Program-made: the position numbers and the translations under genes | Source: Coriobacteriia bacterium | Lineage (GTDB): Bacteria > Actinomycetota > Coriobacteriia > Anaerosomatales > Anaerosomataceae | Assembly (NCBI GenBank): GCA_030655755.1 | Contig: JAUSOQ010000015.1 | Coordinates: 1-59,412 of the forward strand | Direction: 5' to 3' | DNA: 59,412 nucleotides | Shown here: one piece after another, positions 1-59,412 of the stretch | Layout of the letters: the number at the start of each line of letters is the position of its first letter | How positions within the stretch are numbered: the first letter of the stretch is position 1 | Notes under the pieces: generated by a model | The model's input: only the letters and a program-made list of their open reading frames with translations | The model's database searches: none | Told to the model about the DNA's origin: nothing

Positions 1-145
1 CGCGTGATCGCCTTCTTCTCAGCCATCGATAACGGCATCCTTTTGACCCTTCGCCGGTCGATCCGGCAAGGGCCGGTTCGAGTACCTTCTTTTGTGAGGC
101 ATCGAATCGGTTTCGAGTACATTTATTCTGAGTCAACGCGCCGGG

Positions 146-174
146 TTGACAGGGACGCGCCAGGCCCGTATCTT
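146..174 (+). promoter_or_regulatory. sigma70-type promoter of the methionine operon
   Basis: A consensus -35 TTGACA (146-151) is followed after exactly 17 bases by TATCTT (169-174), which places the transcription start near 180, just before the T-box leader. Bases 1-145 hold no gene I can support; a GGTTCGA stretch near 75 looks like a tRNA T-arm but no cloverleaf can be built around it. Confidence 0.75.
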
Positions 175-200
175 CAACCGCAACTTCATACGCAGCCTTA

Positions 201-525
201 GATGAGGATGAGTACGCGGCCGGGTAGGGCCATCAGAGAGCCGGGGTAGCTGAGAACCGGTGCCTGACAGACCGCGGAACATGGCCTCGGAGGCATCCGG
301 AGGAACGGCGCACGTTGCCAAGTAATGCCGGACGGCAGGCACCGATATCGCAGCCTTTGAGCATCGGACCCCTCGGCGATAAGCTCCCGCTAGCCGAGCG
401 GAACCACCACCGGTCCCGTGCTCGAACGAGGTCACGGAAGACGCGTGGCGAAGTCGGGTGGTACCGCGAAAGCGACTGATGCGCTTTTCGCCCTGACATG
501 ACAGTCCGGGGCGGGAGGCGTTTTT
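201..525 (+). promoter_or_regulatory. T-box riboswitch, probably tRNA-Met specific, transcriptional
   Basis: The leader has the landmarks of a full-length T-box. The Stem I base pairs GGATG (206-210) with CATCC (294-298). An AGAGAGCC distal motif (235-242) and a GCTGAGAACCGGTGCC-type segment (249-264) are present. The specifier region reads GAACATGG, with ATG (Met) at 281-283. The T-box proper, CGGGTGGTACCGCG, is at 455-468. Segment 467-474 can pair with 482-489, which would exclude the terminator that follows. T-boxes sense the charging of their cognate tRNA, so low Met-tRNA charging should open expression of the five genes downstream. The Met assignment rests on the triplet and on the operon content. 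CAT (His) in another register is the main alternative. Confidence 0.9.
482..525 (+). terminator. T-box-controlled intrinsic terminator
   Basis: The 5' arm 482-493 pairs with 509-520 over 12 positions, four of them G-U wobbles, around a 15-base loop. Five T residues follow at 521-525. The 5' arm can instead pair with the end of the T-box segment (467-474), giving the mutually exclusive fold expected of transcription attenuation. Confidence 0.85.
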
Positions 526-546
526 CTATTGGGAGGTGGAAGTGGC

Positions 547-1719
547 ATGGCCAAGACATGGGATCAGATCAACGCCCGCATCGCGGCCGGAGAAGCGGTC
601 GTGGTGACCGCCGAGGAGTTCGCCGATATCGCTGCTGCGGAAGGCGTGTCTGCGGCGGCAAAGCGTGTCGACGTGGTCACGACAGGGACGTTCGGCCCGA
701 TGTGCTCCTCGGGTGCGGTGCTCAACTTCGGACACAGTGATCCGCCGATCCGCATGGGTGAGATAACGCTGAACGACGTCGAGGCTTACGGCGGTCTTGC
801 GGCGGTCGACACCTACATCGGCGTCACGCAACCGAGTCGCGTCAAAGGTATCGAGTACGGCGGCGCACACGTGATAGAGGACCTGCTTCGCGGCAAGTCC
901 GTACACCTGCGGGCGTGGAGCACCGGTACCGACTGCTACCCGCGCACCGAGATCGACACGTGGGTGACGCTGGAGGATCTCAACCAGGCGTACTTCTTCA
1001 ATCCTCGAAACGCGTATCAGAACTACGCGGTCGCGGTGAACAGTACCGACCGTTCGCTCAACACCTACCTCGGCACCATCCTGCCGCACTTCGGCAATGC
1101 CACATACTGCTCGGCCGGAGCGCTCTCGCCGCTGCTCAATGACCCCACCTACCGCACGATCGGTGTCGGTTCGCGGATCTTCGTCGCGGGCGCCGCAGGT
1201 TACGTCGCATGGGAAGGCACGCAGCACAACCCCAACCAACAGCGCGACGAGCACGGCGTCCCAGTCGGTCCGGCCGGCACACTCGCGGTCATCGCCGACC
1301 TCAAGCACGCGAGTCCGGAGTTCTTCTCGGCAGCGACCTTCACGGGCTACGGGGCGACCTCGTTCGTGGGTATCGGGGTGCCGATCCCGGTGCTCGACGA
1401 GGAGATCGCCGCCACACTCGCGCTGACCGACGCGGACATCACCGCGACCGTGTATGACTATGGCGTGCAGCGCCGCAGTCGGCCGGCACTTGCTCGCGTG
1501 ACCTACGCGCAACTGCGTAGCGGTGAGATCGAGATCGAGGGCAAGAAGATACCCACGGGCCCCATCAGCTCGCTGTCCAAGGCGCGTCGCATCGCCGCCG
1601 AGCTGAAGCGATGGATCGCCGAGGAGAGGTTCGAACTCGCACGGCCGCTTCAGCCGCTGCCGCAGCCGGGTAGCCAGGGCGTCAAACCGCTCGAAGTCCG
1701 CACCGAGGAGGCGATCTAG
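547..1719 (+). CDS. homocysteine biosynthesis protein, DUF39 family (sulfur incorporation)
   Basis: The 390-residue cytosolic protein resembles the DUF39 family. In methanogens (MA1821-type) a DUF39 protein with a NIL/4Fe-4S partner is required to make homocysteine directly from aspartate semialdehyde and sulfide, bypassing O-acylhomoserine. The conserved cysteine-containing segments FGPMCSSGA near residue 50 and NATYCSAGA near 185 fit the family. I chose ATG 547 over an upstream TTG at 529 because GGGAGGTGGA (531-540) is correctly spaced only for 547. It is the first gene after the T-box, and its stop abuts the partner ferredoxin gene. Function is inferred from family and operon. Confidence 0.9.
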   Translation: MAKTWDQINARIAAGEAVVVTAEEFADIAAAEGVSAAAKRVDVVTTGTFGPMCSSGAVLNFGHSDPPIRMGEITLNDVEAYGGLAAVDTYIGVTQPSRVKGIEYGGAHVIEDLLRGKSVHLRAWSTGTDCYPRTEIDTWVTLEDLNQAYFFNPRNAYQNYAVAVNSTDRSLNTYLGTILPHFGNATYCSAGALSPLLNDPTYRTIGVGSRIFVAGAAGYVAWEGTQHNPNQQRDEHGVPVGPAGTLAVIADLKHASPEFFSAATFTGYGATSFVGIGVPIPVLDEEIAATLALTDADITATVYDYGVQRRSRPALARVTYAQLRSGEIEIEGKKIPTGPISSLSKARRIAAELKRWIAEERFELARPLQPLPQPGSQGVKPLEVRTEEAI

Positions 1720-2124
1720 ATGCCGCGCAAGCGATTCGATCTCACGTTCCCGCCGAGACAGGCCACCAAGCCGGTGACCTATCACCTGGTGAAAGACTAC
1801 GATCTTGTGCCCAACATCTTGCGCGCCCAGATCCAGCCGGGGCAGGAGGGCCGTATGCTTCTCGAACTCACCGGTCGCAAGGAAGACTTCGAGGCCGGTG
1901 TGGCCTTCCTTAAGAAGGAGGGCATCGCCGTTCAGCCTGCCGCGACGGACATCTGTCTGGATGAGGAGAAGTGCGTACTGTGTGGGCTATGTACCGCAGT
2001 ATGCCGACCGGGTGCGCTGACCCTTGACCGGGACGGTGGACTGCACTTCGACAAGGACAAGTGCGTGTACTGCGAGGCGTGCGTGGTAGCCTGTCCGAGA
2101 AGGGCTGTCACGCTCAGTTTCTGA
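1720..2124 (+). CDS. NIL-domain 4Fe-4S binding protein, partner in homocysteine synthesis
   Basis: The 134-residue protein has an N-terminal NIL-type domain (about residues 1-70, a small ligand-binding fold also found in methionine ABC transporters). A two-cluster ferredoxin follows: CVLCGLCTAVC near residue 85 and CVYCEACVVAC near 115, each followed by a distal Cys-Pro or Cys-Arg context. ATG follows the stop of the DUF39 gene with no gap, so the pair is probably translated together. In archaea the equivalent MA1822-type protein acts with DUF39 to reduce and transfer sulfide-derived sulfur; the same role is inferred here. Confidence 0.9.
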   Translation: MPRKRFDLTFPPRQATKPVTYHLVKDYDLVPNILRAQIQPGQEGRMLLELTGRKEDFEAGVAFLKKEGIAVQPAATDICLDEEKCVLCGLCTAVCRPGALTLDRDGGLHFDKDKCVYCEACVVACPRRAVTLSF

Positions 2125-2145
2125 TAGGCACCGAGAGGGAGACAG

Positions 2146-4560
2146 ATGCCTGATATAGACAGACGACTCGGCCGAGACGTGCTCGTCATCGATGGTGCGA
2201 TGGGCACGATGCTGCAGCGCGGGGGCGTTCCACTGGAGCAGTGTCCGGAGCAGCTCAATGTGACCGCACCAGAGATCGTGGAGGATATCCATCGCAACTA
2301 CGTGCTGGCCGGCGCCGACTGCGTGAGCACCAACACGTTCGGTGGCACGCGCGCCAAGCTCGACGAGTACGGTCTGGGCGATCAGGTGGTCGAACTCAAT
2401 CGTGCCGGGGTGCGTATCGCCAAACGCTCCGGTGCGCAGCACGTGCTCGCCGACGTCGGGCCGACCGGACGTGTGCTCGAGCCGCTTGGCAAGGCGACCT
2501 TCGACGAGCTGTTCGCGTTGTTCGTGGAGCAGATCGAAGCGCTCGTGGCCGAAGGGCCCGACGCCGTTCTCATCGAGACGATGACCGACATCGCCGAGGC
2601 GCGCTGTGCCGTGCTGGCGGCACGTTCGGTCACGGATCTGCCTGTCTTCGTGAGCGTCAGCTTCGGACTGTCCGGTCGTATGGAGCTTTCCGGGACCGAT
2701 CCTGCAACCGCCGCCGTCGTGCTGGAGGCTGCGGGAGCGAGTGCGGTTGGGATGAACTGCGGGCTCGGCCCCGACCAGATGCTGCCGCTCGTGGAGCAGA
2801 TGGCCGAAGCGACCTCGCTGCCGCTTATCGTGCAGCCGAACGCGGGTCTACCAACGCTCGTCGACGGCAAGACGGTGTTCCCCGGGACGCCCGATCAGCT
2901 CGGCATGGCCGCCGCGCGCTTCGTTGAACTCGGGGCGTCGCTCGTCGGTTCCTGCTGCGGTTCGACGCCTGCGTTCACGGGCGCCATCGTCGACTTCACG
3001 AAGAACAAGCCGCTCTGTGAAGGTCGTACCGGGTTGAGTGGACTCGTGCTCGCCGGACCTCGCGGCGTCGCACGCATCGGTGTCGGCTTGCCCTTCGCGG
3101 TCATCGGGGAGCGCATCAACCCGACGGGCAAGAAGCGCTTGGCCGAGTCACTGCGGGAGGGCTCGATGGCGGTCGTCCGCGAATTCGCGGTCGAGCAGCA
3201 GTATGCGGGTGCGCACCTTCTTGATGTGAACGTCGGTGCGGCGGGCGTCGACGCCACGGTCCTGCTGCCGGAGGCCGTCAAGACGCTGGTGGGCATCACC
3301 GATCTGCCGCTCGTGCTCGACAATACCGACTCCATCGCACTCGAACCGGCGCTACGCGTCTACCCGGGTCGTGCGCTCATCAACTCCGTCAACGGGGGCG
3401 AGGCGTCGATGAGCGCGATCCTGCCGCTTGCGCGCCGCTACGGCGCAGCGGTCGTCGTGCTTGCGCTTGATGATGACGGCATACCTGCGACCGCCGAGGG
3501 AAGGCTTGCCATCGTGGATCGCGTGCGCAAGCGCGCCCACGCGTTCGGGCTACGCGACCATGATCTCATCATCGACTGTCTAACGCTCACGGCCGCCACA
3601 GACCCACATGCGGCCACAACGACTCTGGGCGCTGTTCGCACGGTCGCGCGCGAGTGGGGGCTTGCGACGGTACTCGGCATCAGCAACGTGAGTCACGGTC
3701 TGCCCGGACGCCCCCAGCTCAACGCGGCGTTCCTTGCTATGGCTGCGGGGCACGGTCTGCACGCCGCCATCATCAACCCGTCAGACACCGCAGCTGTGGG
3801 CGCGGTGGCTGCGATCGACGCGCTGCTCGGCCATGACGCCCAGGCCGAGCGTTGGATCGCGCTTACGAAAGCCAAGGATCCCCGGAGGGGACCGTCTGAA
3901 GGCGGAGGGCCCCTCTCGTCCGCGGACTCGATGACCGATCGACTCACGATCGCCATCGAGCGCGGTGACGCTGACAGCGCGCCGGGACTCGTGGATGGCC
4001 TCGTAGCCGGTGGGATAGAGCCGCAGGCAGTCATCGCCGGTGTGCTCACACCGGCTATCCAGCATCTGGGCGATGCGTACGGACGTGGCGAGGTCTTCCT
4101 GCCGCAACTCATTGCGGCCGCTGAAGCTATGAAAGTCGCGGTGGAGCGTGCGAAGTCGCATCTTCCGGAAGGTTCGACCACGAATGAGGGTCGTGTCGTT
4201 TTCGGGACGGTGAAAGGTGACATCCACAGCATCGGCAAAGATATCTGTGTGAGTATGCTGGAAAGCCAGGGTTTCGCCGTGAACGACCTTGGCGTGGATG
4301 TCCCTGCCGAGCGTTTCGTGGAAGCTGCCGCTGATGCCGATGCGGTGTGTCTGTCCGCACTGATGACGACCACACTGGCCAACATGGAGCGCACGGCGGT
4401 GGCGCTCGCTCAGTCCGTCGGCGTGCCGGTCTTCGTGGGGGGTGCGGTCGTGACTGCCGACTATGCCGCATCCATCGGTGCAGGTTACTCTGCGGATGCA
4501 CCGGGCTGCGTACGTGTAGTCAGAGAAGCGATCGCTGCCGGCAAGGAAGGCTTGAGATGA
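2146..4560 (+). CDS. metH: methionine synthase, cobalamin-dependent, lacking the reactivation domain
   Basis: The 804-residue protein has three modules in MetH order. A homocysteine methyltransferase barrel covers about residues 1-290, with zinc-ligand cysteines in GMNCGLGP and VGSCCGSTP. A pterin/methyl-THF barrel covers about 320-570. A cobalamin domain covers about 600-800, with KGDIHSIGKDI carrying the DxHxxG axial-histidine motif. The protein ends there, so the C-terminal AdoMet-binding reactivation domain of E. coli MetH (about 1230 residues) is absent. GAGAGGGAGACAG precedes ATG 2146. It methylates homocysteine from the two upstream gene products with methyl-THF supplied by MetF. Reactivation of oxidised cobalamin must come from another protein. 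Confidence 0.93.
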   Translation: MPDIDRRLGRDVLVIDGAMGTMLQRGGVPLEQCPEQLNVTAPEIVEDIHRNYVLAGADCVSTNTFGGTRAKLDEYGLGDQVVELNRAGVRIAKRSGAQHVLADVGPTGRVLEPLGKATFDELFALFVEQIEALVAEGPDAVLIETMTDIAEARCAVLAARSVTDLPVFVSVSFGLSGRMELSGTDPATAAVVLEAAGASAVGMNCGLGPDQMLPLVEQMAEATSLPLIVQPNAGLPTLVDGKTVFPGTPDQLGMAAARFVELGASLVGSCCGSTPAFTGAIVDFTKNKPLCEGRTGLSGLVLAGPRGVARIGVGLPFAVIGERINPTGKKRLAESLREGSMAVVREFAVEQQYAGAHLLDVNVGAAGVDATVLLPEAVKTLVGITDLPLVLDNTDSIALEPALRVYPGRALINSVNGGEASMSAILPLARRYGAAVVVLALDDDGIPATAEGRLAIVDRVRKRAHAFGLRDHDLIIDCLTLTAATDPHAATTTLGAVRTVAREWGLATVLGISNVSHGLPGRPQLNAAFLAMAAGHGLHAAIINPSDTAAVGAVAAIDALLGHDAQAERWIALTKAKDPRRGPSEGGGPLSSADSMTDRLTIAIERGDADSAPGLVDGLVAGGIEPQAVIAGVLTPAIQHLGDAYGRGEVFLPQLIAAAEAMKVAVERAKSHLPEGSTTNEGRVVFGTVKGDIHSIGKDICVSMLESQGFAVNDLGVDVPAERFVEAAADADAVCLSALMTTTLANMERTAVALAQSVGVPVFVGGAVVTADYAASIGAGYSADAPGCVRVVREAIAAGKEGLR

Positions 4561-5228
4561 TCATCACGCGACCCCGCGATTGGACGCGCATAACAGACAA
4601 TCTGGCCTCGATCGACGCCAAGGGCGTCTTCCTCATGGGCTGCGGCCAATGTGCCACCGTGGCGCACACGGGTGGCGAGAAAGAGGTGCTGCAGACCAAG
4701 GCGGTCCTTGAACAGGCGGGATATACCGTGACGGGTTGGGCGGTCGGGGAGGTCACGTGTCACCTCGGTGGCACCAAGCTCGAGTCGCGCAAGCATCACG
4801 AGGATATCGAGGCCGCCGATGCGGTTCTCGTGCTTGCCTGTGGCGCCGGCGTGCAGACCGTGGCGGATGCGGTCTCCAAACCGGTCTTCCCCGGTCTGGA
4901 ATCGGTGTTCCTGGGCAACGTCATTCGACATGGCGTGTTCGAGGAACGATGTCAGATGTGTGGCGATTGCGTTCTAGACCTGACCGCGGGTATCTGCCCT
5001 GTGACGACCTGCCCCAAGGGTCTTCTCAACGGTCCGTGTGGCGGGATGTGGGACGGAAAATGCGAGGTCTTGCAGGATCGGGAATGTGCGCACGTCCGGA
5101 TTCAGCGGCGGCTGAAGGAGCAGGGCAGGGGAGGCACGTTGGGCGTGCTTCCGCCCAAGGACTTCTCGACGAAACTGAAGCCCGGAGCTGTCAACTTGCG
5201 TGACAAGAAGGGCGGCGATCGCCCGTGA
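4557..5228 (+). CDS. metV: MetV-like methylenetetrahydrofolate reductase C-terminal domain protein
   Basis: The 223-residue cysteine-rich protein belongs to the zinc/Fe-S MTHFR C-terminal family that accompanies short MetF proteins in acetogens and other anaerobes. Visible clusters include MGCGQCATVAHTGG near residue 22, CQMCGDC near 135, and CPVTTCPKGLLNGPCGG near 155-170. ATG 4557 overlaps the metH stop as ATGA, so translational coupling decides the start; a longer frame opening at 4347 lies inside metH. With MetF next door it probably forms the MetVF complex that reduces methylene-THF with low-potential or pyridine-nucleotide electrons. Confidence 0.85.
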   Translation: MIITRPRDWTRITDNLASIDAKGVFLMGCGQCATVAHTGGEKEVLQTKAVLEQAGYTVTGWAVGEVTCHLGGTKLESRKHHEDIEAADAVLVLACGAGVQTVADAVSKPVFPGLESVFLGNVIRHGVFEERCQMCGDCVLDLTAGICPVTTCPKGLLNGPCGGMWDGKCEVLQDRECAHVRIQRRLKEQGRGGTLGVLPPKDFSTKLKPGAVNLRDKKGGDRP

Positions 5229-6094
5229 GCCGATTCCGGGAAGCACTGGAGTGCGGAGAGTTCGTCGTGACCAGTGAGGTCGCGCCGCCGCTCGGCACTG
5301 ACCTGTCAGCGATGCGCAGAGCGGTCGAGACCATCGGCCCCCATTGTCATGCGCTCAACGTCACCGACAACCAAGGCGCGACACTGCATCTGTCGAGCCT
5401 GGCCGCTTCACGTGTGGTACTCGAGATGGGGTACGAGCCGATCTTCCAGCAGACCTGCCGGGACAGGAATCGTCTCGCGTTGCAGTCCGACCTGCTGGCC
5501 GCGTGGACACTCGGTCTCAGGAACCTGCTGGCGGTGACGGGTGACGATCCCCGATCGGGCGATCATCCTCATGCGAAGGGCGTCTTCGACCTGGACTCCA
5601 CGCAACTGGCAACCATTGCGGCCGGCATGAACGGTGGTCACGACATGCTCGGACGTGAGCTTGATGGCGCCACCGACTTCTTCATAGGCGGAGCGATGTT
5701 TCCCGAAGCAGAACCATGGGACATCCAGCTCGTGCGGGCGCAACGCAAGGTCGAGGCCGGTATGCGCTTCTTCCAGACGCAGGCCATCTTCGATATGGCG
5801 AAGCTGGAGAGGGCAGTGGAAGCGCTGAGGCCGATGGGAGTGAAAGTCATCGCAGGCGTGTTGTTGCTGAGAAGCCCCCGCGTGATCGATTTCATCAATC
5901 GCAGACTCGCTGGCTTGATGGTGCCCGAACATATCGCGGATAGGATCCGCGGCGCCGATGATGTTGCCGAGGAGTCGATCGCGCTCGCCACCGAACAGGT
6001 CCGTGAGATCCGTCAGATCGCGGATGGAGTCCATATCATGTCGCTGGGACTCGACAGCGCAGTAGGGCGTATACTGGAAACTAAGGATTCATAA
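5225..6094 (+). CDS. metF: methylenetetrahydrofolate reductase
   Basis: The 289-residue flavoprotein is of MetF barrel type. It reduces 5,10-methylene-THF to 5-methyl-THF, the methyl donor for the adjacent MetH. Family-like segments include TSEVAPPLGTD near residue 17, LLAVTGDDP near 100 and FFQTQAIFD near 185. GTG 5225 overlaps the stop of metV, a four-base GTGA junction that supports the start. The length equals bacterial MetF without the eukaryotic regulatory domain. It is the last gene of the T-box operon; 93 bases without a clear hairpin separate it from the next gene. Confidence 0.93.
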   Translation: MSRFREALECGEFVVTSEVAPPLGTDLSAMRRAVETIGPHCHALNVTDNQGATLHLSSLAASRVVLEMGYEPIFQQTCRDRNRLALQSDLLAAWTLGLRNLLAVTGDDPRSGDHPHAKGVFDLDSTQLATIAAGMNGGHDMLGRELDGATDFFIGGAMFPEAEPWDIQLVRAQRKVEAGMRFFQTQAIFDMAKLERAVEALRPMGVKVIAGVLLLRSPRVIDFINRRLAGLMVPEHIADRIRGADDVAEESIALATEQVREIRQIADGVHIMSLGLDSAVGRILETKDS

Positions 6095-6187
6095 GAGAAT
6101 TCGAGGAAGACCGTAACCCGCTTGCCTTGCGATGCGTTATCTCTTCTGTATGTGTCTGTCCAGGGAGCTGACGTGGAGGTGTCTTGC

Positions 6188-6913
6188 GTGTCCGAGTCCG
6201 CACGGATGGTGTCGTGTGTGTCTTCCAAGTCCGAGGTCTGCAGCTGCCATCTTGTCGACCGCATCGATACCTATCGTGAGCTTTCCCGTCTGTTCCATGG
6301 CTCGGAGGAAGCGGCTGCGGACAGCATCATCCGCCTTGTCTCGGCAACACGCAGTTGTCACAAGATGCCCTATATCGACGAGGATCTGATCCAGTCGCTT
6401 CATCGCGAAGCGTTTCTTGAGCTGCTAGACCCCGAAGTGCGTCGCGACTTCGCGATCGAGCGCGTCCAACTGTTTGGAGAGTGCGACTATGACCCGCGGG
6501 TGAACGTCGTTCCTCCTCGCGAATCTACCTATCTCGATACCGGCGATGGTTCGCGAGTGGAGTCCGTGCGAGCGGCCTACGCCCACGCCGGGTACGATCC
6601 TCCGAAGCGGCTCGCAGCGCTGGACTGCCCCGATCACATCGCCGTCGAGCTCGACTTCATGGCGCACTGTCTCGAGCGTCTCTGTGGCGATGCGACCCTG
6701 GCTGACTGCGCCCATGACTTCTTCGTCGACCATCTTTCCGGGTGGGCCGTGCTGTTCGCTGTCGCGACCGAGCGGCGCGCCTTCCATGCGTCGATGCGCT
6801 ATTCGGCCCTGGTCCTCGACAAGTTCCTTGCGTGTGAAGCGGTGACCTTCCGGCACAGTGTACCGGCGCTGTGTGCATTGCGAGCACTCCCTACGGAGGG
6901 TATCGGGGTATAA
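6188..6913 (+). CDS. TorD/DmsD-family molybdoenzyme chaperone-like protein
   Basis: The 241-residue all-alpha protein ends in the TorD signature. A DCPDHIAVELDFMAHCLERL segment near residue 140 matches the DH-x-x-x-E-x-x-F-M pattern. A helix with FFVDHLSGW and a final bundle with YSALVLDKFLACE follow. Family members bind Tat signal peptides and guard molybdoenzyme or Fe-S subunits during cofactor insertion. The start is GTG 6188, seven bases after GGAGGT (6175-6180); TTG 6122 opens a longer frame without a site. The N-terminus is rich in cysteine. No molybdoenzyme lies beside it, but the next gene is MoaE-like. The client is unknown. Confidence 0.75.
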   Translation: MSESARMVSCVSSKSEVCSCHLVDRIDTYRELSRLFHGSEEAAADSIIRLVSATRSCHKMPYIDEDLIQSLHREAFLELLDPEVRRDFAIERVQLFGECDYDPRVNVVPPRESTYLDTGDGSRVESVRAAYAHAGYDPPKRLAALDCPDHIAVELDFMAHCLERLCGDATLADCAHDFFVDHLSGWAVLFAVATERRAFHASMRYSALVLDKFLACEAVTFRHSVPALCALRALPTEGIGV

Positions 6914-6914
6914 T
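6909..6914 (+). promoter_or_regulatory. perfect -10 hexamer upstream of the moaE-like gene
   Basis: TATAAT at 6909-6914 overlaps the stop codon of the TorD-like gene and lies 35 bases before the next start. No convincing -35 element sits 16-18 bases upstream, so this is a probable but incomplete promoter. Confidence 0.45.
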
Positions 6915-6949
6915 CGTCCCACCATATCAAGACGATGGGAGTCACACTC

Positions 6950-7327
6950 ATGGCCTCACCCGGACCTCGTCCTTCGCTCGACGCCTGGCTTGCCGAGATA
7001 AAGGCCAGCGGGAACATCGACGGTATCGGCATGTACCTGGTACACAATGGAGTAGTGCGCGGGTACTCACGTGACGGCAGACCCGTCTCGGGCATGGTTC
7101 TCAGCGTCGACAGAGAGCGGCTGACCGAGATCATGGTCAGCGCGAAGCTCATGGAGGGCGTCGGTGCCGTTCGGACATGGGTCAACGAGGGTGAACTCTC
7201 GGTAGGCGACGACATCATGTATGTGCTCGTGGCTGGCGACATCAGAGAGAACGTCTTCGGCGCTCTGCAGGCGATCGTGAAGATGGTCAAGACCGAGGTC
7301 GTGACTGAAGTGGAGCTGCGCCCTTAG
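6950..7327 (+). CDS. MoaE-like molybdopterin synthase catalytic subunit, divergent
   Basis: The 125-residue protein can be laid along MoaE: a GVVRGYS strand (the GKVRN position), ELSVGDDIMYVLVAGDIREN (the GEL-x-x-GD-E-I strand and AHR loop), then an amphipathic helix with MVKTEV. MoaE transfers sulfur from MoaD thiocarboxylate to precursor Z. The equivalent of lysine 119 is present. The WK(R/K)E segment with lysine 126 is missing and the loop histidine is replaced, so catalysis is doubtful. ATG 6950 is preferred over 6935 because GGGAG lies nine bases upstream. It overlaps tail to tail by four bases with the diguanylate cyclase gene. Confidence 0.65.
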   Translation: MASPGPRPSLDAWLAEIKASGNIDGIGMYLVHNGVVRGYSRDGRPVSGMVLSVDRERLTEIMVSAKLMEGVGAVRTWVNEGELSVGDDIMYVLVAGDIRENVFGALQAIVKMVKTEVVTEVELRP

Positions 7328-8970
7328 CGCGGACCGTTCCTGGCCTGAGCGAAGCGGAAGAGGTCGCCGTCGCTCTTCGCCTGGTACATGGCCATGTCGG
7401 CGGCGTGCATGAGTTCGCTGAACGTGCGCCCATCGTCCGGGTAGAGCGCGATGCCGATGCTCATGTCGATATCCACGGGACCCTGAGATGTGAGTGCGGG
7501 TTGTGCCATCGCCTCTGTGATCTTTCGAGCGACCAACCCCACGGTGTCTTTCGACTCCTCGTTCGGAAGCAGGAGCATGAACTCGTCGCCGCCGAGTCGT
7601 GCCACGGTGTCGCTCTTGCGCACGACCGAGATGAGTCGTTCGGCCACCTCGGCGAGCAGCTGGTCTCCCGCAGCGTGTCCGAGCGTGTCGTTGACACTCT
7701 TGAAGTCGTTCATGTCCATGAACATGAGCGCAAAGGGTTTGCCCTCTCGGTCGGCGCGGCTGATCGCGACGGCGAGACGGTCGTCGAACAGCGCGCGGTT
7801 GGGAAGGCCGGTCAGGATGTCGTAGTAGGCCATGTGACGGATGGTCTCCTCGGCCTGCCTGCGCGACGTCACGTCGTGTGCGACCGCCTGCACTGCAGGA
7901 CGTCCATGGTAGGTGAGGGGGGTCGCGGCGATCTCCAGGTAGATCGTCGACCCGTCCGTGCGCTGGAAGCGGAGTTCGAGCGGACCGGTGCCTTGACGGC
8001 CTTGGGTCGTAACTCCGATCCGTGCCGCTGCAGCCTCGCGATCATCGGGGTGGACGAGCTCGAGCACGTGGGTCCCGATCATGTCTGCGGGGTTGTTGTA
8101 TCCGAGCAAAGAGGCTCCGTACGGGTTCATGAACGCGATGATGCCTTCGATGTGCACGAGAATGAGGTCGGGAGCCAGTTCCACGAGGCGACGGAAGCGT
8201 TCTTCGGACTCGCGCAGCATCTTCTCCACGCGGCGGCGTTCGGCCACTTCATCTTGGAGCTCTGTGTTGGTCTGCTCGAGTTCGTGCGTGCGTTCCCGTA
8301 CGCGGTCCTCCAGTTTCTCGCTGTAGAGCTGTAGAGCCATCTCGGCGCGCTTGACGTCGGTTATGTCATGTGAGATCTCGACGATCGCAGCAGGTGCATC
8401 GTCCTCGTCTGGAACCGGATACCAGGTCTGCTCGACCCACTGCTCGCGACCGTCGGGCATCGTTCGTTGCCGGACTGCGGTCGCACTCCTCCCCGTGCGC
8501 ATGACGAGGCGAACGCGGCAGCCGTCACACGGAGTCTCGTCTCCGACGCTCACCTCGTGGCATGTGTGACCGACGATCTCAGACTCGTCGATGCCGAGGT
8601 CTTTGACGGCTTGAGGGTTCGCATACCCGATCACGTAGTCGCTGTCGACGACCAGGATAGCGTCGGGGCTGTGTTCATAGACGAGCCCGATCTTCTGGCG
8701 TTCGAATGCCAGTGCGCTCTCGGTTCTGCAGTGGCGGTTGAACAAGCGCTGCATGTAGACGGTGAGTGCGATGATCACGATGCTCATGAGGATGCGGAAC
8801 GCCAGGGCACGTATGTCGGGACGCAAAAGCTCGTCGAGGAAGCTCGTGCCTGACATGCCGGAGCGCAGCATCGCCTCGGAAAGCCAGAGGACGACGACCA
8901 GAACGAGCCCCGCCAAGATGAGCCTTGGCTTACGTTGGTGTTGTCTGTTGTCTGCGCTTCTGCCGGTCAT
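7324..8970 (-). CDS. membrane PAS-PAS-GGDEF diguanylate cyclase
   Basis: The 548-residue protein has two N-terminal membrane helices (about residues 18-36 and 58-75). A PAS domain with a CDGC pair in its middle follows (about 90-210), then a coiled-coil segment, a second PAS (about 255-375) and a GGDEF domain. The active site LGGDEFM is intact. RKSD five residues upstream forms the RxxD inhibitory site, so product feedback by c-di-GMP is expected. There is no EAL domain. ATG 8970 is used instead of GTG 8982 because GAGGTGGGGG is spaced for it. The signal sensed is unknown; the Cys pair suggests heme, redox or metal. Confidence 0.9.
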   Translation of the reverse strand: MTGRSADNRQHQRKPRLILAGLVLVVVLWLSEAMLRSGMSGTSFLDELLRPDIRALAFRILMSIVIIALTVYMQRLFNRHCRTESALAFERQKIGLVYEHSPDAILVVDSDYVIGYANPQAVKDLGIDESEIVGHTCHEVSVGDETPCDGCRVRLVMRTGRSATAVRQRTMPDGREQWVEQTWYPVPDEDDAPAAIVEISHDITDVKRAEMALQLYSEKLEDRVRERTHELEQTNTELQDEVAERRRVEKMLRESEERFRRLVELAPDLILVHIEGIIAFMNPYGASLLGYNNPADMIGTHVLELVHPDDREAAAARIGVTTQGRQGTGPLELRFQRTDGSTIYLEIAATPLTYHGRPAVQAVAHDVTSRRQAEETIRHMAYYDILTGLPNRALFDDRLAVAISRADREGKPFALMFMDMNDFKSVNDTLGHAAGDQLLAEVAERLISVVRKSDTVARLGGDEFMLLLPNEESKDTVGLVARKITEAMAQPALTSQGPVDIDMSIGIALYPDDGRTFSELMHAADMAMYQAKSDGDLFRFAQARNGPR

Positions 8971-8991
8971 CTGATCCCCCACCTCGTTCTG

Positions 8992-9020
8992 ACCATATAC
9001 GCAGCTTAAGGTTTTTTCAA
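8992..9020 (-). promoter_or_regulatory. promoter of the PAS-GGDEF gene
   Basis: Read on the minus strand, TTGAAA (9020-9015) and TATGGT (8997-8992) are 17 bases apart. The predicted start near 8985 leaves a short leader carrying the GAGGTGGGGG ribosome-binding site. Confidence 0.6.
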
Positions 9021-9068
9021 CGACACATCTCTATATCGGTATCTGACTTCCTCAGCTGTAGGCGATGG

Positions 9069-9074
9069 TACAAT
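9069..9074 (+). promoter_or_regulatory. candidate -10 element for lpdA-lipA
   Basis: TACAAT at 9069-9074 lies 43 bases before lpdA. Its -35 is poor, so confidence is limited. Confidence 0.4.
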
Positions 9075-9116
9075 CTCGGGACACTCTCAGGCGGCGCGGG
9101 CAAGCGGAGGTCTCTC

Positions 9117-10511
9117 ATGCACATCGTCATCCTCGGTGGCGGTCCCGGTGGCTATTCGGCGGCGTTCGAGGCCGCACGACTCGGCGCGAAGGTCACGCTC
9201 ATCGAGAAGGAACGCCTTGGCGGCACGTGTCTCAACCGGGGGTGCATCCCCACCAAGACCATCCTGCGCTCGGCGCAGATCGTCGCTGATACACGCCAGG
9301 CTGCTGAGTTCGGTCTGGTCGCCACCGTTGCCAGCGTCGACGTGTCGGCGTTGCGCGCCCGCAAAGAGGGAGTCGTCGATGAGCTCGTCGGCCAGATCGA
9401 GGCTGGTGCCAAGCGCCTGAAGGTCCGTGTCGTCTTCGGATCAGGACGCTTGGCTACGCCGCATGCTGTGGAGGTCGAGCTGGCCGAAGGCGGTGTCGAG
9501 ACCATCGAGGGAGACGCAGTCATCCTCGCGAGCGGTTCTGCCGTCTTCAAACTGCCGAACATCGATCACGAGATGGAAGGCGTCTGGACGAGCGATGAAG
9601 CCGTCTCTCTCGAGGAGATCCCCAAAGACATCGTGATCATCGGCGGCGGCGTGATCGGTCTCGAGTTCGCGTGTGCGTATGCCGCCTTTGGCAGCAAGGT
9701 CACCGTTATCGAGCTCCTGGAACAGGTGCTCCCCGGAAACGACCGCCGCGTCGTGAAGCAGACCCAGGCGGCGCTCGAGGAGATGGGCGTCGAGTTCCAT
9801 CTCGGTGACGCGGTGGAAAAGGTCGAGCGTGTCGGGGAGCGCATGCACTCCACGCTGCGCAGCGGCGCGGTCCTCGACAGCGGCATCGTGATGAGCGCGG
9901 TCGGGCGCATCCCCAACTCAGCAGGTCTCGGCTATCCGGAGGCCGGTATCGAGATGGACCGTGCGGCCGTCAAGGTCGACGAGTACTTCCGTACCAACCT
10001 CGAGGGCGTTTACGCGATCGGCGACCTCATCGGCGGCATGATGCTCGCGCATGTGGCCGAAGAGGAGGGCGTCGTTGCGGCACGCAATGCGGTTGCCGAG
10101 TTCCACAGCGTGGGCGCTGAGCCGCATATGGAAAGCGTGCGCTACGACTGCATTCCGGCATGTGTCTACACGTTCCCGAACGTCGCGGTCGTGGGCAGCT
10201 CGCGTGACTCGGCCAAAGAGCGCGATGTCGACGTCGTCCAGGCTGTCGCGAAGTTCGCCGCCAACGGCAAGGCGCTTGGCGAAGGCGAGGCCGACGGCTT
10301 CGTGCAGATGGTCGCCGAGAAGGGCACGGGCCGCATCGTCGGCTGCCAGATCGTCGGACCGCACGCCGTGGAGATCATCCATGAGGTCGCGTTGGCGATG
10401 GCGCACGATATCACCGCCAAGCAGCTTGCCGAGACGGTCCACGCGCATCCGACCGTCAGCGAGGTCATCAAGTTCGCGGCGATCGACGCGGCAGGGAAGT
10501 GCGGGCTGTAA
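9117..10511 (+). CDS. lpdA: dihydrolipoyl dehydrogenase
   Basis: The 464-residue FAD enzyme reoxidises dihydrolipoyl groups of 2-oxoacid dehydrogenase or glycine cleavage complexes with NAD+. An N-terminal GGGPGGYSAAFEAARLG FAD motif, the redox disulfide GGTCLNRGCIPTK near residue 35-47, a second nucleotide-binding IIGGGVIGLEFA, the FAD-contacting YAIGDLIG, and the active-site HAHPTVSE near the C-terminus are all present. ATG 9117 follows GGAGG at 9106-9110; the frame is open further upstream but has no supporting site. The next gene, lipA, overlaps its stop, tying the enzyme to lipoylation. The partner E1/E2 or GcvH genes are not in this window. Confidence 0.95.
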   Translation: MHIVILGGGPGGYSAAFEAARLGAKVTLIEKERLGGTCLNRGCIPTKTILRSAQIVADTRQAAEFGLVATVASVDVSALRARKEGVVDELVGQIEAGAKRLKVRVVFGSGRLATPHAVEVELAEGGVETIEGDAVILASGSAVFKLPNIDHEMEGVWTSDEAVSLEEIPKDIVIIGGGVIGLEFACAYAAFGSKVTVIELLEQVLPGNDRRVVKQTQAALEEMGVEFHLGDAVEKVERVGERMHSTLRSGAVLDSGIVMSAVGRIPNSAGLGYPEAGIEMDRAAVKVDEYFRTNLEGVYAIGDLIGGMMLAHVAEEEGVVAARNAVAEFHSVGAEPHMESVRYDCIPACVYTFPNVAVVGSSRDSAKERDVDVVQAVAKFAANGKALGEGEADGFVQMVAEKGTGRIVGCQIVGPHAVEIIHEVALAMAHDITAKQLAETVHAHPTVSEVIKFAAIDAAGKCGL

Positions 10512-11389
10512 TGGCGTACGAGCACGGCGAAGGCGCGAAGCGCATGCCCGAGTGGATGCGCCGTCCGATCGCGCGTGAGGGCAGCTACGAGACCGTCAAA
10601 GACCTCATGCGCAAGCTCGAGCTTCACACGGTCTGCGAATCGGCGAAATGTCCCAATCAGGGAGAGTGTTTCTCCACCGGGACCGCCACGTTCCTGGCGA
10701 TGGGAGACGCGTGCACGCGCAACTGCCGGTTCTGTGCCGTCGAGGCTCGCAAGCCCGGCCCGCTCGACCCCGGTGAGCCCGATAACATCGCGCAAGCGGT
10801 GCTGCTCATGCGCATCAAGCACGCGGTCATCACGATGGTCACGCGCGATGATATCGCCGACGGCGGAGCCGCGCACCTCGTAGGGATCATCCAAGCGGTG
10901 CGTGATGCGTCCCCCGGAACGCGCATCGAGGTGCTCACGAGCGACTTCCGCGGGAATCTCGATGCGATCGACACGGTGGCCGACGCGCTGCCCGATGTCT
11001 TCAACCACAACGTGGAGACCGTGCCGCGCCTGTATGCCGAGGTTCGGCCGATCGCGATCTACGAGCGTAGCTTGTCGGTGCTACGTCGCGTGAAGGAGCG
11101 CCATCCCGGCATGCCCACGAAGTCAGGCATCATGGTGGGCCTTGGAGAGCAGTTCGACGAGGTCGTCTCGGTCATGCGTGATCTGCGTGAGGTTGGCTGC
11201 GATCTGCTCACTATCGGGCAGTACCTGCGTCCGAGTCGCAAACACCTGTCCGTGACGGAGTTCGTCCATCCCGACGTCTTCGATCGCTACGCGGAGGAGG
11301 CCACAGTTCTCGGCTTCAGAGCGGTCGCGAGCGCACCGTTCGTGCGCAGCAGCTACCATGCGGGCGAGATGGTGCGTGGCGAGTCCTGA
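10511..11389 (+). CDS. lipA: lipoyl synthase
   Basis: The 292-residue radical-SAM enzyme inserts two sulfurs into protein-bound octanoyl groups. CESAKCPNQGEC (auxiliary 4Fe-4S cluster) and CTRNCRFC (radical-SAM cluster) are intact, and the C-terminal RSSYHA serine motif that ligates the auxiliary cluster is present. ATG 10511 overlaps the lpdA stop in a TAATG junction, which decides the start. Pairing with lpdA suggests one transcription unit for lipoate attachment and use. No lipB or lplA gene is nearby, so the octanoyl or lipoyl transferase must be elsewhere. Confidence 0.95.
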   Translation: MAYEHGEGAKRMPEWMRRPIAREGSYETVKDLMRKLELHTVCESAKCPNQGECFSTGTATFLAMGDACTRNCRFCAVEARKPGPLDPGEPDNIAQAVLLMRIKHAVITMVTRDDIADGGAAHLVGIIQAVRDASPGTRIEVLTSDFRGNLDAIDTVADALPDVFNHNVETVPRLYAEVRPIAIYERSLSVLRRVKERHPGMPTKSGIMVGLGEQFDEVVSVMRDLREVGCDLLTIGQYLRPSRKHLSVTEFVHPDVFDRYAEEATVLGFRAVASAPFVRSSYHAGEMVRGES

Positions 11390-11405
11390 GTCACGACGGT
11401 CGGTA

Positions 11406-12452
11406 CTACTCGTCCCTGCCCAGTACGATCGGGTCGCTGGCACGGTTGCGTCCCGCCTGCTTGGCCGCGTACAGTCCCTGATCTGCCGTGGAGAGCAGCT
11501 TGTCGATGCTGCGAGGGTTCGATCCCGCAGGGTCGACGGCGACCGTGCCCCCTATGGAGACGCTCACGGGAACCGCATGTCCGTCATCGCTCGTCAGTTC
11601 GAGTTTGCGCACGGTCTCCAGAATACGGTCTACCAGTAGGCAGTATTCGTCGGAGTCCGTTTCCGGAGCGATCACCGCGAACTCATCACCGCCGTAACGA
11701 ACGACCAGATCCGATGAGCGCACCGCCGAGCGGACCACGTGGGCGATATCGCGCAACACGCGGTCGCCGAAACGGTGGCCGAACTCGTCGTTGATGCCCT
11801 TGAAGAAGTCGACGTCGATCAGCAGCACCGTAAGCGGCCTGCCGTACCGTGCCGACCATGCGGACCACTGATGCAGGTGCGTGTCGAGTGCCCTGCGGTT
11901 GTAGATGCCGGTCAGTGGGTCGCGGGTCGCGTACACGGCCAGCGTGAGGTTGTCGTGCCACGTCCGGGCGAGGATGCCCGCCAGAAACGAGGCGAGCGAA
12001 CCCGGCGCATAGTACTCCTCGATCGCCGAGATAAGTCGCTCGAGGTGGGTCGAGTAGGCGGCCCGCCGGTGTTCGGCACGGCCCGGTTCGGTCAGGTCGA
12101 TGAGTTCCCCGAACACGGGGTCGATCAAGTAGAACTCGATGCGAGCCGCGAGTGCGAGAGCGCCTTCCGGGTCCGTGGGCACACTGTCGTCGCTGATCAT
12201 GGCGTGAAGCTCTTCGCTCAGCGAGCGCATGCGTTCGACCAGCCCGGACTCGTCGCTCATGATGTTGGGCAGGAGTCCCTGGTCGAAGGCTGTGAGCAAG
12301 TCCGTCCACCAGCCGACGTGCGAGCCTTCCTCGGCGGACATCTGCCGAAACAGGTCCCGAAGGGAAGCGTCAGTGTTCGCCTCAGCGAACTTGGCGTACG
12401 TGCGCTCTGCCAGCTGGTCCATCTCCGCACAAAGCTTGAGTATCTCGCGCAT
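11406..12452 (-). CDS. diguanylate cyclase with ferritin-like N-terminal domain
   Basis: The 348-residue soluble protein combines a helical N-terminus (about 1-170) with a GGDEF domain. The N-terminus has a four-helix pattern with carboxylate/histidine spacing reminiscent of rubrerythrin. It shows an EMDQLAERTY helix, EEGSH (ExxH) in a second helix, RIEFYLID in a third, and YSTHLERL in a fourth, where the usual Glu is replaced. VRYGGDEFA is intact and RSSD gives an I-site. The start at 12452 is chosen over 12482 because GGAGGT lies just upstream. A diiron or hemerythrin-like O2/iron sensor controlling c-di-GMP is inferred from the residue pattern only. Confidence 0.8.
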   Translation of the reverse strand: MREILKLCAEMDQLAERTYAKFAEANTDASLRDLFRQMSAEEGSHVGWWTDLLTAFDQGLLPNIMSDESGLVERMRSLSEELHAMISDDSVPTDPEGALALAARIEFYLIDPVFGELIDLTEPGRAEHRRAAYSTHLERLISAIEEYYAPGSLASFLAGILARTWHDNLTLAVYATRDPLTGIYNRRALDTHLHQWSAWSARYGRPLTVLLIDVDFFKGINDEFGHRFGDRVLRDIAHVVRSAVRSSDLVVRYGGDEFAVIAPETDSDEYCLLVDRILETVRKLELTSDDGHAVPVSVSIGGTVAVDPAGSNPRSIDKLLSTADQGLYAAKQAGRNRASDPIVLGRDE

Positions 12453-12511
12453 GAGTACCTCCACGGTCGTCCTATTAAGCATATCCCCAACTAGCCTGCT
12501 AGGATTGCTGC

Positions 12512-13243
12512 ATGGTGTACGAACCTCGTTTCTACAGAGAGAATGTCGCTGCCGACGGCCTCGTTTCGTTCGTTGTGGTGAACGCCGAGACCGATCTGCA
12601 CATCAGTGCGCGCCGTGACCTCTCCGGAGAGGCGAGAGTGCTCGTTGCGGAGCTGCGCAGTGGACTTGAGTCCTATATCGCTGCGCATCCGCGTTTTGCC
12701 GAAAGCTACGTCCCACTCGATGTGGAGCCGAACGCTCCCGAGATCGTACAAGCGATGGTGAAGGGTGCTCGCGCCGCAGGTGTGGGGCCGATGGCGGCGG
12801 TAGCGGGCGCTATTGCCGAGCGGGTCGCGCGAGGACTTTTTGTGTACTCGTCCGAGGTGATCGTCGAGAACGGCGGTGACCTCTACGTGGTGGGCGCGAC
12901 CGATCGCGTGATCGCGCTGTGGGCCGCCGACTCGCCCTTCACGGGCAAGCTCGGCCTCAGGATCCATGGAGATGTCCTGCCCGTCGCGGTGTGTACGTCG
13001 TCCGGCAGGATCGGGCACAGCGTGTCGTTCGGCCGGTCGGACACGGTCACGGTACTCGCGTCTGACGGCGCCCTTGCAGATGCCGTGGCCACTGCGTTGG
13101 CCAATCGAGTGAGGGATGTCGGTGACATCGATGCTGCGATCGCGTTCGGGCGAGGGATCGCCGGTGTCACGGGCGTGCTGGTGGCCGTCGGCGACCGGAT
13201 CGGCGCATGGGGGGCGGTCGAACTTGTCCCTCTCGGCGAGTGA
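12512..13243 (+). CDS. UPF0280 family protein (ApbE-like fold)
   Basis: The 243-residue protein looks like UPF0280. Recognisable parts are the YEPRFYRE start, a glycine-rich PMAAVAGAIAE segment near residue 95, a VENGGDLYV motif near 120, and a C-terminal FGRGIAGVTGVLVAVGD strand region. The family is related to ApbE FMN transferases and is common in methanogens and anaerobes. Its reaction is unknown. It is transcribed divergently from the ferritin-like GGDEF gene across about 60 bases. A TAGAAT-type -10 follows it, for the next gene. Confidence 0.8.
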   Translation: MVYEPRFYRENVAADGLVSFVVVNAETDLHISARRDLSGEARVLVAELRSGLESYIAAHPRFAESYVPLDVEPNAPEIVQAMVKGARAAGVGPMAAVAGAIAERVARGLFVYSSEVIVENGGDLYVVGATDRVIALWAADSPFTGKLGLRIHGDVLPVAVCTSSGRIGHSVSFGRSDTVTVLASDGALADAVATALANRVRDVGDIDAAIAFGRGIAGVTGVLVAVGDRIGAWGAVELVPLGE

Positions 13244-13301
13244 GGCGAGCGTCCGCGGGATAGAATAGACTTCAACAGGCACACGACCTGAGGGGTATGA
13301 G

Positions 13302-13595
13302 ATGGACAGCATCGACGAACTGGATATGTTCGAAGCCGAGCGCAGGCTCGCGCTCTACAACGAGTACCGCGACGCCGCGCGTGTCTTCACCTACTACATC
13401 GAGACCGAGCTGCGCGCGTACCTCGCCAACGGTGTCGACGTGCAGCCGGTGGACGGATCGGGCGGCGTCTACTTCAAGGTGACGCTGACCGACGTGTGGA
13501 TCTATGAAGCCGAGCGGATCAACCGTTTCGTTCCCGAGACGGTCATCTACTCGATCAACGACGTGCATGTCCAAAAGCTCAAGGTCGAGGAGTAG
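13302..13595 (+). CDS. DUF2469 family protein
   Basis: The 97-residue acidic protein matches the actinobacterial DUF2469 pattern. An LYNEYRDAARVFTYYIETE segment leads to YLANGVDV, then FKVTLTDVWIYE and a final VIYSINDVHVQKL strand. The function is unknown. The family is practically confined to Actinobacteria, so it helps place the organism. GAGGGG and ATG 13302 are well spaced, with a TAGAAT -10-like hexamer at 13261-13266. It lies nine bases upstream of ligA and is probably co-transcribed with it. Confidence 0.85.
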   Translation: MDSIDELDMFEAERRLALYNEYRDAARVFTYYIETELRAYLANGVDVQPVDGSGGVYFKVTLTDVWIYEAERINRFVPETVIYSINDVHVQKLKVEE

Positions 13596-16428
<2,833 letters not shown>

Positions 16429-16432
<4 letters not shown>

Positions 16433-17448
16433 GCCCGCAGGCGAGACTCGTGCTGAACCCGCGTCTGTGCGACCGGTGCGGCCGCTGCCTTTCGGTATGT
16501 CCGCTGAACGCGTTACGCGTCGGGCGCTCCTACATCATGGTGGACTGGGTCCGTTGCGACGGCTGCAACAAGTGTGTCTCGGCGTGTAAGGCAGGCGCCA
16601 TCAAGGCAGTGGGCGGAGCATCGCAGACGCCGCGGGCGCGCAGTTCCGCTGCTGTGAGTGCGGCGGGGAAGAAGGCTGCGCCCCACAGGGCGACGAAGCC
16701 GGTCAAGCGCAAGCGGCCGTATGAGGGTTTTGAGTGGTCATTGCTCGAGGCGGCGGCTACGTTGTCGGTGACCTTCTCGGCGTTCATGGCCAAAGAAGCG
16801 TTCACCGCGTCCAAGACGCTGCTTGCCATGCCCACCGAGGTCCTTGTTCCCATCCGTATCGGTGTGCTCGCGATCTACTACGCGCTGCAGGTGGCGTTGC
16901 TGCGATGGTTGATCCACAGGCGCGATGGCTCGTTTGCCGAAGCGTTCGGACTTGGCAGGCTCGGTACGAATGTTGCCGAGAAGTTTCGCTCGATCGGACT
17001 GGTCGCTGCGGGGCTGCTGGGCACGCGGGTTATCGCGACCGTGTATGGGCTTGTGACGCGCGAGCTCGGCCTCACGCCGCAGGCGGGCGCCGACACCGTG
17101 ACGCGAGTGTTCGGTACTGCGCCGGGTGGCCTGCTGCTCGCTGTCATCATGCTGGTGTTCATCGGGCCGTTCGTCGAGGAACTCGTATTTCGCGGTGCGC
17201 TGCTGCGAGGACTGCAGACGAAGCTCGGTGTGTGGCCCGCCATAGTCATCCAGGCCCTGCTGTTCGCCGCGTTCCACCGCTCATGGTGGCTCTTGTTGCC
17301 GATGACGGTCTTAGGTATCGCGCTTGGCTGGCTTGCACACGAGCGGCGCAGTCTGTGGCCCGCCATCGCGTTGCACGCGCTCTACAATGCGCTCAGTGTC
17401 GCTGCGGTGGTGTGGGTAGTGGTAGCGGGTGGTGTAGGCCGGTCTTGA
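16429..17448 (+). CDS. 2x[4Fe-4S] ferredoxin fused to a CPBP intramembrane protease
   Basis: The 339-residue protein has two parts. Residues about 1-65 form a two-cluster ferredoxin: CDRCGRCLSVCP near 15 and CDGCNKCVSACK near 45. A basic linker leads to a CPBP membrane domain with EELVFRGALLRGL near 243 and FAAFHRSW near 282, then a GHALYN-like helix (ALHALYNALS). ATG 16429 overlaps the previous stop as ATGA; a frame opening at 16339 lies within the upstream gene. Redox-coupled proteolysis is an inference; an assembly artefact is unlikely because the frame is uninterrupted and the start is coupled. Confidence 0.85.
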
Positions 17449-17508
17449 GTGACCGCACTCGGCAGCCGATGTATGATTCAAGAGACGTAGCACGACCTAG
17501 GAGAACCT

Positions 17509-19251
17509 GTGGCGAAGCACTCCGGTGCTGATGAGATACAGCTGACGAGGCACGGGAGCAGTGTCGTTGCAGTAATCGTTCTTGGAGTGTTTGTGGTGCT
17601 CCTGACCGGCGTGACGTTCTTCGTTTTGGGGCACGTGAGAAACACTTACACCGAGGAGGCTGAGTCCCTCGTCTTACGAGATGCTCGGCATGTAGCCTTG
17701 GATATCGCCACGTTCGTTGAAGAGCGCCGGACAGATGCGCTCATCATGAGCCAACAGCGTGGCATGTCGCAGAGGGTTCTAGACTATCTCGACGATGATG
17801 ACGCGCGGGCAGGCGAGTTTTTGAAGGAACGGTTGACCGTCGAGTGTCAGTACCACGATCTTGACGGGTGCGCTATCTTCGACGCGGAGGGGGCGCCTGT
17901 GATGTGGGCAGGCACCGCGGTCGGTGTAGCGGACGTCCCGGTCGCGCATGTGCTGGCGGCTGCTGCCACAAGCGATCCACAGTCCGTCGATAGTGTACGT
18001 ACAGGTTCGTACTGGCGTCTGTGGCTGCTCTACCCGATGCCTGAGGTCGACGGACGGACCTTCGTGCTTGGGCAGTATCTTGACATCGGACCGGTCGTGA
18101 TGGACTTTATCGAGCGCCACAGGGAGTTGTCAGAATCGGGGGAGAACCTTCTTCTGCTCAAGGTCGATGGCGATGCCGTTCTGACGATCTGCATGGAGGA
18201 CGGTATCAGTGTCTCCGATGTCGATACTTGTAAGCGTATCCGTCGTACCGTACTGGGAGACCTGGGTGATGACGGCGCTCTTATCGTGCGGGGCATAGAC
18301 TGTACGGATCGTCGGGTGATAGGCGCGGCGGTGCAGGTTCCCGAAAGCGATTGGCGCGTTTTCGCAAAGGTTCCGGAGAGCGATGTAGTGGCGCTGGTGG
18401 GCGACATCAATATCGTGGTCCTCGTCATCGATCTGCTACTCTTCTCGAGCGCCGGCCTGGCCATTCTTTTGTTGCAGCGCAGCAGGGAGCGGCGTGTAGA
18501 GCAGGAGCGCTCGTTGTCGGAACTGCAGGACGCGCTTGCCGCGCAAGACCGGTTCCTCTCCAACATGAGTCACGAACTCCGGACCCCGCTCAACTCGATC
18601 ATGGGATTCACATCGCTCATGCTCGGCGGGATGACCGGGCCGATCACTGACGAGCAGCGCAAGCAGCTCGGTATGGTGGACGATGCCGGGAAACGACTGC
18701 TTGCGCTTGTAGACGACGTACTCGATCTCGCCAAGCTCAAGGCCGGCAAATGTTCCGTAGTCCCGAGAGTGTTCACCGTTGGCGAGATCGTGTCCGATAC
18801 GTGCGGTCTCATGTGCCCGCTCAGCGCGAGGAAGGGAGTCGGCTGCGATTTCACGCTCCCCGAGGAAGACGTCGAGCTGCAGACCGACCGGCAGATGGTT
18901 GAGCGCATACTGCTGAACCTGATGTCGAACGCTGTCAAGTTCACCGATGAGGGCCTCGTTCGTCTTGAGGTCGTGTACGACCGCGAGAGCGATACGGTGT
19001 GTTTTGTCGTCCGGGATACCGGGCGCGGTATCGCCGGATCCGACGTCGCCAGCATCATGGAGGAGTTCACGCAGGTCGTCGAGCCGAGGGGCGTCAAGCC
19101 CGTGGGAGCCGGTCTGGGGCTCGCCATCAGTCGTCGCATGGCCGAGGCGCTTGGCGGGTCGCTTACTGCGGAGAGTGAAGTCGGGGTCGGCTCGACGTTC
19201 ACGGTCACGTTGCCTCGCGTGTACGGCGGTGACGGCGAAACAGACCTGTAG
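17509..19251 (+). CDS. membrane sensor histidine kinase, orphan
   Basis: The 580-residue kinase has a membrane helix near residues 17-42, an extracytoplasmic sensing region of about 260 residues, and a second helix near 300-325. The HisKA domain has phospho-acceptor NMSHELRTPLNSI near 358. The HATPase domain has an N-box (LMSNAVKFTDEG), DTGRGI and GAGLGLAIS. GTG 17509 follows AGGAG (17499-17503). No response regulator lies nearby. The core resembles the second orphan kinase at 28850-30235, so they are probably paralogues that signal to a distant regulator. Confidence 0.9.
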   Translation: MAKHSGADEIQLTRHGSSVVAVIVLGVFVVLLTGVTFFVLGHVRNTYTEEAESLVLRDARHVALDIATFVEERRTDALIMSQQRGMSQRVLDYLDDDDARAGEFLKERLTVECQYHDLDGCAIFDAEGAPVMWAGTAVGVADVPVAHVLAAAATSDPQSVDSVRTGSYWRLWLLYPMPEVDGRTFVLGQYLDIGPVVMDFIERHRELSESGENLLLLKVDGDAVLTICMEDGISVSDVDTCKRIRRTVLGDLGDDGALIVRGIDCTDRRVIGAAVQVPESDWRVFAKVPESDVVALVGDINIVVLVIDLLLFSSAGLAILLLQRSRERRVEQERSLSELQDALAAQDRFLSNMSHELRTPLNSIMGFTSLMLGGMTGPITDEQRKQLGMVDDAGKRLLALVDDVLDLAKLKAGKCSVVPRVFTVGEIVSDTCGLMCPLSARKGVGCDFTLPEEDVELQTDRQMVERILLNLMSNAVKFTDEGLVRLEVVYDRESDTVCFVVRDTGRGIAGSDVASIMEEFTQVVEPRGVKPVGAGLGLAISRRMAEALGGSLTAESEVGVGSTFTVTLPRVYGGDGETDL

Positions 19252-19332
19252 GGATTCTCGGCAGGCACCACCGCAAGCGCGCGGGCCTGCGCTATCATGG
19301 TCAGCGTCCCGCCAGACCCGTCAGGAGGCACT

Positions 19333-19635
19333 ATGGCTATCTCGGAGTCCGACGTCCGTCACGTCGCGCTCTTGGCGCGTCTCGCATTGACTGATGGGCA
19401 GGTTTCCTCGCTGCAGACCGAACTCAACTCCATTCTCGGCCATATCGATGAGCTGCAGGGTCTCGATCTGGCTGACGTGCAGCCGACCGCGCACGCGCTG
19501 GAGGTCACGAACTCCATGCGTCCCGACGTCGTGAAGCCGTGCCTGTCGCGGGAGCTCGCGCTGCGCAATGCGCCCGAGGCCGAGGGCGGCGCGTTCGTCA
19601 TCCCGGCGATGGCGGGAGCGGGGGAGGACGTATGA
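19333..19635 (+). CDS. gatC: Asp-tRNA(Asn)/Glu-tRNA(Gln) amidotransferase subunit C
   Basis: The 100-residue GatC stabilises the GatAB heterodimer. The ISESDVRHVALLARLALT start and the LNSILGHIDELQGLD helix are typical, and MRPDVVKPCLSRELALRNAP is the usual C-terminal linker. ATG 19333 follows TCAGGAGGCACT; an upstream in-frame ATG at 19297 has no site. TATCAT about 45 bases upstream may be a -10. It heads gatCAB, with the next start overlapping its stop. Confidence 0.95.
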   Translation: MAISESDVRHVALLARLALTDGQVSSLQTELNSILGHIDELQGLDLADVQPTAHALEVTNSMRPDVVKPCLSRELALRNAPEAEGGAFVIPAMAGAGEDV

Positions 19636-21113
19636 TCGACCTGAGCGTGCTTTCCGCCACCGAGATCCGCGACGGCATCGCGGGAAAGCGGTTCTCGGCC
19701 AGAGAGGTCGCCGACGCCGCGTTCGCGCGCGTCGAAGCGCTCGAGCCGTCCATCCACGCATTCAACCAGCTCACGCCCGAGTTGGCCGAGGCCGCCGCCG
19801 ACCGTGTCGACGCGATGGTCGCGGCGGGCGATGAGCTGCCGCCGCTCGCGGGCGTACCCGCTGCCATCAAAGACAACATGAACCTTGTGGGGACCCGGAC
19901 GACGTGTTCCTCGAAGATCCTTGCGAGCTACGAGTCCGTCTACGACTGCACCGCGGTGCGCCGTCTGCTCGACGCGGGAGCGTTGCCCGTGGGTAAGTGC
20001 AATCTCGATGAGTTCGCGTTCGGTTCGAGCACCGAGAACTCGGCGTTCGGCGTGACGCACAACCCCTGGGACACCGACCGCGTTCCGGGTGGCAGCTCCG
20101 GCGGCAGCGCTGCGGCTGTGGCCGCGGGTATGGCGACCGTCTCGCTTGGCAGTGACACCGGCGGCTCGATCCGGCAGCCGGGTGCGCTCACCGGAACAGT
20201 GGCCATGAAGCCCACTTACGGACGCGTCAGCCGCTATGGCTGCGTCGCTTTTGCGAGCTCGCTCGACCAGATCGGCCCCTTCGCACATAACGTGCGCGAC
20301 GCCGCACTGGTGCTCAACGCCATCGCCGGTAAGGACGAGATGGACGCTACCAGCGTGACCGAGACGGTCCCGGACTTCACGGCGACTCTGAACGATGGCG
20401 TGAAGGGCCTGCGCGTGGGTATCGTGCGCGACATGCTCGAGCTTGAGGGTCTCGATCCTGGGATCAAGGCGAGCGTGGAGGCGGCCGCAGCGCGCTATGC
20501 GGCGCTCGGCGCGGAGGTCGGCGACGTCGACATCCCTGCGGCGCGGCATGGTCTCTCGGCGTACTACATCATCGGTCCTGCCGAGGCGAGCTCGAATCTG
20601 GCGCGCTTCGACGGCATCCGCTACGGCTACCGCGTGGATGACGCGACCGACGTGCTCGACCTCTACATGCGATCGCGTGCCGAGGGTTTTGGCCCGGAGA
20701 GCATCCGCCGTATCATGCTGGGGACCTACGCGCTCTCCGCCGGCTACTACGACGCCTACTATGGCCAGGCACAGAAGGCGCGCACGCTCATTATCGAGGA
20801 CTTCGCGAAGGCTTTCGAGAGCTATGACGTGCTGCTCACCCCCACGAGTCCCGAGGTCGCGTTCAAGATCGGCGAGAAGTCGACCGATCCGCTGGCGATG
20901 TATCTGTCCGACGTCTTCACGATCCCGCTCAACCTTGCCGGCCTACCCGGTGTGAGTATGCCGTGCGGACTGTCCGAGGGGCTTCCCATCGGGCTGCAGG
21001 TCATCGGTCGCCACTTCGACGAGGCCACGATGCTTCGGGCCGCCGCCGCACTCGAGGCCGACCTCGCGCTCGATATGACGCCGTCGATGGCGAGAGGGGG
21101 TCTTGATGGCTAA
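19632..21113 (+). CDS. gatA: Asp-tRNA(Asn)/Glu-tRNA(Gln) amidotransferase subunit A
   Basis: The 493-residue amidase-signature enzyme releases ammonia from glutamine for transamidation of misacylated tRNA. The catalytic triad is visible: lysine in PAAIKDNM near residue 80, the cis-serine in GSDTGGSIRQP near 179, and the nucleophile region PGGSSGGSAAAVA near 155. ATG 19632 overlaps the gatC stop. The frame stays open upstream inside gatC, but that extension is not family-like. GatB begins eight bases before its end. Confidence 0.96.
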   Translation: MIDLSVLSATEIRDGIAGKRFSAREVADAAFARVEALEPSIHAFNQLTPELAEAAADRVDAMVAAGDELPPLAGVPAAIKDNMNLVGTRTTCSSKILASYESVYDCTAVRRLLDAGALPVGKCNLDEFAFGSSTENSAFGVTHNPWDTDRVPGGSSGGSAAAVAAGMATVSLGSDTGGSIRQPGALTGTVAMKPTYGRVSRYGCVAFASSLDQIGPFAHNVRDAALVLNAIAGKDEMDATSVTETVPDFTATLNDGVKGLRVGIVRDMLELEGLDPGIKASVEAAAARYAALGAEVGDVDIPAARHGLSAYYIIGPAEASSNLARFDGIRYGYRVDDATDVLDLYMRSRAEGFGPESIRRIMLGTYALSAGYYDAYYGQAQKARTLIIEDFAKAFESYDVLLTPTSPEVAFKIGEKSTDPLAMYLSDVFTIPLNLAGLPGVSMPCGLSEGLPIGLQVIGRHFDEATMLRAAAALEADLALDMTPSMARGGLDG

Positions 21114-22635
21114 GGATCGCCTTTCCGAGGTCCTCGAACGCTACGAGGCCGTTATCGGTCTTGAGATCCATACGGAACTCACCTCGCTGAAGAGCAAGAT
21201 GTTCTGCGGGTGTCCGGTGGAGTTCGGCGGCGAGCCCAATACCCGTGTATGCCCCGTGTGCCTGGGCCTGCCCGGCGCACTGCCGGTGCCCAACGAAGCC
21301 GCTGTCGAGGCGACGGTGCTCGCGGGCCTCGCGGTGAACTGCGACATCGCGCTCTGGAGCCAGTTCCATCGCAAGCAGTACTTCTATCCCGACATGCCCA
21401 AGGACTACCAGATCTCCCAGTACGACCTGCCGTTCTGCAGCGGTGGTCATCTGGACGTGGAGGTCGATGGTGACGCGGTGTTCCAGCGCGTGGATCGCGA
21501 CAGTGAAGAGGAGTACACCGCCCGTATCGGGATCACACGCATCCACCTCGAAGAGGACACCGGCAAGATGATCCACGTGGGCGGCGCGGAAGGCCGCATC
21601 TCCGGCGCCGAGAAGAGCCTCGTTGACTTCAACCGCGCCGGCACGCCACTCATGGAACTCGTGAGCGAACCCGATATCCGCACGCCTGAAGAGGCGCGGC
21701 GCTTCGCGCAGAAACTGCGCCTCATCATGCTGACGCTCGGCGTCAGTGACTGCAGCATGGAGGAGGGTTCCATGCGCGTGGACGGCAACATCTCCATACG
21801 TCTTCGCGGGGAGATCGAACTCGGCACGAAGTCCGAGATCAAGAACATGAACTCGTTCAAAGCGCTGCACGACGCGCTGGCGTACGAGATCGTGCGGCAG
21901 GCCGATCTCATGGACGTGGGGGAGCGCGTCGTACAGGAGACGCGTCACTGGGACGTGGGCGCCAAGCGCACGAGCATGCTGCGCAGCAAAGAAGAGGCGC
22001 ACGATTACCGCTACTTCCCGGAGCCCGACATGGTTCCGTTCGCGTTCACCGAGGAGTGGGTGGAGTCGATCGCCCAACGCGTCCCAGAGCTTCCGGACGC
22101 CAAACGTGAGCGCTTCATGGGCACATGGGATCTTCCCAAGTACGACGCGGTCGTGCTGACATCCGATCTGGCAATGGCGGGGTTCTTCGAAGCTGCGGTC
22201 GCCCAGACCGGACCCGCGCGTGCCAAGAGCGTAGCGAACACCATGATCAACGACTTCTCGGCGCACTTGAACGCCGAGGGTATCGGCGTGGATGAGAGTC
22301 CCGTCAAGCCATCGATGCTCGCCGAACTCGTTGTGCTCGTCGACGACGGGACGATCTCCGGCAAGCAGGCCAAAGAGGTCTTCTCGGCAATGGTTAAGAC
22401 CGGCGAGGCGCCTGCAGTGATCGTCGAGGCCCGAAATATGCGGCAGGTCAGCGATACCTCCGCGATCGAGGCGGTCGTCGATGCGATCATCGCGGCGAAC
22501 CCCGATGAGGTCGCCAGCTACCGTGGCGGCAAGATCGGATTGGTCGGCTGGTTCGTCGGCCAGGTCATGCGTGAGATGCGTGGTCAAGGCAACCCGAAGG
22601 TCGTCAACGAAGTGCTGCGCAGGAAGCTCGGCTAG
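21106..22635 (+). CDS. gatB: Asp-tRNA(Asn)/Glu-tRNA(Gln) amidotransferase subunit B
   Basis: The 509-residue GatB phosphorylates the misacylated tRNA and receives ammonia from GatA. The YEAVIGLEIHTEL start, FCGCPVEFGGEPNTRVCPVC zinc-cysteine region, RKQYFYPDMPKDYQISQYD and the KSEIKNMNSF motif are diagnostic. The C-terminal YqeY-like tail is complete (RGGKIGLVGWFVGQVMR). ATG 21106 follows GAGAGGGGG; a TTG one codon earlier is less likely. The presence of gatCAB implies Gln-tRNA, and possibly Asn-tRNA, is formed by the indirect route. Confidence 0.96.
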   Translation: MAKDRLSEVLERYEAVIGLEIHTELTSLKSKMFCGCPVEFGGEPNTRVCPVCLGLPGALPVPNEAAVEATVLAGLAVNCDIALWSQFHRKQYFYPDMPKDYQISQYDLPFCSGGHLDVEVDGDAVFQRVDRDSEEEYTARIGITRIHLEEDTGKMIHVGGAEGRISGAEKSLVDFNRAGTPLMELVSEPDIRTPEEARRFAQKLRLIMLTLGVSDCSMEEGSMRVDGNISIRLRGEIELGTKSEIKNMNSFKALHDALAYEIVRQADLMDVGERVVQETRHWDVGAKRTSMLRSKEEAHDYRYFPEPDMVPFAFTEEWVESIAQRVPELPDAKRERFMGTWDLPKYDAVVLTSDLAMAGFFEAAVAQTGPARAKSVANTMINDFSAHLNAEGIGVDESPVKPSMLAELVVLVDDGTISGKQAKEVFSAMVKTGEAPAVIVEARNMRQVSDTSAIEAVVDAIIAANPDEVASYRGGKIGLVGWFVGQVMREMRGQGNPKVVNEVLRRKLG

Positions 22636-22703
22636 AGATTTCAGGTCGTGTGTGCTTCCGTGCTACCATGGGCCGCCTGTAATCTCGCTCCCCGGAGGCA
22701 TCG

Positions 22704-23078
22704 ATGGCGCCATCACCGCACGACAACAGGAAGTCCCGATCACGACGCAGTGATTGGGTCGCAGGTCAGGGCCATGATGCTCCCAAGGGGCACACTGCCG
22801 GTGGGCAGTACGTCCAGCAGTGCCGCCGTCGTGCGATGGCGGTCAAGTCGAAGCGCGAGTTCGGGCAGCTGTCCATAGACACGCTCGTCTACGTCGCGCG
22901 CGAGCATCGGTTGACGACGATGCGACTCGGCGCGGTGAAAGCGCTTGAAGCTGGCGATACGCGCAAGCATCTGGCTGCGCTCCGGTCGATCGAGCGCACG
23001 CCGGAAGCCGGGCCGCCGACGCGAGCTGCCGCACACCAGGCCGCCGATCTCGTTCAGGCACGACTCGAGGCCGAGTAG
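22704..23078 (+). CDS. hypothetical basic protein
   Basis: The 124-residue protein has a basic, disordered first third with many Ser/Arg/Lys residues. A helical remainder follows, with REFGQLSIDTLVYVAREHRL and a run of alanine-rich helix. I recognise no family. ATG 22704 is preceded by GGAGG (22694-22698), and a TACCAT -10-like hexamer lies near 22665, supporting expression as a single gene after gatB. The basic N-terminus could bind nucleic acid, but that is a guess. Confidence 0.55.
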   Translation: MAPSPHDNRKSRSRRSDWVAGQGHDAPKGHTAGGQYVQQCRRRAMAVKSKREFGQLSIDTLVYVAREHRLTTMRLGAVKALEAGDTRKHLAALRSIERTPEAGPPTRAAAHQAADLVQARLEAE

Positions 23079-23090
23079 TCCGGCTCCGCG

Positions 23091-23450
23091 CTACTCGCTC
23101 TCGAACCCGGCGTCGATCTCCTCCTGTGTGCGGGCAAGGTCCGCGGCGATATCCGCCACCCAGTCGACGCCTTCAGCCTCGAACACGTCAAGCTCGTCGA
23201 TCGTGACGTAGACCATCGAGATGAGTACTCCGCCGTACCGCCGTGCGATCACCAGGGTGTCGTCCTCGTCCTCGTCCTGCGCGTCGGTGAACAGCACAGC
23301 GTAGTCGGGTAGGGGGAACGCCGCCTCGGCCTTGCGCACGATCTCGACAAGTGTTGGATCGAACTCCATCTCGGCATCGTTGCCGACCATCCGTGTGAGC
23401 ATCTCGGTACCGTCCTTCGTCTCGGTGGTCTCAGGTGACCGACGCGTCAT
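23091..23450 (-). CDS. hypothetical acidic protein
   Basis: The 119-residue acidic protein has ADLARTQEEIDAGFESE at its end and a central predicted alpha/beta core (YAVLFTDAQDEDEDDTLVIA, GGVLISMVYVTIDELDVF). No family is recognised. ATG 23450 overlaps the end of the upstream membrane-protein gene by 20 bases. ATG 23402 with a GAAGGACG site nine bases upstream would give a 103-residue form and is equally plausible. Its position suggests co-expression with the upstream gene. Confidence 0.55.
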   Translation of the reverse strand: MTRRSPETTETKDGTEMLTRMVGNDAEMEFDPTLVEIVRKAEAAFPLPDYAVLFTDAQDEDEDDTLVIARRYGGVLISMVYVTIDELDVFEAEGVDWVADIAADLARTQEEIDAGFESE

Positions 23451-24321
23451 CGATCGGTTCTGCCGGCACGTCATCGAGGGCTTCATACTCCCAGTCGATC
23501 AGCGTCCACTCGCCGTTCGAGAGTTGGTAGATCGCGAACATTCGGGGGCTGTAGTCGTCTATCGCGTACTGACGCCACTTCGTTATGGACACCGATACCT
23601 GGTCGGCGGTCTCAGTGGTGATATGCATGACGACTGCATCGGGCCAGTCGTTGCCGATCGTCTGCCAGAGCGCTTCACCTTCGGCGGAATCGATGGGGAA
23701 GTCGACATTGCCGAACGGCCCGTAAGAGATCATCTCGATCATCGCGTCGGTGACCTTGTCGATGCGATCGCCCTCGCCGACCTCGAAGGACACCCCGTCG
23801 GCGATCATGTCGGGGGACTGGAGTGTGAACTCGATGGCGGCGGCGACCTTGTCGCTCGACGGGTGTGTCGCGCTTACGAGATAGAGATCTCCGTAGTAGT
23901 AGTCCACGACCTTGTCGATGTATCCCCCGGCATATCCCGTCTCCGTTGCGACGAAGTCGGGAGCGAGGATCTTGAGGGCTTCTAAGATGAGCGCGGTGTC
24001 TGCGGAGGGCGCTTCCGGGAACTGTTCGGTCGTGAGGGGGTTCCATGCAAGCCACTCGGCAAGCCGTTGGTCTTGTGCGGGGTCGGTCACAGCCGGACTT
24101 TCTGAGATGGTTGAGACCGTCGTGTCTCCGGCTGCCCTGAAGAACAGCACGCCGGCTGCGGCGCTGCACCCGCACAACAGAAGGATGACGCCGATCACGA
24201 TACCGATGATGAGTCCGGTCTTCGACTTCCTGACCGGCGGCTGACCGATGGGTGCGGGTTGTCGGGGCGGCTGCCCCGGGACCTGAGGTGGTGGCGCGTA
24301 GGCCCCGTATTGGTCGCTCAT
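23431..24321 (-). CDS. membrane-anchored protein with Pro-rich N-terminus, unknown function
   Basis: The 296-residue protein begins with a proline/glutamine-rich cytoplasmic tail (about 1-33). One membrane helix follows (about 36-60, GLIIGIVIGVILLLCGC), then an extracytoplasmic domain of about 230 residues with many aromatic and acidic residues. This architecture, a Pro-rich tail with a single helix and an exported domain, is common in Actinobacteria. GGGAGGA-type bases precede ATG 24321. It is probably the first gene of a two-gene unit with the acidic protein. The function is unknown. Confidence 0.7.
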   Translation of the reverse strand: MSDQYGAYAPPPQVPGQPPRQPAPIGQPPVRKSKTGLIIGIVIGVILLLCGCSAAAGVLFFRAAGDTTVSTISESPAVTDPAQDQRLAEWLAWNPLTTEQFPEAPSADTALILEALKILAPDFVATETGYAGGYIDKVVDYYYGDLYLVSATHPSSDKVAAAIEFTLQSPDMIADGVSFEVGEGDRIDKVTDAMIEMISYGPFGNVDFPIDSAEGEALWQTIGNDWPDAVVMHITTETADQVSVSITKWRQYAIDDYSPRMFAIYQLSNGEWTLIDWEYEALDDVPAEPIDDASVT

Positions 24322-24490
24322 GGGTTCCTCCCGTGAAGTGTGCGATCACCTAGAGTATACGGCTCCCGTCAGTGCGATGACGGTCATACTCGGCACATCA
24401 TATGCTTCGCCAGGGCCATACGTGGCCTTGCGGTGACCGGCGTGTTGCGGCAGACTGGCCGGAGCACGCGACGAACTGACAGGTGATCGG

Positions 24491-24721
24491 ATGAGCGGCA
24501 CGGACACATATCTCAGGCGCGAACCACTTCGTTCGGCGCTCATAGACCACGCGTGTGGCCATCGCCACGCGCATCTGGTGCCGTTGGTCATCGAGGATCC
24601 CGCTAGCCTGTTCGCCGTCATCGAACTCATCGCTTCGCAGCCGTGTCCGGCGTGTCTGCTGGCCGAGCACGGTCTTCCGCCCATGCTGCCCGAACGTCGG
24701 GCCAGCGCCCAGGCGATGTAG
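24491..24721 (+). CDS. small Cys/His-rich hypothetical protein
   Basis: The 76-residue protein holds HACGHRHAH near residue 20 and CPACLL near 52, a spacing that could bind one zinc ion. ATG 24491 follows CAGGTGATCGG. No homologue is recognised, and the bases that follow, up to 24900, carry no further gene. It could be a small regulator or a zinc protein; a spurious frame cannot be excluded. Confidence 0.5.
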   Translation: MSGTDTYLRREPLRSALIDHACGHRHAHLVPLVIEDPASLFAVIELIASQPCPACLLAEHGLPPMLPERRASAQAM

Positions 24722-24900
24722 CCCTCGTCCGCGGGGCTGTCCTCGGCGCGGACCTCACCTATGTCGAGACCACGCCCGGGAGCGGGTCGCAGTGGAACAT
24801 GGAGCACCTGGGTTTCCACCTCGTATACACGCATATGGTGCAGGGTGGTAGAATCGTCGCCAGCGGCCGACCAGGTCGAAGCGCTATGTGACGGAGCGAC

Positions 24901-25314
24901 ATGCTTGAGATAGTCCTGCTCTACTTCGTACATCGCCGGTTCGCCCGAGAGGCCCGCGCCAAGGGGCGCTCCGGTGCGTGGGGCTGGTTCGGTGTGGGCA
25001 TGTGGTTGTCTGCCGAGTTCCTCGGCATCGGGTTTATGGATCCGGCGATGTTCGACGTGTCGACCGATCCTGTGGCGCTGCTCAGGCTCTCCGCCATCGG
25101 ATTAGGATTCGGCTTCGTCGGTCTTGTGGTCGCCTGGATGGTCATGCGCAATCTCACACCGCTGCAGTCCGTCGGTGTGCCGCCGACACCCGCCGACAGC
25201 GGTTTTGTGGGCTACTGCGAGACGTGCGGCATGAACGTGAAGCTGACGGCTGACCAGGCGTGTCCGGTGCATGGACGCGACACCGTCGGCAGCATCCATC
25301 GCCCGCTGAGCTAG
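24901..25314 (+). CDS. small membrane protein with C-terminal zinc-ribbon-like tail
   Basis: The 137-residue protein has two or three membrane helices: GAWGWFGVGMWLSAEFLGIG near residue 27, and the region around 60-83 with IGLGFGFVGLVVAWMVM. Its C-terminal tail has CETCGMN and, later, CPVH, a possible zinc site. ATG 24901 is close to a TAGAAT-like -10 at 24850. Its stop overlaps the convergent cysK stop in a shared CTAG. The family is unknown. Confidence 0.7.
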   Translation: MLEIVLLYFVHRRFAREARAKGRSGAWGWFGVGMWLSAEFLGIGFMDPAMFDVSTDPVALLRLSAIGLGFGFVGLVVAWMVMRNLTPLQSVGVPPTPADSGFVGYCETCGMNVKLTADQACPVHGRDTVGSIHRPLS

Positions 25315-26270
25315 ACCCCGTAGCTCTCCCACAGCGGTGTCGAGAGGTAGCGTTCGCCGGTCGATGGAGCCACGGTGACGATGGTGGTGCCCGTCAGAGT
25401 CGGGTCTGCGGCAAGGCGGAGCGCTGCCACGACGTTCGCACCCGACGAGATCCCTACGAGCAGGCCTTCCTCGGCGGCGAGGCGTCTCGCCATGGCGATG
25501 GCCGCATCGGTCGTCACATGCTCGACATCGCTGATCACCCCGAGGTCGAGGACGCTCGGTATGAAGTTCGCGCCGATGCCCTGGATACCGTGACCTGCTG
25601 GTGTCAGCTCAGCGCCCGCGAGTCGCTGTGCGATGATCGGGGATTCGGCAGGTTCCACTGCGACGATGCGCGCCTTGGGACGGTGCTTGGCCATGTAGCG
25701 GCCGGTCCCTGTGATCGTGCCGCCGGTGCCGACACCTGCGATGAACGCGCCGAGTGGAGCGTCGCCGAGTGCGGCGTCGATCTCCGGACCGGTGGTGAGG
25801 TAGTGGGCGCGCGGGTTGGCGGGGTTGTCGAACTGGCGAGTGAGGTAGGCGCTTTCGGTGCGGGCGGCTATCTCTTCGGCCGCCTTGACCGCACCCTGCA
25901 TGCCGTCGACTGCCGGGGTCAGCACGAGTTCCGCGCCGTATGCGGCGGCAAGCTTGCGACGTTCAAGCGACATGCTCTCGGGCATGGTCAGCACGACGCG
26001 ATAGCCGCGTGAGGCGCCGATCATGGCCAGGGCGATGCCGGTGTTGCCCGAAGTGGGTTCGATGATGACCGAGCGGCCGGGTTCGATCAGGCCGCGACTC
26101 TCGGCGTCGTCGATCATGCTGCGGGCCATACGGTCCTTGACCGAGCCGCCGGGGTTGCGCGACTCGAGTTTGATCGCTACCCGGGCGGGCAGATCCTCGG
26201 CAAGACGGCTCAGCAAGACGAGCGGCGTATTGCCGATCGTAGCTGCCACTTCAGCGTGCAAAACGTCCAT
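25311..26270 (-). CDS. cysK: cysteine synthase A (O-acetylserine sulfhydrylase)
   Basis: The 319-residue PLP enzyme makes cysteine from O-acetylserine and sulfide. The PLP lysine lies in NPGGSVKDRMA near residue 42, the substrate loop in PTSGNTGIALA near 70, and the cofactor phosphate loop in GVGTGGTITGTG near 178. The length is normal. It lies 29 bases after iscU, at the end of the Rrf2-nifS-iscU-cysK unit, which supplies cysteine to the desulfurase. GGAGGCATC precedes ATG 26270. Confidence 0.93.
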   Translation of the reverse strand: MDVLHAEVAATIGNTPLVLLSRLAEDLPARVAIKLESRNPGGSVKDRMARSMIDDAESRGLIEPGRSVIIEPTSGNTGIALAMIGASRGYRVVLTMPESMSLERRKLAAAYGAELVLTPAVDGMQGAVKAAEEIAARTESAYLTRQFDNPANPRAHYLTTGPEIDAALGDAPLGAFIAGVGTGGTITGTGRYMAKHRPKARIVAVEPAESPIIAQRLAGAELTPAGHGIQGIGANFIPSVLDLGVISDVEHVTTDAAIAMARRLAAEEGLLVGISSGANVVAALRLAADPTLTGTTIVTVAPSTGERYLSTPLWESYGV

Positions 26271-26299
26271 GATGCCTCCTGGAAACAGGGCGACGCGTT

Positions 26300-26749
26300 C
26301 TACTCGGCAGGCTCATCCTCTTCCCCATGCGGATCGAAGTCGGGGTCGCTAGAGAGTATAGGTCCGGCGATGGGCTCGCGTCCGTTCTTCACGAGGTAGT
26401 CGTCGATTGCGGCCTTCAGCCCGTCGGTCGCGAGCACCGAGCAGTGCATCTTCGCTGGCGGCAGGCCGTCCAACTCGTCGGCGACCTGCTTTTTGGTGAT
26501 CGAGACCGCATCTTCAAGCGTCATGCCCTTGGCCATCTCGGTCACGATGGAGCTTGTCGCGATGGCGGTGCCGCATCCGAGTGTCTGGAACATGATGTCG
26601 TCGACCTTGTCGTCCTCGACTTTGATGGTGATCTTCATGACATCGCCGCGGATCGGGTTGCCGACCTCACCCGTGCCGTCCGCGTTCTCGATGACTCCCA
26701 CGTTGCGGGGGTTTTGGAAGTGGTCCATGACCTTGTCGCTGTAGAGCAT
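26300..26749 (-). CDS. iscU: IscU/NifU-type Fe-S scaffold, first cluster cysteine replaced by Arg
   Basis: The 149-residue scaffold begins with YSDKVMDHFQNPRNVG and keeps TLGCGTAIATSS and PPAKMHCSVLA, the second and third ligand cysteines. The first ligand position reads GNPIRGDVMK where the family has a cysteine before Gly-Asp; the codon is CGC. Asp next to it and His before the last Cys are conserved. IscU builds 2Fe-2S clusters from NifS/IscS sulfur. ATG 26749 follows GAGGAGAGAC; a longer frame to 26845 has no site. A C-terminal acidic extension of about 20 residues is present. Whether it can hold a cluster normally is open. Confidence 0.9.
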   Translation of the reverse strand: MLYSDKVMDHFQNPRNVGVIENADGTGEVGNPIRGDVMKITIKVEDDKVDDIMFQTLGCGTAIATSSIVTEMAKGMTLEDAVSITKKQVADELDGLPPAKMHCSVLATDGLKAAIDDYLVKNGREPIAGPILSSDPDFDPHGEEDEPAE

Positions 26750-26762
26750 GCGTCTCTCCTCG

Positions 26763-27956
26763 TCAGCCAGCCGAGTGCTCGGCCTTGATCTTCGCGTACA
26801 GTGGCGACATCGAGCGCAGGCGCTCGACGATGGGGATGAGCTCATCGACGAAGTAGTCGGCGTCTTTCTCCGTGGTGTATCTGCCCAGACTCACGCGCAG
26901 TGAGCCGTGAGCGAACTCCTGCGGACAACCGATGGCAAGTAACACGTGGCTCGGCTTGAGCGAGCCCGACGAACACGCCGAGCCGGTTGAGACGGCGATC
27001 CCCTTGGCGTCCAGGTGCAGCAGCATGGCCTCACCCTCGACACCTTTGATGATGAAGTTGGCGATGTGGGGGAGGCGTGCCTTGGTCTCGCAACAATTCA
27101 GCGACGTGAGTTCGAGTCTGCCGAGCACGCCTTCCACGATGCGGTCGCGCAGCGCGGCAAGGAGCGGCGCCTCCGTGGCCCGCTCGGCGTCCATGATCTC
27201 GAGTGCTCTCGCAAAGCCCACCGCGCCGGCGACGTTCTGTGTGCCGCTGCGTCGCTTCGACTCCTGCCCGCCGCCCATCATGTACGGTGCGATACGCGTA
27301 CCCTTGCGCAGATAGAGCGCACCAAAACCCTTCGGTCCGTAGATCTTGTGGCTCGAGAACGACGCGGCGTCTATGCCGAGGTCGTTCACGTCGAAGTCGA
27401 TCTTGCCGAGCGTTTGCGCCGCGTCGGTGTGCATGAGCGCACCGCCTGCGTGAGCGATGTCCGCCAGCGCACGAAGGGGCTGGATCGTGCCGATCTCGTT
27501 GTTGCCGTGCATGACCGAGACGAGCACGGTGTCCTCGCGCATCGCAGCCTGCAGGTCCTCGGGATGGATGAGGCCGTCGGTGCGCGGGCTGACCTCGGTG
27601 ACCGTAAAGCCGTGTTTGCCGAGCCACTCTGCCGGTGCAAGCACCGCGTGGTGTTCGAATGCCGAGACGATGACATGGCCCTTGATGCGGCCACCGGCGG
27701 TGGCCAGGCCGATGAGAGCGGTGTTGTCGGACTCGGTACCGCCGGAGGTGAAGATGACCTCGCCAGGGTGGGTAGCGCCCATCAATGCCGCCACGCGTTC
27801 GCGGGCATCCTCGAACGCCGTGTAGGCGTCACGGCCGAGCGCATAGAGGCTGTTGGCGTTGCCATACCGCTCGGAGAAGAACGGCATCATCGCCTCGAGT
27901 ACGTTCTCATCGACGGGTGTGGTGGCGGCGTAGTCCAGGTATACGGTGCGGTCCAT
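26763..27956 (-). CDS. nifS: cysteine desulfurase (IscS/NifS)
   Basis: The 397-residue class V PLP enzyme delivers persulfide sulfur to IscU. YLDYAATTPVD at the start, the lysine in SFSSHKIYGPKG near 206, and the mobile-loop cysteine in GSACSSGSLKPSHVL near 328 identify it. The ten-plus-residue loop around the Cys is of the IscS/NifS class I type. ATG 27956 is two bases after the stop of the Rrf2 gene, so start choice is supported by coupling; a longer frame to 28094 lies inside that regulator. Cysteine comes from cysK at the operon end. Confidence 0.94.
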   Translation of the reverse strand: MDRTVYLDYAATTPVDENVLEAMMPFFSERYGNANSLYALGRDAYTAFEDARERVAALMGATHPGEVIFTSGGTESDNTALIGLATAGGRIKGHVIVSAFEHHAVLAPAEWLGKHGFTVTEVSPRTDGLIHPEDLQAAMREDTVLVSVMHGNNEIGTIQPLRALADIAHAGGALMHTDAAQTLGKIDFDVNDLGIDAASFSSHKIYGPKGFGALYLRKGTRIAPYMMGGGQESKRRSGTQNVAGAVGFARALEIMDAERATEAPLLAALRDRIVEGVLGRLELTSLNCCETKARLPHIANFIIKGVEGEAMLLHLDAKGIAVSTGSACSSGSLKPSHVLLAIGCPQEFAHGSLRVSLGRYTTEKDADYFVDELIPIVERLRSMSPLYAKIKAEHSAG

Positions 27957-27958
27957 GC

Positions 27959-28402
27959 TCACTCCTCGGGTGTGGGCACGGTGAACGCGGCGTCGAACAG
28001 AGCCTGGCGTTCTGCCAACGAAGCAAGGTCGAACTCGCCGAGCACGTTGCGCAGGGATGCTGACACCCGAGCCCATACGGGCTCGGCAGCGCACGTGCCT
28101 TCCCGGCCGCAGATAGCCTGCGCAGCACAGACGGTCGGAGCCAGCGGGCCTTCCAGGGCCTCGACGATGTCGAGGGCCGAGATCGAATGAGGGTCGCGCG
28201 CAAGGACGAAGCCGCCACGGGCGCCGCGGACTGCTATCACGAGGCCTTCACGCCGCAGCGTCGCGAGCAGCTGCTCGAGGAACGCAGGGGGGATGTCGCG
28301 GTTTCTCGCGATGTCGCGCGTGCTTACGGGGCCGCCGTTCCAGGCGACCGCCAGATCGATCAGTGCGAGCAGGCCGTACTCGCTCTTCGCAGTCAAACGC
28401 AC
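27959..28402 (-). CDS. Rrf2 family transcriptional regulator (IscR-like)
   Basis: The 147-residue winged-helix protein starts with RLTAKSEYGLLALIDLA and has the recognition helix PPAFLEQLLATLRREGLV. Three cysteines lie in VCAAQAICGREGTC (about 93-106), spaced like the IscR [2Fe-2S] ligands. GTG 28402 is chosen because CGAGGAGA lies eight bases upstream. As first gene of the nifS-iscU-cysK operon it probably senses Fe-S status and controls its own operon; CymR-like control by cysteine is an alternative because cysK belongs to the unit. Confidence 0.88.
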   Translation of the reverse strand: MRLTAKSEYGLLALIDLAVAWNGGPVSTRDIARNRDIPPAFLEQLLATLRREGLVIAVRGARGGFVLARDPHSISALDIVEALEGPLAPTVCAAQAICGREGTCAAEPVWARVSASLRNVLGEFDLASLAERQALFDAAFTVPTPEE

Positions 28403-28450
28403 GCCCGCATCTCCTCGATTCAATCCTGACAACATAAGTAGGGTTTGCCC

Positions 28451-28479
28451 ACCGTACGCTCGGTTCAGACCGTCGTCAA
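28451..28479 (-). promoter_or_regulatory. promoter of the rrf2-nifS-iscU-cysK operon
   Basis: On the minus strand TTGACG (28479-28474) and TACGGT (28456-28451) are 17 bases apart. A leader of about 40 bases runs to GTG 28402. The adjacent sequence has no clear palindrome, so the Rrf2 operator cannot be pinpointed. Confidence 0.55.
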
Positions 28480-28546
28480 GAGCCGCGACACAGCGCGTAC
28501 GGGTCGCGCTAGACTGGCTGAGAGACACAGGGAGGAGGCCCGCGTC

Positions 28547-28840
28547 ATGAGTGGTGACAGAACAGGTGCGCCTGCCGAAGGTCGGCGCGTGAGTATCGAG
28601 GTCGTCAAGATCCAGGGTACCGGTGTGTGTTCGATCGGACATGGCGTGGGCGACCGTTGGGAAGTCGATTCCGCGCTCGTGCCCGCAGGCATCTGCGGGT
28701 GGGCGTACGCCGCTCTGCTTCCCTTCCTGCAGCCGCTGCGCTTCGGTGGAAGCTTTCCCTGGGAGGCCGAGGGAGAGGCGTTCGTGTGCTGCCCCGATCC
28801 GGCGAACCCGGTCGTCTTCCGGCTCAGCGTGGAAGACTGA
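28547..28840 (+). CDS. TIGR04076 family protein
   Basis: The 97-residue protein follows the TIGR04076 pattern: SIEVVKIQGTGVCSIGHGVGD, then AGICGWAYAALLPFLQPLRFGG, and a final CCPDPANPVVFRL. The conserved cysteines and CPDPANPV tail are complete. Members are common in anaerobes, often near redox genes, but the biochemical role is unknown. ATG 28547 lies eight bases after GGAGG; the longer frame from 28445 is not supported. Confidence 0.8.
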   Translation: MSGDRTGAPAEGRRVSIEVVKIQGTGVCSIGHGVGDRWEVDSALVPAGICGWAYAALLPFLQPLRFGGSFPWEAEGEAFVCCPDPANPVVFRLSVED

Positions 28841-28849
28841 GACCGGCCG

Positions 28850-30235
28850 TCAGGCTTCAGCGGAGGGTTCGGCTCCAGGTACCTCGAGGCGTAGGGGCAC
28901 CGTCAGCCGTGCGGTCGTTCCGGCATCAGGCTCGCTTTCCAGCTCGATCGTGCCGCTAAGAAGCTGGGTTAGCTGGTGGCATACAGCGAGCCCCAGTCCG
29001 AGCCCCTGAGGCTTGACCTTGAGGCGGTTTGCGCTCTGCTCGAACGCGTGGAAGACGTTGTCAGCGAGAGCAGGGTCGATGCCGATACCGGTATCGGCGA
29101 CCTCGATGACGACGCGGTCCTCGTCGACCGGATACGCCCGGACGGTCACGGAGCCCTCCTCGGTGAACTTGATAGCGTTGGAGAGCAGGGTCAGCACCAC
29201 CCGCTCAAGGAGTCCACGGTCACCGTGCATCGTCGTTGGCGCGTGTCCCGCGTCCAGCTCGATATCGAGGCCTTTGGACGCCGCTTTGGTGCGCACCTGA
29301 GCCACACAGTCTTCGAGCAGGTGCGCGAGACGGAAGTCTACCGGGAGAGCCGTCACGCGACCCGATTCGATCATGGTGTAATCGAGCACATCTTCGACGA
29401 GTGAGAGCAGTCGTTTTCCGGCCTCCTGCACCATCGTCAGCTGGCGTCGTTGCTCCTCGTTCATGTCGCCTGCGAGTCCTTTGAGCAAGATGTCGGGAAA
29501 GCCGATGATCGAGTTCAGCGGCGTGCGCAGCTCGTGACTTATCTTGGAGAGGAAGGCGCTCTTGGCCCGGTTCGCTTCCTGTAGTCTGATGTTCGCTTCG
29601 ATCAGGTCCGAGGTGCGTTGCGTGACGGTCTGCTCCAGCTGGCGGCGGTAGGTCTCGCTATCGGTCTCGGCCTGTTTGCGGGCGGAGATGTCTCTTATGA
29701 TGGCCAGGTATTCTCCAGGCGTTGCCTGCACGATGCGCGCCTCGAACTCGTGGACGCCGTCGGGATAGTCAAGCTGGTACTCGAGACTCCGGTAGCCCCC
29801 ATCACGGCGCACGGTCTCGAGTACAGCCTCCCAGTGGATGACCATCCCGGAAGGGAAGGCGAGTTCGCGCACGGTCTTGCCGAGGAGCTCATCAGGCGGA
29901 CAGGGCGGTTCGAAGTCGGGGGAAGGTTTGAATTCGAGGAACCGGCCGTCCCCGTCCATCCGGAACAGGAGGTCGGGGATGGCGTCGATGATCGCGCGTT
30001 GACGCGCGATCGCTTGGCGCAACTCTGACGCGCGGATAGAAGCTTCCCGGCGCACGCAGTAGACGATGGCAAGCAGCAGGACCGTTCCGACGCCGACGAG
30101 TGCGGCTGCGTGGGTAAGAGCGAGTCTGCTCGTACCGGCGGTGCCCGCTGTGGTGGCATTCGCGACGGCAGGAGAGGATGCGAGCAGAGCGGTGGCGAGC
30201 ACTGCTGTCACCGTGACGTGTCGAATCGAGCGCAT
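28850..30235 (-). CDS. PAS sensor histidine kinase, orphan
   Basis: The 461-residue protein starts with a signal-like hydrophobic stretch (about 8-26) and a membrane helix near 42-61. A PAS domain follows (about 80-195, AIIDAIPDLLFRMDGDGRFLEF). HisKA has KISHELRTPLNSI near 230, and the HATPase domain ends near 450 with ADTGIGIDP and GLGLGLAVC. ATG 30235 is one codon inside a TTG. GAGGGG lies just upstream. No response regulator accompanies it. Its catalytic part closely resembles the kinase at 17509-19251. Confidence 0.88.
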   Translation of the reverse strand: MRSIRHVTVTAVLATALLASSPAVANATTAGTAGTSRLALTHAAALVGVGTVLLLAIVYCVRREASIRASELRQAIARQRAIIDAIPDLLFRMDGDGRFLEFKPSPDFEPPCPPDELLGKTVRELAFPSGMVIHWEAVLETVRRDGGYRSLEYQLDYPDGVHEFEARIVQATPGEYLAIIRDISARKQAETDSETYRRQLEQTVTQRTSDLIEANIRLQEANRAKSAFLSKISHELRTPLNSIIGFPDILLKGLAGDMNEEQRRQLTMVQEAGKRLLSLVEDVLDYTMIESGRVTALPVDFRLAHLLEDCVAQVRTKAASKGLDIELDAGHAPTTMHGDRGLLERVVLTLLSNAIKFTEEGSVTVRAYPVDEDRVVIEVADTGIGIDPALADNVFHAFEQSANRLKVKPQGLGLGLAVCHQLTQLLSGTIELESEPDAGTTARLTVPLRLEVPGAEPSAEA

Positions 30236-30350
30236 CAAGTCCCCTCACGTGCCTCATGGATGTCCTTGAGGCTCCCCGTAAGGCAGAATAACCTAGCTGT
30301 ATATGAATTCACAAGCACCGAGTGCCGAACGGTAACACGTTTGGCGCGTA

Positions 30351-31607
30351 TCACAGGTTGGGTGAGATGGGTTCCTCGGCCATACGGATCGTCTCGGGCA
30401 CTGGTATCGCGCCGCGCGCTTTCGCCCCGCGATCGATGGCGCCGGCCTCGATGAAGGAAGCTGCCGCGATCAGCGATGCGAGCACGCCGAAACTTATAAG
30501 CGTCTGCTGCACGCCTATCGCGCCCGCGAGGGCGGGGGCGATTGCCAGTGGGATGAGCTCGCCGCCTCGGCGATGCACTTCCGAGGTGCCGATAACGCGG
30601 CCGACCAGTTCACGCGGGGTATCGCGGTGTATGAGGGTGCGGAGCAATGGCTCCAGGATGCCGATGACGAACGCCCAGACGAACGCGCCGAGAGCGATCA
30701 TGCGCAGGTCCGTCCAGCCGACGTAGAGTACGGCTCCCAGGCCGACGAAGACTCCGAGGAACGCCAGACCACGCGCGGAGAGCATACGTCGCGGCAGACG
30801 CGGCAGCAGCAATGCGCCCGTGATGAAGCCCACGCCGAAGACGGAGTTCATCCAGCCGATCGTCTCGATGCCGGTGCCGACCACATCACGGAAGAAGAGT
30901 GGTTCGAGCGCACCGAAGGCGCCGAACGACAGCCACACGAGTGACCCCATCAGCAGGTAGTAGCGTATCGGCCGCAGTCCGTATGCGGCCTTGAGGCCTT
31001 CTCGCAGCTCTGCGATCGCATGCGTCTCGTGCAGGTCCTTGCGTGCCGGCGGTTGCGTCGAGATGCCCCACACGAGCCAGGCGGCGAGCAGTGAGGTGGC
31101 CGCATCGAGTACGAAGATCCAGTTCACGTGCGCGTAACGGGCGAGTAGGGCGCCAACCGCCGGCCCTACCGCGAACGCGAGCGATGCGCCGCCCTCGATC
31201 CAGGAGTTCACCTTTGCGAGTTGTGACTCATCGGTCACCAGGTGCGGAGCGAATGAAGCAGCGGAGGTGACGACCGGTGCGCCGAGAAAACCCCATGCCG
31301 AGGCGACGATGATCAGCAGCGGGAGCGTGTCGGCGAAGATCATCGCCATGGCCGCGACGACGAATCCAATCTCGGCGAACACGAGTACCTTGCGCGGGCC
31401 GTAACGGTCGATAAGGACGCCGGCTGCCGTACTCCCGAGGATCGAAGCGATACTCAGGCAGAACATCAAGACGGCGAGTTCGACGGCGTTGGCGTGCAAG
31501 ACATAGGCGGCTTTGCCCCATACGCCGATGAAGAACGCGGCTTCGCTGCCCGCACGAGATGTGAAGCGCGCGATCACGAGGCGGACTATGTCTTTGCGTG
31601 GTGCCAC
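30351..31607 (-). CDS. MFS transporter
   Basis: The 418-residue protein has twelve predicted membrane helices. The A-motif-like loop GVLIDRYGPRKVL lies between helices 2 and 3, and a central loop holds PPARKDLHETHAIAEL. It belongs to the efflux-type MFS group by overall pattern, but the substrate is unknown. GTG 31607 after GAGAGG is preferred to TTG 31649, giving the usual short N-terminus. A second MFS gene precedes it on the same strand. Confidence 0.85.
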   Translation of the reverse strand: MAPRKDIVRLVIARFTSRAGSEAAFFIGVWGKAAYVLHANAVELAVLMFCLSIASILGSTAAGVLIDRYGPRKVLVFAEIGFVVAAMAMIFADTLPLLIIVASAWGFLGAPVVTSAASFAPHLVTDESQLAKVNSWIEGGASLAFAVGPAVGALLARYAHVNWIFVLDAATSLLAAWLVWGISTQPPARKDLHETHAIAELREGLKAAYGLRPIRYYLLMGSLVWLSFGAFGALEPLFFRDVVGTGIETIGWMNSVFGVGFITGALLLPRLPRRMLSARGLAFLGVFVGLGAVLYVGWTDLRMIALGAFVWAFVIGILEPLLRTLIHRDTPRELVGRVIGTSEVHRRGGELIPLAIAPALAGAIGVQQTLISFGVLASLIAAASFIEAGAIDRGAKARGAIPVPETIRMAEEPISPNL

Positions 31608-31694
31608 AACAAACCTCTCGAGAAATCCCGGATCAAGAGCAGTATGCAATCAGAAGGCGAAAGTATACACCACTGATCGCCACATCCAGGCTTC

Positions 31695-32882
31695 TTAAGA
31701 ACATGCGCGTGCAGGTAGCGTCTTACCCGTGAGCGCCAGGGCAAGTCCGGCGGTCAACATCAGGACGGCGCTGAGCACGAACGGAGCGCTGTGCGACACA
31801 GTGTCCCATAAAAGTCCGGCGACGGCGCTTGAGGGCAGAGCGGCGAGACCGAGCACGAACGTATACCCTCCCACGGCAGTGGCACGTCTGTCGCATCCGA
31901 CGAGGTCGACGACGTATGCGCGCGTCATCCCCTCGGTCATCGCGTAAGGAACGCCGTAGGCGATGAAGAGCAGCCAGGCGTGTATCGGCGAGCCGGCAAG
32001 AGCGAAACCCGCGTACACCGCGCCGTAGAGTACGAATCCCAGCGAGAGCAGGCGTTTACGGCCGATGCGGTCGGAGAGCGCACCGAGCGGTGCGGACAGG
32101 GCCGCGCCCACGATGTTGAACGCGAAGTACATCAGCGGGATGAGCGCCGCTGCAGCGCCGATATCTTGCGAGCGCAGGATGAGCATGGCGTCGGAGGAGT
32201 TGCCGAGTGCGAACACGAAGCTCACGGCGGTGAACAGCGCGAACGGCCGACCAAGATGACGCAACTGTAGCGTGGGCTGCACGCCATCAGGCCGCACCGC
32301 GCGCTTCTCGCGCACTGCCAGTAGCACGACGGCGATGGCGAGCGTCCCCGGTATCGCCGACACCCAGAAGACGGTGCGATAGCCATTGGGGACGAGTGTC
32401 AAGATCGCCCAGGCCGTGAGCGGACCGATGGCCGCTCCCAGCGTGTCCATGGCGCGATGCACACCGAAGTCCCGCCCGCGCGTGGCCTCGGTGGAGGAGT
32501 CGGCGATCAGGGCGTCGCGTGGTGCGGTGCGGATACCCTTGCCGAGGCGATCGCACCAGCGCAGCAGGAGTACCGCCGGCCACGAGCCGGTGAGCGCGAG
32601 GAGTGGCTTGACCACGTTGGAGAGCGTATAGCCCAAGGCGATGAGGGGTCGGCGCCGCCCGACGCGGTCGGACAGCCAGCCCGAGAAGACTTTCATAAGC
32701 GATGCGGTCGTCTCGGCCAATGATTCGATGATGCCGATCACGGTGACCGGTGCGCCGAGTACGTTGGCAAGGAAGAGTGGGAGTATGGGATAGACCATCT
32801 CCGAGGACGCGTCGGTCAGTAGGCTGACGATCCCTAAGGCTTTGATGTTGCGCGGGACACGTTGCTGCGCGCGGTCGGCCAT
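31695..32882 (-). CDS. MFS transporter
   Basis: The 395-residue transporter has twelve predicted helices and the motif GWLSDRVGRRRPLIALGY in the first half, repeated as GALSDRIGRKRLLSLGF in the second. Charged LGKGIRTAPRDALIADS after helix 5 resembles a subgroup of Fosmidomycin/YfkF-like MFS proteins. GAGGGGGA precedes ATG 32882, and the frame extends to 32984 without a site. It is only distantly similar to the next MFS gene. Substrate is unknown. Confidence 0.85.
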   Translation of the reverse strand: MADRAQQRVPRNIKALGIVSLLTDASSEMVYPILPLFLANVLGAPVTVIGIIESLAETTASLMKVFSGWLSDRVGRRRPLIALGYTLSNVVKPLLALTGSWPAVLLLRWCDRLGKGIRTAPRDALIADSSTEATRGRDFGVHRAMDTLGAAIGPLTAWAILTLVPNGYRTVFWVSAIPGTLAIAVVLLAVREKRAVRPDGVQPTLQLRHLGRPFALFTAVSFVFALGNSSDAMLILRSQDIGAAAALIPLMYFAFNIVGAALSAPLGALSDRIGRKRLLSLGFVLYGAVYAGFALAGSPIHAWLLFIAYGVPYAMTEGMTRAYVVDLVGCDRRATAVGGYTFVLGLAALPSSAVAGLLWDTVSHSAPFVLSAVLMLTAGLALALTGKTLPARACS

Positions 32883-32995
32883 GGTAGTCCCCCTCGGCAG
32901 GTACCCGGATGTAGCGTACCGCTGGTGTGGCAGCCAGGCCACCCCGCGTGCGGCGCATGGTCTAGACTGATCGAAGGAGTACATGAGGAGGAGTT

Positions 32996-34462
32996 ATGAA
33001 GGCCGAGGACGCGGGATCTCGTGCACTGCTCACCGATCTCTATCAGCTCACGATGGCGTACGGCTACCATAAGGCCGGGATCGCCGATACAGAAGCGTGC
33101 TTCCATCTTTCCTTCCGCAACGACCCGTTCGAGGGCGGTTTCTCGATCGCCTGCGGTCTCGCTCCTGTGATCGAGTACCTGGACGGGCTGCGCTTCACTG
33201 ACGAGGACTGTGCGTATCTGGCCCGTCAGAAGGGCAACGACGGCACGCCGCTGTTCGGAGATGAGTTCATCGGCTGGCTGCGCGATCTGCACTTCGAACT
33301 CGACATAACCGCCATTCCCGAGGGCACCGTCGTCTTTCCGGGTGAGCCGCTGCTCCGTGTCATCGGCCCCATCGCGCAGTGTCAGCTCGTGGAGACACCG
33401 CTGCTCAACATCGTGAACTTCTCCACGCTCATAGCCACAAAGGCGGCGCGCGTGTGTCTTGCCGCTGAGGGTGATCCTGTGGTCGAGTTCGGGCTACGTC
33501 GTGCGCAGGGGCCGGACGGGGGTCTCTCGGCAAGTCGTGCCGCCTATATCGGTGGCTGTGCGGGAACGTCGAACACGCTCGCGGCGATGCGCTTCGGGAT
33601 CCCGGCGGTCGGGACGCACGCGCACAGCTGGGTGATGGCGTTCGATAGCGAGCCGGAGGCGTTTTCGGCGTATGTGGCGGCGCTTCCCAACAACGTGACG
33701 CTTCTGGTGGATACCTACGACACGCTCGAAGGTGTGCGCAACGCCGTGGCTGCAGGGCGGCTGCTGCGCGAGCGCGGTCAGCGCCTCGCGGGCATCCGCA
33801 TCGACTCCGGTGACCTGGCGTGGCTGTCGAAACGTGCGCGGGAGATATTGGACGACGGTGGCTTCCGGGACACGAAGATCATCGCCAGCAACGAACTCGA
33901 CGAGTACCTCATCGAGAGCCTGAAAGAGCAGGGAGCACCCATCGACCTGTGGGGTGTCGGGACACGTCTGGTGACAGCCGAAGGGCAGCCTGCGCTCGGC
34001 GGCGTGTATAAGCTCTCGGCCATCCGGAAGCCCGGCGGGGACTGGCAGCCGCGCATCAAGGTCTCCGAGCAGACCGCGAAGATCACCACACCCGGACTGC
34101 AAGCAGTGCGACGTTTCTCGCGCGACGGTGTCTTCGTAGGTGACATGATCTACAGCGAACTCGATCAGCCGTGTGGTGCGGAGTGTCTGATGGTGGACCC
34201 CGGGGATTCAACGCGTCGCAAGGGTTTCTCGGCCGAGGACGATCCCGAGGAGCTGCTGGTCCCGGTCTTTCAAAGCGGCAGACTCGTCTACACGCCGCCG
34301 TCGCTCCCCGCGTCGCGCTTGCGTGCATGCGAGCAGTTGTCGTGTCTCGATGCCTCGCACAAGCGCTTCCTCAACCCGCATCGCTATGCTGTGGGCATCG
34401 AGCGACGGCTTCACGAACTGCGCACGGATCTCATCATGGAAGCAAGAGGGATTCGCGATTAG
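32996..34462 (+). CDS. pncB: nicotinate phosphoribosyltransferase
   Basis: The 488-residue enzyme makes nicotinate mononucleotide from nicotinate and PRPP. LLTDLYQLTMAYGYHKAG at the start, EFGLRRAQGPDGG near 167, the active-site GTHAHSWVMAF near 205 and GIRIDSGDLAWLS near 268 are typical of the long bacterial PncB type. A C-terminal helical extension brings the usual length of about 480. ATG 32996 follows GAGGAGGAG. It pairs with pncA, so nicotinamide is salvaged through the Preiss-Handler route. Confidence 0.94.
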   Translation: MKAEDAGSRALLTDLYQLTMAYGYHKAGIADTEACFHLSFRNDPFEGGFSIACGLAPVIEYLDGLRFTDEDCAYLARQKGNDGTPLFGDEFIGWLRDLHFELDITAIPEGTVVFPGEPLLRVIGPIAQCQLVETPLLNIVNFSTLIATKAARVCLAAEGDPVVEFGLRRAQGPDGGLSASRAAYIGGCAGTSNTLAAMRFGIPAVGTHAHSWVMAFDSEPEAFSAYVAALPNNVTLLVDTYDTLEGVRNAVAAGRLLRERGQRLAGIRIDSGDLAWLSKRAREILDDGGFRDTKIIASNELDEYLIESLKEQGAPIDLWGVGTRLVTAEGQPALGGVYKLSAIRKPGGDWQPRIKVSEQTAKITTPGLQAVRRFSRDGVFVGDMIYSELDQPCGAECLMVDPGDSTRRKGFSAEDDPEELLVPVFQSGRLVYTPPSLPASRLRACEQLSCLDASHKRFLNPHRYAVGIERRLHELRTDLIMEARGIRD

Positions 34463-34520
34463 GCGTGCAGCAACGCGCGTCATGAGGTACAAACTAGGAA
34501 ACCGCCGAAGGGGGGGACCG

Positions 34521-35135
34521 ATGCGAGCACTGATCCTGGTCGACATCCAGAACGATTTCATGCCGTTCGGTGCGCTGCCGGTCACCGATGGCGACGCGGT
34601 CGTCGCGGTGGCGAACGATCTGGCCGAGAGGTTCAGCCTTGTGATCGCCACGCAAGACTGGCACCCTGCCGACCACGGCAGCTTCGCGAGGATGCACCCC
34701 ACGCTGAAGCCGGGTGACATCGTGGACCTTGGCGGTGTGGAGCAGGTGCTATGGCCCGATCACTGTGTGCAGGGCACGCCGGGAGCGTCGTTCCACTCGG
34801 CACTCGACATCGCTGCGATCGACCATGTGGTACGTAAGGGTGCTGACCCGGACGTGGACAGCTACAGCGGCTTTTACGACAACGACCGTCGCAAAGACAC
34901 CGGACTTGGTGAGTACCTGATGTCGCGTGGCGTGGACGAGGTCGTCATCTGCGGGCTCGCCACCGACTACTGTGTGAGGTACACGGTGCTTGATGCGGTG
35001 GGTCTCGGTTTTGGCGTGACGGTGGTGGAGGACGCATGCCGCGCGGTCGATCTGGAGCCCGGTGACGGCGACCGGGCTCTGCTGGAGATGCATGCGGCGG
35101 GAGCGCGCGTTCTTGAGAGTTCTGAGCTCACATGA
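34521..35135 (+). CDS. pncA: nicotinamidase
   Basis: The 204-residue cysteine hydrolase converts nicotinamide to nicotinate for the upstream PncB. The catalytic aspartate is in LVDIQNDF near residue 8, the metal site is in [12 protein letters not shown] near 50-60, the lysine is in VVRKGADPD near 111, and the nucleophile is in [11 protein letters not shown] near 155. GGGGG then ATG 34521 decides the start; the frame from 34323 overlaps pncB. The next gene overlaps its stop by four bases. Confidence 0.94.
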
Positions 35136-35707
35136 AGGTCGTCGCTTTCAACTGCAGCGCGCGTAAGGACGGGAACACCGCCGTGCTCATCGAGCGCGTC
35201 TTGGACGAGTTGCGTGCCGAGGGTATCGAGACCGAGCACGTCCAGCTTGCAGGCGAGCGCATCCAGGGCTGCACGGCGTGCATGAAATGTGCCGAGCACA
35301 AAGACGGCCTCTGCTACGGCCGCAAGGACTTCGGCAACGAGTGCATCATCAAGATGCATGACGCCGACGGAATCATCATCGGCTCGCCGGTCTACTTCGC
35401 CGACATCACGCCTGAAGCCAAAGCCCTGATCGACCGCGCGGGCTACGTCGCCGGCCACAAGAAAGAGATGCTCTATCGCAAGGTAGGCGCCGGGGTCATC
35501 GCGGTGCGCCGTGCGGGCGCGGTCCACGCACTGGACTCCATCAACCACCTCTTCCTCATCCGTCAGATGGTGATAGCCGGTTCCTCGTACTGGAACCTCG
35601 GCATCGGGCGCGAGAAGGGCGAGGTCGCCCGCGACGAAGAGGGAATGCGCACCATGGAGAATCTCGGCAAGAACATGGCGTGGCTGCTCGGCAAGCTGGG
35701 CGCCTAG
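35132..35707 (+). CDS. flavodoxin-like NAD(P)H-dependent oxidoreductase / iron-sulfur flavoprotein type
   Basis: The 191-residue FMN protein has the phosphate-binding loop [13 protein letters not shown] at residues 7-19, [19 protein letters not shown] near 85, and four cysteines in [15 protein letters not shown] near 48-62. The spacing of these cysteines matches iron-sulfur flavoproteins. ATG 35132 overlaps pncA. A role in electron transfer or NAD-linked reduction is plausible from the neighbours; the electron partner is unknown. Confidence 0.8.
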
Positions 35708-36288
35708 CGAGGTCGCCAGAACAGCTCGCTCACGTCGTCCATGACCTCCTGGGCGTGGTCGAGGCTCCAGTCCTCAAGCGACAGGTACGGCCGGGGATTG
35801 AAGACGATGCCCATGTCTATGACAAGGTCGACTATCGCTGCGAGCAGGCCTTCATGATGCATGATCGCATCGACGAGCTTCGGGTTGACGATGTCGTTCC
35901 CGCGTGGCACCGGGGTGAGGAAGATCGCTCCGTCGCTGCCCTGGACGATGAGATCGAAACAGAAGTTGCCTGCCGTGGTGACGCTTAGTCCCAGGTCGGT
36001 CTCAAGCGGCTTGCACCAGGCCAGGCGGTCTTTCTCCAGACCCGCGACACGGGCGAGCGTCACCTCATCGACAGCCATCGAGCACGGGAACACCGGCAGG
36101 GCCGACAGGACCTCACGAAGGTTGATAGCTGCTACGAGCGCGCGCTCGGGAGTCGTGTCGCGCAGGATGTCCAGCGCAAGGTTCACCTCGATGGGTGACG
36201 AGGCGTTCAGTATGCTGGCGAACAGCTCGGGCTCCTCGGAGAACACCGATCGAAGCCGGCTGACACCGGGTGCGACGGAGATCGACAC
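35704..36288 (-). CDS. hypothetical protein
   Basis: The 194-residue soluble protein has no family I recognise. It looks like a real gene: GTG 36288 follows GAGGGACTT at good spacing and the protein has ordinary composition with several predicted helices. It converges on the flavoprotein gene with a four-base overlap and ends with an aromatic-rich ELFWRPR. Confidence 0.6.
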
Positions 36289-36393
36289 TGCAAGTCCCTC
36301 TTTGCCGGATTTGATGGTTCCATCGGCGAAGGGTGATCACTTCTGGGTGCGCGATATCACGGGAGCGCAGACAGTCCGACGAGCGGTAGCGGA

Positions 36394-37041
36394 TCAGCGC
36401 GTGGCCGCGATGGCGATCAGCACTTGGCCGACGTAGTAGAGTGGCAGGCCCCAGAGCTTGTTGACGAAGTCGTGTGCGACGAAGCGATCGCGGGCGACCG
36501 ACAGATCGGACAGGTAGAAGAGTATGGCGCCGAGAGGGGCCAGCAACACTTCGGTCGCAGGAGCGCTCATAGACGCCGCGGCGGAGGCCGCCATGAGCGA
36601 GACGATGAGGACGTACACGCGCACGGGCAGGCGCATGGAGCCCGCATGCGGCTCGAGCCACTTCCATACCCGATGTCCCACCACCATGAACAGCACGAGC
36701 GCAGCCGCACCGGCTGCTACAGTGAAGTCGCCGGGCTTGCGCACGGAAGCAGACACGAAGTAGGTGAGGTAGGCGACATGTGCCAGAGCGAAGCTGCACA
36801 GGCCGAGCAAGAACAGCCGTTTGGAGCGCGGGACGAGTGCCACGTCCCCGAGGGCTGAGAGCGCCAGTCCCAGATGTAGCGCGTTCACGGCGCCGCCGTG
36901 CGACACCGGGGTGAAGGCGATCACCAGAAAGCCGACCGACGCGAGTGGTTTGCACACCCAGCGCAGTCCGACCGACTCACGGAAGTCGGCGTACAGCGTG
37001 CCGAGTAGTCCTACCGCGGTGAGGGCGATACCCACGGTCAC
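36394..37041 (-). CDS. lysoplasmalogenase-like YhhN/TMEM86 family membrane protein
   Basis: The 215-residue protein has about eight short membrane helices and the YhhN features: KPLASVGFLVIAF near residue 32, HLGLALSALGDVALV near 57, and YLSDLSVARDRFV with a final GLPLYYVGQVLIA. Family members hydrolyse the vinyl-ether bond of lysoplasmalogens. This matters because plasmalogens are typical of anaerobic bacteria. It overlaps the upstream phosphodiesterase gene by four bases. Confidence 0.8.
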   Translation of the reverse strand: MTVGIALTAVGLLGTLYADFRESVGLRWVCKPLASVGFLVIAFTPVSHGGAVNALHLGLALSALGDVALVPRSKRLFLLGLCSFALAHVAYLTYFVSASVRKPGDFTVAAGAAALVLFMVVGHRVWKWLEPHAGSMRLPVRVYVLIVSLMAASAAASMSAPATEVLLAPLGAILFYLSDLSVARDRFVAHDFVNKLWGLPLYYVGQVLIAIAATR

Positions 37042-38735
37042 GGGTTGCTTCTGCGTATCTTGGGGTGCATCCTGCCGACGACGTAGGTGACGGCAGGACC
37101 AAGGACCGCGACGGCGCCCAGGGCTGTCAGCTGGATGAGATCAAGGTCGTACTTGAACGCGGCCTGCAGATCCGGCAACCTCCACACGACCGAGGCGCCC
37201 CACAGACGCCAGAAGAGCGCGACTTGGAGCACCAGCGCAGCCTGGATAGTGAGCGTTGTCAGGACGCCGAGGGAGAGCCATCCAGCGAGATACGGTCTCC
37301 TGGGCGGCTTGGGCTCGCGGCGGAGCAGCGGGTAGACCACTGCCGCAACGATGCAGGCCAGGACTCCCGCGATGACCGTCTCTACCATCCGGGTGTTGAA
37401 GAACGTCTGCACCATCGACTCCTCGTTGAACGCAGAGAGCGACCACGTGTAGCCATGCACGAGGAAGTAGAGCCCGTTGTAGACCGCGAAGTACGCGATC
37501 GTTCCGGCAAGCGCCGAGACCAGGGCATGACGGAAGTACACCCCGATGACCAGCGTGACTGCGACGAGAACAGCCACCACGGCGAAGAAGGGGGCGAGGC
37601 GGCTGGCGCGGTCGGCGTCGAGTCGTGTGGCGTCGACGGCCGCATACAGCACACGGACGGCGATGGCGCTCATCGGCGGTTCTGCCGGCTCCGCTGAAGG
37701 GCGTATGACCGAGGCGTACTTCTTGGCGAACCGGCCTGCGCGTGCAAGATCCGCGTCGACCGCCGGTGAGTCGGGCTCTGTGAGGATGGACGTGATCGCG
37801 ATGCCACGGGCATGTCCCGGTGTCGACAGCCCGGCGAGCACCGCCATCGTGGGGGCGATGTCCGCGATCTCCGCCTGTGCGGTGGTGTGCCGCACGCCGG
37901 GCCCCGCGAACACGCAGGACGTGTGGATGACGGGGTCCTCCCAGCCGCCATGCCCGCCGGTGGCGATATGGCCGTGGTCCGGGGTGACGCAGAAGACCGT
38001 CTCGCCATCATCGAGTCCGTCTACGAGGCGCTCGAGGTCCGCGTTCACCGCGGCGACCATCTCGGCATATTCAGGAGACGCTGCGCCGTACGCATGACCG
38101 GCCTCGTCGATGTCCGGGAAGTGTACGATCACCACACTGGCGTCGGCCAACTCCTTATCGAGGCGCAATGCGTCATCCACGATCCCGGCGGTCATATAGG
38201 AGTCCGAGACCCAATCGGTGAACGCCGATCGGTCTGCCGCCGAAGCGCCATACAGCACATCGAGGTCGGTCGGGCCGGCCACCAGCGTGGAGCGCCCTTC
38301 GGCGATCGCCACGTCCAGAAGTGTCTCGACCTCCACGTGTCGCTCGTACCAGTTGGTCGTGACACCGGAGATCTGTTGTGGAGCGCCAGAGAGGATCGTC
38401 GTCCATGTCGGGTACGACAATGAGGGCTGTGAGACGATCAGTGAGACGTCCGCGCCTCGCGCCCTCAGGCGCTCCATGCCGCTCATCGAGCGGGAGGCCT
38501 CGTCGGTGAGCCCGTCGACGATGATGAGCACCATACGTTCGTCTTCGCCGGGATTGTCCACGCGTGTGGTGGCGGGGTCGATCTTGACGAAGGGGCTCTG
38601 GTAGTCGACGACCTGGTTCCATGAGTAGCCGGCGAGCTTGTATGCGCCATAGGACATGCCGAGCGAAGCAAGCAGTGCGATGATGAGGAGTGACCAGATG
38701 TTCGCCGGACGGGGTGTATGATCGCTTGCTTGCAT
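37038..38735 (-). CDS. membrane-bound alkaline phosphatase / type I phosphodiesterase family protein
   Basis: The 565-residue protein has a membrane anchor near residues 15-34, an exported catalytic domain (about 60-350) and several C-terminal membrane helices (about 400-560). Metal and nucleophile signatures are present: VDGLTDEASR, SYPTWTTILSG with the threonine nucleophile, HFPDIDEAGHAYG and TPDHGHIATGGHGG. The superfamily cleaves phosphodiesters or transfers phosphoethanolamine. ATG 38735 follows AGGAAGGACTCC. Its overlap with the lysoplasmalogenase-like gene points to lipid or envelope metabolism. Confidence 0.85.
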   Translation of the reverse strand: MQASDHTPRPANIWSLLIIALLASLGMSYGAYKLAGYSWNQVVDYQSPFVKIDPATTRVDNPGEDERMVLIIVDGLTDEASRSMSGMERLRARGADVSLIVSQPSLSYPTWTTILSGAPQQISGVTTNWYERHVEVETLLDVAIAEGRSTLVAGPTDLDVLYGASAADRSAFTDWVSDSYMTAGIVDDALRLDKELADASVVIVHFPDIDEAGHAYGAASPEYAEMVAAVNADLERLVDGLDDGETVFCVTPDHGHIATGGHGGWEDPVIHTSCVFAGPGVRHTTAQAEIADIAPTMAVLAGLSTPGHARGIAITSILTEPDSPAVDADLARAGRFAKKYASVIRPSAEPAEPPMSAIAVRVLYAAVDATRLDADRASRLAPFFAVVAVLVAVTLVIGVYFRHALVSALAGTIAYFAVYNGLYFLVHGYTWSLSAFNEESMVQTFFNTRMVETVIAGVLACIVAAVVYPLLRREPKPPRRPYLAGWLSLGVLTTLTIQAALVLQVALFWRLWGASVVWRLPDLQAAFKYDLDLIQLTALGAVAVLGPAVTYVVGRMHPKIRRSNP

Positions 38736-38872
38736 GCGGAGTCCTTCCTGTTTCGCCTGTCCACTCGCAGTGTGCCGTCGTGAAGGACCCGGTGGCAAGC
38801 GTGCCGAGAGAGGAACCTGGTTCCTTACGTCGAATCACAGAGACAGCGGCAACTGCTTCCAGGGGGTGAGGG

Positions 38873-40162
38873 ATGCCTGAGAGGATCGATGCTCTACAGT
38901 CGACCGGACGCCTGTTGGATGCAGTCGTCGGCTCGATGAACGACATCATCTTCGTTCTCGATAGGGACTGTCGCTGCTATGGTATCTGGGGAAGGTGGCT
39001 TGCCGAACACGATCTGGCGGCTACCGACTACATCGGCAAGACGTGTGAAGAGGTCTGGGGAGCAGCGGAAGCCGGGTTCTTTGCCGAGGTGAACGCCGAA
39101 GCGTTGAGCGGGCAGACTGTTGTGTTCGAGCGATGGTTCGATATGCCGTGGGGCCCTGTCTACTACCAGACACAGCTGAGTCCGCTCTACGACGACGACT
39201 CCGTCGTCGGCATCTGTGGCATTCGCCGTGATGTCACCGACCTCAAGCAGGCCGAGGATGCGGTGCGTCGCGAGCGCGAGTATGCGCAACGCGTGATCGA
39301 TTCCGCGAACGTCATGATCGTGGGCCTGGACGGTGATGGCATCGTCCGGCTGTTCAACAATGCCGCCGAGGACGTGACCGGCTACAGCCACGAACAGATG
39401 ATCGGCATGAGCTGGTTTAAAGACATCTGCCCGGGCGAGCGTTTTCCCGCAGTACTCGGTGCGTTCCAGAGTCTGTATCAGCGGTCTGAGGATGACTCTC
39501 GCCCGCACACCTTCAGGCGATGCTCGGAGTCGCCGATCCTCACCAGCAGTGGGGAGGAGCGGCTTATCTCGTGGATGGAGAGCGAGATCCCTCAAGCCGA
39601 TCGCCGCATTGACGTCGTGTGCTTCGGTATCGATATAACCGAGAGCCGTCTCCACCAGCATCAACTCGAGCACCTGGCCACGCACGACCCCCTCACGGAT
39701 CTGCCGAATCGGCGCTCGTTCGAGCGCGCGCTCAGTCGAGCGGTCGCGCGCGCTCATCGGGGGACGCATGCGGCTGTACTCTTCATCGATGTCGATGACT
39801 TCAAGCGCTGTAATGACGAGCACGGGCATGCGTTCGGGGATGCCGTGTTGACCGAGATCGCGCGTGTGCTCGAGAAGCGGGTCCGCGAGCCAGACATCGT
39901 CGCACGTCTCGGGGGCGATGAGTTCGCTGCGCTACTCGAGGGCGCGACCGTTACCGAGGCGGCAGTGGTGGCCGAGCGCATGCGTTGCGACGTACAGTCT
40001 ATGGCTGCCCGGCGAGGGGTCGATCTCGACCTCAGCGTGGGCATCATGGGGCTGGACGAAGCGACGGACTACGAACATGCGCTCTTGGGAGCCGACACCG
40101 CGATGTATGCGTCGAAACGTGGTGACGTGGGGGTCATCGTCTACGAACCAGAATCGACCTGA
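38873..40162 (+). CDS. PAS-PAS-GGDEF diguanylate cyclase, soluble
   Basis: The 429-residue protein has two PAS domains (about 15-130 and 135-265) and a C-terminal GGDEF domain (about 270-425). VARLGGDEFA is intact and REPD forms the inhibitory RxxD site. There is no membrane helix. GGGGGTGAGGG precedes ATG 38873. It is the third diguanylate cyclase in the window, and no PilZ or EAL gene is visible here. Confidence 0.9.
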   Translation: MPERIDALQSTGRLLDAVVGSMNDIIFVLDRDCRCYGIWGRWLAEHDLAATDYIGKTCEEVWGAAEAGFFAEVNAEALSGQTVVFERWFDMPWGPVYYQTQLSPLYDDDSVVGICGIRRDVTDLKQAEDAVRREREYAQRVIDSANVMIVGLDGDGIVRLFNNAAEDVTGYSHEQMIGMSWFKDICPGERFPAVLGAFQSLYQRSEDDSRPHTFRRCSESPILTSSGEERLISWMESEIPQADRRIDVVCFGIDITESRLHQHQLEHLATHDPLTDLPNRRSFERALSRAVARAHRGTHAAVLFIDVDDFKRCNDEHGHAFGDAVLTEIARVLEKRVREPDIVARLGGDEFAALLEGATVTEAAVVAERMRCDVQSMAARRGVDLDLSVGIMGLDEATDYEHALLGADTAMYASKRGDVGVIVYEPEST

Positions 40163-40217
40163 CGACCGCAGCGACATCGAGCGGGAGACGCGGTCCGTCG
40201 CACACCAAGGAGGCACG

Positions 40218-41093
40218 ATGGCCGTTAAGTTCATCACAGACAGCACGTCATACCTGCCGCGTGAAACGCGAGCGCGTTACGACATCGGCGTGGTGCCGCT
40301 CAGCGTCACCCTCGACGGTCAGATGTTCGATGATGATGCGCTGGACTACTCGCCCTTCTACAGGGCACTGGCGGCATCCAAGAGTTTCCCGACATCGTCG
40401 CAGCCCGCAGTCAGTCACTTCGTGGACGTGTTCTCCGCCGCCGCGGCAAAAGGCGATCAGGTCGTCGCCGTGTTCATCTCTTCCGAGATGAGCGGTACCT
40501 ATTCCACGGCGCTGCTTGCGCGAGATCTGGTGCATGAGCGCATGCCCGAGGCGGTCATCGAGATCGTCGATTCTCGCTCCAACTGCATGGAGCTGGGTTT
40601 CGCGCTGCTCGCCGGTGTTGAAGCAGCCGAGGCTGGTGCCGACATTCCGGGGATACTCGCGGCCATAGACGCCCGAATCGCACGCACACGTTTCCTGTTC
40701 GTGCCCGACACACTCGAGTATCTCAAGCGGGGTGGCCGTATCGGCGGCGCTTCGGCGCTCATGGGCGCGTTGCTGCAGATCCGACCCATCCTCACTGTCG
40801 TGGATGGCAAGACGGACATCTTTGCGAAGGTGCGAACCAAGAAGCGTGCGTTCACGGAGATCGTGGCCGCGTTCCAACGCGATATCGACACAAAAGGTGG
40901 GCTCGGAGACGTCACGGGTGTTGTGGTGCACCACATCGATGACAGGGCCGAAGGTCTGGTCCTCGCGGAGCTGGTCCAGTCCGTGACCGGACATGAGGTC
41001 GAGGTCATGACGCTCGGCCCGGCGATAGGCACCCACGTGGGTCCTGGCACAGCCGGACTCGTCTACTACACCGCCGAGGAGATGTGCAAGTGA
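40218..41093 (+). CDS. DegV family protein (fatty acid binding)
   Basis: The 291-residue protein belongs to the DegV/FakB fold. KFITDSTSYLPRE at the start, SSEMSGTYSTALLARDL near residue 95, and EYLKRGGRIGGASALMGALL near 172 are the lipid-pocket and headgroup-loop motifs. FakB-type proteins present fatty acids to the FakA kinase. ATG 40218 follows AAGGAGGCACG. No fakA gene lies nearby, so the function is from family only. Confidence 0.9.
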   Translation: MAVKFITDSTSYLPRETRARYDIGVVPLSVTLDGQMFDDDALDYSPFYRALAASKSFPTSSQPAVSHFVDVFSAAAAKGDQVVAVFISSEMSGTYSTALLARDLVHERMPEAVIEIVDSRSNCMELGFALLAGVEAAEAGADIPGILAAIDARIARTRFLFVPDTLEYLKRGGRIGGASALMGALLQIRPILTVVDGKTDIFAKVRTKKRAFTEIVAAFQRDIDTKGGLGDVTGVVVHHIDDRAEGLVLAELVQSVTGHEVEVMTLGPAIGTHVGPGTAGLVYYTAEEMCK

Positions 41094-41163
41094 CGTCTGT
41101 TGCCGATGCCGGGCTGCACACTGGCCCAGGCATGCTTGCGGTCGTCTTCTGGGGAGCCGAGCG

Positions 41164-42123
41164 CTAGGGTACGATCCGCGTTCCCGCCCTGCCTGCGAGC
41201 GCGTCTTCCAGCGCATCCACCGCGCAGATGATCGCGTCGCGTCCGCACGTGCGCGTGAAGTACGCGCAGGCCTCCACCTTGGGTCGGATGCTGCCCTTCG
41301 CCAGCCCGCCGCGCGCGAGTAGTTCGTCGACCTCGGCGACGTTCAGTCGCTTGAGTGCACGCTGCTGCGGGGTACCGTAGTCGGTGAAGACCCGCGCTTC
41401 CTCCATGAGGATCACCAGTGTCTCCGCATCGATCTCGCAGGCGAGCAGTGCCGAGGCCCAGTCCTTGTCGATGACGGCGTCCACGCCCTCCAGCGTCCCG
41501 TCCTCGTGCTCGAGCACCGGCACACCTCCGCCACCCGCCGCGATGACGATGTCGCCCTCTTCGGCGAGTCGCCTGATCGTCTTCGCCTCGATGACCCGGC
41601 GTGGCCGGGGGGAAGCAACGACACGGCGCCACCCACGATCGCCTTCCTCGGCAAACGTCCAGTCCTCCTCCAGAGTCAGGCATGCCGCGCCATCGGCATC
41701 GAAGTAGGGGCCGATGGGTTTGGAGGGCGCCGTGAACGCGGGATCGTCAGCGTCTACGACGCATTGGGTGATGACCGAGACGACCGGCCGGTCCACGCCT
41801 GCGAGCCGCAGTCTGTTATGGAGACTCATCTGCAGCATCAGGCCGATGCCGCCCTCACTGTCGGCGCCTGCGATGTAGAGCGGCATCGGGGGCACGAGGT
41901 CGCGTGCAGCCTCGTTGCGCAGCACGATATTGCCCACGACCGGACCGTTGCCGTGTGTGAGGACGATGCGGTCGCCTGAGCCGGCGAGTACGGCGATGTG
42001 GCGCATCGAAGCGTCGGCGCGTTCGAACTGCGTCTCGATAGTGCCGTCGTCACCACGTCGCAGGATGGCGTTGCCACCGAGCGCGATCACAAGCGTGCGT
42101 GGTATCGCGGGCCCCTCAGCCAT
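41164..42123 (-). CDS. arcC: carbamate kinase
   Basis: The 319-residue amino-acid-kinase-fold enzyme interconverts carbamoyl phosphate/ADP and carbamate/ATP. ALGGNAILRRGD at the start, VLTHGNGPVVGNIVLRNE near 52, and IAAGGGGVPVLEHEDG near 193 are typical. It is annotated as arcC from fold, but no arginine deiminase or ornithine carbamoyltransferase gene is present here. It overlaps by one base, TGATG, with the GTPase-like gene upstream, so the two are coupled. Confidence 0.9.
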   Translation of the reverse strand: MAEGPAIPRTLVIALGGNAILRRGDDGTIETQFERADASMRHIAVLAGSGDRIVLTHGNGPVVGNIVLRNEAARDLVPPMPLYIAGADSEGGIGLMLQMSLHNRLRLAGVDRPVVSVITQCVVDADDPAFTAPSKPIGPYFDADGAACLTLEEDWTFAEEGDRGWRRVVASPRPRRVIEAKTIRRLAEEGDIVIAAGGGGVPVLEHEDGTLEGVDAVIDKDWASALLACEIDAETLVILMEEARVFTDYGTPQQRALKRLNVAEVDELLARGGLAKGSIRPKVEACAYFTRTCGRDAIICAVDALEDALAGRAGTRIVP

Positions 42124-43463
42124 CAGCGATCACCGACAAGCCCCTGCATGCCGAGGAACGCATCGATGATGTCAGCGATACCCGGTTCGCTCGCGTCCTC
42201 GACGCGATAGGTCGCGCGGACACTCGGCTGCTCGATCTTCACGAGGCGAGAGAGGTCGATCGGCGTTCCGATCACGACGACGTCGCAGCCGGTGGCGGCG
42301 ATGGTGGCCTCGAGGTCGGCGAGCTGCTGGGCCGAGTAGCCGACAGCCGGAAGCACCTCGGTGAGGTGCGGGTACGCCTTCAGCGTCGCGGCGATGGCGC
42401 CCACCGCGCTCGGTCTCGGGTCGACGAGTTCGGCGGCGCCGCCGTTTCTGGCGGCTATCACACCCGCGCCGTACGCCATCCCGCCGTGGGTGACGGTGGG
42501 GCCGTCCTCGATGACGAGTACGCGCTTGCCGCGCACTGCGTCCGGGTCCGCCAGCTCGATGAGTGAGTTCATGAGCACCACGATGGCCGAGTGGTTCTGC
42601 TCGGCAGCGGTCTTCTTGAGCTGCTCGACGACTACAGGATCTGCGGTGTTCACCTTGTTGATGACGAGTACGTCGGCGCGCTTGAGGTTGGACTCGCCGG
42701 GATAGTAGAGCAGCTCGTGGCCGGGGCGGTGGGGGTCGAGCGCGACGATCTCGAGGTCTGGTACGTAAAACGGCATGTCGTTGTTGCCGCCGTCCCAGAT
42801 GATGACGTCGGCCTCCTTCTCGGCCTGCCGCAGGATCGACTCGTAGTCGACGCCCGCATATACGACGATGCCGGCCTGCACGAGGTGCTCGTACTCCTCG
42901 CGCTCCTCGATGGTGACGCCGAGACGATCCAGGTCCTCGATCGTCGCGTAGCGCTCCACGCGCATCTTGAGCAGGTCACGGTAGGGCATGGGATGGCGTA
43001 TGTCTACGGCGGTGATGCCGCGGGCGTGCAGGGTCTCGATGACGAGCTTGCTGATCCCGGACTTGCCTACGCCGGTACGCACGGCGCATACGGAGATGAC
43101 GGGTTTGGTGGACTTCACCATGGTCGGTTCGGCGCCCAGCAGCACGAACTCGGCGCCCTCGGCGATCACGGTCGAGGCTTTATGCATGACGTCGACGTGC
43201 GCGATGTCGCTGTAGGCGAACACGACGCGCTTGACGCCACGGTCGCGGATGAGGGTGACGAGCTCGTGCTCGGGGACGATCGGGATACCGTCAGGATAGA
43301 GCGGACCGGCGAGGTCGGGTGGGAAGACGCGCTTGTCGATGCCGGGTATCTGCGTCGCCGTGAACGCCACGATCTCGGTGGCGGGATCATCGCGGTACAC
43401 GAGCTGGAAGTCGTGGAAGTCTCGTCCGGCGGCACCCATGATCACGGTCTTCACACGGTCCAT
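42123..43463 (-). CDS. cyclic 2,3-diphosphoglycerate synthetase-like GTPase
   Basis: The 446-residue protein has an N-terminal Rossmann-type region (KTVIMGAAGRDFHDFQLVYR). A P-loop-like CAVRTGVGKSGISK follows near residue 130, with DVIIWDGGNNDMPFY near 235, VINKVNTADP and IEDGPTVTHGGM further on. It is the family named after archaeal cyclic 2,3-DPG synthetase, which is widespread in mesophiles where its real activity is unclear. GGAAGGAAGAGAC precedes ATG 43463. Its coupling to carbamate kinase suggests a joint step in nitrogen catabolism or acyl-phosphate metabolism. Confidence 0.75.
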   Translation of the reverse strand: MDRVKTVIMGAAGRDFHDFQLVYRDDPATEIVAFTATQIPGIDKRVFPPDLAGPLYPDGIPIVPEHELVTLIRDRGVKRVVFAYSDIAHVDVMHKASTVIAEGAEFVLLGAEPTMVKSTKPVISVCAVRTGVGKSGISKLVIETLHARGITAVDIRHPMPYRDLLKMRVERYATIEDLDRLGVTIEEREEYEHLVQAGIVVYAGVDYESILRQAEKEADVIIWDGGNNDMPFYVPDLEIVALDPHRPGHELLYYPGESNLKRADVLVINKVNTADPVVVEQLKKTAAEQNHSAIVVLMNSLIELADPDAVRGKRVLVIEDGPTVTHGGMAYGAGVIAARNGGAAELVDPRPSAVGAIAATLKAYPHLTEVLPAVGYSAQQLADLEATIAATGCDVVVIGTPIDLSRLVKIEQPSVRATYRVEDASEPGIADIIDAFLGMQGLVGDR

Positions 43464-43485
43464 GTCTCTTCCTTCCGGTCTGGGT

Positions 43486-44253
43486 TCAGAGCTTGTCAGC
43501 CACGTCCGAGGGGAAGCGTGGGTCATCTTCGGGTTCGATACCCGTACCGCAGTCGAAGGTCTCCCAGCCGACACCGTCCGAACGCCAGCGCATGTAGACA
43601 GCGAGCGGGTCGACCGTCACGGTCTTGTGCGACACGACGCAGGAGGCCCACCACTCATGTGTGGCGGTGCGTGCCACCTTAGGCGTACCGGCCTCAAGCA
43701 CGGTGGGCGAGAAGCTCCCTTGCGAAGCGGCTTCGGCCATAGCATGCGTGCGTGCCAGGTCTTCAAGTGTCGTACGCGCTCGAGACCAGTCGACACTGCC
43801 GAGAAGCGCGGAAGACATGCCCGGGAACCATGCGGGCTTGAACTCGGGCGTGCCATCGAATGCGTCTCCCGAGAAGGCGACGACCCAGGTGTCTCCCTTG
43901 CGCGTGAGCGCGAGTACGGTGCGCCAGCCGGTGAGTATCGGTGGCTCCTCGACGTCCATGACGGCCGAGCCGTCCTCGACCTGCAACTGGTGCACGGTGA
44001 GATCGTCAGGGGTGCGCAGGTAGTCTTTGACGACCTGCAGGATGGCGGAGTAGGTCGCGCTGTCGGGTCCGGGGGAGTAGACACCGGCGGGAGCGGACTC
44101 CTCGGCAGGAGCCGTGCTCGTTTCTTCGATCACCGGTGCGGTCGCTTCCACGGAGTGGGTCGTCTCCTCGGGAATCATGGGAGTCTCGTGGCTCTTACAG
44201 CCCGAGAGGCCGATGAGGGCTATGCAGAATGCTATCGCAAATATGCGTTTCAT
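43486..44253 (-). CDS. lipoprotein, unknown function
   Basis: The 255-residue exported protein begins with a lipoprotein signal peptide (IFAIAFCIALIGLSGC, lipobox Leu-Ser-Gly-Cys). A disordered Thr/Glu/Pro-rich linker follows to about residue 60, then a domain of about 190 residues with several tryptophans. ATG 44253 is preferred over 44262 because the CGGGGA site is too close to the first. It is probably attached to the outer leaflet of the membrane. Function is unknown. Confidence 0.75.
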   Translation of the reverse strand: MKRIFAIAFCIALIGLSGCKSHETPMIPEETTHSVEATAPVIEETSTAPAEESAPAGVYSPGPDSATYSAILQVVKDYLRTPDDLTVHQLQVEDGSAVMDVEEPPILTGWRTVLALTRKGDTWVVAFSGDAFDGTPEFKPAWFPGMSSALLGSVDWSRARTTLEDLARTHAMAEAASQGSFSPTVLEAGTPKVARTATHEWWASCVVSHKTVTVDPLAVYMRWRSDGVGWETFDCGTGIEPEDDPRFPSDVADKL

Positions 44254-44347
44254 GTTTCTCATTCCCCGAAAGAGATGCTTTCAGAATACCCCCACGGAAG
44301 CAGGTGTGGCACTATGGCACAACGTGCACGACACAAAGGAGTTCTCG

Positions 44348-44659
44348 ATGGAGGTCGTCGTGGTCATCCTCGCGGGGGTGCTGGGAATGTCTCTCGGCAT
44401 CTGGGGCGGGTTCAAGCTGGGCGAACGGGTTCGAGACGAACGCCCCTGGAGGTTCTGGGCTCTCAATGGCGGGACCGTGATCGTGAGCCTGGTCGCCCTT
44501 CTTCTCGCGGGTTTCAGCCAGCAGCTCTGGATATGGTCGGGCGTCATGGCTACGTTCGCAGGCATGCTCACCGGCCTCAAGTATGGTTACGGCAAGTCTG
44601 TCGGCCTCTGGCGTGTGCACGACCGGCTGATGCATGTCGATAAGACCATGCGCGACTGA
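44348..44659 (+). CDS. small two-helix membrane protein
   Basis: The 103-residue protein has two hydrophobic helices (MEVVVVILAGVLGMSLGIWG and near 40-75) and a C-terminal basic segment. AAAGGA precedes ATG 44348 by seven bases. It is convergent with the methyltransferase gene, leaving two bases between stops. No family is recognised. Confidence 0.6.
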   Translation: MEVVVVILAGVLGMSLGIWGGFKLGERVRDERPWRFWALNGGTVIVSLVALLLAGFSQQLWIWSGVMATFAGMLTGLKYGYGKSVGLWRVHDRLMHVDKTMRD

Positions 44660-44661
44660 TC

Positions 44662-45240
44662 TCAGCCGATCCGACGTCCGACCACGATGTCGTGGCGCGG
44701 CAACACGTCGAGCATGCGCACGTCGCTGAATCCTGCGTCCTCGGCCTGCTGCGCGATGGCGGCGCCACCGACCCGCGCGGCCAGAGGCGGTCCCGGCTTG
44801 CTGTCCTCCAGCCGCCAGTCCACGATGCCCACCACGCCACCGGGGTGCAGTAACCGCTTGGCCTCCCGCAGGACTGAGCCGGCATCCTCGACCTCGTGGT
44901 GCAGGTTGATGCTGTACACGAGATCGGCGATGCCGTTCGGCAGAGGGATGCTCCCGACGTCGGCGTCGACCGGGATCACGATGCCATCCAGCTCCCGCGG
45001 CAGGTGCTCGGCCATCCACTGTAGCATCAGAGGCTCACTGTCCACGGCGTAGATGACTCCGTCGCCAAGAAGCTTCGCGAACTCCACCGAGAAGATGCCG
45101 GTGCCTGCTCCCAGTTCGATCACGGTCTCCGGGTCGGTGACTCCGAATGCGTCCCAGATGCGTTCGGGTATCAGGTCGATGAAGCGTGCGGGGTCGTTGA
45201 GCTTGGGCAGTTTGGCGGGGTCGAACCTGTGCGCGCTCAC
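44662..45240 (-). CDS. class I SAM-dependent methyltransferase
   Basis: The 192-residue protein has motif I VIELGAGTGIFSVEFA near residue 40, an acidic VIYAVDSEPLMLQW strand, and a DLVYSINLHHEVED motif near 105. The pattern is of the ubiE/type 11 group, with substrate unknown. GTG 45240 is chosen because AGAGGAGCACGC lies upstream; the longer frame to 45288 has no site. Confidence 0.82.
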   Translation of the reverse strand: MSAHRFDPAKLPKLNDPARFIDLIPERIWDAFGVTDPETVIELGAGTGIFSVEFAKLLGDGVIYAVDSEPLMLQWMAEHLPRELDGIVIPVDADVGSIPLPNGIADLVYSINLHHEVEDAGSVLREAKRLLHPGGVVGIVDWRLEDSKPGPPLAARVGGAAIAQQAEDAGFSDVRMLDVLPRHDIVVGRRIG

Positions 45241-45305
45241 GCGTGCTCCTCTCGGCAGATATCCTCTTGATTCCCATTTCGGCTTCACGACAGTGCTACC
45301 GCGCC

Positions 45306-45323
45306 TTCACACGGCATTCACAC
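45306..45323 (+). promoter_or_regulatory. direct TTCACAC repeats, candidate response-regulator site
   Basis: TTCACAC occurs at 45306-45312 and again at 45317-45323, giving an 11-base period, one helical turn. Such tandem half-sites are typical of OmpR/PhoB-family regulators. They lie 60-80 bases upstream of the secreted-protein gene at 45384. No regulator gene is nearby. Confidence 0.4.
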
Positions 45324-45383
45324 CTGTTGGCGATACTCATATCAGTAAGCAAGCAATAGTAACTCCAACAGGAGGTGTCACTG

Positions 45384-45917
45384 ATGAAGAAAAGCAAGTC
45401 TCTCGTACTGGTAACAGCGGGACTCGTCGCCGGTCTTGTGCTCGGTAGCGTGAGCCTGGCCAGTGCGGCCCCGGCTGACTACGTGCCCACCAGCGGTGTG
45501 GCGGCCTACGGTCTGCAGCTCGGCCAGTCGCTGCGCGATGCAGGCGGCCGACTGATCGACATCCTGGCCGACCTCACCGGTCTGTCAACGGACGAGATCG
45601 CTGCCGAGCGTGCGGATGGCAAGTCCATCGGAACGATCGCCGAGGAACACGGCGTTGAGTCGAGTGCAGTGGTCGGTGGAGCTCTCTCGCTTCGCGAGAA
45701 GCTGCTGAACGAGCGCGTGGCCGACGGTACGCTCACCCAGGAGCAGGCGGATGCCATGCTCGCGCAGATGACCGAGCGCCTTGGCGAGCGCGTGGACACG
45801 ACAGAAGTCGGTCCTCCCAGCTGGTCCGGCGGTCAGGGCATGAAGGGCCAGGGCACTGGTGGCCAGGGTATGCGTGGTCAGGGTGCAGGCACGGGCGTGT
45901 GTATCGCGACCCAGTAG
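45384..45917 (+). CDS. secreted protein with Gly/Gln/Met-rich C-terminal repeats
   Basis: The 177-residue protein has a signal peptide (KSKSLVLVTAGLVAGLVLG, cleavage near ASAAPA). A helical domain with LRDAGGRLIDILADLTGLS and TIAEEHGVESSAVVGGAL follows, then a C-terminal tail built of short QG repeats with Met and Lys. ATG 45384 follows AGGAGG with eight bases. A strong terminator follows, so it is a monocistronic gene. Function is unknown; DUF2680-like domains are a possible relation. Confidence 0.75.
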   Translation: MKKSKSLVLVTAGLVAGLVLGSVSLASAAPADYVPTSGVAAYGLQLGQSLRDAGGRLIDILADLTGLSTDEIAAERADGKSIGTIAEEHGVESSAVVGGALSLREKLLNERVADGTLTQEQADAMLAQMTERLGERVDTTEVGPPSWSGGQGMKGQGTGGQGMRGQGAGTGVCIATQ

Positions 45918-45939
45918 CTCACCAGGCTTCAAGCGCACA

Positions 45940-45969
45940 GGGAGTCGGTCTTCGGACCGGCTCCCTTTT
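45940..45969 (+). terminator. intrinsic terminator after the secreted-protein gene
   Basis: GGGAGTCGGTC pairs with GACCGGCTCCC around a short TTCG-type loop, with one G-U pair, followed directly by TTTT. Confidence 0.85.
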
Positions 45970-46087
45970 CGTGTGCGTTCGGCTACATCCTCCGTACGTA
46001 CGTTTGCCGCTGCTGGTGTACCATGTGAAAAGGAGTCCAATCGCACCGCTCGCATGCGGTCGCGCTACTACTACAGGAGGCCGAAAC

Positions 46088-46888
46088 ATGGCCGATGAAG
46101 CACATTCACTCGCGGTTCTCGTAGACTTCGAGAATCTCGCGCTCGGTCTGGAGAGGCCCAACGGGCCACGATCGCGCGGAGCCGCAAAATCCACAAAGGC
46201 GCCCGAGAAGGTCGAGGTCAAGCTCATCCTCGAGCGACTCGTGGAGAAGGGTAAGGTCATCGTCAAGCGTGCGTACGCTGACTGGGGCCGTTTCTCGTCG
46301 TACCGCGAGACCATGCACGACGCCGGGGTCCAGATGATGGAGATCCCCGAGCGTGGCATGACCGGCAAGAACCATGCGGACATCCAGCTGTGCGTCGATG
46401 CGATGGACCTGTGCTGGTCCAAGGAACACATCGATACCTTCGTCATCGTCTCGGGAGACAGCGACTTCACGCCGCTGGTCTCCAAACTCAAGGAGAACGG
46501 GAAGACCGTCATCGGTCTGGGCACCAAAGACTCCACGAGCGACCTGCTCGCGGCGAGCTGTGACGAGTTCATCTACTATGAGGACGTCGTGAGGGGCCCC
46601 GGTGCACCGGCCGTCTCGGTCACGGAGATCTCACAGAAGAAGCGCCCCGCGATACAACTGCTCATCGAGTCCATCCAGGCACTGCAGCGCGAGAACAAAG
46701 ACATCATGCACTCATCCATGGTCAAAGACACCATGAAGCGCAAGCAGCCACAGTTCTCCGAGTCGAGTTACGGTTATCGGTCCTTCTCGGAGCTGTTGCA
46801 AGATGCCGAGCGCTCGGGCATCCTCACACTGCGTACCGATCAGCGCTCCGGCACCTGGGTGGTCGTTGGGTTCGCGGAGAAGAAGTGA
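46088..46888 (+). CDS. NYN domain protein with OST-HTH/LOTUS domain
   Basis: The 266-residue protein has a PIN-like NYN nuclease domain (about 1-160): AVLVDFENLALGLE at the start, YADWGRFSSYR near 63, MTGKNHADIQLCVDAMDL near 95 and IVSGDSDFTPLV near 125, with acidic catalytic residues in place. A C-terminal OST-HTH/LOTUS RNA-binding domain covers about 185-260. Such LabA-type proteins are predicted RNA nucleases. ACAGGAGG before ATG 46088 supports the start. Confidence 0.85.
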   Translation: MADEAHSLAVLVDFENLALGLERPNGPRSRGAAKSTKAPEKVEVKLILERLVEKGKVIVKRAYADWGRFSSYRETMHDAGVQMMEIPERGMTGKNHADIQLCVDAMDLCWSKEHIDTFVIVSGDSDFTPLVSKLKENGKTVIGLGTKDSTSDLLAASCDEFIYYEDVVRGPGAPAVSVTEISQKKRPAIQLLIESIQALQRENKDIMHSSMVKDTMKRKQPQFSESSYGYRSFSELLQDAERSGILTLRTDQRSGTWVVVGFAEKK

Positions 46889-46919
46889 TCGTAGCGCACG
46901 AATCGGAGCGTAGGTAACC

Positions 46920-48242
46920 GTGCGCATCGCGTACTTCACCGACTGCTATATGCCGGAGATAAACGGCGTCGTCACGAGCATCGAATCGCACACACGCTTG
47001 CTTGCCGAGCGCGGCCACGAGATCCTCATCATCTGTCCCAAGTACGCCGAGTCCTTCGTCGATGATCGCCCGGGCATCAACGTTGCGCGCTATCGGTCGT
47101 TCAGTTTCATCACCAACAAGGCGACGCGTGTGGCGCTCCCGTCCATGGTCTCACTCGTACAGCGGTTGCGTCGTTTCGATCCCGATATCGTGCACGTCCA
47201 GACGCCGCTTTCTGTGGGTGTCATCGGTCTGCTTGCCACCAAGGTGTTGCGGCTTCCCAACGTGCAGACCTACCACACCTACATCCCGGACTTCATGCAA
47301 TACATCGAACCGGCGCGCATCCTGCGCCTCGACGAACTCTCCGAGCGCGTCACCGACTCCTACGTTTTCGAGCGCTGGATCGAGTCGGGCGTGTGGCGTC
47401 GGATCGTACGCTCACGCGATTTTTTAGAGGAGCATACAGACGAACTACTCGATGAACTCATCGGCATCTCCGTGGAGGTGGCCGAGAAGGTGGCCGAGAA
47501 AGAACAGCACGAGCTCACCACGCGTTTCGCATGGCGCTACACGCGTGCGATCTACAACCGCGCCGACCTCGTCATCACACCATCCTCCACGTTGAAGCGC
47601 GAGCTGCTGCGCCATGGCGTGACCGTGCCGGTCGACTACCTCAGCAACGGGCTGGACCTCAGCCTGGTCGTTCCCAAGGAGTCATGGGAGCCGAGGCGCC
47701 GGATGCTGCACGCGGGGCGTCTGGGTTTTGAGAAGAACGTCGACGTTGTCATAAAGGCGTTCGCACGCATACGTGCCGACATACCGGGATGGGAACTGCA
47801 CATCGCGGGCGACGGACCGGCACGCGAGTCACTCGAGCGTCTGTCCGAACGCCTCGGCATGCAAGATGTAGTACACTTCCTTGGCTTCGTGGACCGCAGT
47901 ACCCTGGCAGCGAGCTATCGTGACTACGACCTGTTCGTGACCGCGAGTACCATCGAGACGCAAGGCATCGTGCTGCTCGAGGCCATGGCTACCGGGCTTC
48001 CGGTGATCGGCGTACGGGCGCTGGCCATTCCCGAACTCGTGCGTGCGGGCCGTAACGGTATCATCGTGCCACCGGGAGACGTGCAGGGCATAGCCGAGGC
48101 GATGCATCGGCTGACCTTCGATGACGCGCTCCGGGAACGATTCGGCCGCACCTCACGCCAGGACGTGGCGCGTCACGATCTTGCCGCAGTGGTCACGCAG
48201 CTTGAGACGCTCTACCAGCAGACGATAGCGGCAAGGGGCTGA
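46920..48242 (+). CDS. glycosyltransferase family 4
   Basis: The 440-residue GT-B enzyme has an N-terminal acceptor domain starting MRIAYFTDCYMPEINGVVTS and a C-terminal donor domain with HAGRLGFEKNVD near 262 and the ETQGIVLLEAMATGLPVIG loop near 346, in which ExxGxxxxE is intact. It resembles diacylglycerol glucosyl- or mannosyltransferases of Gram-positive bacteria. GTG 46920 is used. It lies just before rlmKL; a membrane glycolipid product is inferred. Confidence 0.82.
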   Translation: MRIAYFTDCYMPEINGVVTSIESHTRLLAERGHEILIICPKYAESFVDDRPGINVARYRSFSFITNKATRVALPSMVSLVQRLRRFDPDIVHVQTPLSVGVIGLLATKVLRLPNVQTYHTYIPDFMQYIEPARILRLDELSERVTDSYVFERWIESGVWRRIVRSRDFLEEHTDELLDELIGISVEVAEKVAEKEQHELTTRFAWRYTRAIYNRADLVITPSSTLKRELLRHGVTVPVDYLSNGLDLSLVVPKESWEPRRRMLHAGRLGFEKNVDVVIKAFARIRADIPGWELHIAGDGPARESLERLSERLGMQDVVHFLGFVDRSTLAASYRDYDLFVTASTIETQGIVLLEAMATGLPVIGVRALAIPELVRAGRNGIIVPPGDVQGIAEAMHRLTFDDALRERFGRTSRQDVARHDLAAVVTQLETLYQQTIAARG

Positions 48243-48243
48243 C

Positions 48244-50367
48244 ATGCGGTTCTTCGCACCGGTAGCACGTAATCTCGAGACCATACTCGGCGATGAACTC
48301 CGCGCCATCGGTGTGGGGGGCGTGCGTCCGGCTACGGCGGGCGTCTCGTTCGAAGGCGGTCTCGAGGCGGGTTACCGCGCGTGTCTGTGGTCGCGCTTCG
48401 CCTCGCGCATCCTCATGCCGATCGCGCGCTACGACGCGCCGGACGAGGACGCCCTCTACGAGGGTGCGCTCGCCGTCCCGTGGGAGGAGCACTTCGCGCT
48501 CACCTCCACGTTCGCGATCGACGCGAGCGTGCGGGACTCGGCCATCACACATAGCGGCTACGCGGGTCTCAAGGTCAAAGACGCCATCGCCGACCACTTC
48601 CGCGAATGCTTCGGCGAGCGGCCATCGGTGGACACCGATGCGCCCGACATCCTCATCAACCTTGCGCTGCGTCGCGGTGTGGCGACACTCTCACTCGACA
48701 TGTCCGGCGAGCCGCTGCATCGCCGCGGCTACCGGCGTCCCGGCGTGCAGACCGCCGCTCCTTTGAAGGAGACGCTCGCTGCAGGCGTGCTCGCACTCGC
48801 CGGCTGGCGCGGGATCGCCGTGGATGGCGGAGCGCTGCTCGACCCGATGTGCGGTTCGGGCACGCTGCTGGTGGAGGCGGCGCTGATGGCCGGCGACATC
48901 GCGCCAGGGCTCAGGCGCACACGCTGGGGCTTTAAGGCATGGACGGGGCACGAACCTGAGGTGTGGGATGGCCTGATCGACGAAGCGATGGAGCGTGCCG
49001 AGGCGGGCATCGAGAAGCTGCCGCCCATCGAGGGTAGCGATATCGATCCGGACGCGATCGAGATCGCACGCGGGTGTATCGCACGCGCGGGGCTCGATGG
49101 CCTCGTCAGCGTGGGGGTGCGCGATGTGCGCGAGGTGACGCCACCGCACTCGGCGCCACGCGGACTGCTCGTGACCAACCTACCGTATGGCGAGCGGCTC
49201 ACCGGTGACCTCGAGTCGCTCTACACGGCGCTCGGCGAACGCGAACGTCGTGTGTTCGGCGGCTGGCGCACTGCGGTGCTCCTCACCGACCGCGCGCTTG
49301 AGGCGCGTCTCGGCATGCACGTCGACAAGCGCTACGAGCTGATGAACGGCCGCATCCCTATCGAGCTGGTGGTGGCCGAGGTGCCCAAGCGCTCCGCGGG
49401 CACGGCCAGCGTCGAGGACGAGGGCGCCGCGATGTTCGCCAACCGCCTACGCAAGCGCATGAAGCACCTGGGCAAGTGGGCGCGACGCGAGGGCGTGACC
49501 TGCTATCGCGTCTACGATGCCGACCTGCCCGAGTACTCCGTCGCCATCGATCTGTACGAGGGACGTTGGGCGCACATCTCCGAGTACGCGCCGCCCGCGA
49601 CCGTGGATGCCGATGCGGCGCGCCAGCGGTTGGCGGCTGTCATGCGCGTGACGCCGGAGGTCCTCGGCATCCGGCCCGAGGACGTCTTCCTCAAGGTGCG
49701 GCAGCGTCAGCGCGGGACCGAGCAGTACGAGCGTGCCGGTACTCATGGCGAGACGGTCGAGGTGCACGAAGGGGCGAGCACGTTCCTGGTGAACTTCACC
49801 GACTACCTGGACACGGGGCTGTTCCTCGACCACCGACCGATGCGCAAGCGCATCATGGCCGAGGCCGAGGGCAAGCTCTTCCTCAACCTGTTCGGCTATA
49901 CCGGCACGATGTCGGTGGCGGCCGCCCTCGGCGGGGCCCGACAGGTGATGACCGTGGACCTGTCCAACACCTACATAGAGTGGGCGCGCGCCAACATGGA
50001 GCGCAACAGCTTTGAGGGCGTGCGCTACGAATACGAGCAGGCCGACTGTCTGCAGTGGCTGCGCAAGAAGCGGGAGCGCCGGTTCGACCTGATCTTCCTC
50101 GACCCGCCGTCGTTCTCCAACTCCAAGCGCATGTCAGACACCTTCGACGTCCAGCGCGACCATGTGCACCTCATCACGCGCGCGACAGATCTGCTCGCAC
50201 CGGGCGGCACGCTCTACTTCTCCACGAACCTGCGCAGTTTCACGCTCGCCACGGCCTATCTGGAGGAGTTGGACATCACAGACATATCCGCCGAGACGAT
50301 CCCGCCTGACTTCGAGCGTAACCCGCGGATCCACCGGGTCTTCAAGATCACGATGAGGCCAAGCTGA
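48244..50367 (+). CDS. rlmKL: bifunctional 23S rRNA methyltransferase RlmKL
   Basis: The 707-residue fusion carries an N-terminal THUMP region and the RlmL (G2445 N2) domain, with LLDPMCGSGTLLVEAALMAG near 200 and TNLPYGERL near 310. The C-terminal RlmK (G2069 N7) domain starts near 400 and has LNLFGYTGTMSVAAALGGA near 545 and FLDPPSFSNSKRM near 618. Length and domain order match proteobacterial RlmKL. It starts two bases after the glycosyltransferase stop and overlaps the convergent ferredoxin by 20 bases. It acts on assembling 50S subunits. Confidence 0.92.
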   Translation: MRFFAPVARNLETILGDELRAIGVGGVRPATAGVSFEGGLEAGYRACLWSRFASRILMPIARYDAPDEDALYEGALAVPWEEHFALTSTFAIDASVRDSAITHSGYAGLKVKDAIADHFRECFGERPSVDTDAPDILINLALRRGVATLSLDMSGEPLHRRGYRRPGVQTAAPLKETLAAGVLALAGWRGIAVDGGALLDPMCGSGTLLVEAALMAGDIAPGLRRTRWGFKAWTGHEPEVWDGLIDEAMERAEAGIEKLPPIEGSDIDPDAIEIARGCIARAGLDGLVSVGVRDVREVTPPHSAPRGLLVTNLPYGERLTGDLESLYTALGERERRVFGGWRTAVLLTDRALEARLGMHVDKRYELMNGRIPIELVVAEVPKRSAGTASVEDEGAAMFANRLRKRMKHLGKWARREGVTCYRVYDADLPEYSVAIDLYEGRWAHISEYAPPATVDADAARQRLAAVMRVTPEVLGIRPEDVFLKVRQRQRGTEQYERAGTHGETVEVHEGASTFLVNFTDYLDTGLFLDHRPMRKRIMAEAEGKLFLNLFGYTGTMSVAAALGGARQVMTVDLSNTYIEWARANMERNSFEGVRYEYEQADCLQWLRKKRERRFDLIFLDPPSFSNSKRMSDTFDVQRDHVHLITRATDLLAPGGTLYFSTNLRSFTLATAYLEELDITDISAETIPPDFERNPRIHRVFKITMRPS

Positions 50368-50542
50368 TAGCATCGACCGGGCAGAGTTCGATGCAGCCCT
50401 CGATCTCTCCGTAGACTTCGGGCTCCGGGTCTTCGTTGATGACGCGAGCGATGCCGTCGTCATCGAGCAGGAAGACCTCGGGGCAGGTCTCCTCGCACAG
50501 GCCGCACCCGGTGCAGAGGTCAGGATCAACAACAGGCTTCAT
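50348..50542 (-). CDS. single [4Fe-4S] ferredoxin
   Basis: The 64-residue ferredoxin has CTGCGLCEETCP near residue 10 and a distal C-x-x-x-C-P (CIELCPVDAI) pair near 50, with an acidic body. The short, single-cluster type resembles actinobacterial/clostridial low-potential carriers. GAGAAGGAGGGACCGGG precedes ATG 50542, so the longer frame to 50572 is rejected. Its redox partner is unknown. Confidence 0.88.
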   Translation of the reverse strand: MKPVVDPDLCTGCGLCEETCPEVFLLDDDGIARVINEDPEPEVYGEIEGCIELCPVDAISLASS

Positions 50543-50614
50543 CCCGGTCCCTCCTTCTCCATAGGCATCCATGCTTCTCTCATGCCCACGATGGCGCGAT
50601 GCCAGACGCGGATA

Positions 50615-51103
50615 TCAGACGATGAGCTCCAAGAGCGCGACGTCGAGCTGGCGGTCGAACTTGCGTCCCACCTCGTGCATGACGCCCACCTGGGTAAAGC
50701 CGAGCCTGGCAGCCATAGCGAGGCTCGCGGTGTTCTCGGTACAGATACGTGACAGGATGACGTGTATGCCGAGGGACGGAGCGAGCTCGATGAGCGCTTG
50801 CGCGAGCGCCGTGCCGAGCCTGCGTCCCAAAAACCCCTCATCGATGTAGGTGGAGATCTCCACCGTGCCGTCGTAGGCGCGGCGGTCCGAGTACTGCGTG
50901 AGCGATCCCCAACCCACCACGGCCCCGTCCTCGACGAGAACGAGCACGGGGTGTCTCGGCCCATGGCTCGTGAGCCACTTCCGGCGGTCTTCGGCGGACT
51001 TGGGTTCCTGGTCGAAGGTGGCCGTCGAGTGCAGTACCGCCTGGTTGTAGATGCGGGCGATCGCATCTGCATCTTCGGGCTTCGCGGGACGGATCTGGGG
51101 CAC
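50615..51103 (-). CDS. GNAT family N-acetyltransferase
   Basis: The 162-residue acetyltransferase has a phosphinothricin acetyltransferase-like start (IRPAKPEDADAIARIYNQAV), VVGWGSLTQYSDRRAYDGTV in the substrate strands, and an acetyl-CoA binding EGFLGRRLGTALAQALIE loop near 90. GTG 51103 follows CCAAGGAGACC; the frame to 51148 is not needed. The substrate is unknown. Confidence 0.82.
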   Translation of the reverse strand: MPQIRPAKPEDADAIARIYNQAVLHSTATFDQEPKSAEDRRKWLTSHGPRHPVLVLVEDGAVVGWGSLTQYSDRRAYDGTVEISTYIDEGFLGRRLGTALAQALIELAPSLGIHVILSRICTENTASLAMAARLGFTQVGVMHEVGRKFDRQLDVALLELIV

Positions 51104-51136
51104 GGTCGGTCTCCTTGGCTGATGCGTATTTCTGGA

Positions 51137-51165
51137 TTGTGAGTACACTGCACGTATCGTACACT
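51137..51165 (+). promoter_or_regulatory. promoter of the homocitrate synthase operon
   Basis: TTGTGA (51137-51142) and TACACT (51160-51165) are 17 bases apart. The predicted start near 51172 leaves a leader of about 100 bases. Confidence 0.6.
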
Positions 51166-51197
51166 GATGCTTCTATCGTCCGGGGGATATCACGTGG

Positions 51198-51252
51198 GTC
51201 TCGATCAAGCGGACGGCAACGCCCTTTGGAGACGACGCAGGCTTCGGCGTCG
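51198..51252 (+). promoter_or_regulatory. structured leader of the homocitrate synthase operon
   Basis: The 5' leader contains a GTCTC/GAGAC pairing with an inner GGC-aac-GCC hairpin. A strong CGACGC (51233-51238)/GCGTCG (51247-51252) hairpin follows just before the ribosome-binding site AGGAGG (51261-51266). It matches no riboswitch class I can name, so a regulatory role is only possible. Confidence 0.35.
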
Positions 51253-51273
51253 CCCGCACGAGGAGGAACCGGG

Positions 51274-52452
51274 TTGGACAAGCACATGTTGAAGGACTTC
51301 CCCGTAGAGAGCAGCCTGGGGACGGTCGAAGTCAAGATCGACGACACGACGCTTCGCGACGGGGAACAGACCGCGGGCGTTGTCTTCGCGAACCAGGAGA
51401 AGATCCGTATCGCGAAGCTGTTGGATGAGATCGGCGTGCATCAGCTCGAGGTCGGCATCCCGGCCATGGGCGGCGACGAGCGCAATGTGATCGAACAGAT
51501 CGCACACCTGGGTCTTAACGCTTCGGTCCTCGCGTGGAACCGCGCGAACCTTGCCGACATCAAGACATCTCTGGACTGTGGCGTGGACGCGGTCGCCATC
51601 TCGCTTGCGACCTCCGACATCCACATCGAGACCAAGCTCATGAAGGACCGTGCGTGGGTCCTGGACTCCATCCGCAAGGCTGTCGCCTATGCTAAATCCG
51701 AGGGCGTATACGTTTCGGTCAACGCCGAGGATGCGTCGCGTACCGAGCTCGACTTCCTGGTGGAGTACGCTTTGGCCGCCAAGGCCGAGGGCGCGGACCG
51801 CCTGCGCTTCTGCGACACCATCGGCATCATGGAGCCGTTCCGCACCTACCAGGTCATCAAGGCGCTGCGCGAAGAGACGGGCCTTGAGATAGAGATGCAC
51901 ACCCACAATGACTTCGGCATGGCCGTGGCCAACGCGATCGCGGGCATCCACGCCGGTGCCACCTGGGTCAACGTCACCGTCGGGGGCCTCGGCGAGCGCG
52001 CCGGCAACGCGGCGCTCGAAGAGGTCGTCATGGCACTCAAGTACATCGAGGACATGCAGCTAGACGTGGACGCCACGCGCTTCCGCGAGATAGCCGAGTA
52101 CGTCATGAAGGCGGCGGGGCGCACCATACCGATCTGGAAGTCGGTCATCGGCTCCAACATGTTCGCGCACGAGTCCGGCATCCACGCCGACGGCGTCATC
52201 AAGAATCCCAAGACCTACGAGGTCTTCAGCCCTGACGAGGTTGGCCTCGTCCGCCAGATCGTCGTGGGCAAGCACTCCGGCTCCAAGACGCTCGAGCTCA
52301 AGTTCAACGAGTACGGCATCGAGCTGAGCAGAGAGCAGGCAGCCGAGATGCTTCCGCGCGTGCGCACGATGGCCATCGAGCTCAAGCGCGCGCTCTTCGA
52401 CAAAGAACTCGTCTACATCTATCAGGACTGGAAGGCCGAGCAGAAGGGGTGA
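51274..52452 (+). CDS. homocitrate synthase / 2-isopropylmalate synthase family enzyme (NifV/AksA-like)
   Basis: The 392-residue barrel enzyme condenses acetyl-CoA with a 2-oxoacid. IDDTTLRDGEQTAGVVF at the start, EVGIPAMGGDE near 55, the HTHNDFGMAVANA metal motif near 210 and GERAGNAALEEV near 235 define the NifV/homocitrate synthase branch rather than LeuA. TTG 51274 is chosen because AGGAGG is seven bases upstream; ATG 51286 is the alternative. With the next two genes it probably forms homocitrate and homoisocitrate; 2-isopropylmalate or citramalate chemistry cannot be excluded. Confidence 0.85.
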   Translation: MDKHMLKDFPVESSLGTVEVKIDDTTLRDGEQTAGVVFANQEKIRIAKLLDEIGVHQLEVGIPAMGGDERNVIEQIAHLGLNASVLAWNRANLADIKTSLDCGVDAVAISLATSDIHIETKLMKDRAWVLDSIRKAVAYAKSEGVYVSVNAEDASRTELDFLVEYALAAKAEGADRLRFCDTIGIMEPFRTYQVIKALREETGLEIEMHTHNDFGMAVANAIAGIHAGATWVNVTVGGLGERAGNAALEEVVMALKYIEDMQLDVDATRFREIAEYVMKAAGRTIPIWKSVIGSNMFAHESGIHADGVIKNPKTYEVFSPDEVGLVRQIVVGKHSGSKTLELKFNEYGIELSREQAAEMLPRVRTMAIELKRALFDKELVYIYQDWKAEQKG

Positions 52453-53729
52453 GCGCGATCTCCGGAAAGACCATAGCCGAGAAGATCTTCTCGGCACACT
52501 CAGGAACCGACGCACACGCCGGCGACATCGTCATCGCCGACGTTGATTTCGTGATGGGGCAGGACGGTACCTCGCCGCTCGCAATTCGCGCACTTCAGAA
52601 CATGGGCGTCGACGCCGTGTTCGATTCGAAGAAAGTGGCACTGGTCATCGATCATAGCTCGCCGAGCCCGATCGAGGGCGTGAGCGCGCTGCATACCATG
52701 ATGCGCGAGTTCGGCAAGTTGACCGGCGCCAAGGTCTACGACGTGGGTTGTGGCGTGTGCCATCAGCTGATCCCCGAGAATGGCCACGTGGTTCCGGGCG
52801 ACCTCATGGTGGGCTGCGACAGCCACACCTGCACCTACGGTGCACTCAATGTCTTCTCCACGGGCGTGGGCTCCACCGACGGCGCCGCGGCGATGGCATC
52901 GGGCAAGCTGTGGTTCAAGGTTCCGGAGACCATGAAGGTCACCTACAACGGTGCGCTCAAGCCTGGCGTGTTCAGCAAGGACCTCATCTTGTACCTCGCC
53001 GGCCAGATAGGTGCCGACGGTGCGACGTATGAGGCCATCGAGTTCGATGGTCCGGTCATCGACGAGCTGTCGGTCGAGGCGCGGATGACGATCTCCAACA
53101 TGGCCATCGAGGTTGGCGCCAAGGCGGGCCTCATGAAGGCCGACGCCAAGACGCTCGCGTGGTTTGCTGGTCGCGGCGAGAAGACGCCGAACCCCGTCGG
53201 TCCCGACGCAGACGCGGTCTACGTGCGCGAGTTGGAGATCGACGCCAGCACGATCGGCCCGCAGGTCGCCAAGCCACACGCGGTCGACAACGTGAGCCTG
53301 ATCGAAGAGGTCGAGGGCACGCCGATCGCGCAGGGCTTCATTGGCACCTGCACCAACGGTCGCCTCGAAGATCTCAAGATCGCCGCGAGCATCCTAAAGG
53401 GTCGCACCGTTCACCCGGACGTGCGCCTGATCGTGGCCGCAGCGTCAAAGCAGATCTACCTGGACGCGATGGAGGCTGGCTACATTCAGATGCTGGTGAA
53501 GGCAGGTGCCGCAGTCGTCACGCCGGGCTGCGGTCCGTGCGTGGGCACGCACAACGGTGTGCCGAGTGACGGCGAGAACGTCATCTCCACGGCCAACCGC
53601 AACTTCAAAGGCCGCATGGGCAACTCCAACTCGTTCATCTACCTGGGCAGCCCGGCCACCGTGGCCGCGTCCGTGATCGAGGGTAAGATCACCGATCCCC
53701 GCAAGTACTTCGAGGGAGGGGAGGCGTAG
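52449..53729 (+). CDS. homoaconitase/3-isopropylmalate dehydratase large subunit
   Basis: The 426-residue aconitase-family subunit carries the 4Fe-4S ligands in FIGTCTNGRLED near 298 and PGCGPCVG near 358. DSHTCTYGALNVFSTGVGST near 125 is the substrate region. The length is that of archaeal-type LeuC/HacA (about 420) rather than the 470-residue bacterial LeuC. GTG 52449 overlaps the previous stop. Homocitrate to homoisocitrate is favoured by the upstream synthase. Confidence 0.88.
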   Translation: MSAISGKTIAEKIFSAHSGTDAHAGDIVIADVDFVMGQDGTSPLAIRALQNMGVDAVFDSKKVALVIDHSSPSPIEGVSALHTMMREFGKLTGAKVYDVGCGVCHQLIPENGHVVPGDLMVGCDSHTCTYGALNVFSTGVGSTDGAAAMASGKLWFKVPETMKVTYNGALKPGVFSKDLILYLAGQIGADGATYEAIEFDGPVIDELSVEARMTISNMAIEVGAKAGLMKADAKTLAWFAGRGEKTPNPVGPDADAVYVRELEIDASTIGPQVAKPHAVDNVSLIEEVEGTPIAQGFIGTCTNGRLEDLKIAASILKGRTVHPDVRLIVAAASKQIYLDAMEAGYIQMLVKAGAAVVTPGCGPCVGTHNGVPSDGENVISTANRNFKGRMGNSNSFIYLGSPATVAASVIEGKITDPRKYFEGGEA

Positions 53730-54230
53730 ATGGAGCTGAAAGCCAAAGCCTTCAAATACGGTGACGACATCAATACCGACTACATCATCTCCGGCAAGTA
53801 CAAGTTCAAGTCCAATGACATGGAAGTCATGGCGGTGCACGCCATGGAGGAACTCGACCCCGACTACTACGCCAAGATGAAGCCGAACGGCGGATTCCTG
53901 GTGGCGGGCACGAACTTTGGCATGGGTTCCAGCCGAGAGCAGGCGCCGCTCGTGCTCATCCACTCCAGCACCAAAGCGGTGCTCGCCAAGACCTTCGCGC
54001 GCATCTTCTACCGCAACGCCATCAACACTGGCCTGCCGGTGGTGGAGTGCGACACCGATCTCATCGATGACGGTGACGAGCTGGTCCTCGATCTCACGGG
54101 CGGCGTGCTGCGCGACGTGACCAAGGGCATCGACATCGCCATCAAGCCGCTACCGCCCGTCATGGCGCAGCTGCTTGCTGACGGTGGGCTGGTGGAGCAC
54201 TTCAAGAAGCACGGCGGTTTCGCGCTGTAG
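53730..54230 (+). CDS. homoaconitase/3-isopropylmalate dehydratase small subunit
   Basis: The 166-residue subunit supplies the swivelling domain. GDDINTDYIISGKYKFKS near 12-29 includes the specificity loop; here it reads YKFK rather than YLRT, the loop of a methanogen homoaconitase. GTNFGMGSSREQAPLV near 64 and FARIFYRNAINTGLP near 89 are conserved. ATG follows the large-subunit stop with no gap. No homoisocitrate dehydrogenase gene follows. The pathway (lysine, 2-oxosuberate-type elongation, or homocitrate supply) is therefore open. Confidence 0.88.
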   Translation: MELKAKAFKYGDDINTDYIISGKYKFKSNDMEVMAVHAMEELDPDYYAKMKPNGGFLVAGTNFGMGSSREQAPLVLIHSSTKAVLAKTFARIFYRNAINTGLPVVECDTDLIDDGDELVLDLTGGVLRDVTKGIDIAIKPLPPVMAQLLADGGLVEHFKKHGGFAL

Positions 54231-54234
54231 CGAG

Positions 54235-54258
54235 TGACATATATGGTTGACATATATG
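54235..54258 (+). promoter_or_regulatory. tandem palindromic operator before the vapBC-like module
   Basis: TGACATATATG occurs twice, at 54235-54245 and 54248-54258, with a 13-base period. Each copy contains the perfect palindrome CATATATG. The pair lies 25 bases upstream of a ribbon-helix-helix antitoxin, which suggests autoregulation. The second copy also forms TTGACA at 54247-54252. Confidence 0.55.
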
Positions 54259-54282
54259 CTGCGACCGTCGCAGACTGAGGTC

Positions 54283-54567
54283 ATGAAGAAGACGATGATG
54301 TATCTGCCCGAGGAGATGCACGCCTACCTGGCCGACGAGGCCGAGAGGCGCGGTGTCTCCATGGCCGAGATAGCTCGCGAGGCGATCTCGGAGTACCGCA
54401 CGCGTGCCGAGGCGGTACCTCGGCTGAACCTGGACGCCTTCATCGGCATTATCGACGAACCGGGGCCGACGACTGACGACTCGGAGCATGTCGACGAGCT
54501 GCTCGACGAGTACTACAAGGTCGGCGGTAAGTGGGATCAGGAGCACGGTTTTGCCGATTCTGACTGA
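54283..54567 (+). CDS. ribbon-helix-helix (CopG-type) antitoxin
   Basis: The 94-residue protein starts KKTMMYLPEEMHAYLADEAE and follows with ERRGVSMAEIAREAISEYR, the strand-helix-helix of a CopG/VapB regulator. An acidic toxin-binding tail of about 45 residues follows. ATG 54283 is preferred to a TTG at 54247, since GAGGTC lies directly before it and the TTG overlaps the operator. It overlaps the PIN toxin gene by 17 bases. Confidence 0.82.
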   Translation: MKKTMMYLPEEMHAYLADEAERRGVSMAEIAREAISEYRTRAEAVPRLNLDAFIGIIDEPGPTTDDSEHVDELLDEYYKVGGKWDQEHGFADSD

Positions 54568-54964
54568 CACGAGCGTACTTCTGGCAGCTGGCGTCCAGCG
54601 GGAGTCGCGGCACGAGGTCGCTGCCGAGGCGCTGAGAGAGCATGCGGGCGATGGCCTGCTTGTCCCGATGACCATCCTCACGGAACTCCTGTGCTTCGCG
54701 CGCAGCCGGTATGGGATAGACCAGCAGCGGCGGATGTGGGCAGGATTGGCCGCCACCGGCCTCACAGTGGTGCCGGTTGACTTGGCCATGTTGGAGCGCG
54801 CGCATGAGATCGACACTCGCTATTCCGATGTCGGCTTCGGCTTTGCCGACTGCACTCTGCTTGCCACGTGCGAGGCGTTGCGCACCGCGCGCGTGCTCTC
54901 CTTCGACCGTAGGCTTGCGGTCTACCGCCCCTCGTTCGCGCCATCCCTCGAGGTGCTTCCGTAG
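54551..54964 (+). CDS. PIN-domain toxin (VapC-like)
   Basis: The 137-residue ribonuclease-type toxin keeps the PIN acidic residues: Asp in [11 protein letters not shown] at the start, Glu in [11 protein letters not shown] near 43, Asp in [13 protein letters not shown] near 98, and Asp in [10 protein letters not shown] near 120. TTG 54551 is chosen because AGGAG lies six bases upstream within the antitoxin gene. VapC toxins cut tRNA or rRNA; the target is unknown. The pair lies next to the integrase. Confidence 0.82.
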
Positions 54965-54975
54965 GCCTGGCCGAG

Positions 54976-55944
54976 ATGACCGCGCAGACACCCAAGCTGA
55001 TGGACCAGATCCGGGATGCGCTGCGTGCGAGGCACTACAGCGTGCGTACCGAGCAGGCGTACGTGCTCTGGTCGCGTCGGTTCATCATCTTCCATGGCAT
55101 GCGCCATCCCTCGGCCATGGGGGAGGACGAGATCAACGAGTTCCTCACTCATCTTGCCGTCGAGCGGCACGTGAGTGCTTCCACGCAGAACCAGGCCCTT
55201 GCTGCGTTGCTGTTCCTGTACAGGAACGTGCTGAACAGACCCGTTGGCGAGCTCGGTGAGATAGTGCGAGCGCAACGTCCTGTGCACCTACCTGTTGTGT
55301 TGACCCGCGATGAGGTCAGGCAGGTGCTCGCACAGCTCGATGGGGATGCACATCTGATGGTGACCCTGCTCTATGGTTCCGGGTTGCGACTGTCCGAGTG
55401 CTTGAGGCTGCGTGTGCAAGATGTCGACTTCGATCGCCGCGAGATCACGGTGCGCGACGGTAAGGGTGGCAAGGACCGGGTCACGACGTTGCCCGAGAAG
55501 TCGATACCAGCGCTCACGCAACAGCTGCAGCGTGCCCGAGTCGTTCACGAGGCCGATCTTGTCGACGGATGGGGCGCGGTGATCCTACCCATGGCACTCG
55601 ACAGGAAGTACCCGCATGCCGTCTTCGAATGGCTCTGGCAGTGGGTGTTCCCGCAGGAGCGCAGGTGGCGCAACGCCGAGACGGGCGAGCAGGGCAGGCA
55701 CCATGTCCATGCCACCGTACTTCAGCGTGCAGTGAGGGATGCCGCACGACGTTCCGGGGTGACCAAACGGGTGGGCTGCCACACGTTCAGGCACTCGTTT
55801 GCCACTCACCTCCTCGACGACGGCTATGACATCAGGACGATCCAGGAGCTGCTCGGTCACAAGGACCTGCGCACGACGATGATCTACACGCATGTGCTCA
55901 ACCGCGGTGGCCGAGGAGTGCGAAGCCCGATGGACGGACTCTGA
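54976..55944 (+). CDS. intI: integron integrase (tyrosine recombinase)
   Basis: The 322-residue enzyme has the tyrosine-recombinase residues: Arg in [12 protein letters not shown] near 140, [12 protein letters not shown] near 268-279, LGHKDLRTT and nucleophile MIYTHVL near 305. What makes it IntI rather than XerC is the family-specific insert [20 protein letters not shown] (about 208-227) followed by [14 protein letters not shown]. The C-terminal [12 protein letters not shown] also matches the IntI tail GG-x-GVRSPLD. The start ATG 54976 lacks a strong site. It lies 11 bases after the PIN toxin gene. It should recombine attC and attI sites of the adjacent cassettes. Confidence 0.93.
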
Positions 55945-56007
55945 CGGCCGGTGGACACTCGCGATGACGAAAAAGGTATAGAATAAGTATAGAAAGGCAT
56001 TTGCCGC

Positions 56008-56280
56008 ATGGAGTATCAGAGTTTCGAGTTCGACGAAGCGAAGAGCGCTGTGAACAAGCGCAAGCACGGGATCGACTTTGTTGCTGCTCAGGAGATGAGG
56101 GTAGACGAGAGACTGCTGCGTATCGAAGCCAGGTGCCTGGAAGAGCGTAGGTACGTATTCGTCGGAGTGATCGGGACCAAGCATTGGTCGGCGATCGTGA
56201 CCTACAGGGACGAGCGTATCCGACTCATCTCAGTGCGTCGGTCGCGTGACGCGGAGGTTTGTGCGTATGAAAGCGAATGA
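56008..56280 (+). CDS. brnT: BrnT-like toxin
   Basis: The 90-residue protein has the BrnT pattern: FEFDEAKSAVNKRKHGIDF at the start, a LEERRYVFVGVIG strand, and RDERIRLISVRRSRDAEV at the end. BrnT is a RelE-fold ribonuclease. A tandem TATAGAA (55977-55983 and 55989-55995, 12-base period) lies upstream and may be a -10/operator combination. It overlaps its antitoxin by 14 bases. It lies between intI and the presumed attI, or is itself an old cassette. Confidence 0.85.
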   Translation: MEYQSFEFDEAKSAVNKRKHGIDFVAAQEMRVDERLLRIEARCLEERRYVFVGVIGTKHWSAIVTYRDERIRLISVRRSRDAEVCAYESE

Positions 56281-56494
56281 TCTGGACAGGAAGTTTGATG
56301 AAGGTGCCGAGGACGTGCTCGACGACCTCGACATGTCAACAGCGACCCGTCCCAACAAGGAGCAGAAGCGAGTGAACGTGGACTTCCCCGTGTGGATGGT
56401 GGAGTCCCTCGATCGCGAGGCGCGACGTCTGGGCGTCACCCGGCAGTCCATCATCAAGGTCTGGATCGCCGAGCGACTCGAGCGCGCGGGCTAG
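56267..56494 (+). CDS. brnA: BrnA-like antitoxin
   Basis: The 75-residue protein has a basic NKEQKRVNVDFPVWMVESLD strand-helix and EARRLGVTRQSIIKVWIAERL, the ribbon-helix-helix of BrnA antitoxins, which usually follow the toxin gene as here. GGAGG at 56253 sets ATG 56267; a frame from 56246 is longer but without a site. Expected to bind BrnT and repress the shared promoter. Confidence 0.85.
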   Translation: MKANDLDRKFDEGAEDVLDDLDMSTATRPNKEQKRVNVDFPVWMVESLDREARRLGVTRQSIIKVWIAERLERAG

Positions 56495-56641
56495 TGGCTC
56501 ACGGTGTTACATAGACTGTGCTTCGCCATTACATGCCTGCACAGAATGGAGTATAGTTGCTGGTAGCAGACGCGCTCGGGGGGCAGCGCGCATCTCTTTT
56601 ACAGAGAAAGCGATTGCCTCCCACGTGCACCACGCAGTCTG

Positions 56642-56658
56642 TAGAATCATTGTTAGGC
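56642..56658 (+). other. candidate attI core / cassette junction
   Basis: GTTAGGC at 56652-56658 fits the integron core GTTRRRY and follows an A/T-rich AATCATT, resembling class 1 attI (AACAAAGTTAGGC). No RYYYAAC partner appears upstream within 150 bases, so an attC is unlikely and a simple attI is the better reading. TAGAAT at 56642-56647 could be a -10 for a cassette promoter (Pc), but its -35 is poor. Confidence 0.5.
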
Positions 56659-57065
56659 GGTCCGGCTCGTCGGCGCTCCGGCACATGTCTCCGCATGCGG
56701 GCACGGAAGGGTTCTCGCGATCGCGGGTGGTCGCAACCCTCCCTCGGCTCCAGGCTCCGATCTCCTCGGCGTGCCCACCACCACCCGCCATCGTCTCGGC
56801 CGACGAACCGTCCTAAGGGTGTGCTCCCATCAGCCGGATCCGCATGGCGGCTCGACGACGTCTCGCGACACTCCCGGGTTGTGCGCGCTCGGCGCTCCGG
56901 CGCTTGCAGCTCATCGGCGCGCCGACACCCGCCCGCTGCGCACGCAGGCTGAATCCGCATGCCGCCCGCGGCGAGCCGGGCTCGGCACCGTCACCTGCTC
57001 GCCCGTCGTCGGGAAAGGACCAGGGTAAGGGCTGTGGAGTGTGAGCCGTCGGGTGCCGCGCGGTG
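56659..57065 (+). other. cassette region without a convincing ORF
   Basis: Between the presumed junction at 56652 and attC1 there are about 400 very GC-rich bases. The open frames on both strands give low-complexity Arg/Ser/Pro-rich products without ribosome-binding sites, and I do not call any. TCGGCGCTCCGGC is repeated at 56670-56682 and 56889-56901, and ATCCGCATG at 56838-56846 and 56953-56961. It may be a decayed gene, or a cassette carrying RNA or promoter functions. Bases 56495-56641 likewise hold no gene I can support. Confidence 0.6.
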
Positions 57066-57067
57066 CC

Positions 57068-57153
57068 GCCTAACCATGGCATCCAGCTGACGGCCAGGAG
57101 CGCTAAGATGAAGAGAGGCGCATCGGCCGCAGCTGATGCCCAGAGATGTTAGC
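57068..57153 (+). other. attC site 1
   Basis: R'' GCCTAAC (57068-57074) and R' GTTAGC (57148-57153) flank an imperfect stem. GGCATC-c-AGCTG-a-CGGCC pairs with GGCCGCAGCTGATGCC, leaving extrahelical c and a, the signature that orients bottom-strand attC recombination. The length (86) is within the attC range. A loop of about 30 bases separates the arms. Confidence 0.85.
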
Positions 57154-57166
57154 GATACACATGTCG

Positions 57167-57196
57167 CGGTTGCGCGAACCGTGCCCAAGGGGGCAC
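57167..57196 (+). promoter_or_regulatory. inverted repeats before the cassette toxin-antitoxin pair
   Basis: CGGTT-gcgcg-AACCG (57167-57181) and GTGCCC-aagg-GGGCAC (57181-57196) lie immediately upstream of the antitoxin start at 57206. They are candidate autoregulatory operators that would make this cassette self-expressing. Confidence 0.4.
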
Positions 57197-57205
57197 ACTC
57201 TACTC

Positions 57206-57436
57206 ATGAACAAAGCAGCCTATGACTTCAATCGCCTGTCGGTCTCCGAGCGCATCCAGCTCGTCGAGGATCTGTGGGATAGCATCGCCGTGAGCGGTGC
57301 GGACATCCCGCTGACGGCGGCGGAGATCCGAGAGCTCGACCGCCGTCTCGACGACCTTGAGGCGAACCCGGGCACCGGTACGCCCTGGAGCGAGGTCCGT
57401 GCCCGGATCGAAGATCGCCTGCGGCTCTGCTCCTGA
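57206..57436 (+). CDS. addiction-module antitoxin, ParD/RelB-like (integron cassette)
   Basis: The 76-residue protein carries NRLSVSERIQLVEDLWDSIA followed by LTAAEIRELDRRLDDLEANP and GTPWSEVRARIEDR, the putative addiction-module component pattern (PF09720-like). This family usually accompanies ParE/RelE toxins, as the next gene shows. ATG 57206 follows a distant AAGGGGG; the frame from 57146 would start inside attC1. It is the first gene of the cassette bounded by attC1 and attC2 and overlaps the toxin start by one base. Confidence 0.82.
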   Translation: MNKAAYDFNRLSVSERIQLVEDLWDSIAVSGADIPLTAAEIRELDRRLDDLEANPGTGTPWSEVRARIEDRLRLCS

Positions 57437-57741
57437 TGTCGTCTTTCGTCGTCCGTCCAGATGCGGAAGCAGACATCACCGACGCTGCCGTGTGGTACGA
57501 GACTCAGTCCCCGGGCCTTGGGTTGGAGTTCCTGCGCTTGGTCGATGCGTGTCTGGCGGATGTGGACAGAGCGCCGCACCGATTCCCGGTGATCCGCCGC
57601 AACATGCGCCGGGCGCTGCTGCGACGATTCCCCTACGGCGTGTTCTTCGTCGAGGCAGATGGCGGCGTCGAGGTCGTGGCCTGCCTCCACGCTCGTAGGG
57701 ATCCGCACGAGTGGAGTGAACGCTTGCGGCGCGATCGCTAA
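57436..57741 (+). CDS. RelE/ParE-family toxin (integron cassette)
   Basis: The 101-residue protein is ParE-like: VVRPDAEADITDAAVWYETQ at the start, FPVIRRNMRRALLRRFPYGV in the middle, then a VVACLHARRDPHEW strand. ATG 57436 is coupled to the antitoxin by TGATG. The stop codon TAA lies in the R'' box of the attC site, the tight packing typical of integron cassettes. Confidence 0.82.
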   Translation: MSSFVVRPDAEADITDAAVWYETQSPGLGLEFLRLVDACLADVDRAPHRFPVIRRNMRRALLRRFPYGVFFVEADGGVEVVACLHARRDPHEWSERLRRDR

Positions 57742-57834
57742 CAAAGGCATCCAGCAGCTAGTTCGCCCGTGCGAGGTATTTTCGGCAGGGATGTTGTCGG
57801 GGGCGAACTACAGCTGATGCCTCAGACGTTAGGC
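57737..57834 (+). other. attC site 2
   Basis: R'' GCTAAC (57737-57742) and R' GTTAGGC (57828-57834) flank GGCATCcAGC-a-GCTAGTTCGCCC, which pairs with GGGCGAACTACAGCTGATGCC. The stem is longer than in attC1, with unpaired bases again on one side. Its length is 98 bases. The outer stem ends are shared with attC1 and attC3, showing common descent of the array's sites. Confidence 0.82.
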
Positions 57835-57860
57835 ATGGAATCGGGGGACGGGGGTTGTCC

Positions 57861-58448
57861 GTGTTTGAGGGGCTTGCACTCGCAATACTCAGCAGGGTTG
57901 CCGTTCCCCTCCTGGACTGGCTATGGCGCGGCGCCAGGCGTCAGGCTCCCAAATGGGTTGAGTCCCTCAAGCGATTCGTTCGGCGCAAGACACTTGAACG
58001 ATCCGTCACCGAAGAAGAGCGTTTCATAGTGAGCTTGTTTCGCGGTAGACAGTGGAACTACGAGAGTCTCTTGGAGATGTCTGAGGGCCGGTTTGACTCG
58101 GAGACACTTCTTCCTGTCGTGACGTCACTGCAGGCCAAAGGACTACTCAATGAGCCGCGACTGGCTCAGCCACCGAACCTACGAGCAATGTTTACCGTCT
58201 CCAATGATGCATCCCTGCTGGCGGTCACACGTCCGCCCAAGACAGGACGGCGCAAGGCCCGCAAGCGCGACGTCGAGGAGGCGGTTCATCGCCGCAAGCG
58301 ACTTGCTACTGCTATCTCTCAGCAGGATGCGTACAGATTGATTGAGCGAACTGCAGACTTCATACCTGAGTCCAGCTCTCATGACGCAGAGGAGCGGCAG
58401 AAGCAGATTGAGGATGATCGAGCGTGGCTTGCCGGACACGGCTTCTGA
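57861..58448 (+). CDS. cassette protein of unknown function with amphipathic N-terminus
   Basis: The 195-residue protein begins with a hydrophobic/amphipathic helix (FEGLALAILSRVAVPLLDWL) that may anchor it to the membrane. A basic stretch follows, then a winged-helix-like segment (FIVSLFRGRQWNYESLLEMS ... TLLPVVTSLQAKGLL, about 60-105). A basic KTGRRKARKRDVEE region lies near 135-150. No family is recognised. GTG 57861 is used, with TTG 57855 possible. Codon use looks less GC-biased than core genes, consistent with acquisition. Confidence 0.6.
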   Translation: MFEGLALAILSRVAVPLLDWLWRGARRQAPKWVESLKRFVRRKTLERSVTEEERFIVSLFRGRQWNYESLLEMSEGRFDSETLLPVVTSLQAKGLLNEPRLAQPPNLRAMFTVSNDASLLAVTRPPKTGRRKARKRDVEEAVHRRKRLATAISQQDAYRLIERTADFIPESSSHDAEERQKQIEDDRAWLAGHGF

Positions 58449-58453
58449 TTCAT

Positions 58454-58540
58454 GCCTAACCAGGGCATCCAGCTGACGGCCAGGAGCGCTAGGATGAAGA
58501 GAGGCGCATCGGCCGCAGCTGATGCCCAAAGACGTTAGAC
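58454..58540 (+). other. attC site 3
   Basis: R'' GCCTAAC (58454-58460) and R' GTTAGAC (58534-58540) flank a stem almost identical to attC1, including GGCATC-c-AGCTG-a-CGGCC and the distal GGCCGCAGCTGATGCCC. The total is 87 bases. Near identity of attC1 and attC3 suggests attC sites from the same lineage, as in resident chromosomal integrons. Confidence 0.85.
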
Positions 58541-58557
58541 CGAGCCAAGGGGGAGCA

Positions 58558-59208
58558 GTGCTCAAGCCTCATCTTCCGGAGGACTTCCAGAAAAGGCTGC
58601 GGGCCAACTTCAAACAATGGGAGCAGACAGGCCTCTCACTTGCCAAGCAAGGCTGGTCGATCCCAATGTCTCTGGAGCCACGCGACGTGTACGGACTCCT
58701 CGAGAAGTGCGCGACTTCGGAAGAGGTGGACGCTGCATTTGTCCGATTGTACGAGGCCGACAGCAGAGCCGTATTCGAGTCAACAGCGTCGAGCCTGCTT
58801 GCGTGCGACCCAGCAGTAGCGTGGCGACCTCTATTGGAGCAGACATTCTCTGCCTACCGCCATGACCACTACCTCGTTGCGATTCCCGCGCTGCTTGTCG
58901 CATGCGAAGGCGTACTTGCGACTGATGCCGGCAACAAAGTCAACATGAAGCGCATCGTGACGAAACGCGTCTTGGAAGTGGAGGCTAAACTGCCCGAATC
59001 GCTGACCGCGCTCGAGTGTCGTGTCGCACAGGCGTTCGTGGAAGAGCTGTATCGAGATGCGCCTTTCACCGAAACGCGCCCGGAAGTCCTGAATCGCCAC
59101 TGGATACTTCACGGACGAGATGCCTCTGACTGGACTCAGGCGGACTGTCTGCGTCTCATTCAGGCCCTATGGACATTCTGTTGTCTGCTCTCGGGTGGAC
59201 CGGTCTAA
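58558..59208 (+). CDS. cassette protein of unknown function, HEPN/Abi-like C-terminal pattern
   Basis: The 216-residue helical protein has a core YRHDHYLVAIPALLVACEG near 110 and a C-terminal LNRHWILHGRDASDWTQADC stretch. An R-H-x-I-L-H-G pattern followed by a helix is frequent in abortive-infection and HEPN-like proteins. The catalytic assignment is only a resemblance. GTG 58558 follows GGGGGAG; ATG 58522 would lie inside attC3. The stop TAA sits in the R'' box of the last attC. Lower GC than the core genome fits acquired origin. Confidence 0.6.
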   Translation: MLKPHLPEDFQKRLRANFKQWEQTGLSLAKQGWSIPMSLEPRDVYGLLEKCATSEEVDAAFVRLYEADSRAVFESTASSLLACDPAVAWRPLLEQTFSAYRHDHYLVAIPALLVACEGVLATDAGNKVNMKRIVTKRVLEVEAKLPESLTALECRVAQAFVEELYRDAPFTETRPEVLNRHWILHGRDASDWTQADCLRLIQALWTFCCLLSGGPV

Positions 59209-59288
59209 CCCGCGCTTCCACACCGACGCGCGCATGGTGTCGCATAATGGAAGCGCAAGCGCGCGGGTGAAGCGCAAACACGTTAGGT
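59204..59288 (+). other. attC site 4
   Basis: R'' TCTAAC (59204-59209) and R' GTTAGGT (59282-59288) flank CGCGCTTC-c-ACaCC, which pairs with the GGGTGAAGCGC arm near 59265. Again one unpaired cytosine is on the 5' arm. Its sequence differs from the other three sites, so it probably came with an unrelated cassette. Confidence 0.75.
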
Positions 59289-59311
59289 GGAACGTCTGAG
59301 AGCGGGGGGCC

Positions 59312-59412
59312 ATGCGCACGACTGTCGTCGCTATTGCTGTCGCCTTTGCGGTATTCCTGGCGGGCTGTTCGGTGAGCAGCAAGCCATCTCAACCCAGCGA
59401 CGCTGTGTCTTC
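59312..59412 (+). CDS. partial lipoprotein gene, first part only
   Basis: ATG 59312 follows AGCGGGGGGCC and opens a frame of at least 33 codons to the window end. The product has a signal peptide, TVVAIAVAFAVFLAGC, with lipobox Leu-Ala-Gly-Cys. It lies just after the R' box of attC4, so it is the start of the next cassette. Function unknown. Confidence 0.7.
   Translation, partial: MRTTVVAIAVAFAVFLAGCSVSSKPSQPSDAVS

Follow-up and report, generated by a model that had tools for sequence, protein, structure and literature searches.

A predicted tRNA-Met-sensing T-box in front of the DUF39 homocysteine operon of Coriobacteriia

T-box leader RNAs with methionine specificity are already known in the Bacillota (PMC2494555, PMC3771891). 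The DUF39 route to homocysteine, on the other hand, has been described in Desulfovibrio and Methanosarcina, and in Desulfovibrio homocysteine synthesis also needs a COG2122 protein as its third factor; regulation is not treated and T-boxes are not mentioned in that work (PMC5764234). Here, we report the co-occurrence of these two elements in a Coriobacteriia bacterium. The window, that is the whole stretch of DNA analysed, comprises 59,412 nucleotides of contig JAUSOQ010000015.1, and the locus occupies positions 146–6094 of its forward strand. This span had been singled out in an earlier note made from the sequence alone; it starts at a promoter-like site, with the -35 box, and ends with the metF stop codon. 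A transcriptional T-box sensing tRNA-Met is predicted from the sequence to control the DUF39 operon, with a probability that we put at about 0.92. A methionine T-box on the DUF39 route in several deep actinobacterial lineages appears to be undescribed in the open literature, several older surveys and the contents of the TBDB lying outside the scope of this statement. The novel points are the regulator swap on the DUF39 operon and an inserted stem in the leader.

Architecture of the leader and its predicted mode of control

In a permissive Rfam scan of positions 1–700, the T-box family RF00230 matched 190–498 (+) from end to end with 72.1 bits and an E-value of 1.3e-15 (8.9e-16 when the same match was scored genome-wide), which bears out the full-length T-box proposed in the earlier note. 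Since this score falls under the RF00230 gathering cut-off of 93 bits, the E-value mode was used; a scan of the window at the gathering threshold gave zero matches, and a default scan misses this T-box. The T-box matches of the order, in the 41 genomes described below, also scored mostly below 93 bits, and the low score therefore reflects the sensitivity of the model.

Transcription may start from a sigma-70-like promoter at 146–174 (TTGACA-17-TATCTT), which agrees with the consensus at 10 of 12 positions, has a like site at a corresponding place in 26 of 27 relatives and was the better of two such sites found across 1–7400. The start of the window is also one end of the contig. Stem I, with an AG bulge near 234–239 and a distal loop, extends over 195–294 in the Rfam alignment and corresponds to helices 1–4 of the covariation analysis. 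Its specifier loop reads GAA-C-AUG-G-CC, and the covariance alignment gives AUG at 281–283 and no other codon, in keeping with the methionine specifier that had been claimed. The Stem II S-turn (AAGUA) and the Stem IIA/B region follow at 320–350, as conserved columns of the Rfam alignment in which AGUA is invariant among the aligned leaders (n = 27), and Stem III at 431–449 shows two-sided changes at four of its six pairs. The antiterminator, likewise placed by the Rfam alignment and with mixed pairing counts, covers 456–494; its UGGU bulge (459–462) belongs to the T-box sequence UGGUACC at 459–465.

The transcription terminator that had been proposed was also recovered. This strong intrinsic terminator lies at 483–525 and consists of a stem (483–519) and a T-run, and the fold of 484–528, a long stem and then the T-run, has a free energy of -19.2 kcal/mol compared to -11.9 +/- 2.9 kcal/mol for shuffled sequences (z -2.6). 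Comparable folds are present in 27 of 27 leaders of the order. Antiterminator and terminator have bases 483–494 in common and are thus mutually exclusive. With all structural features of the class present at 190–525, the predicted assignment to class I, the transcriptional T-boxes, is well-supported.

Two other readings of the leader were considered. The T-boxes identified in Actinobacteria are mostly of the translational class (PMC7583486), and the present T-box could, as in many members of that group, act on translation by hiding the ribosome-binding site. However, the terminator stem stops at 519, the T-run comes next, and the likely ribosome-binding site (531–539) is outside the stem. Translational control was rejected on the position of this site, and the retention of a comparable terminator in every one of the 27 relatives further reduces it to a very improbable alternative. 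The score below the Rfam cut-off could in turn be taken as the mark of a decayed remnant without a regulatory role, but the invariance of specifier, bulge and S-turn, the compensatory changes and the retention of the terminator across 27 genomes make this reading scarcely credible.

The earlier note was less fortunate in contrasting this leader with short translational ileS T-boxes. The other T-boxes of the genome precede ilvD-ilvB, trpE, ileS and pheS, genes which were assigned by reading translations, and those of ileS, trpE and ilvD are full length. The ileS leader has a strong and clear terminator, so that T-boxes which are long and transcriptional are nothing unusual in this lineage.

Conservation within the order and the inserted stem

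Relatives were searched in 41 genomes representing the genome itself, its genus, family and order (Coriobacteriia, probably Anaerosomatales); the named ones are Coriobacteriia MAGs, one of which is labelled Anaerosomatales. T-boxes were found in all 41, mostly three to five per genome. DUF39 was present in 31 genomes, once as a fragment at a contig start, leaving 30 with a readable leader, and in 29 of these a T-box lies directly before DUF39. The remaining genome of the 30 (G040) contains DUF39 with no T-box match in front. The comparison of specifier loops suggested in the earlier note gave AUG in 28 of 28 readable loops of the order, and both AUG and UGGUACC are invariant in the 27 leaders that were aligned.

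Covariation in these 27 leaders supports the structure that contains the terminator, with 19 pairs showing two-sided changes versus 6.8 in shuffles and with 91.7% of cells paired versus at most 46% when the structure was slid along the alignment. For the antiterminator alone the pair counts were hardly above those of shuffles, and they are uninformative because much of the antiterminator core is invariant.

Between Stem II and Stem III, covariation revealed a lineage-specific inserted stem at 359–423, in which 11 pairs between 359–370 and 412–423 enclose an internal hairpin. In this stem 95.9% of cells are paired, and two-sided changes occur at 6 of the 11 outer pairs. Inspection of the ilvD leader of the same genome showed no comparable insertion. 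A conserved unpaired CCACC in the 404–411 region was considered as a possible block of the T-box GGUGG and was rejected as the main mechanism; of the 27 leaders, most have a mean pairing probability of CCACC with GGUGG near 0 and three have one of 0.2–0.4, and the motif is missing from four.

The operon and the proposed regulatory mechanism

Downstream of the T-box are five tandem genes separated by short or negative intergenic gaps, and their Pfam domains agree with the gene content named in the earlier note. The first encodes the DUF39/HcyBio homocysteine biosynthesis protein (547–1719 (+), with ATG at 547; PF01837, E 6e-148), in which Cys53, Cys130 and Cys188 are invariant in 12 relatives. 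It is followed by a NIL-ferredoxin protein (1720–2124 (+); PF09383 and a Fer4 4Fe-4S domain), a MetH of 804 aa with S-methyl_trans, Pterin_bind and two B12 domains and without the AdoMet reactivation domain (2146–4560 (+)), a MetV-like protein with the MetV-type domain PF12225 (4557–5228 (+)) and the methylenetetrahydrofolate reductase MetF (5225–6094 (+), with its stop at 6094; PF02219, MTHFR). Directly 3' of the operon, 6122–7327 (+) contains genes for a nitrate reductase delta-like chaperone and a MoaE-like protein.

The AdoMet reactivation domain PF02965 was found nowhere in the whole genome. An AcsV/RACo-like corrinoid activator is encoded elsewhere (G000:C76:30934-31713 (+), L229:792-2756), and it is a plausible candidate for a substitute that would reactivate the truncated MetH. 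A second RACo-like gene, at G000:C15:39412-40164 (-) (L227), has an in-frame TAG. A probable COG2122/UPF0280 protein is encoded at 12512–13243 (+), 6.4 kb downstream and outside the T-box operon; it matches NF003323, which we take to be the COG2122 model, with 291.6 bits and thus above the cut-off of 271. In a genome search for classical homocysteine synthases, PF01053 gave weak hits only, the best of which is a cysteine desulfurase, and the DUF39 route is therefore probably the sole homocysteine route of the genome, as far as enzymes of the PF01053 type, as distinct from MetA/MetX, are concerned.

The following course of events is proposed from what is known about T-boxes in general, from which tRNA binding, the direction of the response and the ligand tRNA-Met (initiator or elongator) are all extrapolated. 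When methionine is scarce, uncharged tRNA-Met would pair with the leader at two sites, its CAU anticodon binding the AUG specifier and its ACCA end the UGGU bulge. The bound tRNA would stabilise the antiterminator and RNA polymerase would transcribe the operon, whose products would convert aspartate semialdehyde and sulfide to homocysteine and further to methionine. With tRNA-Met charged, the terminator at 483–525 would form and transcription would end ahead of DUF39.

The three CAU tRNAs of the genome were assigned from sequence, and both the elongator and the initiator tRNA-Met gene have the anticodon CAU and an A73-CCA end matching UGGU. As a refinement, the leader may sense the initiator tRNA-fMet, which would couple methionine synthesis to the initiation of translation and not to elongation. 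The methionine T-box of S. aureus shows strong binding of initiator tRNA and weak binding of elongator tRNA-Met (PMC3771891), but here CAU and A73 are shared by both tRNAs and the UGGU bulge suits either, and the chances of the refinement being correct seem to us a little below even.

A further RNA element of the genome is a SAM-I riboswitch match just below the cut-off (43.1 versus 44.4 bits) at G000:C21:325680-325810 (-) (L195), and the gene after it reads as metK. With SAM-I on metK and the T-box on the DUF39 operon, SAM and methionine synthesis thus appear to be under separate RNA sensors. It may be speculated that deep-branching Actinomycetota exchanged a SAM-I of the Bacillota type on the DUF39 operon, or never had one, and run this operon on the charging of tRNA-Met with metK keeping its separate SAM-I, while the extra stem of the order (359–423) adds a regulatory contact such as selection of the initiator tRNA or competition for UGGU. 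We regard this combined scenario as unlikely.

Distribution and relation to known systems

A T-box precedes DUF39 also in other actinobacterial families, namely at the loci L146, L147 (Candidatus Aquicultor), L148, L150 (unidentified bacterium) and L143 (Subteraquimicrobium), and the specifier can be read as AUG in all five, less clearly so in L143. In a sample of the phylum, an RF00230 T-box was confirmed at L199, L202, L205, L207, L210, L213, L214, L215, L217 and L221 and was not confirmed at L196, L198, L209, L211 and L222. At L148 and L202, the T-box is set apart from DUF39 by several hundred bases, in which short open frames appear to be present. In the Bacillota, about 31 loci were scanned, with the gathering threshold as the sole setting. 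In 15 of them SAM-I immediately precedes DUF39 (L144, L145, L149, L151, L153, L155, L156, L158, L164, L167, L170, L182, L185, L188 and L190), and no T-box reached the cut-off in any.

The association of DUF39, NIL-ferredoxin, MetH, MetV and MetF under one leader provides an independent regulatory argument that they constitute a single methionine pathway in these anaerobes. One gene pair would be controlled in the two phyla through RNA sensors of unrelated types, by SAM-I in Bacillota and by a sensor of tRNA-Met in Actinomycetota. Methionine T-boxes would also extend to several deep actinobacterial lineages. The Anaerosomatales have cultured members (PMC9686372), which makes the switch experimentally accessible.

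Among the described systems, the methionine T-box that controls metICFE-mdh in S. aureus (PMC3771891) resembles the present one in being transcriptional, in its AUG specifier and in having methionine synthesis as its target, but it belongs to the Bacillales and its operon is not a DUF39 operon. The methionine T-boxes of Lactobacillales (PMC2494555, PMC3766115) similarly combine a methionine specifier with genes of methionine biosynthesis and transport, although they are from Bacillota and their targets are transporters and methionine enzymes other than DUF39. The SAM-I elements before DUF39 in Bacillota are leader RNA elements on the same target genes, whereas their aptamer class recognises S-adenosylmethionine and not tRNA-Met. 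The Desulfovibrio/Methanosarcina route (PMC5764234) comprises the same three protein families as found here, DUF39, NIL-ferredoxin and COG2122; in contrast to that route, DUF39 and NIL-ferredoxin are here joined with metH-metV-metF under a T-box.
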